From Planctomycetota bacterium (GTDB lineage: Bacteria; Planctomycetota; Phycisphaerae; SM23-33): 53,208 nucleotides of DNA. The DNA is taken from the NCBI GenBank assembly GCA_012729725.1, contig JAAYCO010000075.1, positions 1 to 53,208 on the forward strand. The letters run 5' to 3'. Both the position numbers and the translations under genes were made by a program. Below the pieces are notes generated by a model. That model had not been told where the DNA came from, did not search any database, and was given only the letters and a program-made list of their open reading frames with translations. Of this stretch, positions 1 to 53,208 are shown one piece after another (the stretch's first letter is position 1; each line of letters starts with the position of its first letter).

Positions 1-10
1 AATGGGCATG

Positions 11-36
11 CCCTCCGAAGCCTTGGCGAAGGAGGG
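11..36. repeat. hairpin-forming inverted repeat
   Basis: A CCCTCC arm (11-16) and a GGAGGG arm (31-36) flank a 14-base loop just upstream of the sigma-like ORF. The right arm could also act as a distant Shine-Dalgarno sequence for the ATG at 49. Its compact form suggests a dispersed palindromic element, but only one copy is seen in this window, so this is unproven. Confidence 0.45.
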
Positions 37-48
37 TGGACATCTCGA

Positions 49-513
49 ATGCATGCACCCTGCTCTGCGAAGCATGGTGCGTGCGAAGCAGAGTTCGCGG
101 CCACGCGGTGGAGCATCGTCGTGGCGGCGAATGACTGGCAGGCCGGAACGGCAGCCAGGCGTGCCATGGGCGAACTGGTGCAGATGTATTGGTTTCCGCT
201 GTACGCATACGTGCGCCGGCGGGGCAGCGGGCCAGCGCAGGCGGAGGATCTGGTTCAGGGCTTCTTCGCCCGGCTGCTGGAAAAGGATGCCCTGGCCCTC
301 GTGGATCGCCGGCGTGGTAAGTTCCGATCATTCCTCCTGGCGTCTTTGCAGAACTTCCTGTCCAACGAGTGGGACAAGAATCGGGCCGCCAAGCGAGGCG
401 GCAGGGCGGATATCGTGGCCCTCGACGCAATGGAGGCGGAGGCCCGTTACGCGGCAGAGCCGGTGGACTCGATGACGCCCGAGCGGACTATATTCGGTCG
501 TGGCCGCCATTGA
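49..513 (+). pseudogene. truncated ECF sigma factor (region 2 only)
   Basis: The 154-residue product starts like planctomycete ECF sigma factors (AATRWSIVVAAND near residue 20). It continues through a recognisable sigma region 2, with FPLYAYVRRRG, AEDLVQGFFARLLEKD and the RGKFRSFLLASLQNFLSNEWD helix. It then ends shortly after PERTIF, where relatives continue into the linker and the DNA-binding region 4. None of the three forward frames after 513 restores a region 4. The product could bind core polymerase but should lack -35 recognition, so this is most likely a decaying or truncated gene. A small functional domain protein is less likely. Confidence 0.6.
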
Positions 514-703
514 AAATCACGGCCTCGTCGCGGTGGTTCAGTTTGGCGTGCGGTACCACATTCGTGGGCGAGAAACCCAGCGGATCACACTGCCGGGCCA
601 ATCCAGCCGGGCAAGACGTTCTACGAGCAAACGTTGCCGAATTCGTGGTCATATTCGAAGGAACAGCAAACGGCGAGGTGTCGCTCCGCGACTAGAGTCA
701 GGT

Positions 704-729
704 CCCCGCATTGCCATGCGGGGCTTTAT
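704..729 (+). terminator. hairpin, possible terminator
   Basis: CCCCGCA (704-710) pairs perfectly with TGCGGGG (717-723) across a six-base loop and is followed by CTTTAT. The stem is strong but the T-tract is short, so it is only a possible intrinsic terminator for the decayed sigma locus. Confidence 0.4.
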
Positions 730-759
730 GCGTTGTGCCTGTGATTATGATTTAATCTA

Positions 760-791
760 CATGCGTCACGTATGATCGGAATATACGCATG
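760..791. repeat. 7-bp inverted repeat in the pepP upstream region
   Basis: CATGCGT (760-766) and ACGCATG (785-791) form a dyad with an 18-base AT-rich centre. Such spacing fits a dimeric regulator site, but no regulator can be assigned. Confidence 0.3.
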
Positions 792-916
792 ACGTCAGTA
801 CGAGCGCCGGGGATTACTGTCGCGGGGGAGGGGAGATTTGATTAACATTAACCGGATGATTGCCCCATCGCCAGGCAAGGGCCGGGCGATGGCAACAACA
901 GCGGATGAGGCGAGGC

Positions 917-2032
917 GTGCCGGAAGACAAAAACTCAAGAACATTGGCGGCGAGGCGGAGAAGGGCGTTCAAGGCGGCGAAGGAATCGCAGGGCCGGCTT
1001 GAGGCGATGCTTGTCACCGCGGGGCCGGACGTAAGGTGGCTGACGGGCTTCGGCGGCGATGACAGCTTCGTGCTGTTCACCGCGTCGAAAGGCGTGCTGA
1101 TCACCGACGGCAGATTCGGCGAGCAGGCGAAGAACGAATGCCCTGGGCTGGAGATCCACGTTCGGACCGGGCCGATGTCGGATGCGGTGGCTGGGGTCGC
1201 CAAGCGGCTGGGGGTTCGCAAGCTTGGAATCCAGGCGGAGGCGATGACGGTTCAGGCTGCGGATGTGCTCAAGCGCAAGCTTGGTTCTGCCCCGCTGCGT
1301 GTGGTCAACGCCGTCGGGCCGCTGCGGGCGGTGAAGGACGACGTGGAAGTCGCCGCGATCGTCAAGGCGGCGAAGGCTGCACAGGGGGCGTTCAAGTCGC
1401 TTCTGGAGATGGGCAGGGACTGGTGGATCGGCAAGACCGAGAATCACATCGGAGCCGAGTTGGACTACCGCATGCGGCTGGCGGGGGCCGAAAAGCCGGC
1501 ATTCGAGACAATCGTGGCTGTGGGCGCGCACGCATCGCTACCGCACTACCGCCCGGGTTCAACGAGGGTGCGGGCGGACGGCATCGTGCTGATCGACTGG
1601 GGCGCGATGGTCGGCGGCTATTGCAGTGACTTGACCCGCGTGGTGTTCACCGGTAGAATCCCCCCCAAAATTGGCGAAATCCACCAGGTGGTTCTTCTGG
1701 CTCAGGAGGCGGGCATAAAATCCTGCCGGGCGGGGGCCAAGCCGGCCGCCGTCGATCAAGCCGCCAGGGACGTGATTGAAAAAGCAGGGTACGGCAAGCA
1801 GTTCATCCACAGCCTGGGCCACGGCCTCGGGCTGGAGGTTCACGAATCGCCGGCGCTGTCGAAGTCGAGCGATAAACCGCTCAAAAGCGGAATGGTTGTC
1901 ACGATAGAGCCGGGAATCTACCTGCCCGGCGTGGGGGGCGTGAGAATCGAGGACGACGTGCTGGTGCAAGCGGGCGGCTGCCGAATTCTGACGTCGCTGC
2001 CCAAAACGCCGGCGGCAATGACGTTGCGTTAA
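917..2032 (+). CDS. pepP: Xaa-Pro aminopeptidase (M24 family)
   Basis: This is a metallopeptidase that removes an N-terminal residue preceding proline. An N-terminal creatinase-like domain (residues 1-130) precedes the pita-bread catalytic domain. All five metal ligands are visible at about D227 and D238 (IDWGAMVGGYCSDLTRVV), H302 (SLGHGLGLEVHE), E331 (TIEPGIYLPG) and E345 (VRIEDDVLV). The GTG at 917 has GAGG (907-910) six bases upstream. An ATG at 905 in the same frame is an alternative without a clear ribosome site. It lies 43 bp before accB, a common pairing of pepP with the acc genes. Confidence 0.88.
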   Translation: MPEDKNSRTLAARRRRAFKAAKESQGRLEAMLVTAGPDVRWLTGFGGDDSFVLFTASKGVLITDGRFGEQAKNECPGLEIHVRTGPMSDAVAGVAKRLGVRKLGIQAEAMTVQAADVLKRKLGSAPLRVVNAVGPLRAVKDDVEVAAIVKAAKAAQGAFKSLLEMGRDWWIGKTENHIGAELDYRMRLAGAEKPAFETIVAVGAHASLPHYRPGSTRVRADGIVLIDWGAMVGGYCSDLTRVVFTGRIPPKIGEIHQVVLLAQEAGIKSCRAGAKPAAVDQAARDVIEKAGYGKQFIHSLGHGLGLEVHESPALSKSSDKPLKSGMVVTIEPGIYLPGVGGVRIEDDVLVQAGGCRILTSLPKTPAAMTLR

Positions 2033-2075
2033 CTGGTCCGCCCCAAGCCGGGTATCTGTAAATAAGGACGACCAA

Positions 2076-2558
2076 ATGGACATCAAGGATATCAAGCAGA
2101 TCGTCAAGATGATGATGGAGAACGACCTGGGCGAAGTCGAAATCGCCCTGGGCGAGAACCGAGTGCACCTGAAGCGATGCAGCCAGGGTGGCGTTCCCTC
2201 GGGCGTCCCCGCCGCCCAGTTCGCGCCGGTGCAGATGATTCCGGCTGCTACCGCGGCTGCTACCGCGGCTGCGACGGCGGCTGCGGCAAGCGAACCCGCT
2301 GCCGAGGCGAAGTCCAATCTCATCGAGATCAAGAGCCCCATGGTCGGAACCTTCTACACCAGCCCCAGCCCCGACAGCGAACCGTTCACCGCCGTCGGCG
2401 CGCAAGTGGGCGACGATTCCGTCGTCTGCATCGTCGAGGCGATGAAGGTTATGAACGAAATCAAGGCGGAATGCTCCGGCGTGATCCGCGAAATATGCGT
2501 CAAGAACGCCCAGCCGGTCGAGTACGGGCAGGTTCTCTTCCGCGTTCAGCCGGCGTAA
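2076..2558 (+). CDS. accB: acetyl-CoA carboxylase biotin carboxyl carrier protein
   Basis: The 160-residue protein carries the biotin of acetyl-CoA carboxylase, the first step of fatty-acid synthesis. The N-terminal segment (MDIKDIKQIVKMM) is typical of AccB. It is followed by an Ala/Thr/Pro-rich hinge and a biotinyl domain with the EAMKVMNE motif, where K124 is the biotinylation site. The hinge is encoded by near-perfect 12-bp tandem repeats at 2244-2291, giving repeated AATA units. AAGGA lies upstream of the ATG. accC follows after 18 bp, so the two are surely cotranscribed. Confidence 0.96.
   Translation: MDIKDIKQIVKMMMENDLGEVEIALGENRVHLKRCSQGGVPSGVPAAQFAPVQMIPAATAAATAAATAAAASEPAAEAKSNLIEIKSPMVGTFYTSPSPDSEPFTAVGAQVGDDSVVCIVEAMKVMNEIKAECSGVIREICVKNAQPVEYGQVLFRVQPA
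2244..2291 (+). repeat. 12-bp tandem repeat encoding the AccB hinge
   Basis: Two identical GCTGCTACCGCG units (2244-2255 and 2256-2267) are followed by two diverged copies. They encode the flexible Ala/Thr linker of the biotin carrier. The tract could change length by slippage without breaking the frame. Confidence 0.75.
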
Positions 2559-2576
2559 AGCCCAAGGAGCGACCGC

Positions 2577-3932
2577 ATGTTTTCACGCATCATGGTTGCC
2601 AATCGCGGCGAGATCGCCCTGCGGATCATCCGCGCGTGCAAGGAAATGGGCATCGAGACCGTCGCCGTCTTCAGCGAGGCGGACCGCGGCGCAAGCTACC
2701 TTCACCTTGCCGACGACCGCATCTGCATCGGGCCGGGCCCGTCAAGCGAGAGCTACCTCAACATCCCCCGCATAATCGCGGCCGCCGAGATTGCCGACGT
2801 GCAGGCGATCCACCCCGGTTACGGGTTCCTTGCCGAAAACGCGCACTTCGCCGAGGTCTGCCGTGACTGCAAAATCGAGTTCATCGGCCCAAGCGTCGAG
2901 AGCATGAGGGCCCTTGGCGACAAGATCACCGCCAAGAGGCTGGCCAAAAAGGCGCAGGTTCCCACCACGCCCGACAGCGACGGGGCGGTCGAAACCGTGG
3001 ACGACGCCGTGACGATAGCCAACAAGATCGGCTACCCGGTAGCCATAAAGGCAGCTGCCGGCGGCGGCGGACGCGGAATACGCTTCGCCCACAACGAGGT
3101 TTCGCTGCGCGGCATGTTCAAACAGGCCCAGACCGAGGCGGAAATCGCCTTCGGCGATGGTCGGCTGTACATGGAAAAGTGCATCGAGAACTTCCGCCAC
3201 ATAGAGGTGCAGGTGCTGGGCGATCAGCATGGAAACGTGGTGCACCTCTTCGAGCGCGAATGCTCGGTTCAGCGCCGTCGCCAGAAGGTGATCGAAGAAT
3301 CGCCGTCGCCGGGGCTGAGCCCCGAGCTTCGCAGCCGGATATGCGACTCGGCGGTCAGGCTGGCGAAGGAAGTCGGTTACTACAGCGCCGGCACGGTCGA
3401 ATTCATGCTTGACCAGGACGGCCAGTTCTACTTCCTCGAAGTCAACACCCGCATTCAGGTTGAGCATCCCGTCACCGAAGAGGTGGTGGGGCAGGACCTG
3501 CTCAAGTGGCAGCTTCGCGTCGCAGCCGGCGAACATCTGGACATCAAACAGGAAGACATTGTCGCTCGCGGGCACGCCATCGAATGCCGCATCAACGCCG
3601 AGGATCCCGAGCACAACTTCCGCCCGTCGCCCGGCGCAATCGATGTGTTCGTTCCCGCCGGCGGACCCGGCGTGCGGTGGGATTCGCACATTTACCAGGG
3701 TTACGCGATTCCGCCGACCTACGATAGCCTGATCGGCAAGCTGATCGTGCACCGTCCCACCCGCGGCGAGGCCATCGCGACGGCAAGGCGTGCGCTGGGC
3801 GAATTCATTCTTCATCCGACGAAAACAACGATACCGCTGTGCAAAGAGATCCTCGCCCACCAGAAGTTCCTCAAGGGCGAGTGGAACACAACGTACATCG
3901 AACGCGAGATGCTTGGCGACAAGGCGAGATAA
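2577..3932 (+). CDS. accC: acetyl-CoA carboxylase biotin carboxylase
   Basis: This enzyme carboxylates biotin on AccB using ATP and bicarbonate. The 451-residue length is normal. Visible are the N-terminal fold ([20 protein letters not shown]), the ATP-grasp glycine loop ([11 protein letters not shown]), the catalytic stretch [16 protein letters not shown] with its metal-binding Glu and Asn and the catalytic Arg, and the [11 protein letters not shown] segment. AAGGAG (2562-2567) precedes the ATG. The carboxyltransferase genes accA and accD are not in the window. Confidence 0.97.
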
Positions 3933-3985
3933 CAGGGCGATTCACCAAGGCCGGTGCCGGCCGAAACTGATAAACGGAGTTCACA

Positions 3986-5200
3986 ATGGCGCAAGCAATC
4001 AAGGGCAACGCGGTGATCGGGCAGTCTGGCGGCCCGACCGCGGTAATCAACCAGTCGCTGGTCGGCGTTATCGAGGCAGCCGCCAAGGCCGACTTCATCG
4101 AAAACATCCTCGGCGCCAAACACGGCGTGCGGGGCATTATCAATGAGCAGTTCATCCAGCTTAAAGGGCTTGACCAGGATCTGCTCGAACGTGTCGCGCA
4201 GACGCCATGCTCGGCTCTTGGCTCGACGCGCGACAAGCCAGACGAGGAATACTGCCGCAACATATTCAAGGTGTTCCAGAAGAACAACGTTCGATACTTC
4301 TTCTACATTGGCGGCAACGACTCCGCCGACGCGGCCCGCATCGTCTCTGAGATGGCGCAGGCCCAGAAGTACGAGTTGTGCGTCTTCCATGTGCCCAAGA
4401 CCATCGACAACGACCTTCGCCTGACCGATCACTGCCCCGGTTACGGCTCGGCGGCGAGATTTGTGGCGTCGGCGATACAGGGCGACGATCGCGACAATGC
4501 ATCGCTGCCCGGCGTGAAGATCGACATCATCATGGGCCGCCATGCAGGCTGGCTTACCGCCGCCAGCGTGCTTGCCAGAAGGGATGAAAACGACGGCCCG
4601 CACCTGGTGTACGTGCCGGAGGCGAGGCTTAGCCGCCAGAAGTTCATAGACGACGTGGCGGCGGTTTACGGCAGGCTTGGCCGCTGCGTGGTCGCCGTTT
4701 CCGAAGGCATCGAAGATGAGAACGGCGTAGCCTGGGGCGAGAAAATCGCCAAAGAGGCCGAGCACGATAGCCACGGCAACGTGCAGCTTTCGGGCTCGGG
4801 CGCGCTGGGCGATTTCCTTGCCGAGATGGTCAAGAAGGATGTCGCCGCGAAGCTTGGCGCCAAGAAGCTGCGGGTTCGGGCCGACACTCTGGGTTATCTC
4901 CAAAGAAGCTTTGCGGGATACGCCTCGCCGGTTGACCAGGCAGAGGCCCGCCAGTGCGGCCGGCTTGCGGTGCAATATGCATCCGAAGGCAACCCCAGTG
5001 GCACCGTGGCGATGAAGCGCGAGCTCGGCGGCGGATACAAGATTACGTACTTCCGCGGCGAGCTGCGCGACGTGGCCCGTGAAACCAAACCGCTGCCCAA
5101 GGAGTTCATCAGCGCCGCGGGCAACAACATAGAAAAGGCGTTCGTTGACTACGCGCTGCCCCTGGTGGGCGAGCTGCCGGTCATCGGCAAACTGATGTAA
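3986..5200 (+). CDS. pfp: pyrophosphate-dependent 6-phosphofructokinase
   Basis: The 404-residue protein belongs to the phosphofructokinase A superfamily and converts fructose 6-phosphate to the 1,6-bisphosphate. Two signatures argue for PPi rather than ATP as donor. An Asp follows the GG of the phosphate loop (YIGGNDSADAAR), where ATP enzymes have Gly. Lys stands in PKTIDNDL, where ATP enzymes have PGTIDND. The Asn before that Asp replaces the Asp of the classic GGDD form. The MGRHAGWL motif binds the sugar phosphate. With PPi the step is reversible, so the enzyme can serve glycolysis and gluconeogenesis. It follows accC by 53 bp. Confidence 0.9.
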   Translation: MAQAIKGNAVIGQSGGPTAVINQSLVGVIEAAAKADFIENILGAKHGVRGIINEQFIQLKGLDQDLLERVAQTPCSALGSTRDKPDEEYCRNIFKVFQKNNVRYFFYIGGNDSADAARIVSEMAQAQKYELCVFHVPKTIDNDLRLTDHCPGYGSAARFVASAIQGDDRDNASLPGVKIDIIMGRHAGWLTAASVLARRDENDGPHLVYVPEARLSRQKFIDDVAAVYGRLGRCVVAVSEGIEDENGVAWGEKIAKEAEHDSHGNVQLSGSGALGDFLAEMVKKDVAAKLGAKKLRVRADTLGYLQRSFAGYASPVDQAEARQCGRLAVQYASEGNPSGTVAMKRELGGGYKITYFRGELRDVARETKPLPKEFISAAGNNIEKAFVDYALPLVGELPVIGKLM

Positions 5201-5212
5201 CGCATCCCCCCG

Positions 5213-5240
5213 GCCCGGCGGGCGGTTCCGTCCGCCGGGC
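5213..5240 (+). terminator. GC-rich hairpin after pfp, no T-tract
   Basis: GCCCGGCGG (5213-5221) pairs with CCGCCGGGC (5232-5240), 13 bp beyond the pfp stop codon. No run of T follows, so termination or 3'-end protection is possible but not certain. Confidence 0.4.
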
Positions 5241-5262
5241 TGTGGGAGCACATTTCGAAAGA

Positions 5263-5291
5263 TTGCGTTTTTCTCGCAAACTCGCTACGCT
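5263..5291 (+). promoter_or_regulatory. possible sigma70-type promoter of the envelope cluster
   Basis: TTGCGT (5263-5268) and TACGCT (5286-5291) are separated by 17 bp. The -10 match is weak. The position, 65 bp before the first gene of the four-gene cluster and after a hairpin, is right for its promoter. Confidence 0.35.
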
Positions 5292-5356
5292 ATCGCGTGT
5301 CTGGGATTAACAGATACGGCATTGCCGGCATATCGGTGTTTTTAATGGAGGCATAT

Positions 5357-6319
5357 ATGGCTCGCCGATTGGGTCTGATGGCGGTTGTGGTTGGCGCCCT
5401 GTGCGTGATCGGCTGCGGCGAAGAGCCGGCCGTAACTCTGAGCTACGTTCGCCCCGCGCAGTTCGAGGTTCCCGCGAATGTCAAAAGAGTGGCGGTGGCC
5501 ACGCTTGACGACAATTCTTCGCAGCGCAGCGGGGGCGACTGGGGCGTGATCGCCGCGGACAAGCTGGTGGGCGAGCTTGACAAGGCCAACCGCGAGTTCA
5601 AGCGGTTCGAGCTTGTCGACCATCGCAACCTCAAGGAAATACTCCAGCGCCAGGACATCCACATAATGACGTCCAACGAGGCTGCCGACGCGGGCAAGCT
5701 GGCGAACGTCCACGCGATGATCTACGGAACCGTGTCGGTGATGGCAAGCGACGAAACCGTGGTAAAGACCGTGCCCGACATTATCAATCGCGGGCTCAAG
5801 CAGAAGGAATATGTCAAGCGCCACTGCCTTGTGACGGTCAACCTGACCATGGACGACGTTGAAACGGCCCGCACGCTTCGCACGTTCACCGTCAGCAAAG
5901 AGATGGACAGCGACAAGGACAGCGCCTCGGCCCTGTCGGCAATCGGATTCAGCAGCGACAACCCGCCGCCCGTCTCACAGACTGTCAACGGGCTGATAGA
6001 CCAGTGCGTCAGCGAGTTTGTCGCGCAGATAAGCCCGCACCGCGTCGAGTTCGTGCAGAAGCTCCAGAAGGGCAAATCGAATGCGGTGAAAACCGGCAAC
6101 AAGCTCGCCGCCGCCGGCGACCACAAAGAAGCGCTCGATATGTACCTTGAAGCCCTCCAGATCAAGCCCAACGACGACGGCGCCGCCTTCAACGCCGGCG
6201 TTATGCAAGAGGCTCTTGGCAACCTCGATGCCGCCCAGGAGCTTTACACGCGGGCGTTCAGACTGAAGCAAAAGGACGAGTATGTCCAGGCTCGTCAACG
6301 TGTAAGAAATGCCGACTGA
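5357..6319 (+). CDS. CsgG/LpoB-like lipoprotein with C-terminal TPRs
   Basis: The 320-residue protein has a lipoprotein signal ending in VIGC, with Cys20 as the lipidated residue. Residues 40-150 look like the CsgG/LpoB/TolB-N type alpha-beta domain: VKRVAVATLDD strand, a KRFELVDHRNLKEILQRQ segment, then a GKLANVHAMIYGTVSV strand. Residues 245-315 form at least two TPR units (GDHKEALDMYLEALQIKPN and GNLDAAQELYTRAFRLK). The ATG at 5357 has GGAGG five bases upstream, which rules out the upstream in-frame starts. The protein probably sits at the outer membrane facing the periplasm and starts a four-gene cluster. The exact role is unknown. Confidence 0.75.
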   Translation: MARRLGLMAVVVGALCVIGCGEEPAVTLSYVRPAQFEVPANVKRVAVATLDDNSSQRSGGDWGVIAADKLVGELDKANREFKRFELVDHRNLKEILQRQDIHIMTSNEAADAGKLANVHAMIYGTVSVMASDETVVKTVPDIINRGLKQKEYVKRHCLVTVNLTMDDVETARTLRTFTVSKEMDSDKDSASALSAIGFSSDNPPPVSQTVNGLIDQCVSEFVAQISPHRVEFVQKLQKGKSNAVKTGNKLAAAGDHKEALDMYLEALQIKPNDDGAAFNAGVMQEALGNLDAAQELYTRAFRLKQKDEYVQARQRVRNAD

Positions 6320-6367
6320 CGCCGTTGTTCGGCGCATGGTCAGAAACCTTTGTCAAAGGAGATGCAA

Positions 6368-7702
6368 ATGAGAAAGTTGTGCGCAATGCTGTGCCTCGCA
6401 GGCGTGGTTCTCGCTGGCGCGGCGAATGTTCTCGCCCAGGACGTCAGGAGCGCCCAGAAAAAGGCGATGACCCTTCGGGCCGCCAGGGTTGACGGAATCC
6501 GCAAACTCGCCGAGCGGATCAAGGGCCTTCAGATTACTTCTGAAACGCGCGTCTCGGACTTCATCACGCAGTCCGACGAAATTCAGACCGCGATGCAGAC
6601 GTGGATGGCCGGCATGCGCGAAAAGGGCTCGCCGGTGTTCAACGACGATGGAACCGTCGAAGTGAAAATGGAAGTCACGCTGGAAGAGCTCATCCTCAAC
6701 CTCAAGCAGGTCTCCAGCATGTGCGTCAAGGGCAACAAGTTCAAGGCCCAGGACTTCGAGCAGATGACCGTGACCAACAAGCAGACCGTCATCACCGAAA
6801 CCGGCGTTGGCGCCCCTCCGATGGACCCGCCGGGCGCGCAGTTCGCCCCGGTTCCCTCCGGCGGCACGTACACTTCGGGCAGCCTGATGAGCGCCAAGGC
6901 CAAGGAACTGTGGGGCCAGCTGCCTCCCAACGGCAGGCTGATGGCTCTGCGGGCCGCACGCGTTGACGCGATGCGCCGCCTGGGCGAACGCCTCAACGGC
7001 ACGCTTATCACCAGCGAAACCAGCGTTCGCGACTTCATCGCCGAGAGCGACGAGGTTAATACCCGCATGGAAACCTTCCTCGCCGGCGCACGTGAAACGG
7101 CCGTCAAGTACCACGACGACGAACTCATCGTCGAGGTCGAAATGTCCGTCACGCTTCAGACCGTCTACGCCAGCCTCAAGAGCTGGGGCCAGGCCCACTA
7201 CAAGGGCGACAAGGTCAAGCTTCAGAAGCTCGAAGAGCTCTCGGTGACCACGAAGGACACCGTAATCAGCGAAACCGGCATGGGCGTGCCGCCCGAGCCG
7301 ATGGTCGCCAACATCACCGTCACCAAGAAGGCATCCGCCCCCGATTGGATCAGCAGGAAGATCAGCGCAGTCGGAAATGCCGCCCTTGACGACACCAACC
7401 CCAACGCAGCCCAGGCCAAGCTTATGGCACTGCGAGGCGCTGAACTCGACGCAAGGCGCAAACTCTCCGAACAGATCAGCGGCCTGATGATCTCCTCCAG
7501 CACCTCCGTGCAGGATTTCATCACCCAGGACGACCGTATCAAGACCGCGATGATGGACTTCCAGGTCGGAGCAACCGTCGTCGAGTCGTCAAAGAAGATC
7601 GATGAAGACGGCGTGGCCAGCGTGGAAGTCGAAATAGACCTCCAGCCGGTGTGGGACACCATCGTCTCCTACCAGAGCCGTTATTCGCTCCAGATCAAGT
7701 AA
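6368..7702 (+). CDS. secreted protein with three LPP20/FlgT_N-like repeats
   Basis: A signal peptide (cleavage likely after VLA, residue 23) precedes three homologous blocks in a 444-residue protein. Each block starts with an ALRAARVDAMRRLGER-like helix, then an ITSETSVRDFI strand-loop and a VEVEMSVTL strand, as in LPP20 and FlgT N-terminal domains. The linkers are repeated too (TVITETGVGAPP and TVISETGMGVPP), so the duplicated unit is about 140 residues. AAAGGAG (6355-6361) fits the ATG at 6368 better than that at 6362. It lies 48 bp after the lipoprotein gene. Function is unknown; a periplasmic or surface assembly role is inferred. Confidence 0.72.
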   Translation: MRKLCAMLCLAGVVLAGAANVLAQDVRSAQKKAMTLRAARVDGIRKLAERIKGLQITSETRVSDFITQSDEIQTAMQTWMAGMREKGSPVFNDDGTVEVKMEVTLEELILNLKQVSSMCVKGNKFKAQDFEQMTVTNKQTVITETGVGAPPMDPPGAQFAPVPSGGTYTSGSLMSAKAKELWGQLPPNGRLMALRAARVDAMRRLGERLNGTLITSETSVRDFIAESDEVNTRMETFLAGARETAVKYHDDELIVEVEMSVTLQTVYASLKSWGQAHYKGDKVKLQKLEELSVTTKDTVISETGMGVPPEPMVANITVTKKASAPDWISRKISAVGNAALDDTNPNAAQAKLMALRGAELDARRKLSEQISGLMISSSTSVQDFITQDDRIKTAMMDFQVGATVVESSKKIDEDGVASVEVEIDLQPVWDTIVSYQSRYSLQIK

Positions 7703-7712
7703 ACAACCCTTC

Positions 7713-7751
7713 GCCCCGGCCCGGGTGCGAAACCGGGCCGGGGCTGTTTTT
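7713..7751 (+). terminator. strong intrinsic terminator inside the envelope cluster
   Basis: A perfect 12-bp GC stem (GCCCCGGCCCGG at 7713-7724 with CCGGGCCGGGGC at 7733-7744) encloses an eight-base loop and is followed by TGTTTTT. It stands between the repeat protein and the small lipoprotein, so it should cut expression of the last two genes relative to the first two. Confidence 0.85.
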
Positions 7752-7764
7752 GAAAGGCCACGTC

Positions 7765-7917
7765 ATGACCAAACGCATTCTGTCACTGCTGGTTCTTGTC
7801 GCCCTTGCGTTCACAGGTTTAACGGTCGCCGGATGTGAAAAGGACGAGATCGACGTCCAGCGCACGACGACCATCGAAAACGTCCCCGCAGCCGCCCCGC
7901 GGATTGTCGTGCAGTAA
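7765..7917 (+). CDS. small lipoprotein (50 residues)
   Basis: The ORF encodes a signal sequence (MTKRILSLLVLVALAFTG) ending in the lipobox VAGC, so Cys24 would be lipidated. Only about 26 polar residues follow. GAAAGG lies eight bases before the ATG. It is sandwiched between the terminator at 7713-7751 and the FlgT-like gene, which begins 27 bp downstream. Its size and place recall small lipoproteins that anchor or plug envelope complexes, but no family is recognised. Confidence 0.6.
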   Translation: MTKRILSLLVLVALAFTGLTVAGCEKDEIDVQRTTTIENVPAAAPRIVVQ

Positions 7918-7944
7918 GTTCTCGCCTTGCAGAAAGGATTACCC

Positions 7945-9060
7945 ATGCGCGCCTCGCTCGCAGCCGTGCTGCTGTTGATGGCAGCCCAGGCACAGGTCTC
8001 TCTGGCCCAGAACAACGCCAACCTCAAGACGATCACCGTAACCGGAAGGGGCGATGGCAAAGACGCCGCCATGGCAGACGCCAAGCGCCGCGCGGTGGAG
8101 GAAGGCGCCGGATCGATCATCTATTCCGAATCGCAGACGCGCGACTTCCAGCTTATCAAGGACACGGTCCTTGCCCGCTCGGCAGGGTTCATTCAGGACG
8201 TGCGCGAACTGGGCGCCGGCGAGGAAGATGGAATCTACTGGGTGAAGATCGAGGCGACAGTGTCGATACAAGGCATCGTCGACATGTGGGGCACGGTCAA
8301 GAACCTGCTTCAATCAATGGGCAGGCCCAAGATCATGGTGTGGGTGACCGAGAAGATTGGGGATGAGCTTGTCGAAGACTCCACGGTGCAGGCCCGCATC
8401 GAGAACATCCTGCTTGAGAGCGGCTTCTTGCTGGTTGACCGCGAAAGAATCAAGCAGCTCATCAAGCGCGAACAGGATATTGCCGTGCTTGAAGACAAGC
8501 CCGAGCAGCTTATCGCGCTGATGAAGAAGGAAGGCGCGCAGATCTTCATCACCGGTTCCGCCAACGCAACGGGCAGGCCCCAGAACACCGGTGGAATGCA
8601 GCTTTTCGCATACGAGGCAGAGGCCAACATGCGATGCTACAACGCCGACACCGGCCAGCTTGTCTCGCGAGTGCCGGGCAAGCCCACTCGCGGCGTGCAG
8701 CGCGAATGGCGCAGCGCCGCCAAACAGGCCCTTGATTTCCAGGGCAAGCAGATCGCCCCGGTCGTGCAGGGAAACCTTCTTCAATTCTGGATGGACTGGC
8801 TCGGAGGCATTGGCGAGCTGATACTCCGCGTCGAGGGCGTATCGTTCAGCGATTACGTCGAACTTGAAGAGCAGCTAAAGCAGCTGCCGGACATCAAGGA
8901 CATCAACGTCGAGTACAGCAACGACATGGCGACGTTCTCGATTCAGTCACAGGCGCGGGCGCTTGACATAGCCAAGGAAATAGCCAAGAAGATCAAGACG
9001 CTCAAGATCAGCGACGTTTCCGCCAACGTCATAAAGGCAACTTACAAGCCTGCCCAGTAG
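7945..9060 (+). CDS. secreted LPP20/FlgT-like protein
   Basis: The 371-residue protein has a signal peptide (cleavage likely after SLA, residue 21). An LPP20/FlgT_N-like domain follows at about 30-115 ([36 protein letters not shown]). A CsgG/TolB-N-like domain comes next at about 125-230 ([44 protein letters not shown]). The last 100 residues form a further alpha-beta domain ([21 protein letters not shown]). This order is that of FlgT-type flagellar ring proteins, but no flagellar gene is present. GAAAGGA six bases before 7945 sets the start over an upstream TTG. The 3' end overlaps the convergent methyltransferase gene by 32 bp. Confidence 0.7.
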
Positions 9061-9919
9061 ACTTGCGTTTTCGGCGGCCCGTCGGCGGGGCGGATGTCAG
9101 AGGCTGATCCGACCCCGCAAGGGCGTCGCCGACTGCTGCCTGGTTCAGCCTTGCCTGAATCTGAGCGGCGTAGTTGGGGGAAAGCTCAAAGCCGATGAAC
9201 CTGCGCGCGAGTTTCTTGGCGACAACGAGCGTCGTGCCGCTTCCGCCGAACGGATCAAGAACCAGCTCGCCGGGGTTTGAGCACACCTTTATTATGCGCC
9301 CCAGGAGTTGTTCGGGCATCTGGCAGCCGTGCCAGCCCGCGCGCTCCGCAAAGGTGCCGCACACGCGGGGAAAGTACCACGTGTCCTCCTGCGAATCGAA
9401 GCCGTTTTCCAGATCCTGTGGCCGGAGAATCCACGTGTCATCCGGCAGGCGGCCTTTGGACACTGCCCTGGCGTCGGCATAGACAAGCTGGCGCGCCGAT
9501 GGAACGCGAATGGCGTCGCCGTTGAACGTGAAATTCTTGGGGTCTTTCACGAAGTGGAACAGGTGCGTGTGGCTTCGACTGAACTTGCGTTTGCAGTGAA
9601 CGCCGAACGTGTAGTACCAGATCACCCAGCTTCGGCAGGTGAGCTTGAGCTCCCGCTGGAAGATCATCTTCAACTCGGCTGCGAAGTCGTCGCCAATGGC
9701 CAGCCAGAATGCGCCGGCTGGCTTGAGCAGCTTCACAAGGGCCGCTCCCCATTTGCGCGTCCAGTCGAGATACTCCTCAGCCGCGACCTGGTCCTGGTAG
9801 ACGTCGTAGTCGTAGCCGATGTTGAAGGGCGGGTCGGCGAATGCAAGGTCAACCGAACCGGCGGGCATGGACTGCATTCCCGCCACGCAATCGGTATTGT
9901 GAAGGCGATTCTCCTCCAT
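9029..9919 (-). CDS. DNA adenine methyltransferase, beta-class order
   Basis: The 296-residue enzyme has the catalytic [11 protein letters not shown] motif near the N-terminus and the SAM-binding [17 protein letters not shown] motif near the C-terminus. This is the order of beta-class N6-adenine or N4-cytosine methylases such as CcrM. AAAAGGA eight bases upstream favours the ATG at 9919 over that at 9952. No restriction endonuclease or specificity subunit is adjacent, so it appears to be an orphan enzyme with a role in regulation or strand marking. The target sequence cannot be read from the protein. It overlaps the FlgT-like gene tail to tail. Confidence 0.85.
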
Positions 9920-10017
9920 GACGGCATCCTTTTCCCTGTATCGCAGGCCCATCGGCCCGGCAGGACTTGAACCATCCTAATTCCGCCGGGCCCGCGCATC
10001 AAGGCGGCGTTGCTGAA

Positions 10018-11292
10018 TCAGAACGTCTGCCAGGCAGGGGGGTTCTTCAGCTTGTAAAGCATCTCGCCGGCCTTGGGCACATAGAGCCTGCCGAGGTCTT
10101 CCTTGCCCTGCCAGTACGAAACGTCGATCCCGGCGGGGTCGCGGTAGCCCATGTTGATGCGCTTGCAGGTCTCGGCGGGTATCGCCGTCGCCAGCGTGAC
10201 CTTGACGCGGGGCTTCTCGACGCCGTCTTCGTACGTGCCTATGCCGCGAACGTGAGTGGAGTGCGCCACCACGCCCCACGGATAGTGCTTGAACTTGTCC
10301 CACTGCTTGAGGAAGTAATCCCGCGTGTGGTAGCCGATTTTCTCGATGACGGCGCCATGAGTCACGGATATCTCGCGCAGGTGGGGGGCGTAGATGATCA
10401 GTTCCCCCCCGTCGGCGACCACGCATTCCATCTTGTACATGCACTTGCCGCCGGTCCACAGCTCGTCGTACATCGCCGGCGCGCGGGAAAGGATCGACTC
10501 GAACGGCTTGTCCACGTAAATGATGTGCAGCTTGTCGGACAAATCCGCCGCCGCCGACCAGCTTTGCCGCACCTCGCCGAAGTACATGCCTGCAAGATCG
10601 TCGCCCTTGACCACCATGCTGATGGCGAACTTGGGCACCGTAACCATCGCGGCTGCCGCCTCGATTACCGCGCGCACCGGCGTGTTCTTTGTGCCGATGA
10701 TTCGCGGATTTGTTATCACCGCGCCAAGCCAGTGGAAGAAATTCGTCATGTCCGGCCCGCACACGCCCGGAAAGAGGTACTTCGTACCGCCCGAAAAGCC
10801 AACGACCTCGTGCGGGAACACCGGGCCGACAATCACAACCATGTCGTACCCGAGCACGCGCTTGTTGATCGTGACGGGAACCTCCATGGAAAACAGCCCG
10901 TTGGATATCTCGTTAATCCTGTCCGCCGACAACACGCCAACCTGCTGGAGGGCGGATGGGTCGTTCCATGAGTGGTTGTACACGTTGACGCCTGGAAACG
11001 CCTCGTGACGCTTGCCGCTGGGGACGCACAGCAGTTTGTCGATCTGCTCGTCCGTCATCGCCGGGTGGGTGCCCAGGGCGATCATGAAGTCCAACTGCGC
11101 AACCTTGCCCGCCAGGGCGGAGTGCAACTCCCGCAGCACCTGCCCAAGCGGACACGTGCGGGTGTAATCGGGTATGATCGCCAGCACCTTTTTGCCGTTG
11201 GCGCCAAGGGCGGCCGCTGCCTGATGAACCGTCTGATTGACTTCCTGATCACTGAGCGGACCCGTGGTCCTGCCGATGCCCAAAACATCCAT
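10018..11292 (-). CDS. larA: LarA-type nickel-pincer racemase/epimerase
   Basis: The 424-residue protein matches LarA (DUF2088), which racemises lactate or other 2-hydroxy acids with a nickel-pincer nucleotide. Residues used by the known enzyme are conserved with exact spacing: D42 and R45 (PDYTRTCP), H76 (ALGTHPAMT), H161, the pincer-attaching Lys171 (HEVVGFSGGTK) and H187 (NFFHW). Spacing of 10 and 16 residues between the last three equals that of the lactate racemase from Lactobacillus. The cofactor genes larB, larC and larE are not nearby. Substrate may differ from lactate. AAGGAG lies nine bases before the ATG. Confidence 0.85.
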   Translation of the reverse strand: MDVLGIGRTTGPLSDQEVNQTVHQAAAALGANGKKVLAIIPDYTRTCPLGQVLRELHSALAGKVAQLDFMIALGTHPAMTDEQIDKLLCVPSGKRHEAFPGVNVYNHSWNDPSALQQVGVLSADRINEISNGLFSMEVPVTINKRVLGYDMVVIVGPVFPHEVVGFSGGTKYLFPGVCGPDMTNFFHWLGAVITNPRIIGTKNTPVRAVIEAAAAMVTVPKFAISMVVKGDDLAGMYFGEVRQSWSAAADLSDKLHIIYVDKPFESILSRAPAMYDELWTGGKCMYKMECVVADGGELIIYAPHLREISVTHGAVIEKIGYHTRDYFLKQWDKFKHYPWGVVAHSTHVRGIGTYEDGVEKPRVKVTLATAIPAETCKRINMGYRDPAGIDVSYWQGKEDLGRLYVPKAGEMLYKLKNPPAWQTF

Positions 11293-11328
11293 TTGCCCAA
11301 ACTCCTTGCCGCCGGGGACGCCGACGAT

Positions 11329-11340
11329 GCTTTTAAAAGC
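11329..11340. promoter_or_regulatory. 12-bp perfect palindrome upstream of larA
   Basis: GCTTTTAAAAGC is a perfect palindrome 37 bp before the larA start, in the region shared with the divergent glycosyltransferase gene. It could be an operator; no regulator is assigned. Confidence 0.35.
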
Positions 11341-11406
11341 AATTGTAATGGAAAAGTCGTACCCAGAATACCGATAAACATCAAGTGGGCCAAGTTGCCT
11401 TTTTTG

Positions 11407-11429
11407 CCCCCATGCCGCCGATGTAGAAT
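11407..11429 (+). promoter_or_regulatory. possible -10 region of the glycosyltransferase gene
   Basis: TAGAAT (11424-11429) matches the -10 consensus in five of six bases and lies 43 bp before the ATG. The -35 region is only a T-rich stretch. Confidence 0.3.
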
Positions 11430-11471
11430 AGCGGTCTGTTGTGGTTGTTCATCTTTGCACAGGGAATATAC

Positions 11472-13214
11472 ATGATAGTTGTTCACGTTACTCACGAGGC
11501 GGTGGAAAAGATCGGCGGAATCGGGGCGGTGATCGCTGGCTTGGCAACCGCAAAGGCTTATACCAGCAAGGTTTCCAGGACGATCCTTGTCGGCCCGCTG
11601 CTTTCGACCGACAGTCCGGTGAACATGCGGCTGGGCAAGGGCGGGCAGGTTATTTACAGCTCGCTGGACGCAATTCACACCCCGCCATGGCGCGAGAAGT
11701 TCCTGCCCATAGAGAAGACCTACGACGTTGGCATCATCTACGGAACCCGACAGATAGACGACGCCTACAACGGCGCCAAGGTGCAGGCCGAGGTGCTTTT
11801 GGTGGATGTATTCCACGCAAATTCGGCGCGCCTGAATCTCTTCAAGGCGGAATTGTTCCGCAAGTTCGAGGTTCCGTCGATGGAGTTCCAGGACTGCTGG
11901 GAGTACGAAGAATACGTTCGCCTTGCCGAGCCTGCCTTCGAGGCGCTCAAGGCCATCGGCTGCAATGGTTCCAGCGAGCCGAAGGTAATTCTGGCCCACG
12001 AGTACATGGGCATGCCGCTGGCGCTGAAGGCGGTCCTGTCGGGCAGTCCCAACACGCGGACCGTCTTTTACGCGCACGAGGTGGCGTCGGTGCGCCCGGT
12101 TGTCGAGAAGCATCCCGGGCACGACACGATGTTCTACAACGTGCTTGAACAGGGCTCTCGGCGCGGGCAGGTGCTTGAGGACATATTCCCGTCGGTCAGA
12201 AGCAACTACAAACACGGGCTGGTGAGGGCAGCGAGGTATCTCGATTGCGTGTTCGCCGTCGGAGATTATGTCCGCGAGGAGCTGCGGTTCCTGGACAATC
12301 ACTTCAAGCACATGGAAATGGACCTGGTTTACAACGGCATACCCGCTGTTCATATTTCGCTTGAACAGAAGAACGCATCGAGGGGGCGGATGCGGTCTTA
12401 CGCCTCGGCGCTTAGCGGGCGCATGCCGACGTGGATATTCTCGCACGTGTGCCGTCCGGTGCTCAGCAAGGGCATATGGCGCGACCTGCGGGTGATGCAC
12501 CAGATCGAGCCGCTTCTGGCGGCTCGCGGCGAGACGGCAACGCTGTTCATGCTTGGGACGCTTGCCGGACAGCGCCGGCCTCACGACGTGCGCCAGATGG
12601 AAAAGCGCTACGGCTGGCCAATGCACCACGAGATGGGCTACCCCGATCTGTGCCAGGGGGAAGAGGTGCTCGGCGACATTTTCGAGCAGTTCAACCGCAA
12701 CCACCAGGCCTGCCAGGCGGTGCTTGTCAACCAGTGGGACTGGAACCGCCAGGTCTGCGGCGACCTTATGCCCGAGGATATGACGCTGGCCGACATTCGC
12801 ATCGGCACCGACGTGGAATTCGGCATGAGCGTTTATGAGCCCTTCGGCATCAGCCAGTTCGAGCCGCTGGCGTTCGGGGCGATATGCGTGGTTTCCAACG
12901 TCTGCGGGTGCACCGGCTTCGCAAGGTCCGCCTCAAAGGGCAAGCTTAACGGCAACATCATAGAAGCCAACTTCTGCCGCCTGCCCTCGGAAATGGCAAT
13001 TCCCGAATTGCTTGACCTGAGCATTGCCCAGCGGGACGTCATCGAGTCGCAAGAGGCCCAGCGTCTGGCCGAGATTATCGACTCAAGACTTCCTCGCGGA
13101 GATGACGAAATTAAGAAGATGATCGAGCGGGGCTATGGCCTGGCTCGGATGATGAGCTGGGAGCGCGTGGTTGACGATCTGTTCCTGCCCAGCCTTGACA
13201 GGGCCGCCAAATAA
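11472..13214 (+). CDS. GT-B glycosyltransferase, glycogen/starch synthase-like
   Basis: The 580-residue protein begins with HEAVEKIGGIGAVIAGL, which matches the KTGG loop region of GT5 glycogen synthases and of GT4 relatives. Near the C-terminus it carries the retaining GT-B E-x7-E signature in YEPFGISQFEPLAFG, followed by a variable-loop segment ending in GCTGF. It is about 100 residues longer than bacterial GlgA. It probably makes or elongates a glucan from a nucleotide sugar in the cytosol, but donor and acceptor cannot be told. AGGGA (11461-11465) six bases before 11472 sets the start. It is divergent from larA and followed by an Rrf2 gene after 36 bp. Confidence 0.7.
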   Translation: MIVVHVTHEAVEKIGGIGAVIAGLATAKAYTSKVSRTILVGPLLSTDSPVNMRLGKGGQVIYSSLDAIHTPPWREKFLPIEKTYDVGIIYGTRQIDDAYNGAKVQAEVLLVDVFHANSARLNLFKAELFRKFEVPSMEFQDCWEYEEYVRLAEPAFEALKAIGCNGSSEPKVILAHEYMGMPLALKAVLSGSPNTRTVFYAHEVASVRPVVEKHPGHDTMFYNVLEQGSRRGQVLEDIFPSVRSNYKHGLVRAARYLDCVFAVGDYVREELRFLDNHFKHMEMDLVYNGIPAVHISLEQKNASRGRMRSYASALSGRMPTWIFSHVCRPVLSKGIWRDLRVMHQIEPLLAARGETATLFMLGTLAGQRRPHDVRQMEKRYGWPMHHEMGYPDLCQGEEVLGDIFEQFNRNHQACQAVLVNQWDWNRQVCGDLMPEDMTLADIRIGTDVEFGMSVYEPFGISQFEPLAFGAICVVSNVCGCTGFARSASKGKLNGNIIEANFCRLPSEMAIPELLDLSIAQRDVIESQEAQRLAEIIDSRLPRGDDEIKKMIERGYGLARMMSWERVVDDLFLPSLDRAAK

Positions 13215-13250
13215 GGCCCCGAAAGAGCACGATACCAAGCTGAGGCGAAT

Positions 13251-13670
13251 ATGAAGCTATCAACGGCTGCGGAACTGGCTATCAAGGGCATGACCGAGGT
13301 CGCCGAGCATTATGAAACGGGCCACGTCAACATCGAGACCATTTGCGGGGCAAGGAGCCTTCCTCGCCAGTACCTCAGCAAGATATTCAACACGCTCACC
13401 AAGGCCGGTCTGGTGACGCCCATCCGCGGCAAGCACGGGGGGTATACGCTCAGCAGAGATCCGTCGAAAATCACGCTGCTTCAGATAATCGAGGCAATAG
13501 AAGGCCCGCTGGCGGTGAATCTTTGCCAGCACACGCCGTCTCAATGTTCGGCCAGGGACTGTAATACCCGCCAGGTCTGGAAGGACATTCAAAGGTATGT
13601 GCGCCAGCGGCTCTCGGCAACCACGCTTGCCGATTGCATGGCCGCTCAACCTGCGACGGCGCGAAAATAG
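13251..13670 (+). CDS. Rrf2-family transcriptional regulator
   Basis: The 139-residue protein has the Rrf2 winged-helix domain: KLSTAAELAIKGMTEVA, QYLSKIFNTLTKAGLV as recognition helix, and RGKHGGYTLSRDP as wing. Three cysteines in LCQHTPSQCSARDC (C-x6-C-x4-C) resemble the Fe-S ligands of IscR and NsrR, so it may sense iron-sulfur status, oxygen or nitric oxide. No isc or suf gene is in the window, so targets are unknown. It may be cotranscribed with the glycosyltransferase gene 36 bp upstream. Confidence 0.88.
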   Translation: MKLSTAAELAIKGMTEVAEHYETGHVNIETICGARSLPRQYLSKIFNTLTKAGLVTPIRGKHGGYTLSRDPSKITLLQIIEAIEGPLAVNLCQHTPSQCSARDCNTRQVWKDIQRYVRQRLSATTLADCMAAQPATARK

Positions 13671-13679
13671 TTGTGGATC

Positions 13680-13709
13680 GCCGTCCGGGGCGGGGCGCAA
13701 GCGGACGGC
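13680..13709 (+). terminator. hairpin after the Rrf2 gene
   Basis: GCCGTCCG (13680-13687) pairs with CGGACGGC (13702-13709), starting 9 bp after the stop codon, and is followed by TGGGCTGTTTCT. The T-tract is weak, so termination is likely but not certain. Confidence 0.45.
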
Positions 13710-14077
13710 TGGGCTGTTTCTGAGGCCGGGGCGAGGGGCATATCTTCTTTCTCTAATTGTGCTGTGCGCGCACAGCGCGGGCGAATTTTGACTTGCAAAT
13801 CTCCTTGCATGTGGCGTATCCTGCTTCGCCAGTTGAAGGTATAGCGAAATCCATCAGGAATTATCGCGAAAGTGCCGTCGGCGCCCTTGTGTTCCGGCCG
13901 CGGCGCTCAAGAAAGCCCAGCGGAATTATTTTGTTTTTATTCATAGATACCCGTTTTCAGGTGTGTGCGCGAAATGTTTAACGGCTCGGCGGATGGCGTT
14001 CATTTTTCCGTGAACCCATCGTTTCACGCCCGGGCGGCCCGGTCGGTATACGGGCAGCTTAGGAAAGGAGTAGGGCA
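13710..14077 (+). promoter_or_regulatory. long regulatory gap upstream of the secretin gene
   Basis: No convincing gene lies here. It holds the perfect 16-bp palindrome GCTGTGCGCGCACAGC (13761-13776), a TTGACT box at 13788-13793, an inverted repeat TGCAA-N6-TTGCA (13794-13809), and an AT-rich patch near 13925-13945. No well-spaced -10 box could be tied to the TTGACT. AGGAAAGGAG (14061-14070) is a strong ribosome site seven bases before the GTG at 14078. Confidence 0.5.
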
Positions 14078-17000
14078 GTGCTTGACTCTCGCAGATTCTT
14101 GTCCCTGACGTTTGGGATCGCCTTCATGCTTGCCTTTGCCTGCGTCGCAACGGCACAAACCAGCGACGCCGACGCCGCCTCGGCCCTGCTTCAGCAGGGT
14201 ATCAAGGAGTATCAGGCGTACAACTTCTCACAGTCCAAGGCGGTGCTGCTGAAGGTGGACCAGGGATCTCTCAACCAGGCGGACCGCATCACCCTGGCCG
14301 AGTATCTCAACAGGGTGGACGGCGCGATCCGCCGCCAAAGCGCCGCCCAGGAAGCTCTCGAAGCAGGCGTCAGCGCCCTTGAAAACAACAATCTTGAAGA
14401 TGCCCGCCGGAACTTCGCCCTGGCCGCCGACAGCGAGTTCCTGCCCCCGTCGCAGCGTCAGGCCGCCCAGCAGCAGTTGGTGCTGACCGAGCAGCGAATC
14501 GCCGCCGCCCCGGCAGCAGCCCCGGCGCAGACCGACGCGCAGCCAGTTGTCGTCCAGGCTCAAGACCAGGCCGACGCCGAGGTCGCCCAGGCAGAGCCTG
14601 CAGAAACCGCCGCCCCTGCCGAAACAGCAACTCCGGTGACGCCGGCGCCGGTGATCGAAGATCCAATGGCGCAGGTCGAACGTAACCGCGCACAGGCCCG
14701 CGAACTGCTCGAACAAGCCCGCCTTGAAATGCAGCTTGAGCAGTACCAGACCGCCCTGACGAGGCTGAGACAGGCACAGGCGCTGGCTCCGAACCTGCCA
14801 GAGATTGAGCAGGCGCTCAGCGAGGCCGAGGCCCGAGTGGCCCAGCGCGAGCAGGCCGGCGATCATCTCAGTGAATTGGCCCGCAGAATTCAGCGTTACA
14901 AGCAGGCAGCCGATATCAGCATCGAAGAATCGCTCCGCCGGGCCCGCGAGATAGTCTCCGCCGCCCAGACGGGCGCCGAATTCGACGCAGCCGCCGGCGC
15001 AATCAACGTTGCAGAAAACACGCTGGCCTCCAACCGCCAGTACTACAGCGCCGAGGAAATCCGCCAGCGCGAGATGCGGATCGGCGAGGTTGACCGTCTT
15101 GTCACCCGCAGCCGGGCGGACTGGGAGCGAGCCCAGGCCGACGCCGCAAGGGCCGCAATCGCTCAGCAGGAGGCCCAGAGAATCGCCGGCCAGCAGGCGG
15201 CGTTCCAGCAGGAACTTGACCGCCTCAGCGACCAGGCCCAGGTGCTTGTCCGCGGCAGGCAGTATGACGAAGCCATCTCCGTGCTGGAGCAGATCGTCCG
15301 CCTTGAGCCCAACAACCGCTGGGCTCGCGAGCAAATAACGCTTCTGGAGCAGATCAGCATTCTTGAAAAGGACCGTTCAGCCAATCACGACCGCACCCTG
15401 CAGACGCAGATGTCGCTGGTTGACCTTCGCGAGTCAGAGATACCCTGGTACGACCTGATTCGCTATCCCCGCGACTGGCGCGATATCACGGCCCGCCGTC
15501 AGCCTCTGAGCGATGGCCTGGGCAGCGAAAACGAAGCCAGCAGAGCCCTGAACAACCGGCTCAAGACCATGCGGATTCCCCGCGTGCAGTTCGACAACGT
15601 CGGGCTTGAAGCCGTTATCGACTGGATTCAGAACTTCGCCAACATCAACATCCATGTCAAGTGGCCCGCGCTGGAGCAGTCTTCCCCGCCGATCACCCCC
15701 GATTCGCAGGTCAGAGGCATCAACCTGACCAACGTCACGGTTGAAAAGGCCCTGAGGACAATCCTTGAAGATGTCAGCGGTGGGTGGACGCCGTTAACGT
15801 ACCTGGTCGAAGATGGGGTTTTGACGATATCGACCCGGGAAGACCTTTCGGCGATGCGCTACCGTCGGACGGAAGTCTACGACATTCGCGACTTGATTAT
15901 CGCCGTGCCGGACTTCGCCGGTCCTCGCATGGAGGTTGGCAACGCCGGCAGCAGCAACGGCGGAGGCGGCAGCCTGTTCAACGAAGACGATGACGACGAC
16001 GATAACAATGACGACGCCCCCAGCAGGCAGGAAATCATCACCTCCATCATCGATCTCATCACCGGCACCATTGACCCGACCTCGTGGCGAGGCGACATGG
16101 GCGGCGACATCGGCTCGATACGCCAGATTCACGGGCAGCTCGTCATTACCCAAACACCCGACAACCACCGTGAGATTCTAGAGCTTATCAACAAGCTAAG
16201 AGAAGCGCAGGCGATTCAGATAGCTATCGAAACTCGGTTCGTGTCGGTGTTGACCGGCTTCCTCAACCAGATCGGCCTCGACCTGCAAATGTACTTTAAC
16301 ACCGGATCGAGACTCGGCGGCGGCGGTGTAACGGTTGATCCCGCCACAGGCGCTGTTGTGCCCGTGAACGGCCCGTCCGGCTGGACTTGGGGCGGGCATA
16401 AGGCGAGTGGCACCAACTCGCTGACGCCGATTCCCGTCCTGCAACGCACGTTTGACGACTTCTCCAACGTGGTGGGCGTTGAAACCCGCGGCACGACCAG
16501 CCAGAAGATCGGGCAGTTGGTGACGGAGCCCGGCCTGGTCGTGGCAGGCACGTTCCTGGACGACATACAGGTGGACTTCCTCTTGGCGGCCACCCAGGCC
16601 AGCCAGACGTCACGCGCAATGACCGCTCCGCGTTTGACGCTGTTCAACGGCCAGCGGGCCTATGTCACCGTGGGCACAAGAACGGCTTACGTATCCGACA
16701 TCAGTCCGGTGGTTTCGGGCAACGTCATATCGTTTGAACCTGAAGTCGAGGATATTCTCACAGGTGCGATCATGGATGTCCGCGGCACGGTCTCCGCGGA
16801 TCGGCGGTACGTCACGCTTGAGGTTCGGCCCCAGTTGAGCGAGCTTATTGGCTTCAGGCCGTACGCAACGCAGAGCCAAATTGAGGCCGACGGTTCTCGC
16901 ACGGACATCGGCATACTGCTGCTGCCGACCATCTCTGTGCAGGAGCTGATGACGGTGGTTTCGGTTCCCGACGGCGGAACGCTTCTGTTGGGCGGCCAGA

Positions 17001-17179
17001 AAACCAGCGGCGAGATCGAACGCGAGAAGGGCGTGCCCCTGCTTAGCAAGGTGCCCATTATCAACCGCGCGTTCACCAACCGCGGAACCGTTCGCGATGA
17101 GGAAACCATCCTCATCATGATCAAGCCGCGGATCATCATCCACCGCGAAGAAGAAGACCGCTTCTTCCCCCCAGGCTGA
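14078..17179 (+). CDS. secretin-family outer-membrane channel with long periplasmic N-terminus
   Basis: The 1033-residue protein begins with a signal peptide (residues 1-27, ending VATAQ). About 450 residues of Ala/Gln/Glu-rich helical repeats follow, TPR- and coiled-coil-like (QYDEAISVLEQIVRLEPNN near 400). N0/N1-type secretin domains come next (RIPRVQFDNVGLEAVIDWIQ), then the C-terminal secretin beta-domain with VPDGGTLLLGGQK and GVPLLSKVPIINRAFTNR. An acidic low-complexity loop (EDDDDDDNNDD, about residue 635-645) splits the middle. It should form the outer-membrane gate of a type II secretion or type IV pilus-like machine. No partner gene is adjacent. The start is GTG. Confidence 0.85.
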   Translation: MLDSRRFLSLTFGIAFMLAFACVATAQTSDADAASALLQQGIKEYQAYNFSQSKAVLLKVDQGSLNQADRITLAEYLNRVDGAIRRQSAAQEALEAGVSALENNNLEDARRNFALAADSEFLPPSQRQAAQQQLVLTEQRIAAAPAAAPAQTDAQPVVVQAQDQADAEVAQAEPAETAAPAETATPVTPAPVIEDPMAQVERNRAQARELLEQARLEMQLEQYQTALTRLRQAQALAPNLPEIEQALSEAEARVAQREQAGDHLSELARRIQRYKQAADISIEESLRRAREIVSAAQTGAEFDAAAGAINVAENTLASNRQYYSAEEIRQREMRIGEVDRLVTRSRADWERAQADAARAAIAQQEAQRIAGQQAAFQQELDRLSDQAQVLVRGRQYDEAISVLEQIVRLEPNNRWAREQITLLEQISILEKDRSANHDRTLQTQMSLVDLRESEIPWYDLIRYPRDWRDITARRQPLSDGLGSENEASRALNNRLKTMRIPRVQFDNVGLEAVIDWIQNFANINIHVKWPALEQSSPPITPDSQVRGINLTNVTVEKALRTILEDVSGGWTPLTYLVEDGVLTISTREDLSAMRYRRTEVYDIRDLIIAVPDFAGPRMEVGNAGSSNGGGGSLFNEDDDDDDNNDDAPSRQEIITSIIDLITGTIDPTSWRGDMGGDIGSIRQIHGQLVITQTPDNHREILELINKLREAQAIQIAIETRFVSVLTGFLNQIGLDLQMYFNTGSRLGGGGVTVDPATGAVVPVNGPSGWTWGGHKASGTNSLTPIPVLQRTFDDFSNVVGVETRGTTSQKIGQLVTEPGLVVAGTFLDDIQVDFLLAATQASQTSRAMTAPRLTLFNGQRAYVTVGTRTAYVSDISPVVSGNVISFEPEVEDILTGAIMDVRGTVSADRRYVTLEVRPQLSELIGFRPYATQSQIEADGSRTDIGILLLPTISVQELMTVVSVPDGGTLLLGGQKTSGEIEREKGVPLLSKVPIINRAFTNRGTVRDEETILIMIKPRIIIHREEEDRFFPPG

Positions 17180-17203
17180 TGAATTGAACAAAGTATGCAA
17201 CGC

Positions 17204-17236
17204 GGGCCGGGTTCCAGCAGGATCCCGGCCCTTTTT
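17204..17236 (+). terminator. intrinsic terminator between secretin gene and rdgB
   Basis: GGGCCGGG (17204-17211) pairs with CCCGGCCC (17224-17231), followed by TTTTT (17232-17236). It lies 25 bp after the secretin stop, in the space before the convergent rdgB. Confidence 0.85.
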
Positions 17237-17285
17237 GTTGGTGTTGATTGCGGCTGTTGAGCCGCGTGCGGCACATAGATCGCCC

Positions 17286-17957
17286 TTAGAGGCCGGTTGA
17301 TCGGCTGGCGATGAACTCGTGAAGCATCGCCTGGAACTTGCGAAGGGCCTTGCCGCGGTGGCTAAGCGAGTTCTTCTGCTCGGGGGGCAGCTCGGCTGTG
17401 GTCTTGCCAAGGGTTGGAATGTGGAAGAGGGGGTCGTATCCAAAGCCGCCCTGCCCGCTGGGTTGCCTTGCGATTACGCCTTCGACGCTGTCGCAGGTTT
17501 CGAGCATCACCTGCATGCCATCCGAAAGAGCTAGACAGCACACGAACCGGGCGGTGCGCTGGGCATCGGCGACGTTGTCCAGCGCCTTGAGCAGCTTGGC
17601 GTTATTGGCGGCGTCAATCACTTCCCGACCGGAACCGGGCGGCGCATCCGCGGCAGCATAGCGAGCGCTGTGCACGCCGGGCCGGCCGCCAAGCGCGTCG
17701 ACCACCAGTCCCGAGTCATCCGCCAGGCACCACTTGCCCGTGGCGCGAGCGTAGTACATCGCCTTCTGTGCGGCATTTTCGGCGAACGTCTCGCCCGTTT
17801 CCTCCGGTTCGGGAACATGCGGATATTCGTCCAGCGACTCCACGGCGATGGGCATGCCCTGGAGCACCTGGCGTATTTCCTTGATTTTGCCCCTATTCCG
17901 GGTGGCCAGTACGATAACGTCAGGGACGTGCGGTCCGCTGTGGGATGAGCGTAACAT
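17286..17957 (-). CDS. rdgB: XTP/dITP pyrophosphatase
   Basis: The 223-residue protein is a Ham1/RdgB house-cleaning enzyme that hydrolyses dITP and XTP to monophosphates. Motifs are ATRNRGKIKEI near the start, the catalytic ADDSGLVVDALGGRPGVHSARYA block, GFGYDPLF, and the C-terminal LSHRGKALRKF. The ATG at 17957 lies inside the upstream gene, giving a 38-bp overlap and suggesting coupled translation. AAAGGA is 11 bases upstream. No later start keeps the first strand intact. Confidence 0.94.
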   Translation of the reverse strand: MLRSSHSGPHVPDVIVLATRNRGKIKEIRQVLQGMPIAVESLDEYPHVPEPEETGETFAENAAQKAMYYARATGKWCLADDSGLVVDALGGRPGVHSARYAAADAPPGSGREVIDAANNAKLLKALDNVADAQRTARFVCCLALSDGMQVMLETCDSVEGVIARQPSGQGGFGYDPLFHIPTLGKTTAELPPEQKNSLSHRGKALRKFQAMLHEFIASRSTGL

Positions 17958-18768
17958 ATGTGCCGGTTGTTCCTTTCACCTTCTGGCCGGTCGCCGAGTC
18001 GATCCTGGTGACGATTTCGGTGGCCCCGTTGATAATCAAATGCGGAAAATCGCGGAAGACCTGCTTGAGCTTCGGATCAGCCAGCCTGGCCTCCACCACT
18101 CCGTTGGCGTTCTTCTGAGACACGAAAGCATTCTCGCCGAACGTCCCGACCGTCACCAGCGATATGCTCGGCCCGTGCTGAAAGTACGCCTCGTAACCCT
18201 GCTGTCGCATCTTCTCCACGCACTCGACTGCCAGTTCCTTTCGGTTGCTGATGCGGTCGGCGGGATCGTTGAAGAAATGCGCCACCACAACGCTGTAGTA
18301 ACCCGAGGCGTTATTCAGATCATGCTCGGGCCTTCCCGGGTTGGGGCCTGGAACGCGAGTCACGAATGCCGTTGCGAACGGCCTTACCAGTGTTCCGTCG
18401 GGCAGCCTGCTCTCGAAGGCGTTTGCCCTTTTCAGGTCGCCGGCCGCCGCCGTCACTGAAGCGTACCTGCCCATCATCAGCGAACTTCTGCCGTCCTCAT
18501 GCACAACGAACAGGTTGCTCCAGCCCGTCGAGTTGGCGGTTGCCTGCTTGGACTTGAGGGCCCTCGTCACATGCTCGATGTCGGTGAACGACGTAAGAAG
18601 GATGGTGAAGCAATCACCCGTCACCGGCTCGGGGGGGGCTGACGGTTTGAGGAAATTGCCGAACAAGCCGCCTTGCTGCGTCGAGGGCTGCTGATCGTCG
18701 CCGCCGCAGCCCGCAAGGGCGCCCAGGAGTATAAACGCTGCTGTAGCGATGCACTTTGTGGTTTGCAT
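17920..18768 (-). CDS. lipoprotein of unknown function
   Basis: The 282-residue protein has a lipoprotein signal ending in LAGC (Cys21). A short Gln/Pro-rich linker and a globular domain follow, with two similar halves that carry strand-helix segments such as FTILLTSFTDIEHVTRALKSKQ and YYSVVVAHFFNDPADR. These resemble SPOR-like folds only loosely. GAGG six bases before the ATG at 18768 favours it over the GTG at 18780. A TATACT box at 18799-18804 (minus strand) may be its -10. It lies between gcvT (73 bp upstream) and rdgB (overlapping). Confidence 0.65.
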   Translation of the reverse strand: MQTTKCIATAAFILLGALAGCGGDDQQPSTQQGGLFGNFLKPSAPPEPVTGDCFTILLTSFTDIEHVTRALKSKQATANSTGWSNLFVVHEDGRSSLMMGRYASVTAAAGDLKRANAFESRLPDGTLVRPFATAFVTRVPGPNPGRPEHDLNNASGYYSVVVAHFFNDPADRISNRKELAVECVEKMRQQGYEAYFQHGPSISLVTVGTFGENAFVSQKNANGVVEARLADPKLKQVFRDFPHLIINGATEIVTRIDSATGQKVKGTTGTYVTLIPQRTARP

Positions 18769-18841
18769 GGTCTGCCTCACTGCTATCGGTTTTCACAAAG
18801 TATACAACGAAGCGCGGCGGTTCCAGCCATTTTCGTTGCGC

Positions 18842-19948
18842 CTACGAACTGACGAACGGCAGGTTGACCACGTTGGCGGGAATGTTTTCGCCGTTGATGA
18901 CGACTTCCACGTCCGTCCCCGGCTGGCAGGCGTCGGGACTGACATAGGCCATTGCTATGGACGCCTCCATCGCCGGGCTGAACGCGCCGCTGGTTGTGGT
19001 TCCCACTTCCGCGCCGGCACTGAGAACGGCAGAGCCCTGGGGCGCTATCGGCGGGGCGGCCGCGGCTGCGGGCGGCGAAAGAACAAGCCCCGCAAGCCGG
19101 CGACGCGCAGGCCCGGATGCGAACTTGCGCAGGGCCTCGGCGCCCATGAAATCGCCATCTGGCCGCACCAGCGAGCCAAGGGCGGCCTGGTAAGGATTAA
19201 TCGTTTCGTTTATCTCGTGGCCATACCGCGGCAAGCCCGCTTCGACGCGCAGTATGTCCCATGCCGCAATGCCCGCGGGGGCAATGCGGTTCTCGCCCGC
19301 CTTGTCGGTGATGAATCGCCACGCCTGCGAGGCAAGCATGTTGGGCAGCACCACCTCAAGGCAGTACAGTCCGGCCAGCGAGCTTCTGATCGCGACATAT
19401 CGAGCGATCATGAACGAGCCCGCCATCACGTCGCCGCTCTTGAGTTCCGCAACAGGCAGTGGCAGAACCGCCGCCAGCCGAGACTGCGCTCGCGGGCCGA
19501 TCATCGCCACCATGGTCGTCTTTTCGGTCTGGTCGTCGATCTTCACGTCCATGCCCTCGCCGTTTGCCTGGAGGTGTTCAAGCACCTTCGTCCGGCAGGC
19601 TGGACTGGTCAGGACAAGCCAGTAATCACTCAGCCGCACCAGGCGAACGAGATCGATGACGCCGCCCTTGGCATTGCACATCAGGGCGGGCGAGGCGGTG
19701 TCGTCCTCCTGGCCGGCCGCATCGTTAGCGCATACGCGATCAAGCAGGTCAAGCGAGCCGTCGCCGCGCAGGCGGATGCGCCCCAAGTGGCTCACGTCGA
19801 AGATCGCCGCCTCTTTGCGAGCCGTGGCCGCCTCTTCCAAAGCGCCGCCGTAGCTTAGCGGCATTTCCCATTGGGCCTCGGTTCCCATGCGGGCTTCGAG
19901 GGCGATGTGTTTGTCATGCAGGGCGGTGCGAAGCGTCTGGTCGCTCAT
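18842..19948 (-). CDS. gcvT: aminomethyltransferase, glycine cleavage T protein
   Basis: The 368-residue protein has the size and fold of GcvT, which moves the aminomethyl carbon from the H protein to tetrahydrofolate. Visible are the N-terminal GTEAQWEMPLSYGGALEE and AIFDVSHLGRIRLRG segments. Next come the folate-site WDILRVEAGLPRYGHEI and INPYQAALGSLVR, and a C-terminal barrel with AMAYVSPDACQPG. GcvH and GcvP are not nearby. A related folate-dependent repair enzyme of the YgfZ type is less likely given the full length. An AAGGAAA site precedes the ATG. Confidence 0.85.
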   Translation of the reverse strand: MSDQTLRTALHDKHIALEARMGTEAQWEMPLSYGGALEEAATARKEAAIFDVSHLGRIRLRGDGSLDLLDRVCANDAAGQEDDTASPALMCNAKGGVIDLVRLVRLSDYWLVLTSPACRTKVLEHLQANGEGMDVKIDDQTEKTTMVAMIGPRAQSRLAAVLPLPVAELKSGDVMAGSFMIARYVAIRSSLAGLYCLEVVLPNMLASQAWRFITDKAGENRIAPAGIAAWDILRVEAGLPRYGHEINETINPYQAALGSLVRPDGDFMGAEALRKFASGPARRRLAGLVLSPPAAAAAPPIAPQGSAVLSAGAEVGTTTSGAFSPAMEASIAMAYVSPDACQPGTDVEVVINGENIPANVVNLPFVSS

Positions 19949-19995
19949 GGTCTTTCCTTGTTTGAAGGATGATAGCCGCCGGGAGGGCTTGTTGG

Positions 19996-20001
19996 TAGAC
20001 T
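19996..20001 (+). promoter_or_regulatory. -10 box TAGACT six bases before rph
   Basis: TAGACT ends six bases before the rph ATG, so transcription would begin at or near the start codon. No clear -35 hexamer is at the expected place (TAGCCG at 19973-19978), and no Shine-Dalgarno sequence lies in the leader. Confidence 0.4.
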
Positions 20002-20007
20002 TCGGTC

Positions 20008-20736
20008 ATGGCGACATCACGAAGAAATGACGGGCGAAGAGCAAACGAGCTTCGCGAGGTGAAGATCATTCCGGATTTTGTTCGTTCGGCGGACGGCTCT
20101 TGCCTCATCAGCATGGGCAAAACCAGGGTGATATGCACGGCCAGTTACGTTGAAGGCGTGGAGAAGTGGCGCCAGGGCAGCCAACTGGGCTGGGTCACTG
20201 CCGAATACGGCATGCTGCCCGCAAGCACGTCCACCCGCAAGCCCCGGCCGATCGGCAAGCTTGACGGAAGATCAGTCGAGATACAGCGCCTCATCGGAAG
20301 GGTTATCAGGAACGCCGTTTCATTCGAGAAGCTTGGCGAGCGAACGATATATTTAGATTGCGACGTGATCGAGGCCGACGGCGGAACTCGCACCGCCGCC
20401 ATTAACGGGGCGTTCGTCGCGTTGTCGCTTGCCGTCAAGAAGAAGACGGCCGCCGGCCTGTGCCCGCCGGGCGTCATAACCGCCAGCCTGGCGGCGGTAT
20501 CGGTGGGCGTAGTTGGCGACAAGGTGCTGCTGGACCTGGATTACTCCGAAGATTCGGCTGCACAGGTGGACATGAACCTTGCCATGACCTCGCGCGGCGA
20601 GTTCGTCGAGATTCAAGGCTCAGCCGAGCGGCGAGCATTCACCGCCGACGAGCTTGCCCAGATGCTGCGAGTGGGACAGGCAGGCATCAGGCGAATCATG
20701 GCTGCCCAGCGCAAGGCGATACTGACGACTGGCTGA
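20008..20736 (+). CDS. rph: ribonuclease PH
   Basis: The 242-residue protein is a phosphorolytic exoribonuclease that trims tRNA 3' ends. It starts with the family's MATSRRNDGRRANELREVKI. It has the SQLGWVTAEYGMLPAST active-site segment, SVEIQRLIGRVIRN, DCDVIEADGGTRTAAINGA and LDLDYSEDSAAQVDMN. The mRNA may be leaderless (see 19996-20001). It is divergent from gcvT across 59 bp. Confidence 0.95.
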   Translation: MATSRRNDGRRANELREVKIIPDFVRSADGSCLISMGKTRVICTASYVEGVEKWRQGSQLGWVTAEYGMLPASTSTRKPRPIGKLDGRSVEIQRLIGRVIRNAVSFEKLGERTIYLDCDVIEADGGTRTAAINGAFVALSLAVKKKTAAGLCPPGVITASLAAVSVGVVGDKVLLDLDYSEDSAAQVDMNLAMTSRGEFVEIQGSAERRAFTADELAQMLRVGQAGIRRIMAAQRKAILTTG

Positions 20737-20790
20737 GGGCGGGTCAAAAACGCCCGGCGGCATAGCATGTAGCAACGAAAGGAGCTTCCT

Positions 20791-21225
20791 ATGCCAGATG
20801 GCCGGACGAACGCCGCCGACGTGGGGCTGTTGATCCTTCGCCTGGGCGTCGGGACGATATTCCTGTTGATCCACGGCTGGCCTAAGCTCGCCGCCGGCCC
20901 GCAAATGTGGGACCAGGTTGGCTCGGCGACGGGCTTTGTCGGGGTGACTTTCGCCCCGCGATTCTTCGGATTCGCAGCCGCGATATCCGAATCGCTTGGC
21001 GGCTTTCTGTTTGCGGCGGGGCTGCTGTTTCGCCCGGCGTGCTTTCTTCTGCTGTGCGTCATGATCGTGGCGACGGCCTTGCACCTTGGCATGGGCGACG
21101 GCGTGGCCGTGGCGTCCAACCCAATGAAGCTGGGATTCGTGTTCCTGGGACTCATGATCGCAGGGCCGGGCAGGCTGAGCCTGCGGCGCTACGTTCCATA
21201 TCTGCGAGATTCGATCATTGGCTAA
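20791..21225 (+). CDS. DoxX-family membrane protein
   Basis: The 144-residue protein has four predicted membrane segments, with LLILRLGVGTIFLLIHGWPKL near the start as in DoxX proteins, and ESLGGFLFAAGLLFRPA in the middle. DoxX proteins work in quinone-linked or thiol redox contexts. AAAGGAG precedes the ATG. The next gene, a UbiA prenyltransferase, overlaps its end by 8 bp, and a type II NADH dehydrogenase follows, which supports a quinone-related role. Confidence 0.85.
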   Translation: MPDGRTNAADVGLLILRLGVGTIFLLIHGWPKLAAGPQMWDQVGSATGFVGVTFAPRFFGFAAAISESLGGFLFAAGLLFRPACFLLLCVMIVATALHLGMGDGVAVASNPMKLGFVFLGLMIAGPGRLSLRRYVPYLRDSIIG

Positions 21226-22177
21226 TGTTGAAGCAGGTGAACCGGCGCGTGCCTTCGCGCTGAGGCCGGCCTGCACCGGCAGAGTATCGCTTACCCTTCT
21301 TGCAAGGGCGTGCCGCTTGCCGTTCATTATCGCCTGCGTGCTGCCGTACATCGCAGGCGCGTCATTCCCCGGCAGGGCGTTAGATGCGTTGCGGTTCGCG
21401 CTGGGGCTTGTTGCGGTGGCGGCGGGTCATCTAAGCGCGAACCTGGTTAACGATTACGCGGATTCCCGCAGCGGCGCCGACTGGCGCGACGATCAACACT
21501 TTGGTTTCTTCGGCGGCTCGAAGGTCATACAGCACGGCCTCATGAAGGAGGCCGCGTTCCTGAAGCTTGCCGTCAGTGCGGGCGCTGTTTCGTTGGTGTC
21601 GTGCATCGTGCTTTCGGTCGTCGCCGGGGACGTTTTTCCGGTGGCTGGGGCGGCGATTGTTCTGCTGTGGGCGTGGGCGTATTCTTGCAGGCCGTTCCAA
21701 CTGGCCTACAGGAGGCTGGGCGAAGCGACGACACTCGTTCTCTTCGGCCCGGTGACGGTGCTGGCTGGCGTATACTGCCGGCAGGGGCTTGAGATGTGGC
21801 GCCTGGCGGTTTGGCCCGGCATTGTGTGCGGGCTCATGACGACAGGAATTCTGGTTGCCAACGAAGTGCCCGACTACGCCACCGACGCACAGGCCGGCAA
21901 ACGCAATCTCGTGGGCGTGCTTGGCCCCAAAGCCGGGTGGTGGGCGTACCTGCTGATTGTTCTGTTAGCTATGGCGGCCCTGGTTTTTGCGGCTGCCCGT
22001 GGGTCAATGGGCCAACTGGGTTTGCTTGGGCTTTCGGCGGCAATCCCGGCTTCGTGGGCGGGATGGATTCTCAGGCGGCGGTGGGATGATCCGCCAGGAC
22101 TGGTTGCGTCGGCCAGGCTGGGGATTCTGGCGCAGGCGTTGGCTGCCGTCGGATGCATTGCAGGCGCATTGTCATGA
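21218..22177 (+). CDS. UbiA-family prenyltransferase (MenA-like)
   Basis: The 319-residue membrane protein has eight or nine hydrophobic segments and both aspartate motifs of UbiA enzymes: NDYADSRSGAD near residue 75 and EVPDYATDAQAGKRNLV near 215. These bind the prenyl diphosphate with magnesium. The overall layout best fits MenA, which attaches a polyprenyl chain to dihydroxynaphthoate to make menaquinone; a heme or other aromatic substrate is possible. The only suitable start is a TTG at 21218, overlapping the DoxX gene by 8 bp. Its stop overlaps the next ATG by 4 bp (ATGA). Confidence 0.82.
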   Translation: MANVEAGEPARAFALRPACTGRVSLTLLARACRLPFIIACVLPYIAGASFPGRALDALRFALGLVAVAAGHLSANLVNDYADSRSGADWRDDQHFGFFGGSKVIQHGLMKEAAFLKLAVSAGAVSLVSCIVLSVVAGDVFPVAGAAIVLLWAWAYSCRPFQLAYRRLGEATTLVLFGPVTVLAGVYCRQGLEMWRLAVWPGIVCGLMTTGILVANEVPDYATDAQAGKRNLVGVLGPKAGWWAYLLIVLLAMAALVFAAARGSMGQLGLLGLSAAIPASWAGWILRRRWDDPPGLVASARLGILAQALAAVGCIAGALS

Positions 22178-23298
22178 AGAGGCGCGTGATAATTGTCGGC
22201 GGGGGGTTCGCGGGCATATTCGCAATGCGCAGGCTGAGGCTTTCGCGCAGGCGGCTGGAAGTGATTGTGATCGACCAGCGGCCAAGCGCGCACTTTCTGC
22301 CCCTTTTGCCGGACATGATCAGCAGGCCAATCGCCCCCGCGAGCGTCATGCACGACCTTCGCGCCGAGTGCCGCCGATGGGACGCCATGTTCCTGCATGA
22401 CGAAGTGGCGGCGGTGGACGTTCCGGGCGTTGCCGTGATTACTCGCGGGCTTGGCAGGCTTAGCGCCGATGCGATTGTGCTTTCGTGCGGCACAAGCACC
22501 GCGTTTCACGGCAGAGATGACCTTCGCCCGGCGGTCATGAAACTTGATGACGTCGGCGACGCCGTCGAGATAGCCGCTCGCGCACGTTCAGCGCACTGGA
22601 AAACCGCCCTGGTTGTCGGTGGCGGGTACACAGGCGTTGAAGTGGCGACGCACCTTCGCCGTCTTGAGAATCTTCGCCGCAGCCGGCGGCGCATCATCAT
22701 TCTGGAGCTTGCCCCCGTCCTGCTGCCGGGAATGCCCAGGCCGCTGAGCGAATATGCAGCAGCGAATCTTATGCGAATGAGAATAGAGGTGATGAACAAC
22801 CGCACGCTTCGCGATGTTATCGACCAGGACGCGATTCTCAGCGACGAATCAGTCTTCAAGAATGTGCTCATCGTATGGTCGGCGGGCGTAAAGACTCCGG
22901 CGTTCCTCTCTCGGTTGAATCTAGGGCATGACCGTCAGGGCAGGCTGGACGTCGACAAGCATTTGCAGGCGGCGCCGGGGGTGTTCGTGGCCGGGGACGC
23001 CGCGGGAAGAATTGGCGGCGGGGCCGCGCTGCGAATGGGCGTGCAGTTCTCGATATCAGGCGGGCGCCGGGCGGCTGCGAACATCCTTCGCAGCCTCGAC
23101 GGGCGGGCACTCAAGCCCTTTGAGCCGATGGATCCGGGATACGTAATCCCCATGGCCAACATGCGATCCTGCGGCGAGATCCTCGGCGTCAGCGCATATG
23201 GCCTGGCGCCCTCCATGATGCACTACCTAATGAGTGTTTACAGGACGTTCGGCGCGAAGCGACTCAAGCTTCTGGGCGATATCCTGCGCCGGCGCTGA
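22174..23298 (+). CDS. ndh: type II NADH dehydrogenase-like flavoprotein
   Basis: The 374-residue protein has an N-terminal FAD-binding Rossmann motif (VIIVGGGFAGIFAMRRL). A second dinucleotide motif for NAD(P)H follows (ALVVGGGYTGVEVATHL), then VLIVWSAGVKTPAFL and the FAD-contact GVFVAGDAAG. The C-terminal basic amphipathic tail (RTFGAKRLKLLGDILRRR) would bind the membrane face. The enzyme passes electrons from NADH to quinone without pumping protons. The ATG at 22174 overlaps the UbiA stop. The 3' end runs into the convergent phosphatase locus. Confidence 0.82.
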   Translation: MKRRVIIVGGGFAGIFAMRRLRLSRRRLEVIVIDQRPSAHFLPLLPDMISRPIAPASVMHDLRAECRRWDAMFLHDEVAAVDVPGVAVITRGLGRLSADAIVLSCGTSTAFHGRDDLRPAVMKLDDVGDAVEIAARARSAHWKTALVVGGGYTGVEVATHLRRLENLRRSRRRIIILELAPVLLPGMPRPLSEYAAANLMRMRIEVMNNRTLRDVIDQDAILSDESVFKNVLIVWSAGVKTPAFLSRLNLGHDRQGRLDVDKHLQAAPGVFVAGDAAGRIGGGAALRMGVQFSISGGRRAAANILRSLDGRALKPFEPMDPGYVIPMANMRSCGEILGVSAYGLAPSMMHYLMSVYRTFGAKRLKLLGDILRRR

Positions 23299-23882
23299 GA
23301 GAATTTCTCTTGCTCGCCGGCCGAAACCTTCGCCGTCCATCTGGCGGATGAACCGGCCGAGGCGTATCCAGAAGATGTAAAATCCGAACCCGCCTTCGGC
23401 ATTTCATCGGCAGCTTGTTGTTTATCCCAGCCGCAGAGCACTACCCGGTAGGCAGCGGCGTAGACGCCGGTGCGTTCCGCCCCGCGCATGCAGTAGATGA
23501 AGACCGGCGTTCGCTTCGGATCGTTCATTATCCGAAGGAACCTGATGATGTGATCCTGCGGAACGCTCCACACAACCGACGGCAGGCGGATGTAATCCAG
23601 GCCCTCGCGGGCTGCTTGCCGGCTGTCGTCATGAAAGGCCCGAACGCTGATGACGGTTTTGATGCCCAGTTCGCGCAGGCTCTTGAAGCCCTCTGCGGTT
23701 GGCGGGCCTCCGCGGTAAAGCTTGTCGCTGACCTTGAAGAGATTCGGCAGGCCTGGCAGCGACATGCTCTGCGCCCAGCTATCGGGCCGCTTGCCGTCCG
23801 GGCGGGGTGTAACACGAATCGCGCCGCACCCCGCGGCAGTCAACAAAACCAGCATCCCCGCGCGAATACACAGGCCGACCAT
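23227..23882 (-). pseudogene. tyrosine/dual-specificity phosphatase-like lipoprotein, frameshifted
   Basis: The reading frame encodes a lipoprotein signal ending in TAAGC, the YRGGPPTAEGFKSLRELGIKTVI segment of PTP-like phosphatases, and the catalytic CX5R loop in YCMRGAERTGVYAA. After ADEMP (about 23397-23400) this frame turns into low-quality sequence ending at 23238. Moving to another frame there gives EGGFGFYIFWIRLGRFIRQM, the normal family ending, which continues to a stop at 23227. One base seems to be missing at this point, through mutation or sequencing error. Catalytic residues lie before the break. The start at 23882 is approximate. Confidence 0.7.
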
Positions 23883-23975
23883 CACTGCGCCCCCAAAGCC
23901 GACAGGCAATTCTATGTCAGCATTCGCGGCATGTGGCGAGGCTTGATTTCCTGCCAATCTTTGGCCCAATTTGGA

Positions 23976-24004
23976 TTGATTCCGCCGCGGTTTTCTGGGA
24001 TTAT
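23976..24004 (+). promoter_or_regulatory. sigma70-type promoter of hppA
   Basis: TTGATT (23976-23981) and GATTAT (23999-24004) are 17 bp apart and four of six bases of each fit the consensus. This would give a leader of about 55 bases ending in GAAGGAG before the hppA ATG. Confidence 0.45.
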
Positions 24005-24065
24005 TGCCCGACCGCGCTCTGTAACAGCGGTTAATCTACGGACTGGAAACTATTGAAGGAGTCAG

Positions 24066-26678
24066 ATGGTGAACAAAGGTGAAGGGTACTCTGGGCATCT
24101 TTCCAAGTGGATGTTGGTCGGACTGGTTCTGGCCTGCATTGGCGGCAGCGCACTGACCGCGTTCGGTCAGGGCGCAAGTGCGACTGCCCAAGCTGCCGAA
24201 CAAGTCACGAATGACGTGCCGATTCCCGCCATATGGTACGTGGCGCCAGGCGGCGCATTAGTTGCGCTGGTCTTTGCCTGGCTGTTCTTCCGCCAGGTGA
24301 AGAACGCCGATCCCGGCGACGCGCGGATGCAGGAAATCGCCGGTTACGTCACCCAGGGCGCATATGCCTACCTGAAGCGCCAGTACAAGGTGGTGGCGGT
24401 CTTCTTCATCATCGTTTCGGCCATCCTTTTTGTCATGGGCCAATACGATATTCAGCATCCCATCGTGTTCGTGGCTTTCCTCACGGGCGGCTTCTTCAGC
24501 GGCCTGTGCGGCTTCTTGGGCATGAAGACGGCGACGATGGCCTCAAACCGCACCGCGCAGGGCGCAAAGACAAGCCTCAACAACGGCTTGCAGATCGCCT
24601 TCCGCGCAGGCGCTGTCATGGGCCTGGTGGTCGTGGGCTTCGGGCTGATTGACATCTCCCTGTGGTTCATCCTTCTGACCAAGATCGCCCCGATGTTCAA
24701 CTACGAGATGTCGCTGTTCGAAGTGACGGTGGTCATGTTGACGTTCGGCATGGGCGCCAGCTCCCAGGCGTTGTTCGCGCGTGTTGGCGGCGGCATCTAC
24801 ACTAAGGCCGCCGACGTGGGCGCCGACCTTGTGGGCAAGGTTGAAGCCGGCATTCCTGAAGACGATCCGCGTAACCCGGCCACTATCGCCGACAATGTTG
24901 GCGACAACGTTGGCGACGTCGCCGGCATGGGCGCCGATCTGTACGAAAGCTACTGCGGTTCGATTCTCGCCACGGCGGCGCTGGGCGTCGCGGCTGCGAT
25001 TGGCCTTGGCATCAGCGATCTCGGCGCGCAGGTTCGGCTGATCTCGCTGCCGATGGTGCTCGCGGGCGTTGGCATCTTCCTGAGCATCCTGGGCATCTAC
25101 ATGGTGCGGGCGAAGGAAAACGCCTCCATGAAGCAGCTCATGGGCGCACTGAACACCGGCATTTTTGGTTCAACAATCCTTATCGCACTGGCGGGCCTTG
25201 GCATCTGCTACTGGATGCTCAACCCCGTTCCCGGCGTCAACTGGCTGGGCGTCTGGGGTTCGATCATCACCGGTCTGCTTGCCGGCGTTGCTATCGGCAA
25301 GTTCACCGAGTACTACACCAGCTATGACTACAAGCCCGTGAAGGAGCTTGCAGGCCAGTCCGAAACCGGCCCGGCGACCATCATCATCGGCGGCATCGCC
25401 GAAGGCATGAAGAGCACGTGGGCGTCGCTGGCTACAATCAGTATCGCAATCCTGCTGGCGTACGGCTTCGCCGGCGGGTTCAGTTCGATGTCGCTGGGCC
25501 TCTATGGCGTCGGCATCGCCGCCGTCGGCATGCTGGCCACGCTGGGCATCACACTTGCAACCGATGCGTACGGCCCGATCGCCGACAACGCCGGCGGAAA
25601 CGCCGAGATGACGCATCAGGCGCCGGAAGTTCGCAAGCGAACCGACGCGCTGGACAGTCTTGGAAACACAACTGCCGCGACCGGCAAGGGTTTCGCCATC
25701 GGCTCGGCAGCGTTGACCGCACTTGCCCTTCTGGCTGCATACGTCGAGGAAGTGCGCGTCGGCCTGACCCGCGAGGCCGATTCCGTCCTGCAGGCGGCCG
25801 CCGATCCGTCCGCAATCGTCTACCTCGGCTCGGGCAAGTTCGCCGCGAGAATCGACGGCGAGCCACGCACGCTGCTGGCGCTGACTGGCGATCTGGATAT
25901 CGTCAAGCAACTGCCCAAGGGCGCTGCAACCGGACGGATTGTCAGCCCGGCAACGCCCGAGGAACTCCGCGCGGTGGACAATGTCCGCCGTTTGACGCTC
26001 ATGGTTGACAACCGCCCCCACGCGGTTGACGTTGTAACCGCAAAGGACGCGTCGCTGAGCCAGTACATGAGCTATTATGACGTGACGCTGCTGAACCCCA
26101 AGGTTCTGTGCGGCCTGTTCGCGGGCGTGCTGCTTGTCTTCCTCTTCAGCGCGATGACGATGAAGGCTGTCGGCAGGGCAGCGAAGGCGATGGTGATGGA
26201 AGTGCGAAGGCAGTTCCGTGAAATCGCCGGCATTATGGAAGGCACCGGCAAACCCGATTACGCAAGCTGCGTGGCAATTTCAACCGCCGGCGCACAGAGA
26301 GAGATGATCGTTCCATCCCTCCTGTCGCTTGCCGTTCCGGTGGCGGTGGGCCTGGTGTTGGGTGTTCCGGGCGTGCTTGGCCTGCTTGCGGGCGGCCTGG
26401 CCAGCGGGTTCGCCATGGCTGTTTTCATGGCGAATGCCGGCGGCGCGTGGGACAACTGCAAGAAGTACATCGAAACCGGCGAATATGGCGGAAAGGGTTC
26501 GCAGAACCACAAGGCCGCCGTTGTCGGCGATACCGTCGGCGACCCGTTCAAGGACACCTCCGGCCCGAGCTTGAACATTCTTATCAAGCTCATGAGCATG
26601 GTCTCGGTGGTCTTCGCGGGTCTTATCGTGAAGTACTCGCCGATGGTTTCCGATTGGCTCGGAATGAGCGGCAACTGA
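24066..26678 (+). CDS. hppA: membrane-bound ion-translocating pyrophosphatase
   Basis: The 870-residue protein couples PPi hydrolysis to ion pumping. It carries the substrate-binding block [13 protein letters not shown] and [20 protein letters not shown], and [17 protein letters not shown]. Its [18 protein letters not shown] segment is also diagnostic. Ala in [10 protein letters not shown], where K-independent enzymes have Lys, points to the potassium-dependent subfamily. The ADLYESY glutamate is placed as in Na-pumping and some H-pumping enzymes, so the ion is undecided. It is over 100 residues longer than most relatives. About 110 extra residues sit between two membrane helices (25745-26090), and an extra hydrophobic N-terminal segment is present. 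Confidence 0.95.
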
Positions 26679-26698
26679 GTGTGAGATAGCAGGCAATG

Positions 26699-26751
26699 CG
26701 GGCCGCACGGAGGACGGCACTAGCCACCGCCGTGCGGCCCGTTGCCTTTTT
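26699..26751 (+). terminator. intrinsic terminator after hppA
   Basis: A perfect 12-bp stem (CGGGCCGCACGG at 26699-26710 with CCGTGCGGCCCG at 26730-26741) is followed by TTGCCTTTTT. The ribosome site of rsfS (GGAG, 26752-26755) abuts the T-tract, so rsfS must be transcribed from read-through or from a promoter overlapping the terminator. Confidence 0.85.
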
Positions 26752-26760
26752 GGAGATTGC

Positions 26761-27156
26761 GTGGCAAAGACCGGATCGAAAAAAGACCTTGCCAGGAAGA
26801 TGGCGATTGAGGCGGCTCGCATCGCCGAGGCCGACAACTGCCAGGACATCGTGGTGCTGGACCTGCGAGGCATCAGCCCCGTCACCGACTACTTCGTCAT
26901 CTGCACCGGCGCATCAAACCGCCAGATGAGAACCGTCGCCGACGACATTGTCGAAGCGGGCCTCAAATCCGGCAACAAGGCGTACCAGATCGCCGGCATC
27001 GACAGCCCCGACTGGATCGTCGTGGACTTCGTTGACGTGGTGGTTCACATCTTCAACGAATCCAGGCGCAAATACTACGACCTCGAGCTGATCTGGGGCG
27101 AAGCGCCTCGCGTTCGCTGGAAGCGGCCAGTCCGACGAAAAACCACTGAACAGTAA
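26761..27156 (+). CDS. rsfS: ribosome silencing factor (Iojap/YbeB family)
   Basis: The 131-residue protein binds ribosomal protein uL14 on the large subunit and blocks subunit joining under starvation. Conserved stretches include DIVVLDLRGISPVTDYFVIC, GASNRQMRTVADDI, DSPDWIVVDFVDVVVHIF and the ending RKYYDLELIWGEAP. It starts with GTG, with GGAG five bases upstream inside the terminator tail. argS follows after 43 bp. Confidence 0.93.
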   Translation: MAKTGSKKDLARKMAIEAARIAEADNCQDIVVLDLRGISPVTDYFVICTGASNRQMRTVADDIVEAGLKSGNKAYQIAGIDSPDWIVVDFVDVVVHIFNESRRKYYDLELIWGEAPRVRWKRPVRRKTTEQ

Positions 27157-27199
27157 TCCCCTTTCCGGATCAGATTCCTTGAGGGGCAGGCGTCAACAA

Positions 27200-28930
27200 A
27201 TGAATCTTCGTCGAGAGCTTGAATCACGTATTCACGATGCACTGGTCGCCGCCGGCGCTCCCGCCGACAGCCCGGCGCTGATCGTACCGTCGGCCCGGCC
27301 GCAATTTGGCGATTACCAGGCCAACGGCGTTATGTCCGCCGCGAAGCGGATGAAGATCAACCCGCGCGAGCTGGCCGGCAAAACGCAGCAGTTTCTCAAA
27401 CTTGATGATCTGGCACGGAAGGTCGAGATCGCCGGGCCGGGCTTTCTCAATATTCATCTTCGCGACGAATGGGTCGCCGCGCAGGTGGCTGGGCTTCAGG
27501 ACGATCCGCGCCTCGGCGTGGCGGCTGCGAGCGAGCCGCAAAAGGTTGTAGTTGATTATTCCGCGCCGAACCTCGCCAAGGAAATGCACGTCGGACACCT
27601 CAGAAGCACGATCATCGGCGATGCGATGGCGCGGGTGCTGGGCTTTCTGGGGCACAATGTAATCCGGCAGAATCACGTGGGCGACTGGGGCACGCAGTTC
27701 GGCATGCTGATCGCCTACATGGAGTCATCGTCATCCGACGCCTCGGCGCCGATCGGCGACCTGGAAGACTTCTACCGCCAGGCCAAGAAGAAATTCGACG
27801 AGGACGCCGCGTTCGCCGACCTGGCCCGCGCTTATGTGGTCCGGCTTCAGGGCGGCGACAAGGACGTGCTGGCGAAGTGGAAGGTGTTCCTCGAAAAGTC
27901 GCTTGCTCATTGCCAGGCGGTTTACGACCGGCTGGGCGCGCTGCTGACCGAGGCCGACATTCGCGGCGAAAGCGCATACAACGCTGATTTGCCTGTTGTG
28001 GTCGAAGATCTGGGCAAGCAGGGCCTGCTTAAGGAATCGCAAGGCGCATTGTGCGTGTTCCTGCCGGAATTTGTCGGCAAGGACGGCGCGCCGCTGCCGC
28101 TGATCGTTCGCAAAAGCGATGAGGGCTTTTTGTACGCCACCACCGATCTTGCGGCGATTCGTTACAGGGTCAAGTCGCTCGACGCCAAGCGCATTCTGTA
28201 TGTTGTCGACGCAAGGCAGTCGCTGCACTTTCGCCAAGTGTTCGCCGTCGCGCGCAAGGCCGGTTTCGCCGGAGATGACGTGTCGCTTGAACACGTCGCG
28301 TTCGGCACGATGATGGGCGAAGACGGCAAGCCGTTCAAGACACGAACGGGCGGCACGGTGAAGCTGATGGACCTGCTCGACGAGGCTCAGCGCAAGGCGT
28401 ACGACCTTGTCACCGACAAGAACCCCGAACTTGACGAGGAGCTTCGGCGGCGAATCGCCCGCGCGGTTGGCGTGGGCGCGGTCAAATATGCCGATCTTTC
28501 GCAGAACCGAACCAGTGATTACGTCTTCTCATGGGAGAAGATGTTGTCTCTGGACGGCAACACCGCGCCCTACATGCAGTATGCTTACGCCCGTATCCGC
28601 AGCATCTTTCGCAAGGGGCTCGATCAGGCCGGCGGCCAGTCCGGCGGCGTGAAGATCACTCTGGAATCGCCGGCAGAGAGAAGCCTCTGCCTGAAGATAC
28701 TCCAGTTGCCCGAAACGCTGGAGGTGGCAGCCGGCGAGTCGCTGCCGAATATGCTGTGCGCATACCTCTACGAACTGGCGGGGGCGTTCATGTCGTTCTA
28801 CGAGAACTGCCCGGTGCTTCAGTCTCCCGAGCCGCTTCGTTCGAGCAGATTGAGCCTCTGCCGCATCACAGCCGAGATACTCAAGACGTCGCTGGGACTT
28901 CTGGGCATCGAGGTGGTCGAGCAGATGTAG
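27200..28930 (+). CDS. argS: arginyl-tRNA synthetase
   Basis: The 576-residue class I synthetase charges tRNA-Arg. It has an N-terminal additional domain (residues 1-100), the HIGH motif as HVGH within NLAKEMHVGHLRSTIIGDAM, and a KMSK-like region degenerate as GKPFKTRTGG, as is normal for ArgRS. The C-terminal DALR anticodon-binding domain ends in SLGLLGIEVVEQM. The ATG at 27200 is preferred over a TTG at 27179. A tRNA-Arg(CCG) gene lies about 10 kb downstream. Confidence 0.96.
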   Translation: MNLRRELESRIHDALVAAGAPADSPALIVPSARPQFGDYQANGVMSAAKRMKINPRELAGKTQQFLKLDDLARKVEIAGPGFLNIHLRDEWVAAQVAGLQDDPRLGVAAASEPQKVVVDYSAPNLAKEMHVGHLRSTIIGDAMARVLGFLGHNVIRQNHVGDWGTQFGMLIAYMESSSSDASAPIGDLEDFYRQAKKKFDEDAAFADLARAYVVRLQGGDKDVLAKWKVFLEKSLAHCQAVYDRLGALLTEADIRGESAYNADLPVVVEDLGKQGLLKESQGALCVFLPEFVGKDGAPLPLIVRKSDEGFLYATTDLAAIRYRVKSLDAKRILYVVDARQSLHFRQVFAVARKAGFAGDDVSLEHVAFGTMMGEDGKPFKTRTGGTVKLMDLLDEAQRKAYDLVTDKNPELDEELRRRIARAVGVGAVKYADLSQNRTSDYVFSWEKMLSLDGNTAPYMQYAYARIRSIFRKGLDQAGGQSGGVKITLESPAERSLCLKILQLPETLEVAAGESLPNMLCAYLYELAGAFMSFYENCPVLQSPEPLRSSRLSLCRITAEILKTSLGLLGIEVVEQM

Positions 28931-28954
28931 CGGCTGCGGCGTCGTATAAACAAT

Positions 28955-29956
28955 ATGAGCGCCCAGCGTCAACTCCAACAGAAGATAAAGATGCTTGCCG
29001 CCGAGGCGGGCTTTGCTCGCTCCGGCGTCGCGCCGATCGATCCGCCCGCTGACGGCGAGCGTTTTGTACAATGGCTGGCCAAAGGCCACGGCGGCGGCAT
29101 GCAGTACCTCGCCCGGAATACGGATGTCAGGCTCGACCCCCGCAAATTGCTCGACGGCGCCAGGTCGGTTCTCTGCCTTGCGTGGGCGTACGACAGGCGC
29201 GACTGTCCATCGGGCCTATTTGCCCGATATGCCCGGGGCGCGGATTATCACCAGACGCTCAAGCAACTCTGCCGCCGCCTGATGGATCAGATTCGCCTGA
29301 TCGCGCCGCACTTTCGGGGACGAGCGTTTGTGGATTCCGCGCCTCTGCTGGAGCGAAGCCTCGCCGCCAGGGCGGGGCTTGGCGTGATCGGCGCCAACGG
29401 CTGTCTGATCGTGCCGGGTGTCGGCAGTTATGTTCTGCTGGCCGAGATTGTGAGCAATCTGGATCTCCCCGCTGATGAGCCGCTCGAGCCCGCCTGCCAG
29501 CAGTGCGGCCGGTGCATCCGCGCCTGCCCGACAAATGCGTTTGACCCCGACGGAATGCTCGACGCCCGGCGCTGCCTTAGCTACCTGACCATCGAGCACA
29601 AAGGGCCGATGGATCCGGGGCGGATAGAAAAAATCACGCGTATTGCGGGATGCGACATCTGCCAGGAGGTCTGCCCGCACAACGCCGGCGCCTGCCAGGC
29701 ATCGCCTGGACCCGCAAACGCGGTTGAATCGGCAACTCTTGGTGACATCATCAACTGGCGGTCTGACGACTGGGCGACGAAGTCGGCCGGCACTGCCGTG
29801 GCCAGACTCAGCTACGAAATGTTGATGCGCAACGCGGTTATTGTCGCCGCGAATGCCGGCAGGGGGGATTTGACGAACCGGATTCGGGATCTTGAGCCGG
29901 TTGTTGGATCAGAGATAGTAGAATGGGCGCTTCGCAAACTTGGCGGGGCGCAATAG
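28955..29956 (+). CDS. queG: epoxyqueuosine reductase
   Basis: The 333-residue cobalamin-dependent Fe-S enzyme performs the last step of queuosine synthesis in tRNA. Two ferredoxin-type cysteine clusters are present: [15 protein letters not shown] and [13 protein letters not shown]. The QueG start [17 protein letters not shown] and the RSFLCLAWAY-like [13 protein letters not shown] segment also fit. It starts 24 bp after argS without a ribosome site. TATAAA (28945-28950) sits four bases before the ATG. folE, whose product feeds queuosine and folate synthesis, follows at once. Confidence 0.93.
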
Positions 29957-29957
29957 A

Positions 29958-30554
29958 ATGGCACCCATGGACAAGAAGAAAGACGCCGTGGACAAGGTTG
30001 CGATTGAGCAGGCGGTAAGGCAGATACTTGTTGCGGTCGGAGAAGATCCCGATCGCGAAGGTCTCAAGAACACTCCGTCTCGCGTGGCGAGGATGTACGA
30101 AGAGTTGTTCATGGGGCTTTACAAGGACGCCTCCGTTCATTTGGACGTTGGGTTCAGCGAGCAGTACGACGAGATGGTCGTGTTGCGCGACATCTCGTTC
30201 TATTCGATGTGCGAGCACCATCTGCTGCCGTTCATGGGCAAGGCGCACATTGCGTATCTGCCTCGCGGCAAGGTGGTGGGGCTTAGCAAGCTTGCCCGCG
30301 TTGTGGAGCTTTGCGCCCGCCGCCCACAGTTGCAGGAGCGCCTGACGCAGCAGATCGCCGACATGATCATGAACAAGCTGGACGCAAAAGGTTGCGCCGT
30401 CATCCTCGAGGCGTCGCACACCTGCATGACCATTCGCGGAGTTCGCAAGCCCGGCGCCGAGATGGTTACATCCGCGATGCGCGGCACGTTCAAGAGCAAC
30501 CTTGCAACCCGCACCGAGGCGATAAACCTTCTCACCGGCGGCCGGGGCGTCTGA
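29958..30554 (+). CDS. folE: GTP cyclohydrolase I
   Basis: The 198-residue enzyme converts GTP to dihydroneopterin triphosphate, the first step of folate synthesis and also of queuosine synthesis. Signature stretches are [19 protein letters not shown], the zinc-binding [20 protein letters not shown] and [18 protein letters not shown], which holds the second zinc cysteine. The ATG at 29958 follows the queG stop by one base, and an ATG at 29967 is an alternative. The queG-folE pair is functionally coherent. Confidence 0.96.
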
Positions 30555-30574
30555 GGGCCGATTGGCTTAATTGC

Positions 30575-30602
30575 TTGACTTGGTTCATCGCTTTGCTAAA
30601 CT
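30575..30602 (+). promoter_or_regulatory. promoter of the tRNA-Gln gene
   Basis: TTGACT (30575-30580) and TAAACT (30597-30602) are separated by 16 bp. Transcription would start near 30609, about 28 bases before the tRNA. Confidence 0.65.
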
Positions 30603-30636
30603 TTGTTGGTCGCCGGGTCATTTCCGGCTTCCCCCT

Positions 30637-30707
30637 TGGGGAATAGTGTAACGGCAGCACAACTGACTCTGGATCAGTTAGTCTAGGTTCAAATCCTAGT
30701 TCCCCAG
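30637..30707 (+). tRNA. tRNA-Gln (anticodon CTG)
   Basis: The acceptor stem pairs TGGGGAA with TTCCCCA, and the T loop has the standard GGTTCAAATCC. The anticodon arm is ACTGA-CTCTGGA-TCAGT, giving anticodon CTG for codon CAG. The 3' CCA is not encoded. The 71-base gene has its own promoter upstream and a terminator directly downstream. Confidence 0.95.
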
Positions 30708-30711
30708 GTCC

Positions 30712-30743
30712 AACTCCCGCGCCGCAGGGTGTGGGAGTTTTTT
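30712..30743 (+). terminator. intrinsic terminator of the tRNA-Gln gene
   Basis: AACTCCC (30712-30718) pairs with GGGAGTT (30733-30739), followed by a run of T. It starts five bases after the tRNA. Confidence 0.85.
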
Positions 30744-30787
30744 GTATACTCAAGGCCGATGGCGAACCGTAGTAACAGTTGATTGTG

Positions 30788-30818
30788 TTCGACTGGAGTA
30801 GTTTGCATCGCCTATAAT
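30788..30818 (+). promoter_or_regulatory. promoter of the SEC-C gene and perhaps carA
   Basis: A perfect -10 box TATAAT (30813-30818) lies 35 bp before the SEC-C start codon. The -35 region is weaker: TTCGAC at 30788-30793 with a 19-bp spacer, or CGACTG with 17. Confidence 0.5.
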
Positions 30819-30853
30819 GCCGGCCGGCTCAACAGGCAGCAGAGGAGATGTCC

Positions 30854-31075
<222 letters not shown>

Positions 31076-31111
31076 CCGCCAGTTTGGTTTTCGCAAGTCG
31101 AGGGCAATAAG

Positions 31112-32314
31112 TTGGCTTCAGGCAACAACAAATGCAGGCTGGCTCTGGAAGATGGGCATGTCTTCATCGGGCAGAGCATAGGCGCCAAGGGCGTCGCCGG
31201 AGGCGAGGTCGTCTTTCTCACCGCGATGACCGGCTACCAGGAGGCATTGACCGACCCATCCTACACCGGGCAGATTCTCACGATGACGTATCCGCTGATA
31301 GGCAACTACGGCATAAACGCCGAGGATGTCGAGTCGCGCAGCACCCAGGCGCAGGTGGCGGGATTTGTCATCAAAGAGCTTTCGCCGATCGTCAGCAATC
31401 TCCGCGCGTCGATGGGCCTTCACGAATACCTTGAGCTGGCGGGCGTGGTGGGCCTTAGCGGCATAGACACCCGCGCCCTGACTCGCCGGCTTAGGATCGG
31501 CGGCGCGTGCAACGGCGTAATCAGCACAGAAGACTGCTCCGACAAGCAGTTGGTCGAGCGTGCGGCAGCCCTGCCTTCCATGAGCGGCACGAACCTTGTC
31601 TGCCGCGTCGCGCCGCGCGAGGGCTACGTGTGGAGCGACGGTTTCGCCAGCCCGTTCGCCCAGGTTCGCCGCAAGTGTGAAGGAAAGACACTTAATGTCG
31701 TCGCCATCGACTGCGGCATGAAGGTCAACATCCTTCGCAATCTTGTCGAGAGCGGCTGCAATGTCCGCGTTGTCGGCTCGGGCGCGGCTGCCGAGGAAAT
31801 TCTCGCCTCCAGGCCCGACGGCGTGTTTGTATCCAACGGCCCGGGCGATCCATCTGCCGTCACCGACACCATCGAATGTCTCAAGAAGCTCTCGGGCAAG
31901 GTTCCCATATTCGGCATCTGCCTTGGGCACCAGCTTCTGACGCTTGCCCTTGGCGGGCGCACGTACAAGCTTAAGTTCGGCCATCGCGGCGTGAACCAGC
32001 CCGTCCGGAACGAGGCCACCGGCAAAGTAGAGATAACTTCCCAGAACCATGGGTTTGCCGCGGATGAGGGTTCGCTCACTGCCGTCGGGGCCAAAATTAC
32101 GCACATAAGCCTCAATGACATGACGGTCGAGGGTTTCAGCCATCCCGACAAGGCGATCTTCAGCGTGCAGTATCATCCTGAGGCCTCGGCGGGGCCGCAT
32201 GATGCGTCGTACCTGTTTGATTGCTTCCGCTCGATGATGGAAACTGGCTGCGCTCCCTCGGCTCAGGATATGCACGAGGCTCAGCTGCGGTTGGCGGGAG
32301 TGCATGAGCAATAA
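31112..32314 (+). CDS. carA: carbamoyl-phosphate synthase small subunit
   Basis: The 400-residue glutaminase subunit supplies ammonia for carbamoyl phosphate, used in arginine and pyrimidine synthesis. The N-terminal domain (EVVFLTAMTGYQEALTDPSY) is typical. The class I amidotransferase domain has its nucleophile in FGICLGHQLL and the His-Glu pair in YHPEASAGPHD. The start is TTG at 31112, since no ATG fits. The large subunit carB is not in the window. The next gene overlaps by 11 bp. Confidence 0.94.
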   Translation: MASGNNKCRLALEDGHVFIGQSIGAKGVAGGEVVFLTAMTGYQEALTDPSYTGQILTMTYPLIGNYGINAEDVESRSTQAQVAGFVIKELSPIVSNLRASMGLHEYLELAGVVGLSGIDTRALTRRLRIGGACNGVISTEDCSDKQLVERAAALPSMSGTNLVCRVAPREGYVWSDGFASPFAQVRRKCEGKTLNVVAIDCGMKVNILRNLVESGCNVRVVGSGAAAEEILASRPDGVFVSNGPGDPSAVTDTIECLKKLSGKVPIFGICLGHQLLTLALGGRTYKLKFGHRGVNQPVRNEATGKVEITSQNHGFAADEGSLTAVGAKITHISLNDMTVEGFSHPDKAIFSVQYHPEASAGPHDASYLFDCFRSMMETGCAPSAQDMHEAQLRLAGVHEQ

Positions 32315-33239
32315 ATCCACGATGCCCACAATCATGGGGCTTTGCGCCTTGTTGATGTGGAGTTGCAGTATACCCGTCAGTAGAACCGTTGCCGAGCGGC
32401 TTGGCCCGATTTCCACGGGGGCCTATGCCTTTACAATCGCGGGGCTGCTTGGACTGGCTCACACCCTGTTCACGGGCAAAATGAAGCAGCTACTGCTGCT
32501 GCCGGGCAAGTACCTGCTTGTCTGCGGCCCGATTGTTGTAACATACATCGTCGTTATCTACCTCGTCATCGGTTTCGCGTCCTCCAGGCAGCAGGTAATC
32601 GAGGTGGGCGTGGTGAATTATCTCTGGCCGGCGCTGACGTTGGCGCTGTCCGTGCCGCTGCTTGGCGCAAGGCCCAGGCTATTGTTCTGGCCGGGGGTTC
32701 TGGTGGCGATGGCGGGAGTCTTCATCGCCGCCGGAAGCGGGGGAGGCGCGGATGACGGAGAGAAACTCACGCTTGCGGGCATGATGCTTAACATCTGCCG
32801 CCACCCGGTGATTTATCTTTCAGCCTTTTGCGCCGCCGTGCTGTGGGGGACGTACTCCAACCTCAGCCGGTTGATGTTGCCCGACGGCTCTTCCGGAGGC
32901 GTCAGTGCTTTTCTGCTGGCGGCTGGACTGGTGCTGTGGTTGATGCGCCCCCTCGCTCCCTACGCCGAAAGCTGGACGCCAGGCGTGGCCGCGGAACTTG
33001 CCTTCGCCGCCGTTTTCCCATCCTGCCTTGCATATATGTTCTGGGAACGCGCCATGAAAGAGGGCTCGGTGAGGCTTGTCGTATCGGCTTCATATGCGGT
33101 TCCGGTGTTGTCCACAATTCTCGGATCGCTGCATTTTGGCGTCATGCCGCAATCGACGGTATGGCTCGCTTGTGGGCTGGTCGTAGTGGGGGCGGTCATG
33201 TGCCGATTGTCGATCAGCGAACCGGCGGCGTCAGCCTGA
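32304..33239 (+). CDS. EamA/DMT-superfamily transporter, YddG-like
   Basis: The 311-residue protein has about ten membrane helices in two EamA-type halves, beginning with MGLCALLMWSCSIPVSRTVAE. The layout and the EVGVVNYLWPALTL segment resemble the YddG group of amino-acid exporters. The substrate is not determinable. The ATG lies inside the end of carA (11-bp overlap), so translation is probably coupled. Confidence 0.8.
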   Translation: MSNKSTMPTIMGLCALLMWSCSIPVSRTVAERLGPISTGAYAFTIAGLLGLAHTLFTGKMKQLLLLPGKYLLVCGPIVVTYIVVIYLVIGFASSRQQVIEVGVVNYLWPALTLALSVPLLGARPRLLFWPGVLVAMAGVFIAAGSGGGADDGEKLTLAGMMLNICRHPVIYLSAFCAAVLWGTYSNLSRLMLPDGSSGGVSAFLLAAGLVLWLMRPLAPYAESWTPGVAAELAFAAVFPSCLAYMFWERAMKEGSVRLVVSASYAVPVLSTILGSLHFGVMPQSTVWLACGLVVVGAVMCRLSISEPAASA

Positions 33240-33284
33240 ACCAGCGTCAATCGTGTTTCCGGCCGCGACCCCGCGCTTAGGCAT

Positions 33285-33294
33285 GCTTATAAGC
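33285..33294. promoter_or_regulatory. 10-bp palindrome upstream of the glnN promoter
   Basis: GCTTATAAGC is a perfect palindrome ending 17 bp before the -35 box of the glutamine synthetase gene. It may be an activator or repressor site. Confidence 0.3.
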
Positions 33295-33311
33295 GGTAGT
33301 AGATCATGTTT

Positions 33312-33340
33312 TTGACACGATCCGCGGGCGTGGCTAAACT
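33312..33340 (+). promoter_or_regulatory. sigma70-type promoter of glnN
   Basis: A perfect -35 box TTGACA (33312-33317) is followed after exactly 17 bp by TAAACT (33335-33340). The start of transcription would be near 33347, giving a leader of about 75 bases. Confidence 0.75.
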
Positions 33341-33351
33341 AGCCGACAACT

Positions 33352-33406
33352 TGATCAGAGTCCTTCGCGGGCGCCAATGCGACATCCAAGCCCGGGGGTC
33401 TGATCA
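33352..33406 (+). promoter_or_regulatory. leader stem-loop abutting the glnN ribosome site
   Basis: TGATCAGA (33352-33359) pairs perfectly with TCTGATCA (33399-33406), with further pairing inside. The stem starts a few bases after the predicted transcription start and ends one base before the AAAGGA ribosome site (33408-33413). It could control translation or mRNA stability. Confidence 0.5.
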
Positions 33407-33420
33407 CAAAGGAACTGCAA

Positions 33421-35604
33421 ATGAGCCAGACGAACATGCGGAAGACAGCCATCAGCGCCATAGCGCGGAATGTTGTGACGGGCGGCAAGATTGACTACTG
33501 CTCAAAGCCGATCAAGGAAGTGTTCGGCGAGCACGTGTTCAACGAGGAGCAGCGCCGCCAGCGGCTTCCCAAGAACGTCTACAAGGTGCTCCAGAAGACC
33601 ATCCAGGCCGGCGAAGAGCTGGATCCATCCATCGCCGATGCGGTTGCGGTGGCCATGAAGGACTGGGCCATCGAACACGGTGCGACGCACTACACGCACT
33701 GGTTCCAGCCTATGACGGGCCTGACGGCGGAAAAGCACGACAGCTTTCTATCACCAACGCCCGAAGGCGGCGCAATCGCCGAATTCAGCGGCAAGGAGCT
33801 TGTGCGCGGCGAGCCAGACGCAAGCAGTTTTCCCTCGGGCGGGCTCAGGGCGACCTTCGAGGCCAGGGGATATACGGCATGGGATCCGTCCAGCCCCGCC
33901 TTCATCCTGGATAACCCGAACGGCGCAACGCTGGTAATACCCACGATGTTCGTCAGTTGGACCGGCGACGCGCTGGACAAAAAGACGCCGCTGCTGCGGT
34001 CGATCGAGGCGCTGAACAAGCAGGCCCTGCGGGTGCTCAAGCTGTTCAATAATCCCGCAAAGCGCGTCTGCACGACGGTCGGCGCCGAACAGGAATACTT
34101 CCTCATCGACAAGAACTTCTTCTTCGCCCGTCCCGACCTGCTTACTTGCGGCAGGACGCTCCTCGGCGCCAAGCCGCCCAAGGGCCAGGAGCTTGAAGAC
34201 CAGTACTTCGGCAGCATCCCCGACCGCGTTCTGGCGATCATGGCCGAGATGGAATACGAATTGATGCGCCTGGGCGTGCCGATCAAGACGCGGCACAACG
34301 AGGTTGCCCCAGGGCAGTATGAAATCGCCCCCATCTTCGAGGAGGCCAATCTTGCCTCCGATCATCAGATGCTCGTGATGGAGGTGCTTCGCAAGAGCGC
34401 CAACAAGTACGGCATGACCTGCCTGATGCACGAAAAACCCTTTGCGGGCATCAACGGCAGTGGAAAGCACAACAACTGGTCGATGTGCACCGACACCGGC
34501 GAGAACCTGCTTAACCCCGGCGACACGCCGCACGCAAACGCGCAGTTCCTTGTGTTCTGTTCAGCAGTCTGCCGGGCGGTGTTCATGCACGGCGCTCTGC
34601 TGAGGCTTTCGGTCTCCAGCGCGTCAAACGATCATCGACTTGGCGCAAACGAAGCGCCGCCTGCCATTATCAGCATCTACCTGGGCGAACAGCTCTCCGA
34701 CATCTTCCATCAACTGGAAACCGGAAAGCCCAAGTCCTCACGCAACGGCGGCGACATCGAGATCGGCCTGACTATGCTGCCGAAAATCCCGCGCGACGCC
34801 GGCGACCGCAACAGAACCAGCCCGTTCGCATTCACCGGAAACAAGTTCGAGTTTCGCGCGGTTGGATCAAGCCAGTCCATTGCCGGACCCAACACGGTTC
34901 TTAACACCATCGTCGCCGAGTCGCTCGATTACATCGCCGACCGCCTCGAAGCCATGATGAAAACCGGCGACGACATTAACGCCGCGCTTCAAAAGCTCAT
35001 GCCCGAGATGGTCAGAGAGTTCAAACCCATCCTGTTCGACGGCGACAACTACACTGTCGAGTGGCAGGAGGAGGCCAAGCGCCGCGGCCTGCCCAACCTG
35101 AGCAACAGCGTCGACGGCATCGTCCAGGCGACCACCAAAGACTCCCTCAGTCTGTTCACCAAGTACAAGGTGTACTCGAAGCGTGAACTGCACAGTCGGC
35201 AGGATATTTTGCTTGAGAATTACAGCAAAGCCATCAATATAGAAGCACTTACGTTGGCTATGATGTGCAGAACCATGGTTCTGCCCGCCGCCGTGCGTTG
35301 GCAGAAGGATTTTGCAGGCGCCCTGACTGCGATGAAGTCGGCGGGTATTGAATCGCCGGCGCAGGTCAAGACGCTTGACAAGCTTTCCAAGACCATCGCC
35401 GAGTTTATCGAGAGCGTCGAGGCGCTTGACGATATCGTGGCTCACCAGCCGCATGACGGCGTGCTTGAGCACGCGAAGTACCAGCGAGACGTGGTGCTGC
35501 CCGCCATGGGCGCCACCCGCGTTCTTGCCGACAAACTTGAGCTTATGGTTGACGACGGCTACTGGCCGCTGCCGACCTACCGCGAGATGCTGTTCATTCG
35601 CTGA
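33421..35604 (+). CDS. glnN: glutamine synthetase type III
   Basis: The 727-residue length and the N-terminal [18 protein letters not shown] mark the GSIII family, which is much longer than GSI. The [19 protein letters not shown] stretch is diagnostic. Metal- and substrate-site segments include [30 protein letters not shown] and [18 protein letters not shown]. The enzyme makes glutamine from glutamate, ammonia and ATP as a dodecamer. AAAGGA lies seven bases before the ATG. Upstream are a strong promoter and a leader hairpin. sppA follows after 49 bp. Confidence 0.96.
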
Positions 35605-35653
35605 GTTGCCCAAAGTAGCGGCGACTGGCGAAGGATCATGAAAAGGAACTATG

Positions 35654-36706
35654 ATGACCGAAAACCAGCCGCCGCAGGAACAAGTGCCGCCACCGCCACC
35701 GCCGCAGCAGTACCAGTATCCGCCGCCGCCGTGGTGGGTGAAGCAGCCCAGGCCGTCGCTGTTTCGCCGCATCGCCAGGTTCTTTTTCGTGGCAGTGTTC
35801 ATTCTGTCGATCCTGATGAACATCCATCTTGGCATGCTGCTCGGCGGGCGTATGGGCCGGCTGAGCACCAGGGTCGTCACATCCGGCGACCCCAAGCAGC
35901 AGGTCGCCGTCTTCGAGATATCCGGCATGATCGACGACCGCCTTGCCGAGACTTTCGGCTTGTTCTACGAGACGGTCCGAGACACCGACGCCATCAAGGC
36001 AGTCGTGCTTCGAGTTGATTCGGGCGGCGGCGGCATCGGCGCCAGCGACCGTATCCACGGCCTGGTTGTCAAGATCAAGAACGATCTCAACAAGCCCGTT
36101 GTCGTCACCATGGGCTCCGCAGCCGCCAGCGGGGGGTATTATGTCTCCGCGCCCGCCGATTCCATTTTCGCCGAACCCGCGACCATCACCGGAAGCATCG
36201 GCGTGATCGCGATGTGGCCCGTCATCAACGGCCTGCTGGACAAGATCGGCGTGGACGTGATCACCATGCGCTCCACCGATTCGCAGGAATGGAAGGCCCG
36301 CCACTTCAACGCCGTCGAACCCCCCAGCGAGAAGGTTCTGGCGGACATAACGAAGATACTTGACTCGTTCCAGGCCAGGTTCGAGAGCATCGTCCGCGAG
36401 GGCAGGGGCTCTCGTCTGAACGTCAACGGCGAGGCGCCCAAGGGCGGCCAGTCGCCGCTGAACGGTCAGGTCTTTTTGGCCGACGAGGCGCTGAAACTTG
36501 GCCTGATCGACAAAATCGGCTACGCCGGCGACGCCTATGCCCTTGCCGCCCAGTTGGCCAATCTGAGCCGGCCGCAGGTGACGCGCTATTCCCGCCAGGC
36601 CGGACTGCGCGATCTGTTCGCCTCCGAAGCATCCGCCGGGCTGAACCTCAAGGCGCTCGATCCGATGGCCTCGCCCCGCATAATGATGTTGTGGCGGGCG
36701 CAGTAA
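35654..36706 (+). CDS. sppA: signal peptide peptidase SppA-like S49 protease
   Basis: The roughly 350-residue protein has a Pro/Gln-rich cytosolic start, one membrane anchor (FFFVAVFILSILMNIHLGMLL) and a single S49 protease domain. The nucleophile is the Ser in SAAASGGYYVS, and GSIGVI follows. The Lys in SQEWKARHF is the likely dyad lysine, with a three-residue shift relative to the Bacillus enzyme. It should degrade cleaved signal peptides at the membrane. An ATG at 35651 immediately precedes the chosen start, but AAAAGGA is better spaced for 35654. Confidence 0.9.
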   Translation: MTENQPPQEQVPPPPPPQQYQYPPPPWWVKQPRPSLFRRIARFFFVAVFILSILMNIHLGMLLGGRMGRLSTRVVTSGDPKQQVAVFEISGMIDDRLAETFGLFYETVRDTDAIKAVVLRVDSGGGGIGASDRIHGLVVKIKNDLNKPVVVTMGSAAASGGYYVSAPADSIFAEPATITGSIGVIAMWPVINGLLDKIGVDVITMRSTDSQEWKARHFNAVEPPSEKVLADITKILDSFQARFESIVREGRGSRLNVNGEAPKGGQSPLNGQVFLADEALKLGLIDKIGYAGDAYALAAQLANLSRPQVTRYSRQAGLRDLFASEASAGLNLKALDPMASPRIMMLWRAQ

Positions 36707-36725
36707 ACGCTGTATTCTTGGCTGC

Positions 36726-38975
36726 GTGAAGTGGTGGCGTAACATTGCATCCGTCGCGGCATGCATCATCTGCATGCAGCAGGCGCTGATCGCCGCCCCG
36801 GCCGGCGCATGGCCCGGCGCGGGCGATGTGGGCCGCGCAATCGAAAAGGGCAGGGCTTTCCTGCTCTCGTCCATCGACGATGACGGCGCGGTGCGCGACG
36901 AGCCAGCCGTAGACGATCTTCGTTACGGCGAAAGAACCGCGGCCGCGGTTTACGCGCTGATTTCCGCGGGCGTCGATCCATCCGAGAAGACGCTCGCGCG
37001 GGCGATAGCGTTTCTCAACAAGGCGAATCTCAAGACGACCATCGGCGTCTCTTTTCGCGCCTGCGCTATGGCGCAGATTGCCGATGAAACCGTCGCCATT
37101 CCCCTTCTTCGCAAGGATGTTGACTGGCTGCGAGGCGCGTGCGACGAACAGGGCGGCTACGGCATGTTGTCTGGCGCCGACGGCGAGCAGGTCAGCGACA
37201 ATCTCAACACGCAGATGGCGATGATGGCCTTGGCGGCGGCCGCGGGAAGGGGCATCCAACTGCCGCAGGATTTCTGGCGAAAGGTCGAGCGCTACTGGGT
37301 TTCCCAGCAGCAGGGCGACGGCGGATGGGCGTACAGGATGCGCGAGGCAAGGGGCGCGCGGAGTTACGGATCCATGACGGCAGGGGCGCTTGCCTCGCTG
37401 CTGATATGCCGCGATTACGTGCAGCGCGAAGAAATTCTCGCCGGCAGGCCCACCGGGCAGGACAAGCACATCAGCGCCGGCACGAAGTGGCTGGTTGACA
37501 ATTTCAGCGTGACGGAGAATCCCGGCATCGGGCACAACCGTCTGTATCAGTATCTCCTGTCGATCAAGCGGTTCGCGCTTGCCGGCGGAAGGAAGTACAT
37601 CGGCGGTAGAAACTGGTACGACGAGGGCGCCAGGGAACTGCTCATAAGGCAGAACGACGACGGCAGTTGGGGCTACTACCCGCAAGTCATTATGGAATCT
37701 TCGCTGGCGTTGATGTTCCTGGGCCAGGGTGGCCAGCCAATCCTGATGAACAAGCTGCAATACGCCGGGCGATGGAACGCCCGCCCGCGAGATGCGGCGA
37801 ACCTGGTCCACTGGATGTCGCTGAACTTCGAGAGCAAGGGCAGTTGGCAGGTGGTTGATCCGCAGTCGGATCTTGCCGATCTGCACGACGCTCCGCTTCT
37901 GTACATTTCCGGCGCGGGTCCGTTTGAGATGAGCGACGAGCAGGTCGAGAAGCTTCGCACGTACGTGCTGCAGGGCGGAACCATCCTCAGTGAATCGGCA
38001 GCTAACAACGGCGACTTCACGCTGGACATGCAGAAGCTAAGCCGGCGGCTGTTCCCGGATTTCCCTCTCAAGCGCCTGGATGACAACCACCAGCTTTACA
38101 CCGCCTATTTCCGCCCGGAGGTTCGCCCCGGGCTTCTGGCTGTGGACAACGGCGTCCGGCTGCTGCTGGTTCACAGCCCGCGCGAACTCTCGCTGGCGCT
38201 GCAACTTGCCGAAGATGGCTCACGCCCGTGGTTCGAACTGGTGACCAACATCCATTTCTTCTCGACCGACAAGGCGGGCATGCGCGACAGGACCTCCCGC
38301 GATTCCTGGGGCCAGGTCGGCGATTTCGAGCCGACAGTGACGATTCGCGCAGCCAGGATCAGGTTCGATGGCAACTGGAACCCCGAACCGCTGGCCATGC
38401 GCCGCCTTGAACTGCACCTTGCCCGCCTGCATCAGGCGAAACTCGTGGTGCAAGAGGTGGAGATCGCGGCCCTGCATGCCCCTTCGCATCACGTGGCCGT
38501 GATGACGGGCACGGGACCGTTCGAGCTTGACGACGTCCAGCGCGAGGCGCTGGCGGAGTACCTTCGCCTGGGCGGAAGACTTGTCGTGGACTCGGCAGGC
38601 GGCGGAAACGAGTTCAGCGAGTGCGTGCGCAAATACATTCTGCCGCTGTGCGACAGAACCGGGCCCGTTTCGCCGGACCACAGCGTTTACAGCCTTCCGG
38701 TGAAGATAGAGTCCGTTGCGTTCCGCCGAGCCTACGCCCAGGCGCTTGGCGACAAGTCGCGCGAGCCGAGGCTCATCGGCGGCCAGTTGAACGGCAGGCT
38801 TGCGGTGGTCTTCAGCCCTGAAGACATCACCGGCGCTCTTGTTGGCGAAGGCGGGTTCAACATCCGAGGATACAATCACGACTCGGCGGTCAGGTTAATG
38901 ACCAACCTGCTATGGCCGTGGCGGGACCAACCCGTTGTGCAAGTTGACGTTATCAAGCCGTTGATGGGCAGATGA
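36726..38975 (+). CDS. secreted DUF4159 protein with prenyltransferase-like helical toroid
   Basis: The 749-residue protein has a signal peptide. Residues 30-350 form alpha-alpha hairpin repeats of the prenyltransferase/squalene-cyclase type (DGGWAYRM and NDDGSWGYYPQ are typical repeat turns). Then come two DUF4159-like domains, each starting with a strand and a GPFE-type motif: YISGAGPFEMSDEQVEKLR near 400 and TGTGPFELDDVQREALAEY near 600. Each is followed by a GGxxxxES or GGxxVVDS strand. No catalytic Asp box is obvious, so a binding or structural role in the periplasm is more likely. The start is GTG, 19 bp after sppA. Confidence 0.75.
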   Translation: MKWWRNIASVAACIICMQQALIAAPAGAWPGAGDVGRAIEKGRAFLLSSIDDDGAVRDEPAVDDLRYGERTAAAVYALISAGVDPSEKTLARAIAFLNKANLKTTIGVSFRACAMAQIADETVAIPLLRKDVDWLRGACDEQGGYGMLSGADGEQVSDNLNTQMAMMALAAAAGRGIQLPQDFWRKVERYWVSQQQGDGGWAYRMREARGARSYGSMTAGALASLLICRDYVQREEILAGRPTGQDKHISAGTKWLVDNFSVTENPGIGHNRLYQYLLSIKRFALAGGRKYIGGRNWYDEGARELLIRQNDDGSWGYYPQVIMESSLALMFLGQGGQPILMNKLQYAGRWNARPRDAANLVHWMSLNFESKGSWQVVDPQSDLADLHDAPLLYISGAGPFEMSDEQVEKLRTYVLQGGTILSESAANNGDFTLDMQKLSRRLFPDFPLKRLDDNHQLYTAYFRPEVRPGLLAVDNGVRLLLVHSPRELSLALQLAEDGSRPWFELVTNIHFFSTDKAGMRDRTSRDSWGQVGDFEPTVTIRAARIRFDGNWNPEPLAMRRLELHLARLHQAKLVVQEVEIAALHAPSHHVAVMTGTGPFELDDVQREALAEYLRLGGRLVVDSAGGGNEFSECVRKYILPLCDRTGPVSPDHSVYSLPVKIESVAFRRAYAQALGDKSREPRLIGGQLNGRLAVVFSPEDITGALVGEGGFNIRGYNHDSAVRLMTNLLWPWRDQPVVQVDVIKPLMGR

Positions 38976-38995
38976 ACAGTCCGGCTGCGGCGGAC

Positions 38996-39069
<74 letters not shown>

Positions 39070-39081
39070 GCAATTCCAACG

Positions 39082-39109
39082 CTACTATTCTTGTCGCCGG
39101 GGCGGTCAA
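39082..39109 (-). promoter_or_regulatory. possible promoter of tRNA-Arg
   Basis: On the minus strand TTGACC (39109-39104) precedes TAGTAG (39087-39082) with a 16-bp spacer, and transcription would start a few bases before the tRNA. The -10 match is weak. Confidence 0.4.
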
Positions 39110-39210
39110 AGTCAACCATATTGGAAAGCCCGGGCCGGCGGACTGGATTGAAGAGCAGCCGTGCCGAGCCTTGGGGCGAATGATGGTGGCGTTTTCAGTT
39201 ACCGGCTGAA

Positions 39211-39239
39211 TTGTGTTTGGCGTGTGGTTTCGCTAGACT
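39211..39239 (+). promoter_or_regulatory. promoter of the UVR-motif gene
   Basis: TTGTGT (39211-39216) and TAGACT (39234-39239) are 17 bp apart, and the ATG follows 16 bases after the -10 box. Confidence 0.5.
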
Positions 39240-39255
39240 TAGATCAGAGGCGTTT

Positions 39256-40077
39256 ATGAGTCTGGACATCAGCGAGCTACTGAAAAATTGGCCGTATGAG
39301 CCCGGGCAGGTCACCGCCAGGCGGATACGCGGCGACGACGGCAAGGACAAGATCCAGCTGCGCCTCGACCTGGGCATCTACCAGATGGAAGTGGCCGGCC
39401 GGCCCGACGGTCAACGACCCTACGAGTGCGAATCGCTGCTTGAACATTTCCAGAACGAACTTGCCGTCTACCGCCGCAAGCACGGAACCGACGAAGGCTT
39501 CGCCGTTGACGATCGCAACTGCGAGCTGCTGCGGGCCGAGGCGTCGATGTATTATCACAGATACCTGGCAATGTTCATACTTGAAGATTTCGACGCCGTC
39601 GAGCGCGACACGATGCACAACATCGGCGTGATGGACTTCTGCGCCGCATTCGCCGGCAGCGAAGCTGACCGCGCACAGATGGAGCAATACCGCCCGTACG
39701 TCCTGATGATGCACACCAGGTCGCAGGCGCTGAAGGCGTACCGCGGACGCAGCGTCCGGGCGGCCCTGTACGCCGTGCGCACCGGAATGCAGCGAATCCG
39801 CGAGTTTTACCGCCAGGGCGGCATGGAAAAACACGCTGTGGAACAGACCAGCGAACTTGTCATCCTGGGCGCGATGGCCAGGGAAATCGAAAGCCGCCTT
39901 CCTGTGGACCCGACGGCCAGGATTCGCCAGGATCTCAAAAGGGCCGTGCGCGAAGAAAGATACGAAGACGCTGCCCAACTGCGCGACCGGCTCAAGGAAT
40001 TCCGCCAGAAGAGCGCCGCCAAGTCGTCTGTTGTCTCATCTGAGGACGACGAGTCCAACGCCGACAAAGAGCCCTAA
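39256..40077 (+). CDS. UVR-motif protein of unknown function
   Basis: The 273-residue protein has no recognised fold in its first 200 residues, which begin with SLDISELLKNWPYEPGQVTARR. Near the C-terminus is a UvrB/UvrC-type motif: a charged helix pair with RIRQDLKRAVREERYEDAAQ and LRDRLKEF. That motif mediates protein contact in UvrB, UvrC and McsA. An acidic Ser-rich tail follows. GAGG lies five bases before the ATG and a promoter 16 bases before it. No uvr, clp or mcs gene is adjacent, so a repair or protein-quality role is only a guess. Confidence 0.65.
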   Translation: MSLDISELLKNWPYEPGQVTARRIRGDDGKDKIQLRLDLGIYQMEVAGRPDGQRPYECESLLEHFQNELAVYRRKHGTDEGFAVDDRNCELLRAEASMYYHRYLAMFILEDFDAVERDTMHNIGVMDFCAAFAGSEADRAQMEQYRPYVLMMHTRSQALKAYRGRSVRAALYAVRTGMQRIREFYRQGGMEKHAVEQTSELVILGAMAREIESRLPVDPTARIRQDLKRAVREERYEDAAQLRDRLKEFRQKSAAKSSVVSSEDDESNADKEP

Positions 40078-40112
40078 GCCGCCGCCATCTGCTGTGCATG
40101 TTCTGCAGATTC

Positions 40113-40141
40113 TTGCCCCCCGCCTGTCCGGCGGGTATTAT
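40113..40141 (+). promoter_or_regulatory. promoter of the thiC riboswitch transcript
   Basis: TTGCCC (40113-40118) and TATTAT (40136-40141) are 17 bp apart, placing the start of transcription at the riboswitch P1 stem. The spacer itself is a dyad, CCCGCC-TGTCC-GGCGGG (40119-40135), which may bind a regulator or only overlap by chance. Confidence 0.65.
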
Positions 40142-40150
40142 TCCACATGG

Positions 40151-40239
40151 TTTGCTAGGGGCGTCCGAAAGGACTGAGAAGACCCTTGGAACCTGATCGG
40201 TGAATCCCGCATGCGGGGTGAGCCGCGTAGGAAAGCAAA
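40151..40239 (+). ncRNA. TPP riboswitch (THI element)
   Basis: Conserved core elements are present in order: CTGAGA (40174-40179), CCCTTGGAACCTGATC (40183-40198) and GTAGGAAAGC (40227-40236). P1 is closed by TTTGCT (40151-40156) with AGCAAA (40234-40239). A CCCGCATGCGGG hairpin (40206-40217) forms the variable arm. It binds thiamine diphosphate and sits 76 bases before thiC, which it should repress when TPP is abundant. Confidence 0.95.
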
Positions 40240-40276
40240 CCGGCAGTGCAAGTCCCGCTTTCATCGCCGGTTGCTT
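40233..40276 (+). promoter_or_regulatory. alternative stem of the TPP riboswitch expression platform
   Basis: AAGCAAACCGGC (40233-40244) can pair with GCCGGTTGCTT (40266-40276) through 11 pairs with one bulged A. It uses the 3' strand of P1, so the two structures exclude each other. No T-tract follows, which argues for control of translation or Rho access rather than an intrinsic terminator. Confidence 0.55.
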
Positions 40277-40314
40277 GTGTTCACCACCGCGTATGCTTTG
40301 AAAGAGGTGCTTGC

Positions 40315-41613
40315 ATGACTCAGCTTGAACAGGCCCGCCGGGGCGTTATCTCGCCCCAGATGCAGCGGGTGGCCCAGCGCGAAAACCTGCCTGCCGAAAC
40401 AATCCGCGATGAACTTGCAGCCGGAAGGCTGGTTATCCCCGCCAACAAACGCCATGTTGAAGGCGCCGGCGGCCCGATCAAGCTTGACCCGTGCGGCATC
40501 GGCAGGGCGCTGACCACCAAAATCAACGCCAACATCGGCGCATCGCCCGACAGCAGTTGCAGCCAGCAGGAACTGGTCAAACTGAACTGGGCCGTTAAGT
40601 TCGGCGCCGATGCGGTGATGGATCTTTCCACCGGCGGCGACCTTGACGCCATCCGATGCAACCTGATCGCCAACTCGGCTGTGCCGATTGGAACCGTTCC
40701 GATCTACTCGATGATCGTCGGAAAGTCGGTCGAAGACCTGACGCACAAGGACATCCTCGACACCGTGCGAAAACAGGCTGCCCAGGGCGTGGATTTCTTT
40801 ACGATACACGCGGGGTTGCTCAGGAAGCATTTGCCGCTGGCCGGCAAGCGCAAGATGGGCATTGTCTCTCGCGGCGGCAGCTTGCTGGCCAAGTGGATGG
40901 TGCATCACAACCGGCAGAACCCCATGTACGATCTGTTCGACGAGATCAGCGGCATCATGCACGAGTACGATGTCGCATTCAGCCTTGGGGATGGTTTGCG
41001 TCCCGGCTGCCTGGCCGACGCCAGCGACGACGCGCAGTTCGCTGAGCTGGACGTCCTTGGCGAACTGGTGCAGCGTGCCAGAAAGTTCGGCGTGCAGGCG
41101 ATGGTTGAAGGTCCGGGCCACGTGCCGTTCGATCAAATCGAGATGAACATGAAGCGGCAGCAGACCGTCTGCGACGGCGCGCCGTTCTACGTGCTTGGCC
41201 CCATCGTCACCGATGCGTTCCCCGGCTACGACCACATCACATCGGCGATCGGCGCAACGGCAGCGGCGTTCCACGGGGCGAGTTTCCTGTGTTATGTGAC
41301 GCCCGCCGAGCATCTGGCGCTGCCCACGCCCGAGGATGTGAAGCAGGGCTGCATCGCTTACAAGATCGCCGCTCATGCCGCCGATGTGGCCCGCGGCCTC
41401 GCGGGCGCGCGAGACTGGGACGACAGCGTTTCGGATGCACGCGCCAGCTTCGACTGGCAGAAGCAGTTCGAGCTGGTCTTCGATTCGCAGAACGCCAAAG
41501 CCATCAGGGCCAGGGATATCAAGGACCACAGCGAGTATTGTTCGATGTGCGGCAAGGACTGGTGCGCGGTGCGAATAAGCAAGGAACTGAAGGAGCAGAT
41601 GAAATTGCAGTAG
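40315..41613 (+). CDS. thiC: phosphomethylpyrimidine synthase
   Basis: The 432-residue radical-SAM enzyme converts aminoimidazole ribotide to the thiamine pyrimidine. The C-terminal 4Fe-4S motif is CSMCGKDWC (C-x2-C-x4-C). Other family stretches are IGTVPIYSMIVGK, SLGDGLRPGCLADASDDAQF and EGPGHVPFDQIEMN. AAAGAGG (40301-40307) precedes the ATG at 40315. The upstream in-frame extension is discarded because it begins inside the riboswitch expression platform. It is controlled by the TPP riboswitch upstream. Confidence 0.96.
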   Translation: MTQLEQARRGVISPQMQRVAQRENLPAETIRDELAAGRLVIPANKRHVEGAGGPIKLDPCGIGRALTTKINANIGASPDSSCSQQELVKLNWAVKFGADAVMDLSTGGDLDAIRCNLIANSAVPIGTVPIYSMIVGKSVEDLTHKDILDTVRKQAAQGVDFFTIHAGLLRKHLPLAGKRKMGIVSRGGSLLAKWMVHHNRQNPMYDLFDEISGIMHEYDVAFSLGDGLRPGCLADASDDAQFAELDVLGELVQRARKFGVQAMVEGPGHVPFDQIEMNMKRQQTVCDGAPFYVLGPIVTDAFPGYDHITSAIGATAAAFHGASFLCYVTPAEHLALPTPEDVKQGCIAYKIAAHAADVARGLAGARDWDDSVSDARASFDWQKQFELVFDSQNAKAIRARDIKDHSEYCSMCGKDWCAVRISKELKEQMKLQ

Positions 41614-41615
41614 TT

Positions 41616-42128
41616 TTACTGCGTGTTCCTGGTTCGTGCTGGTTGGGGAATGTATCCGGCAAGCACCTTTGCCGCCGACTGAAGATCGGTCGAAAGCCCA
41701 TCCAGTTCGCTTCGCATCGAGCGGCGCGTGGTTTCTTCGAGCGATGTGAAGCACATCTGCGCGACGGCGATGGTTTCCTGACCGTCGAGCCGCAGCGGGG
41801 GAGCAGTCACTACTGGCACGCCTGCGGTCCCGTCGGGGTCGGCGCCGGTGCTTCGGAAAACCGTAGCCCACAAAGCGACAGCCGCAATGATAATCGCCGC
41901 AGCCGCAAGCGCCGGCCGCCACAGTGGCCAAACCACGCGATGCGCAAAGGCCGGGCGATGGGCGACAGTCGCCGCCTGATCGCTCAATTCAGCCCCGAGC
42001 AGCAGGATATTCTGCCAGAATTCCCTGCACCGGTCGCACTTGTTGATGTGCCGCCGAAGCGAGCGCGACACGTCGCGCCCGTTATCAAGGGCGGCGGAGA
42101 TTTGAAACTGTCTGATTCGGCACAACAT
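41616..42128 (-). CDS. membrane-anchored anti-sigma factor with zinc-finger motif
   Basis: The 170-residue protein has an N-terminal H-x3-C-x2-C motif (RRHINKCDRC) typical of zinc anti-sigma domains. One membrane helix (ALAAAAIIIAAVALWATVF) and an extracytoplasmic tail with Thr/Gln-rich sequence follow. It starts 15 bp after the stop of the ECF sigma gene, so it is the likely cognate anti-sigma factor. AGAGGA is well spaced for the ATG at 42128 and too close for that at 42134. It is convergent with thiC, only 2 bp away. Confidence 0.78.
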   Translation of the reverse strand: MLCRIRQFQISAALDNGRDVSRSLRRHINKCDRCREFWQNILLLGAELSDQAATVAHRPAFAHRVVWPLWRPALAAAAIIIAAVALWATVFRSTGADPDGTAGVPVVTAPPLRLDGQETIAVAQMCFTSLEETTRRSMRSELDGLSTDLQSAAKVLAGYIPQPARTRNTQ

Positions 42129-42143
42129 GGTCATTCCTCTGGT

Positions 42144-42743
42144 TCAATCCGGCCTTTCGACAAACTGCCGCATTTGGGGACATCGTAACAGCACCTGCCT
42201 GGCCCTGAAAAGCATCACTCTTGCGTGGTTTTCGCTGATTCCCATTTCCTTGGCGACCTGCCTGATGGGCATGTCCATTCCGTGCCTGAGCCACAACGCG
42301 CCGTACTGACGTTCGTTAAGCGCCTCTTTCGCCGCCAGCCAGATCGACGGCCCGTCGTCGTCGGTCTTCGCTTGAGCGGCCGGAACATCTTCAACCTCTG
42401 CCTCCCGCGACGGTTGAAGCCGCCGCTTGCCGGCGTTGAAACTGTTCAGGGCTACGTTCCTGGCCACGGTGAACAGCCAAGGGGCGAAGGGCCTATGAAA
42501 ATCATATCTATCTAAATTGGTCCAAACTTTCAACAGCGTTTCCTGGCGGACATCTTCAATGTCATGCCTGCCGCAACGTTTCGCCAGAAAGCGCTCAAGG
42601 ACCGCCATATGACGGTCCATGAGCACCCTGAACGCTTCCGCCCCGCCCAGTTGCGAACGCCTGGCCAGTTCTTCCGCGCTCATATCGCAAAGCGGGCCTG
42701 ACGATTCATCGTCGGAAGGGCTATTGTTCGACCTTGATTTCAA
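42144..42743 (-). CDS. ECF-type RNA polymerase sigma factor
   Basis: The protein carries sigma region 2 (LARRSQLGGAEAFRVLMDRH, DIEDVRQETLLKVWTNLDRY, FAPWLFTVARNVALNSF). An acidic linker and sigma region 4 (ALWLRHGMDMPIRQVAKEMG, ISENHARVMLFRARQVLL) follow. The longest form starts with TTG at 42743, with GAGG nine bases upstream, and has 199 residues. An ATG at 42683 would give 179 residues, closer to the usual ECF start. It overlaps the end of the secreted-protein gene by 23 bp and precedes the anti-sigma gene. Confidence 0.88.
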   Translation of the reverse strand: MKSRSNNSPSDDESSGPLCDMSAEELARRSQLGGAEAFRVLMDRHMAVLERFLAKRCGRHDIEDVRQETLLKVWTNLDRYDFHRPFAPWLFTVARNVALNSFNAGKRRLQPSREAEVEDVPAAQAKTDDDGPSIWLAAKEALNERQYGALWLRHGMDMPIRQVAKEMGISENHARVMLFRARQVLLRCPQMRQFVERPD

Positions 42744-43662
42744 GCTGCTTGGCCTCTTCGGCGGCCTCGATGAACGAGATCACGTTCGCTGTCGCCATTT
42801 CGGCGCTAAGCTTGACCACCGCCCCCTCGCCGCCGATTGTCACATTGTTCACCAGCGGCGCCCATGCCGGCTCTGGCTGTCCTGACTGACTCATTTGCCG
42901 AAGCGACATCTTTGCGAAGGCGAGCATGCCGTTGAGCATCTGTCTGAATTCGGCCCCGTCGGTCTCGCTGGTGGCCGTTACCGAACCCTTGAAGAACAGC
43001 GTGCCTTGGCTTTCGCCAAGCTCGATGGTGGCCGCGGTGATGTTCTTGAGGCTGTTTGCCTTGGCGGCAGCGGGTATCTGAAGATCCTCAGCGGCGACGA
43101 CGAGAAACGCGCCCGGGGCTGCTGCCTGCGGGGCAGCCTTCTCGTTGGCGTCCAGCGCGTCGAGGGCAGCATGCAGCAACTGCTGGTTCTGCGTGATAAG
43201 CAGAACGTCCTCAGCCCAGAACGAACCCCACCGCACGCCGTCATCGTTGGCGTGTTCGGGGTTCTGCGTCCAACTGTGAACGTCGTGGTCCTTGTGGGTG
43301 GACTTCTGATAACCGTCGGCGGCAACCAAGGCGATCAGCTTCTCGGCGTCCCAATTGCCTTGGATGACGGCAACGCCCTGCGACGGCGAATAGCCTACGC
43401 CCCAGAGCGTTACGCTGTAAAGGTCCGTCCTCGGATCGAAACCGGTGAAGTTGATGAATTCGTTGAGCTTGTGGAGGTAATGCTCGGCCTCGATTCTGCC
43501 AAGCAGGTACGCGCCCACCTGCGTGCCCAGCACACCCTCAACGTCGACATGAAGCACCCACAGGGCGTTGGGCGATACCTTACTGGCGTCGAGTCCTGCT
43601 GCACTGACCAGGCCGGTGGCGAGAAGAAGACCGGCGACGATGACAACCGCGTGGCGATTCAT
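42721..43662 (-). CDS. secreted protein of unknown function in the sigma operon
   Basis: The 313-residue protein has a signal peptide (MNRHAVVIVAGLLLATGLVSAAG) and no membrane helix after it. The mature part alternates strands and helices (NALWVLHVDVEGVLGTQ, LLITQNQQLLHAALDALDA, ATIELGESQGTLFFKGSV), with a regular alpha-beta pattern. AAGGAG lies shortly before the ATG at 43662. It comes first in a three-gene run with an ECF sigma and its anti-sigma factor, so it may be a target or input of that signalling pair. Confidence 0.65.
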   Translation of the reverse strand: MNRHAVVIVAGLLLATGLVSAAGLDASKVSPNALWVLHVDVEGVLGTQVGAYLLGRIEAEHYLHKLNEFINFTGFDPRTDLYSVTLWGVGYSPSQGVAVIQGNWDAEKLIALVAADGYQKSTHKDHDVHSWTQNPEHANDDGVRWGSFWAEDVLLITQNQQLLHAALDALDANEKAAPQAAAPGAFLVVAAEDLQIPAAAKANSLKNITAATIELGESQGTLFFKGSVTATSETDGAEFRQMLNGMLAFAKMSLRQMSQSGQPEPAWAPLVNNVTIGGEGAVVKLSAEMATANVISFIEAAEEAKQLEIKVEQ

Positions 43663-43741
43663 AAATTTCTCCTTGTTCTGCAATGATCTACAGCGGCAGA
43701 AGCAAAGACATTACACGGCGCCGGAAAATATGTCGTTTATC

Positions 43742-44464
43742 TCATTCTTGCTTCGGGTCGTACTCGATAGGCGGTCGGTTCATGCGGACCCGAAGGGCGT
43801 TCTGGATATCCACCAGCTTGCCGTGCATCATCTTGACGAACTCGGCCGGCGAGAGGTGCGCGATTTGCTCGCGCGGAATCGGCTGCCCGTACTGCACGGC
43901 GATTGTGCCTCGGCGGGGCAGCAGCCTGGTGCGCGGCCAGCAGTCAACCGCCCCTTCAATCACAACCGGAACAGCCCATGCTGCCGCTCGCTGCGCAAGC
44001 ATCGCCACGCCGGGCAGAAGCGGGGCGATTTTACCGTCGATGCTGCGAGTGCCCTCGGCGAAGAGCACCACCTGGCCGCCCGCCTTGAGCCGGCGCATGG
44101 CTTCTTTTAGAGCACCCGTGTCCGCCGAGTTTCGCCGGACGGGAAAGGCGTTGAGCCTGCGTATCAAGTTGCCGAAAACCCACGACTTGAAAAGGCTGTC
44201 GCGGGCCATGTAGTTCATCGGCCGGCGAAGCGCAAGGCTCATAAGAATCGGGTCCAGAAAGCTCTGATGATTGCAGATGTACACCGCGCCGCCCCGGGCC
44301 GGCTCGTACCGCCGCTCGTAGACTCGCAGATTGAAGAACGTGCCGACCGTCCCGATGAAGAAGTGCCGAAACGTCCTGTACCACAGGTTGGTCCTCTGGA
44401 TGCCGTCGCCGCCGCACCGCCAGCCGGCAAGGAGCGGGTTTGGATAGCTCGTCGGGCCGTTCAA
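43742..44464 (-). CDS. plsC: 1-acyl-sn-glycerol-3-phosphate acyltransferase
   Basis: The 240-residue membrane-associated enzyme adds the second acyl chain in phospholipid synthesis. The catalytic NHQSFLDP (H-x4-D) and the substrate-binding FAEGTRS motifs are present in the correct order. The start is TTG, overlapping the cmk stop in a TTGA. The cmk-plsC pair is common in bacteria. Confidence 0.9.
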   Translation of the reverse strand: MNGPTSYPNPLLAGWRCGGDGIQRTNLWYRTFRHFFIGTVGTFFNLRVYERRYEPARGGAVYICNHQSFLDPILMSLALRRPMNYMARDSLFKSWVFGNLIRRLNAFPVRRNSADTGALKEAMRRLKAGGQVVLFAEGTRSIDGKIAPLLPGVAMLAQRAAAWAVPVVIEGAVDCWPRTRLLPRRGTIAVQYGQPIPREQIAHLSPAEFVKMMHGKLVDIQNALRVRMNRPPIEYDPKQE

Positions 44465-45123
44465 CGCAGGGCCTCCGCAAGCTGCACCAGCATTTCTTCC
44501 ACTTGCTGTATCTCCATGTTGGAAGTGTCTATAACGACCGCGTCCTTGGGCTTGGAAAGCGGGCCGACGGCCCTTCCGCGGTCGCGGGCGTCGCGGTCCG
44601 CTATCGCCGACAGGACGCTTTCATAGCTGTCCTTGTATCCTGCCGCCGCCAGCTCGGCGTGCCGCCGCCGAGCGCGGACGGCCGGGTCGGCATCGAGGTA
44701 AACCTTCAGGTTCGCCTGGGGAAAGACAACCGTGCCCTGGTCTCTACCTTCGGTGACGAAGCTGCCGAGTTCCGCGCCGAGCCTTCGCTGAAGATTCACC
44801 AGCACCTCTCGCACCTTGGGCGACGCGGCTGCGTATCGCGACATCTCCGACACGCGCGAAGTTCGTATCTCGGTTGAAACATCCCTGCCTTCGAGCAGCA
44901 CCCGCAGCCCCTGGGGCGCCGGCTCGAAGGAAACATCGCAGTTGCGGGCGACCTCGCAAAGCGCATCTTCGTCGGCAAGGTCTATGCCGGTTTCGAGCGC
45001 TTTTAACGTCACGGCGCGGTAGGTTGCGCCGGTGTCCAGAAAGGCTATGCCCAGCCTGGTTGCCAGATTTCTGGCGGCAGTGCTTTTACCCGACCCCGCC
45101 GGGCCGTCTATCGTTATGATCAT
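44461..45123 (-). CDS. cmk: cytidylate kinase
   Basis: The 220-residue kinase phosphorylates CMP and dCMP. It has the P-loop IDGPAGSGKSTAARNLA, the FLDTGATYRAVTL substrate segment, GRDVSTEIRTSRVSEMSRYA, and EGRDQGTVVFPQANLKVYL followed by a lid with RARRRHAEL. TAGACT ends six bases before the ATG, so the message may be leaderless. plsC follows with overlapping stop and start. Confidence 0.95.
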   Translation of the reverse strand: MIITIDGPAGSGKSTAARNLATRLGIAFLDTGATYRAVTLKALETGIDLADEDALCEVARNCDVSFEPAPQGLRVLLEGRDVSTEIRTSRVSEMSRYAAASPKVREVLVNLQRRLGAELGSFVTEGRDQGTVVFPQANLKVYLDADPAVRARRRHAELAAAGYKDSYESVLSAIADRDARDRGRAVGPLSKPKDAVVIDTSNMEIQQVEEMLVQLAEALR

Positions 45124-45129
45124 GGCGAA

Positions 45130-45158
45130 AGTCTAACCAAACCATCGGCCGAATTGAA
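45130..45158 (-). promoter_or_regulatory. cmk promoter, possibly leaderless
   Basis: On the minus strand TAGACT (45135-45130) lies six bases before the cmk ATG. A weak -35 box TTCAAT (45158-45153) is 17 bp upstream. No Shine-Dalgarno sequence is present. Confidence 0.45.
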
Positions 45159-45235
45159 CAATGAATGCGGCCGCCTTCTGTCGCGCATCTTTGCAAAAGG
45201 GCAGCCCTCGGCCTTGCCCCAGGGGCCAAAAGTCC

Positions 45236-45264
45236 TTGACCATGCCCGCATTTACGGGTACAAA
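45236..45264 (+). promoter_or_regulatory. promoter of the pheA-tpiA-secG operon
   Basis: TTGACC (45236-45241) and TACAAA (45259-45264) are separated by 17 bp. The transcript would have a leader of about 50 bases before pheA. Confidence 0.6.
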
Positions 45265-45321
45265 AACCGATCTTAACCGTCTCGGGGGCGATATAGACAT
45301 CTGGGACGCAAAACTGATCGG

Positions 45322-46416
45322 ATGGACGTGAACAACGAAAACGTGCCCGAGCTATCTGCCCTGAGGCAGAGCATTGACGACCTCGACAGGCGCATCGTCG
45401 AGTTGCTCAACGAGCGCGCGCGCGTCGTCATCCAGGTTGGCAAGGCGAAACAGGTTGACGGCACGCCGATTTACGCCCCCGACAGAGAGCAGGCGGTGCT
45501 CAAACGCATAGCCGAGCTTAACCACGGGCCGTTGCCGCAGAACACCCTTCAGGCGATATACCGCGAGCTGATGAGCGGTTCGTTCGTGCTGGAGCGCCCG
45601 CTGCGAATCGGGTATCTCGGCCCGCAGGGAAGCTACTCGCACCTGGCCAGCCAGCGAAAGTTCGGCGCATCGGTGGAATACCGCCCGCTTGCAGACATCC
45701 GCGCGGTTTTTGACGAAGTCAGCCGGGGGCATTGCGACCTGGGCCTGGCGCCTATCGAGAACAGCTTCGAAGGCGGCGTCATTGACACGATGGATTGTTT
45801 CATCAACTCCAGCGTGCATGTCTGCGCCGAGGTGATGGTCAAGATTCACCACAACCTGCTGGGCAGTTGCGCCCCCGAGCAGATCAGGGTTATCGCATCC
45901 AAGCCGGAAGTCTTCGCGCAGTGCCGCAACTGGCTTTCGAGCAGTTTCAACGAGGTTCAGCTTCTGCCCGTCGCCAGCAGTTCGAAGGCAGCCGAGATGG
46001 CCGCCAGCGAGCAGGGGCTCGCCGCCATCGGTTCGACGTTGGCTGCGGAGCTTTACGGGCTTAAGATTATCTTCGCGAACATCGAGGACAGCCCGAACAA
46101 CATTACGCGGTTCTTCGTCATCTCGGCGACGCCCGCCAAGCGGACCGGCGCCGACAAGACCGCGCTTATCTTCACCACCGCCCACCGCGCGGGCGCGCTG
46201 GTGAGCGTGCTGAACGTGTTCGCGAAGCACGAGATCAACTTGACGAACATCGACACTCGGCCGTCGAAGCGTCGCAACTGGGAGTACTTCTTCTTCGTCG
46301 ACGCCGAGGGCCACTGCGAAGATGAACGCTTCGCCCGGGCGCTTGCCGAGGTGCGAGAGCACTGCGGTGAACTGCACATTCTGGGCAGTTTTCCGCGTGC
46401 GATGGAAGCAGTCTGA
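45322..46416 (+). CDS. pheA: bifunctional chorismate mutase/prephenate dehydratase
   Basis: The 364-residue P-protein makes phenylpyruvate from chorismate. An AroQ chorismate mutase domain (LRQSIDDLDRRIVELLNERA, residues 10-90) precedes the dehydratase domain (IGYLGPQGSYSHLA, then NNITRFFVI, with TRF active-site residues). The ACT regulatory domain carries the phenylalanine-site motifs GALVSVLNVF and NIDTRPSKRRNWEYFFFVD, so feedback inhibition by phenylalanine is likely. Here DTRP replaces the usual ESRP. No good ribosome site precedes the ATG. Confidence 0.95.
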   Translation: MDVNNENVPELSALRQSIDDLDRRIVELLNERARVVIQVGKAKQVDGTPIYAPDREQAVLKRIAELNHGPLPQNTLQAIYRELMSGSFVLERPLRIGYLGPQGSYSHLASQRKFGASVEYRPLADIRAVFDEVSRGHCDLGLAPIENSFEGGVIDTMDCFINSSVHVCAEVMVKIHHNLLGSCAPEQIRVIASKPEVFAQCRNWLSSSFNEVQLLPVASSSKAAEMAASEQGLAAIGSTLAAELYGLKIIFANIEDSPNNITRFFVISATPAKRTGADKTALIFTTAHRAGALVSVLNVFAKHEINLTNIDTRPSKRRNWEYFFFVDAEGHCEDERFARALAEVREHCGELHILGSFPRAMEAV

Positions 46417-46442
46417 CATTGGGCGACTGAAAGGAATTGAAA

Positions 46443-47201
46443 ATGGCCAGAAAGTTATTCGTAGCCGGAAACTGGAAGATGAACACCTCGCTGGCGGCGG
46501 CCAAGGCGCTGGCGTCGGAGGTTGCCTCGCTTGTCGGCGCCCAGGACGCCGTGGACGTGGCCCTCTGCCCGCCCTTCGTTTATCTTCCGGCCGTCAAGGA
46601 AGCCATCGGCGGCGGCAAGATCGCCCTGGGCGCGCAGAACATGTTCTATGAGAACGACGGCGCGTTCACCGGCGAGATAAGCGGCGCGATGCTCAAGGAC
46701 ATCGGATGCAGGTACGTCATTCTTGGTCACAGCGAACGCCGGCACGTTATCGGCGAGAGCGACGAGATCATCAACCGCAAGATGCTCAAGGCCATCTCGG
46801 ATGGTCTGCTTCCGATCTTCTGCGTGGGCGAGCTTCTGGCCGAGCGCGAGGCCGATCAGACCATGGAAGTTGTCCGCCGACAGGTGCAAGTGGGCCTGGA
46901 AGGCGTTTCGGCGACTGACATGCTGAAGGTCACGGTGGCCTACGAGCCGGTCTGGGCCATTGGCACCGGCAAGACCGCAACGCCCGAGCAGGCGCAGGAA
47001 GTTCACGCCATGATCCGCGGATTGCTCGTAAACATGTATGACAAGACGGTGGCGGAGGCTGTCCGCATTCAGTACGGCGGGTCGGTGAAGGCGTCGAACG
47101 CCGCCGATCTGCTGGGCCGGCCCGACATCGACGGCGCGCTGGTGGGTGGAGCAAGCTTGAAGGCCGCCGACTTCGCCGGTATCGTCAACGCCGGAAAGTA
47201 A
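46443..47201 (+). CDS. tpiA: triosephosphate isomerase
   Basis: The 252-residue enzyme has all active-site segments: AGNWKMN (Asn and Lys), LGHSERR (His), VAYEPVWAIGTGK (catalytic Glu) and QYGGSVK for the phosphate. It links glycolysis with the PPi-PFK encoded earlier in the window. AAAGGA seven bases before the ATG at 46443 sets the start over the TTG at 46437. secG follows after 22 bp, a common bacterial pairing. Confidence 0.97.
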   Translation: MARKLFVAGNWKMNTSLAAAKALASEVASLVGAQDAVDVALCPPFVYLPAVKEAIGGGKIALGAQNMFYENDGAFTGEISGAMLKDIGCRYVILGHSERRHVIGESDEIINRKMLKAISDGLLPIFCVGELLAEREADQTMEVVRRQVQVGLEGVSATDMLKVTVAYEPVWAIGTGKTATPEQAQEVHAMIRGLLVNMYDKTVAEAVRIQYGGSVKASNAADLLGRPDIDGALVGGASLKAADFAGIVNAGK

Positions 47202-47223
47202 CCGGCCCGGAGATAGAAACAAA

Positions 47224-47586
47224 ATGGAAATTTTTCTGGCTACGCTGTTCACGGTCATTTGCATTCTGCTGGTCATCGTGGTTCTTCTTCAGAAGGGTCG
47301 TGGTGGCGGGCTGGGCGCCGCGCTTGGCGGCGGCGGGGCTGCCTCTTCCGCCTTCGGCGCGAGGACCGGCGACGTGTTCACCTGGGTCACGATTGTCCTG
47401 ACGGGACTGTTCCTGATTCTTGGCGTGCTTACAACCCTGGTCTACAAGAACAAGGTTGAACAGCATCAGACGACCGTGCAACTGCCCGCCGAGGGCGAAT
47501 CGCGGACGCCGGAGGCGCCTGCGACCGCAACGGCGCCGGCCACTGAGCCCACAACCGCCCCGGCCACCGCGCCCGCGGGCGAATAA
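47224..47586 (+). CDS. secG: preprotein translocase subunit SecG
   Basis: The 120-residue protein has two membrane helices (FLATLFTVICILLVIVVLL and WVTIVLTGLFLILGVLTTL). They flank the typical glycine-rich cytosolic loop (QKGRGGGLGAALGGGGAASS and FGARTGDVFTW). It assists SecYE during export; SecA is encoded near the end of the window. The C-terminal 35 residues form a Pro/Ala/Thr-rich tail longer than in most SecG proteins. Confidence 0.93.
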   Translation: MEIFLATLFTVICILLVIVVLLQKGRGGGLGAALGGGGAASSAFGARTGDVFTWVTIVLTGLFLILGVLTTLVYKNKVEQHQTTVQLPAEGESRTPEAPATATAPATEPTTAPATAPAGE

Positions 47587-47602
47587 CCTTCTGGAGACTT
47601 CC

Positions 47603-48484
47603 ATGTTGAGATCCATGACGGGCTATGGCGCGTCGCACGCTCAAATAAGCGGCGCTGAATATGACGTGGAAGTGCGATCCGTCAATAACCGCTATTTCAA
47701 GGCGTCGATCAAGCTGCCCGATTCCTGGTCATCCGCCGAAAGCGAGATCGAACGGATTCTGCGTCAGGCGGCAACCAGGGGAACCGTCACCCTGTCGCTG
47801 AAGATGAAATTGACCGAGGATCGAGCAGCCGGCGTCGTCAACACCAACGTCCTCTCGCGATACCTTGAACAACTCAAGATTATCGAGGTCGACGCCAACC
47901 CGACGCTTCGCATCGACATCGGCTCGATGCTGCTGCTGCCCGGCGTGTGCGAAACGGCCCCGCTCGACGACATCCTGCACGAGTCGCGGGAAGAGCTTAT
48001 GGACCTTGTTCGCCAGGCCCTCGGCGAAATGGTGCGAATGCGCGAGGAGGAAGGCAAGGCCCTTGGCAAAGATCTCGTGGCCCAGTCGTCGATTATTCTT
48101 GAGAAGCTCGCTCTCGTCGCCCAGCGTTCGCCGCAGGTTGTTCTGGACTACCACGAGCGACTGGCCAACCGCGTGAAGGATCTGACCAACGCCGGAAAGA
48201 TCGATCTGGACAACGACGTGCTTGCAAGGGAAGTGGCCCTCTTCGCCGAGCGATGCGACATAGCCGAGGAAATTTCCCGCCTTCGCAGCCACGTCGAGCA
48301 GTTCCTCAAGACGATGGATTCGCCCGAACCTTCCGGAAGGAAGATGGACTTCATCGCCCAGGAGATGCTGCGTGAGGCCAACACGATAGGCTCGAAGGCC
48401 TCCGACGCCGCCATAGCCATGCTTGTGGTGGACATCAAGACGGCGATCGACCGCATCAAGGAACAGGTGCAGAACGTTGAGTAG
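47603..48484 (+). CDS. YicC-family endoribonuclease
   Basis: The 293-residue protein starts with MLRSMTGYGA and has EVRSVNNRYF, the hallmarks of the YicC N-terminal domain. The DUF1732 C-terminal domain ends in GRKMDFIAQEMLREANTIGS and KASDAAIAMLVVDIKTAIDR. Members act as endoribonucleases in stationary phase. It is followed by gmk with an 8-bp overlap, as in many bacteria. TGGAGA precedes the ATG at 47603. The longer upstream frame is discarded because it lies over secG. Confidence 0.93.
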   Translation: MLRSMTGYGASHAQISGAEYDVEVRSVNNRYFKASIKLPDSWSSAESEIERILRQAATRGTVTLSLKMKLTEDRAAGVVNTNVLSRYLEQLKIIEVDANPTLRIDIGSMLLLPGVCETAPLDDILHESREELMDLVRQALGEMVRMREEEGKALGKDLVAQSSIILEKLALVAQRSPQVVLDYHERLANRVKDLTNAGKIDLDNDVLAREVALFAERCDIAEEISRLRSHVEQFLKTMDSPEPSGRKMDFIAQEMLREANTIGSKASDAAIAMLVVDIKTAIDRIKEQVQNVE

Positions 48485-49052
48485 CGCCGCTTCAAAGGGA
48501 AGGGTTGTTGTCGTCAGTGGACCGTCAGGCGTTGGCAAAAGCACCATCGTCAAGGAAGTCATCGCGCGGAGCGGAGCGGGATACAGCGTATCGGCCACCA
48601 CTCGCAAGCCAAGGGCCGGCGAGGTCGACGGCAAGGACTATCGCTTTGTTGATCGCCCGACGTTCGAGCGCATGATCGAAAACGGCGAGCTGCTTGAATG
48701 GGCTGAGGTCTTCGGCCAGTTCTACGGCACGCCGCTGGCCGAGGTGAATCGCGCCATCCAGGCGGGGCGGACCATCGTGCTGGAGATCGACATACAGGGC
48801 GGGCTGCAGGTGGCTCGCAAGCTCAAGCAGGCCGAGTATGTGCTGGTTCTGCCCCCCGGCGACGTGGCGTTGAAGCATCGCCTTGCGGGGCGAGGCAGCG
48901 AAGATGAGCAGTCGCTCGCCAGAAGGCTGGGCGAGGCGCGGAAAGAAATAGAGGCCGCAATCGCCAGCGGCGTATATAATCACAGGATTATTAATGACGA
49001 TCTGGAGCAGGCGGTAACGCAGATGCTGCAAATCGTACAGGAGTCGAAATGA
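48477..49052 (+). CDS. gmk: guanylate kinase
   Basis: The 191-residue enzyme phosphorylates GMP. It has the P-loop VVSGPSGVGKSTIVKEV, the GMP-site SATTRKPRAGEVDGKDYRFV and LEWAEVFGQFYGTP, and EIDIQGGLQVARKL. The start is a TTG overlapping the yicC stop by 8 bp; no other start keeps the P-loop strand. Its stop overlaps the rpoZ ATG by 4 bp (ATGA). Confidence 0.95.
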   Translation: MSSAASKGRVVVVSGPSGVGKSTIVKEVIARSGAGYSVSATTRKPRAGEVDGKDYRFVDRPTFERMIENGELLEWAEVFGQFYGTPLAEVNRAIQAGRTIVLEIDIQGGLQVARKLKQAEYVLVLPPGDVALKHRLAGRGSEDEQSLARRLGEARKEIEAAIASGVYNHRIINDDLEQAVTQMLQIVQESK

Positions 49053-49279
49053 TAGAGGCACTCAAGAGCGAAGAAATCGTCAACAAGGTCGGCGGAAAGT
49101 TCAAGCTTACCGCCCTGATTCAGAAGCGCATGCTCGAAATCATGCAGGGGTCGCGTCCGCTCGTCGAACGCAAGCGAGGCATGACCGACATGGAATTGGT
49201 CATCCAGGAAATCCTGGAAGACAAAATCAGCATCGATTACGAGCACTCGGACATAGTCGAGCCGTCTAAGCTTAAGTAG
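49049..49279 (+). CDS. rpoZ: RNA polymerase omega subunit
   Basis: The 76-residue protein fits omega: SEEIVNKVGGKFKLTALIQK near the start and a MELVIQEILEDKI helix. Its position directly after gmk is the common bacterial order. Sequence identity of such a short protein is low, so the call relies on both length and place. A GGAG-type site lies within the gmk end. Confidence 0.85.
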   Translation: MIEALKSEEIVNKVGGKFKLTALIQKRMLEIMQGSRPLVERKRGMTDMELVIQEILEDKISIDYEHSDIVEPSKLK

Positions 49280-49322
49280 CCCCCGGGCTCGCAAGCCGGC
49301 AGCGATCTTAAGGAGCGACGCC

Positions 49323-49928
49323 ATGCAGAGCGACAAGCCGCTGACACATTACGAAGTGTTGCTGTGCCTCACCGGAGGCATCGCCTGCTACAAGTCGGCG
49401 GACCTGGCCAGCAAGCTCGTTCAGGCGGGCTGCGGCGTCAGCGTCGCCATGACCAGCGCCGCGCGGCGGTTCATCACGCCACTGACGCTGCAAACAGTCA
49501 CCTCCAGGGCGGTCTATCGCAGCCTCTGGCAGGGGACCAGAAAGTACGAAAGCGGGCACATCTCGCTGACCGAACTGGCGGACCTGATGATCGTCGCCCC
49601 AGCCACTGCCGACATCATGGCGAAGATGGCTACGGGAATCGCCGACGACCTCATCAGCAGCCTGGCGCTGTCGTCCACCGGCGAGTGCCCCGTGCTTATC
49701 GCCCCTGCCATGAACACCCGCATGTGGAACGCGCCCGCCACGCAGGCCAACGTCGCGCGCCTGCGAGAGTGGGGGTTCCACTTCATCGGGCCGTCAAACG
49801 GAAGGCTCGCCTGCGGCACGACCGGCGAAGGAAGAATGTGCGAACCCGCCGAGATACTGGAAGAAATCAAGAAGATCATGCTTCAGCGCCCGCCGAAGCG
49901 CAAGAGGCATCACGAATCGCAGGCCTAA
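49323..49928 (+). CDS. coaC: phosphopantothenoylcysteine decarboxylase, CoaC part only
   Basis: The 201-residue flavoprotein has the CoaC signatures LLCLTGGIACYKSADLAS, the PAMNTRMW substrate motif and ACGTTGEGRM with the catalytic Cys. It decarboxylates phosphopantothenoylcysteine in coenzyme A synthesis. Most bacteria fuse this to the CoaB synthetase in one 400-residue protein. Here the protein ends in a basic tail (RPPKRKRHHESQA) and no CoaB follows. AAGGAG precedes the ATG. It lies in the gmk-rpoZ run where coaBC is usually found. Confidence 0.9.
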   Translation: MQSDKPLTHYEVLLCLTGGIACYKSADLASKLVQAGCGVSVAMTSAARRFITPLTLQTVTSRAVYRSLWQGTRKYESGHISLTELADLMIVAPATADIMAKMATGIADDLISSLALSSTGECPVLIAPAMNTRMWNAPATQANVARLREWGFHFIGPSNGRLACGTTGEGRMCEPAEILEEIKKIMLQRPPKRKRHHESQA

Positions 49929-49929
49929 A

Positions 49930-50772
49930 CTAACGCGGGCCGCCTTCAAGCTCGTCCGTCCCCACGTAGGCAACCGAAGTCAGATCCCTGCCGCCGAATC
50001 GCTTTCCCAGCACTGCAAACCTTTCGGGATTGTCTGTGGTGAAGCATCGCAGCGCGCCGAGCGATGAACGCGGGTTGAGTTCGCCCTGCGCGTCGAGCAT
50101 TTGCTGGGCCTGCCTTGCGGCAGCCAGGCCGCTGTTTATCAGGCGCACATCCGGGCCCATGAGCTTGGCGATGGCATCCCAAAGCAGCGGATAGTGCGTG
50201 CAGCCAAGGATCAGCGCCCCCGGCCGGCGGCGCTGCATGTCGCGAAGGTAATCGCACAGCACGTGCGTGACTATCGGATCGTCGGCGTCTCTGCCTTCCT
50301 CGACTATCGGCACAAGCAGCGGGCAAGGAACCGAGCACACCCGCGAGCCGGGCCTGCATGCCTCGATCGCGCGTTCGTACGCCTTGCTTCGCACGGTCGC
50401 CTCGGTGCCGACAACGCCGATGAGGCTTCCATTCGCTGCCTCGCACGCGGCCGCAGCGCCGGGGCGGATCATGTCAATTACCGGAACGGGGCTCATGGCC
50501 ACCAGTGCATCCACGGCGGCAGCCGACGCGGTGTTGCACGCCACCACGAGCATCTTGGGATTGAATCGCAGCAGAAACGCGGCGTCTTCGCAAGCGAACC
50601 TGCGGATGGTTTCGGGAGATTTTATGCCGTAGGGCACGCGTGCAGTGTCGCCAAGGTATATGATGTCTTCTCCCGGAAGGGCGCCGGCCAGTTCCCGCAC
50701 GACCGTCAGCCCGCCGAGGCCTGAATCGAAAACGCATATGGGACGCAATCGTCTGTCGTCATTGGAAGCCAT
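49930..50772 (-). CDS. murI: glutamate racemase
   Basis: The 280-residue enzyme makes D-glutamate for peptidoglycan. It has ICVFDSGLGGLTVVREL and both catalytic cysteines, in VVACNTASAAAVDAL and LGCTHYPLLW. Its presence supports a cell wall. TAGTCT ends six bases before the ATG without a ribosome site, so the mRNA may be leaderless. It is convergent with coaC, with one base between stops, and divergent from secA. Confidence 0.94.
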   Translation of the reverse strand: MASNDDRRLRPICVFDSGLGGLTVVRELAGALPGEDIIYLGDTARVPYGIKSPETIRRFACEDAAFLLRFNPKMLVVACNTASAAAVDALVAMSPVPVIDMIRPGAAAACEAANGSLIGVVGTEATVRSKAYERAIEACRPGSRVCSVPCPLLVPIVEEGRDADDPIVTHVLCDYLRDMQRRRPGALILGCTHYPLLWDAIAKLMGPDVRLINSGLAAARQAQQMLDAQGELNPRSSLGALRCFTTDNPERFAVLGKRFGGRDLTSVAYVGTDELEGGPR

Positions 50773-50778
50773 GCCGCC

Positions 50779-50807
50779 AGACTAACCATCCCGCGTTGCG
50801 AATACAA
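50779..50807 (-). promoter_or_regulatory. murI promoter, probably leaderless
   Basis: On the minus strand TTGTAT (50807-50802) and TAGTCT (50784-50779) are 17 bp apart, and the -10 box ends six bases before the murI ATG. Transcription should begin at the start codon. Confidence 0.55.
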
Positions 50808-50839
50808 CGGCTTGGGGTTGGCGCAGGCGGTTCTGCTTC

Positions 50840-50869
50840 TTGACGATCAAGTCTCGGCTGTGCGATACT
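50840..50869 (+). promoter_or_regulatory. promoter of secA
   Basis: TTGACG (50840-50845) and GATACT (50864-50869) are 18 bp apart, giving a leader of about 48 bases before secA. Confidence 0.5.
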
Positions 50870-50923
50870 TTGCAAACTGCGCACGTGATCGAACGTATTA
50901 GCTTGATAGGCGGGTAGTCAACA

Positions 50924-53208
50924 ATGCTTGGATTGCCAGGACGAATATTTCTGAAGTTGATCGGCGGCAGCCGCAATGAACGCATAGTACGCGCTCGCAT
51001 CGCGACGGTCCGCGGAAAAATCAACCCGCTTGAAGACCGCATGCGGGCGATGAGCGACGAGGAACTGCTCGCCCAAACCGCGATGCTCAAGGGCAGACTC
51101 GCCGGCGGGGCTGGCGTTGGAGATGTCCTGCCCGAGGCATTCGCGACGGTGCGCGAGGCATCAAGGCGAGCGATAAACATACGTCATTTCGACGTGCAGC
51201 TTGTCGCCGGCATGATTCTGCACGAAGGATGGATCGCCGAAGAGGCCACCGGCGAAGGCAAAACATTCGCGTGCTATCCGGCGATTTACCTCGCCGTGCT
51301 CGAAGGCATGCACGTTCACGTTGTCACCACCAACGATTACCTCGTCAAGCGCGACGCTGATCTCGCCCGCCAGGTGTTTGAGCGCCTGGGCGTAACGGTC
51401 GGGTATATCACCAGCGACATGCCCGCTTACGGAGAGGGCGCCAAGGACCGCAAGGCGTCATACTCGTGCAACGTCACCTACGGAACCAACAGCGAGTTCG
51501 GCTTCGATTACCTTCGCGACAACATGAAGACCTCCCTGGCCGAGCAGGTGCAGGGCCCGCTGGACTTCGCGATTATCGACGAGGTTGACAGCATCCTCAT
51601 CGACGAGGCCCGCACGCCGCTGATCATCTCCGGCCCGGCGTACGGCCAGACCGATCGCTTCCGCAAGGCCGACGCCGTCGCTCGCGAGCTTATCGCCCGC
51701 AACCGGCCCTGGGACCAGGCCAACCGCCAGGTCGAGGCGCTCAAGCGCGAAATCAAGGCCCTCGGTGGCGAGAGCGGAAAGGGCAAGGGCGACGACGCCG
51801 ACAAGGCCCGCCGCCGCCTCACGCAGGCGCAGAACGAGCTTCAGCAGGCAGAGGCAAAGCTTGAATCGCTGACGCGCCATTACGAAGTCGAGATGGACAA
51901 GAAGTCCGTCCACATGACTCACGAAGGCGTCGCCGCCGCACAGGAAATCGCCGGCGTCGGAAGCTTCTATGTGGGCGCCAACATGGAGTGGCCGCACCTG
52001 ATGGAGCAGGCGCTGCGAGCCCATCTTGTCTTCGAGAAAGACAAGGACTACGTCGTCCAGGACGGCAAGGTTGTCATCGTTGACGAATTCACCGGCAGGT
52101 TGCTCGAAGGCAGGGAATGGTCCGACGGTCTGCATCAGGCCGCCGATGCCAAGGAACGCGTCCCCATCAAGGACGAAAACCAGACCATGGCCACGATTAC
52201 CTACCAGAACTTCTTCAAGCTCTACAAGCGCCTGGCGGGCATGACCGGCACGGCAATGACCGAGGCGGGCGAGTTCCTCAAGATATACAAGCTCGACGTC
52301 GTATCCGTGCCCACTCACCGGCCCGTTAACCGCATCGATCACAACGACCGCATTTTCGGCGAGGTCGAGGCCAAGTTCAGCGCCATCGCCGAGGAAGTGA
52401 ACACGTACAGCAAGATGGGCCGCCCCGTGCTGGTGGGAACCACAAGCATCGAGAAGTCCGAGAAGCTCAGCGACATGCTGGTGCGGCGGTTTGGCATAGA
52501 GCACCAGGTGCTAAACGCCCGGCCGGAAAACGCAACCCGCGAAGCTCAGATCGTCCTGCACGCAGGCCAGCGCAGAGCCCTCAAGAAAGACTCCGACCAG
52601 ATGGTCGGAACCGTCACCATCGCCACCAACATGGCAGGTCGAGGCGTTGACATCAAGCTGGGCGAAGGCGTCGTGTGGCATAATTGCAGGGTTCCCTCCG
52701 CCGAGAAACTCGCCGAACTTGGCGTGCAGCCAGAAGCGCTCTTTCCCTCCGGATCGAACAAGTGCTGCATCTTCTGCCCGCAGTATGACCCGGCCACGAA
52801 TTGCGCCCACTGCTTCAAACCGAAACTCGACCCCGACTTCCCCGCGCGAGGCAGAAGCAAGTGCCGCGAAGTTGTTCCGTGCGGCCTGCACATCGTGGGC
52901 ACCGAACGCCACGAGGCAAGACGAATCGACAACCAGTTGCGGGGCCGATCCGGCAGGCAGGGCGACCCCGGATCGAGCAGGTTCTTCCTGTCTCTGCGCG
53001 ACGACCTGATGGCGATCTTCGCCGGCGAATGGACGCTCAAGGTGCTGGGCTGGCTGGGCCTTCAGGGCGACATGGCAATCGAAGACCGGCGGGTCTCGAA
53101 GGGCGTCGAACGCGCCCAGCGAAAGGTCGAAGAGCGCAACTTCGAAATCCGCAAAAACCTGCTGGAATACGACGAGGTCATGGACTTCCAGCGAAGGGCC
53201 TTCTACGG
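50924..53208 (+). CDS. secA: preprotein translocase ATPase SecA (3' end outside window)
   Basis: The window holds 761 codons of SecA. Seen are RHFDVQLVAGMILHEG, the Walker A box TGEGKTF, YGTNSEFGFDYLRDNM, the Walker B segment AIIDEVDSILIDEARTPLI, VDEFTGRLLEGREWS, and the second ATPase domain with NMAGRGVDIKLG and RIDNQLRGRSGRQGDPGSSR. A coiled-coil stretch of about 50 residues is inserted near 270-320. A cysteine-rich insert (C588, C614, C615, C618, C627, C630, C647, C653) lies before GLHIVGTERHEARR. The ATG at 50924 gives the standard N-terminus (MLGLPGRIFLKLIGGSRNER). Confidence 0.96.
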   Translation, partial: MLGLPGRIFLKLIGGSRNERIVRARIATVRGKINPLEDRMRAMSDEELLAQTAMLKGRLAGGAGVGDVLPEAFATVREASRRAINIRHFDVQLVAGMILHEGWIAEEATGEGKTFACYPAIYLAVLEGMHVHVVTTNDYLVKRDADLARQVFERLGVTVGYITSDMPAYGEGAKDRKASYSCNVTYGTNSEFGFDYLRDNMKTSLAEQVQGPLDFAIIDEVDSILIDEARTPLIISGPAYGQTDRFRKADAVARELIARNRPWDQANRQVEALKREIKALGGESGKGKGDDADKARRRLTQAQNELQQAEAKLESLTRHYEVEMDKKSVHMTHEGVAAAQEIAGVGSFYVGANMEWPHLMEQALRAHLVFEKDKDYVVQDGKVVIVDEFTGRLLEGREWSDGLHQAADAKERVPIKDENQTMATITYQNFFKLYKRLAGMTGTAMTEAGEFLKIYKLDVVSVPTHRPVNRIDHNDRIFGEVEAKFSAIAEEVNTYSKMGRPVLVGTTSIEKSEKLSDMLVRRFGIEHQVLNARPENATREAQIVLHAGQRRALKKDSDQMVGTVTIATNMAGRGVDIKLGEGVVWHNCRVPSAEKLAELGVQPEALFPSGSNKCCIFCPQYDPATNCAHCFKPKLDPDFPARGRSKCREVVPCGLHIVGTERHEARRIDNQLRGRSGRQGDPGSSRFFLSLRDDLMAIFAGEWTLKVLGWLGLQGDMAIEDRRVSKGVERAQRKVEERNFEIRKNLLEYDEVMDFQRRAFY

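Follow-up and report, generated by a model that had tools for sequence, protein, structure and literature searches.

Gene content and features of the locus

The window, by which we mean the whole stretch of 53,208 nucleotides analysed from a Planctomycetota bacterium (Phycisphaerae, SM23-33; assembly GCA_012729725.1, contig JAAYCO010000075.1), holds four consecutive genes at positions 5357-9060, here called P1 to P4, all on the + strand (Table 1). A sigma-70 promoter scan returned no match.

Table 1. Genes, domains and other features of the P1-P4 locus (positions in the window).
Feature	Position	Strand	Description
P1	5357..6319	+	lipoprotein, CsgG/LpoB-type domain and C-terminal TPRs
P1 lipobox Cys20 codon	5414-5416	+	
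P1 CsgG/LpoB-type domain	about 5477-6034	+	
P1 C-terminal TPRs	about 6074-6292	+	
P2	6368..7702	+	secreted, three LPP20/FlgP-type (SHS2-like) domains, no lipobox
P2 domain 1	6449..6724	+	residues about 28-119; relatives' alignments and model
P2 GxG-motif strand after domain 1	about 6782-6814	+	relatives' alignments and model
P2 domain 2	6920..7198	+	residues about 185-277; relatives' alignments and model
P2 GxG-motif strand after domain 2	about 7256-7288	+	relatives' alignments and model
P2 domain 3	7343..7687	+	residues about 326-440; strand-helix order as in FlgP
Direct repeat within P2	6727-6819 / 7201-7293		93 nt, 73% identical
Terminator-like hairpin between P2 and P3	7713..7744	+	12 G-C pairs, then TGTTTTTG
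P3	7765..7917	+	50-aa lipoprotein, about 26 residues past the lipidated Cys
P4	7945..9060	+	secreted FlgT-like protein
P4 N-terminal LPP20/FlgT_N-like domain	8020..8283	+	residues about 26-113
P4 middle domain	8320..8802	+	residues about 126-286; TolB N-terminal/PelC/CsgG/LpoB fold
P4 C-terminal ferredoxin-like (HMA-like) domain	8806..9048	+	residues about 288-368

Domain architecture of the four proteins

P1 matches Pfam CsgG above the family cut-off (3.7e-7) as well as TPR_1 (3.3e-7), and its lipobox cysteine is nearly invariant among 19 relatives. When the isolated domain was scanned against Pfam, CsgG was found in 11/17 P1 relatives (best 3.1e-16) alongside weak matches to LpoB, while FlgO was matched neither by P1 nor by its relatives, which gave CsgG instead. 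A profile of the P1 CsgG domain had no match among PDB sequences; it does align with the middle domain of P4 (hhalign, 5.4e-7). P1 is thus like the lipoproteins CsgG, PelC and LpoB in its CsgG domain and lipobox, yet it differs from them in its TPR tail, and its surroundings contain no genes for curli, Pel or PBPs.

P2 carries an LPP20 match (9.6e-9; 36 bits, cut-off 25.9) that recurs in 35 of 42 relatives (Pfam scan), and its three domains are evident both in the relatives' alignments and in an AlphaFold2 monomer model (mean pLDDT 87) whose inter-domain arrangement is uncertain (pTM 0.57). Judged by sequence, the nearest solved structure is FlgP of the Campylobacter basal disk and Vibrio H-ring, since the P2 profile finds the solved FlgP chains 9hmf_C (4.7e-13) and 8z5n_2 (1.5e-6). 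Domain 3 best matches residues 69-160 of C. jejuni FlgP, nearly gapless and including the insert region, although the monomer model builds the segment corresponding to the ring-forming insert of FlgP as helices and not as an extended hairpin. Domain 3 alone (residues 326-443) matches Lpp20 (5ok8; Z 9.0, VIA), and the whole P2 model scores weakly against the PDB (Foldseek, best FlgP 9hmf_A, E 0.015), as multi-domain models sometimes do. The domain 2 region in turn aligns with the N-domain of P4 (hhalign, E 9.8e-8). Whereas FlgP is a single-domain lipoprotein of the outer membrane, P2 has three domains per chain and a signal peptide without lipobox Cys, hence no lipid anchor; moreover, its GxG strand comes after domains 1 and 2, not before, and a separate gene for a 50-aa lipoprotein stands behind it.

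This small gene, P3, encodes a real conserved family that travels with P2: among 10,147 short ORFs, the P3 profile hit 65 that lie immediately behind P2 (62 of 80 loci) and 4 in other places, and a profile of the mature part found 43 directly after P2 versus 0 elsewhere. As Vibrio flgOP and flgT form two adjacent units (PMC3948606), the hairpin between P2 and P3 had suggested a similar two-unit layout (P1-P2 and P3-P4), which we set aside because only 2 of 98 P2 copies in relatives are followed by such a hairpin and P3 goes with P2.

P4 of the window itself has no significant Pfam match, but among 44 P4 relatives FlgT_N was found in 19 (best 1.9e-7), CsgG in 4 and LpoB in 1, while FlgT_C matched none. 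The AlphaFold2 monomer model (pLDDT 87.7, pTM 0.74) has FlgT as its best PDB match by Foldseek, the top folds being 8z5n_0 (LPHT ring; E 2.4e-10) and 3w1e (FlgT; 2.3e-9). Against 8z5n_0 it reaches Z 10.8 (VIA) with the alignment extending to residue 361; against 3w1e it reaches Z 11.5 (VIA) over 210 aligned residues with an rmsd of 17, presumably because the domain angles differ. The structural match starts at residue 28. Going by this model, flagellar FlgT is the closest solved structure to P4. The link to FlgT is seen by fold and Pfam, FlgT being absent from P4's PDB sequence matches, among which FlgP 9hmf_C scores 3.7e-5 and supports the N-terminal domain. P4 is therefore like FlgT of the Vibrio H-ring/T-ring assembly in its order of an LPP20-like and then a TolB/CsgG-like domain, and apparently unlike it at the C-terminus, which by the strand/helix order of the model is ferredoxin-like, HMA matches being weak. 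It also matches the NCBIfam model of the Leptospira protein LipL46 (1.6e-8 over residues 38-326), albeit far below cut-off (33.6 bits versus 400), and LipL46 is named a lipoprotein whereas P4 has no lipobox.

These results uphold what an initial annotation had read from the DNA for P1 (a CsgG/LpoB-like lipoprotein with TPRs), P2 (a triple LPP20/FlgT_N-like repeat) and P3 (a 50-residue lipoprotein). For P4 it had proposed LPP20-like followed by CsgG/TolB-like domains, which the relatives' Pfam matches and the folds support, but it had missed the third, ferredoxin-like domain (residues about 290-368). Its picture of FlgT modules spread over four proteins needs correcting: the locus is not one FlgT divided among the genes, since only P4 has the domain order of FlgT, while P2 resembles FlgP three times over and P1 is a lipoprotein of CsgG type.

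The middle domain of P4 superimposes on TolB (Z 11.3, rmsd 2.9 over 120 residues), PelC (Z 11.2), CsgG (Z 9.8) and LpoB (Z 9.6; all VIA), and this invites two further readings. In one, P1 and P4 would regulate peptidoglycan synthesis or envelope stability in the manner of LpoB and TolB, with P2 as a periplasmic spacer. The similarity of P4 to LpoB and the TolB N-domain and the weak LpoB matches of P1 relatives speak for it, yet this likeness reflects a shared fold and the recurring neighbours include no gene for a PBP, Pal or Tol protein, so we regard such wall or outer-membrane maintenance as improbable. A CsgG-like export or polysaccharide machine, with P1 as outer-membrane pore or PelC-like ring and P2 to P4 as periplasmic gate or scaffold, would agree with the CsgG domain of P1 and the PelC/CsgG/TolB fold of P4. 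However, the fold is also common to LpoB, TolB and FlgT, which are not pores, the TPR tail of P1 is unlike CsgG, and neither substrate, glycosyltransferase or polymer genes nor those for curli subunits or CsgEF recur beside the cluster; to our minds, this option is very improbable.

Conservation across Phycisphaerae

Gene order, which the initial annotation had wanted compared among other Phycisphaerae, is indeed conserved: P1-P2-P3 is kept in tens of genomes, with P1 directly 5' of P2 54 times in 80 loci. P4 either adjoins this trio or sits elsewhere in the genome; it follows P2 or P3 directly 36 times in the same 80 loci and, in a 150-genome sample, was present in 30/30 P2-bearing genomes even where unlinked. 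The link to FlgT is likewise supported, as is an uncharacterised envelope assembly across Phycisphaerae such as had been surmised for planctomycetes; its placement at the outer membrane is plausible.

Relation to the flagellum

FlgP, FlgO and FlgT are known as accessories of the flagellum, where they support the motor against the outer membrane and increase its torque. It is conceivable that P2 and P4 form the H-ring or basal disk of Phycisphaerae around the L/P rings and that carriers without a flagellum are recent losses or incomplete assemblies. Consistent with this, the closest homologues of P2 and P4 are flagellar, canonical FliG occurs in 30/33 P4 carriers, and the window's own genome is flagellated (FlgI, FlhA, FliG, flagellin) with no other FlgP/FlgT-like gene found at its flagellar loci. 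The annotated absence of flagellar, curli or Tol genes applies to the surroundings as read, the flagellar genes being present in the same genome, and because that genome is flagellated, a lack of flagellar genes nearby is in itself no evidence.

What does argue for independence from the flagellum are relatives that keep the cluster without one. Intact cluster genes are present in G036 (93% complete) and G064 (95% complete), in which FliG, FlhA, flagellin and canonical FlgI were not found, and the cluster also occurs in G105 (83% complete), in which flagellin and canonical FlgI were not found; in all three, the absence rests on draft genomes. Conversely, P2 is missing from 80 flagellated relatives and the cluster from about as many. 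Across the class, flagellated genomes are commoner with the cluster (30/33) than without it (77/117; uncorrected p 0.004), whereas the window's own family shows no association (10/13 cluster-bearing genomes, i.e. 12 in the family listing beside one order-level genome, versus 6/8 cluster-less ones). Since the cluster, in addition, never adjoins flagellar genes in recurrent neighbourhoods, a strictly flagellar function is weakened and the flagellar reading seems unlikely. Presence of the cluster is not bound to that of a flagellum.

A candidate envelope ring module

We consider it somewhat probable that P1 to P4 make up an envelope complex which is homologous to the proteobacterial FlgO/P/T outer-membrane ring module and is kept in Phycisphaerae independent of the flagellum, probably as a periplasmic ring or scaffold with an outer-membrane anchor. 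This three-protein set is a nearer comparison than a split FlgT: as in Vibrio, adjacent genes encode a lipoprotein (in the FlgO position), a FlgP-like and a FlgT-like protein. Unlike in that set, P1 is a CsgG-TPR protein and not Pfam FlgO, a micro-lipoprotein (P3) is added and P4 is encoded outside flagellar loci.

FlgP forms rings and has an insert, placed between the SHS2 helix and the second strand, that correlates with them, and C. jejuni FlgQ is described as a two-FlgP repeat (PMC12222027). P2 is comparable to FlgQ in its tandem FlgP-like domains, albeit with three of them and other partners. By analogy, P2 exported to the periplasm may polymerise side by side via its FlgP-type domains, so that one molecule would account for three 'protomers' in a ring or disk, and P3, encoded right behind the anchor-less P2, might tether it to the outer membrane. 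Lipid-anchored P1 could form a second oligomerising platform of CsgG/LpoB type with its TPRs as docking sites, and P4 would act as FlgT-like connector whose LPP20-like domain joins the P2 layer and whose TolB/CsgG-like and C-terminal domains join P1 or a further partner.

That the set is kept together in many species, some without a detectable flagellum, suggests that it could form an outer-membrane structure in its own right. Going further, a free-standing ring or disk machine (triple FlgP, FlgT-like connector, CsgG-TPR lipoprotein, micro-lipoprotein tether) might represent the type of structure that was recruited to give flagellar H-rings and basal disks, or else a lineage that broke away from these; we put this forward tentatively and rate it as possible rather than probable. 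The set may hence shed light on the origin of flagellar rings, and as its FlgO/P/T-like blocks persist without flagella, the idea of a non-flagellar outer-membrane ring becomes directly testable in a widespread, as yet unnamed complex of Phycisphaerae, for which P3 is a specific membrane-tether candidate. We also weighed a connection with the crateriform structures of planctomycetes but dropped it, since none of the present data speak to it. The window's own genome also holds one P4 paralogue, on another contig (C165) amid metabolic genes.

Results

The four genes (P1-P4, see table) are flanked by a 6-phosphofructokinase-like gene on one side and, on the other, by a DNA methylase gene convergent with them, both flanking names being read from the sequence. 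As the initial annotation had it, P1 is a CsgG-type lipoprotein with TPRs, since in addition to its lipobox and repeats its CsgG domain matches Pfam at 3.7e-7, exceeding the family cut-off. Profile comparison relates this domain to the P4 middle domain (5.4e-7) and P2 to the P4 N-domain (9.8e-8), so that the cluster is largely built of two recurring domain types. Elsewhere in the window lies a secretin gene, directly beside which no other type II/IV pilus gene was seen.

Features of the cluster and related loci (G000, the window's own genome; G185, a genome from another class of the phylum; C, contigs; L091 and L092, loci of G000)
Feature	Location	Strand	Length (aa)	Characteristics
P1	window 5357-6319	+	320	lipobox ending at Cys20; CsgG domain; TPRs
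P2	window 6368-7702	+	444	signal peptide without lipobox; three LPP20-type domains
P3	window 7765-7917	+	50	lipoprotein by lipobox
P4	window 7945-9060	+	371	plain signal peptide
Secretin	window 14078-17179		1033	TPR region at N-terminus
P4 paralogue	G000:C165:2411-3511 (L091:2150-3538)			25% identity to P4; among metabolic genes
FliG_C	G000:C225:17629-17889		584 (frame)	second flagellar-type export apparatus
FHIPEP	G000:C225:23773-25728			second flagellar-type export apparatus
Kinase protein	L092:6491-10048 (G000:C225)		1186	Ser/Thr kinase, partial CsgG-like and FGE-sulfatase domains
Multi-LPP20 frame	G185:C40:27412-31410		1472	open frame; several LPP20 matches

P2 is a triple FlgP-like protein: the alignment and an AlphaFold2 model both bear out the three repeats noticed earlier. 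A profile of 42 P2 relatives aligned nearly without gaps to chain 9hmf_C (4.7e-13), from a PDB entry on the motor scaffold of C. jejuni, in which the basal disk consists of FlgP (PMC12222027); the profile also matched Vibrio FlgP (8z5n_2, 1.5e-6). FlgP, whose chains carry the name lipoprotein in the PDB, is a single-domain lipoprotein, whereas P2 has three domains and no lipid anchor; moreover, on our reading of alignment and model, the strand of P2 that bears the conserved GxG motif appears to follow domains 1 and 2 and to precede domain 3, only the last arrangement being that of FlgP. According to PMC12222027, those members of the FlgP family that form rings tend to have an insert separating the SHS2 helix from its second strand, and FlgQ of C. 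jejuni looks like two FlgP units in tandem. The alignment of P2 continues across the region of this insert, where its monomer model has helices. Proteins with multiple LPP20 domains are found in further classes of the phylum as well, and their longest frame, that of G185, indicates that the number of FlgP-type repeats can rise well above three.

P4 is FlgT-like. The window protein alone has no significant Pfam match, and its hit to NCBIfam LipL46 (1.6e-8) is far below that model's cut-off; among 44 relatives, Pfam finds FlgT_N in 19 (best 1.9e-7), CsgG in four, LpoB in one and HMA in five. Its AlphaFold2 model (mean pLDDT 87.7, pTM 0.74) has three domains, and Foldseek against all solved structures ranks chain 0 of the Vibrio LPHT ring 8z5n first (2.4e-10), which we take as FlgT because it aligns with P4 as does the second-best hit, FlgT crystal structure 3w1e (2.3e-9). 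VIA-align gave Z 10.8 over 236 residues (rmsd 5.9) for 8z5n_0 and Z 11.5 over 210 residues for 3w1e, the rmsd of 17 presumably reflecting differing inter-domain angles. The middle domain is equally similar to TolB (Z 11.3, rmsd 2.9), PelC, CsgG and LpoB; the final 80 residues are ferredoxin-like, and no FlgT_C domain was detected. Profile searches and single-protein prediction agree with the proposed LPP20-like and CsgG/TolB-like order rather than with unrelated folds. G000 also encodes a P4 paralogue, beside which no P1 or P2 is found.

P3, too, is a real family. With a lipobox-only rule, applied prior to any profile, short lipoproteins lay behind 54 of 96 P2 copies versus 43 of 360 control genes. 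A profile was built from 25 seed sequences, which came mostly from the 80 P2-bearing loci searched; among the 10,147 short ORFs of these loci it matched 65 directly 3' of P2 (62 loci) and four elsewhere, one of which also sits just behind P2; a mature-part profile gave 43 and none, respectively. C-terminal motifs such as SPGEMVVE are common among members.

Across these loci, nearly all from Phycisphaerae or planctomycete MAGs (one is labelled Chlamydiae, one Auribacterota), gene order recurs: P1 immediately precedes P2 54 times, and P4 immediately follows P2/P3 on the same strand 36 times. Layouts include P1-P2-P3, P1-P2-P3-P4, doubled P4, and P2-P2'-P4 without P1. Among 150 class genomes, P2 (E below 1e-40) is present in 30 and P4 in 33, including all 30 with P2 (Fisher 1.7e-28, not corrected for phylogeny), even in four families where the two are far apart.

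Discussion

That no flagellar gene is present, as originally stated, holds for the recurring neighbours, which vary by lineage and have unrelated housekeeping functions (GcpE, ribosomal proteins L13/S9, MutS, semialdehyde dehydrogenase), but not for the genome, which encodes canonical FlgI, FlhA, FliG and flagellin and so is flagellated. A purely flagellar role would fit the class-wide trend, flagellated genomes making up 30/33 with P4 versus 77/117 without (uncorrected p 0.004). Yet such a role is unlikely: carriers G036 (93% complete, all four genes side by side) and G064 (95%) lack FliG, FlhA and flagellin as well as canonical FlgI, carrier G105 (83%) has no flagellin or canonical FlgI, P2 is absent from 80 flagellated class genomes, and among 20 listed genomes of the window's family cluster and flagellum are not associated (flagellated: 9/12 with, 6/8 without the cluster). 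A broader role that includes the flagellum is possible.

In Vibrio, the H-ring comprises FlgO, FlgP and FlgT (PMC6375700), and PMC3948606 describes V. fischeri flgOP and flgT as adjacent yet separate units, all three genes being needed for normal flagella. The planctomycete cast is the same save for the lipoprotein, which by Pfam is CsgG-type, not FlgO. Our set shares homology with FlgP/FlgT modules, and a similar mode of working is probable, although it has neither their flagellar context nor the single-domain lipoprotein form of FlgP. The literature found, with most subscription journals outside reach, describes no FlgP- or FlgT-like proteins in planctomycetes or outside flagella. The data establish what the domains are, that the set is conserved and that it occurs where flagella are lacking. 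As for location, assembly and purpose of a P1-P4 complex, we infer from homology that P2 would form a ring or disk, P1 an outer-membrane CsgG/LpoB-type platform with TPRs as docking sites, and P4 a FlgT-like connector; as P2 lacks the anchor that FlgP has, P3 may tether it to the membrane.

All 150 class genomes, with or without a flagellum, contain one or more FlgI matches; in those without canonical FlgI the match is weak (roughly 80-100 bits) and lies in a long frame (roughly 550-700 aa); FlgI alone is therefore a poor flagellum marker in planctomycetes. Separate from its canonical flagellar genes, G000 carries a second flagellar-type export apparatus on contig C225, with an unusually long FliG_C-containing protein; this FliG_C/FHIPEP pair recurs in further genomes of the window's family, and G057 and G105 have no other system of this kind. 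The gene of the kinase protein, with a reverse transcriptase gene just downstream, is some 15 kb away from this second FHIPEP gene.
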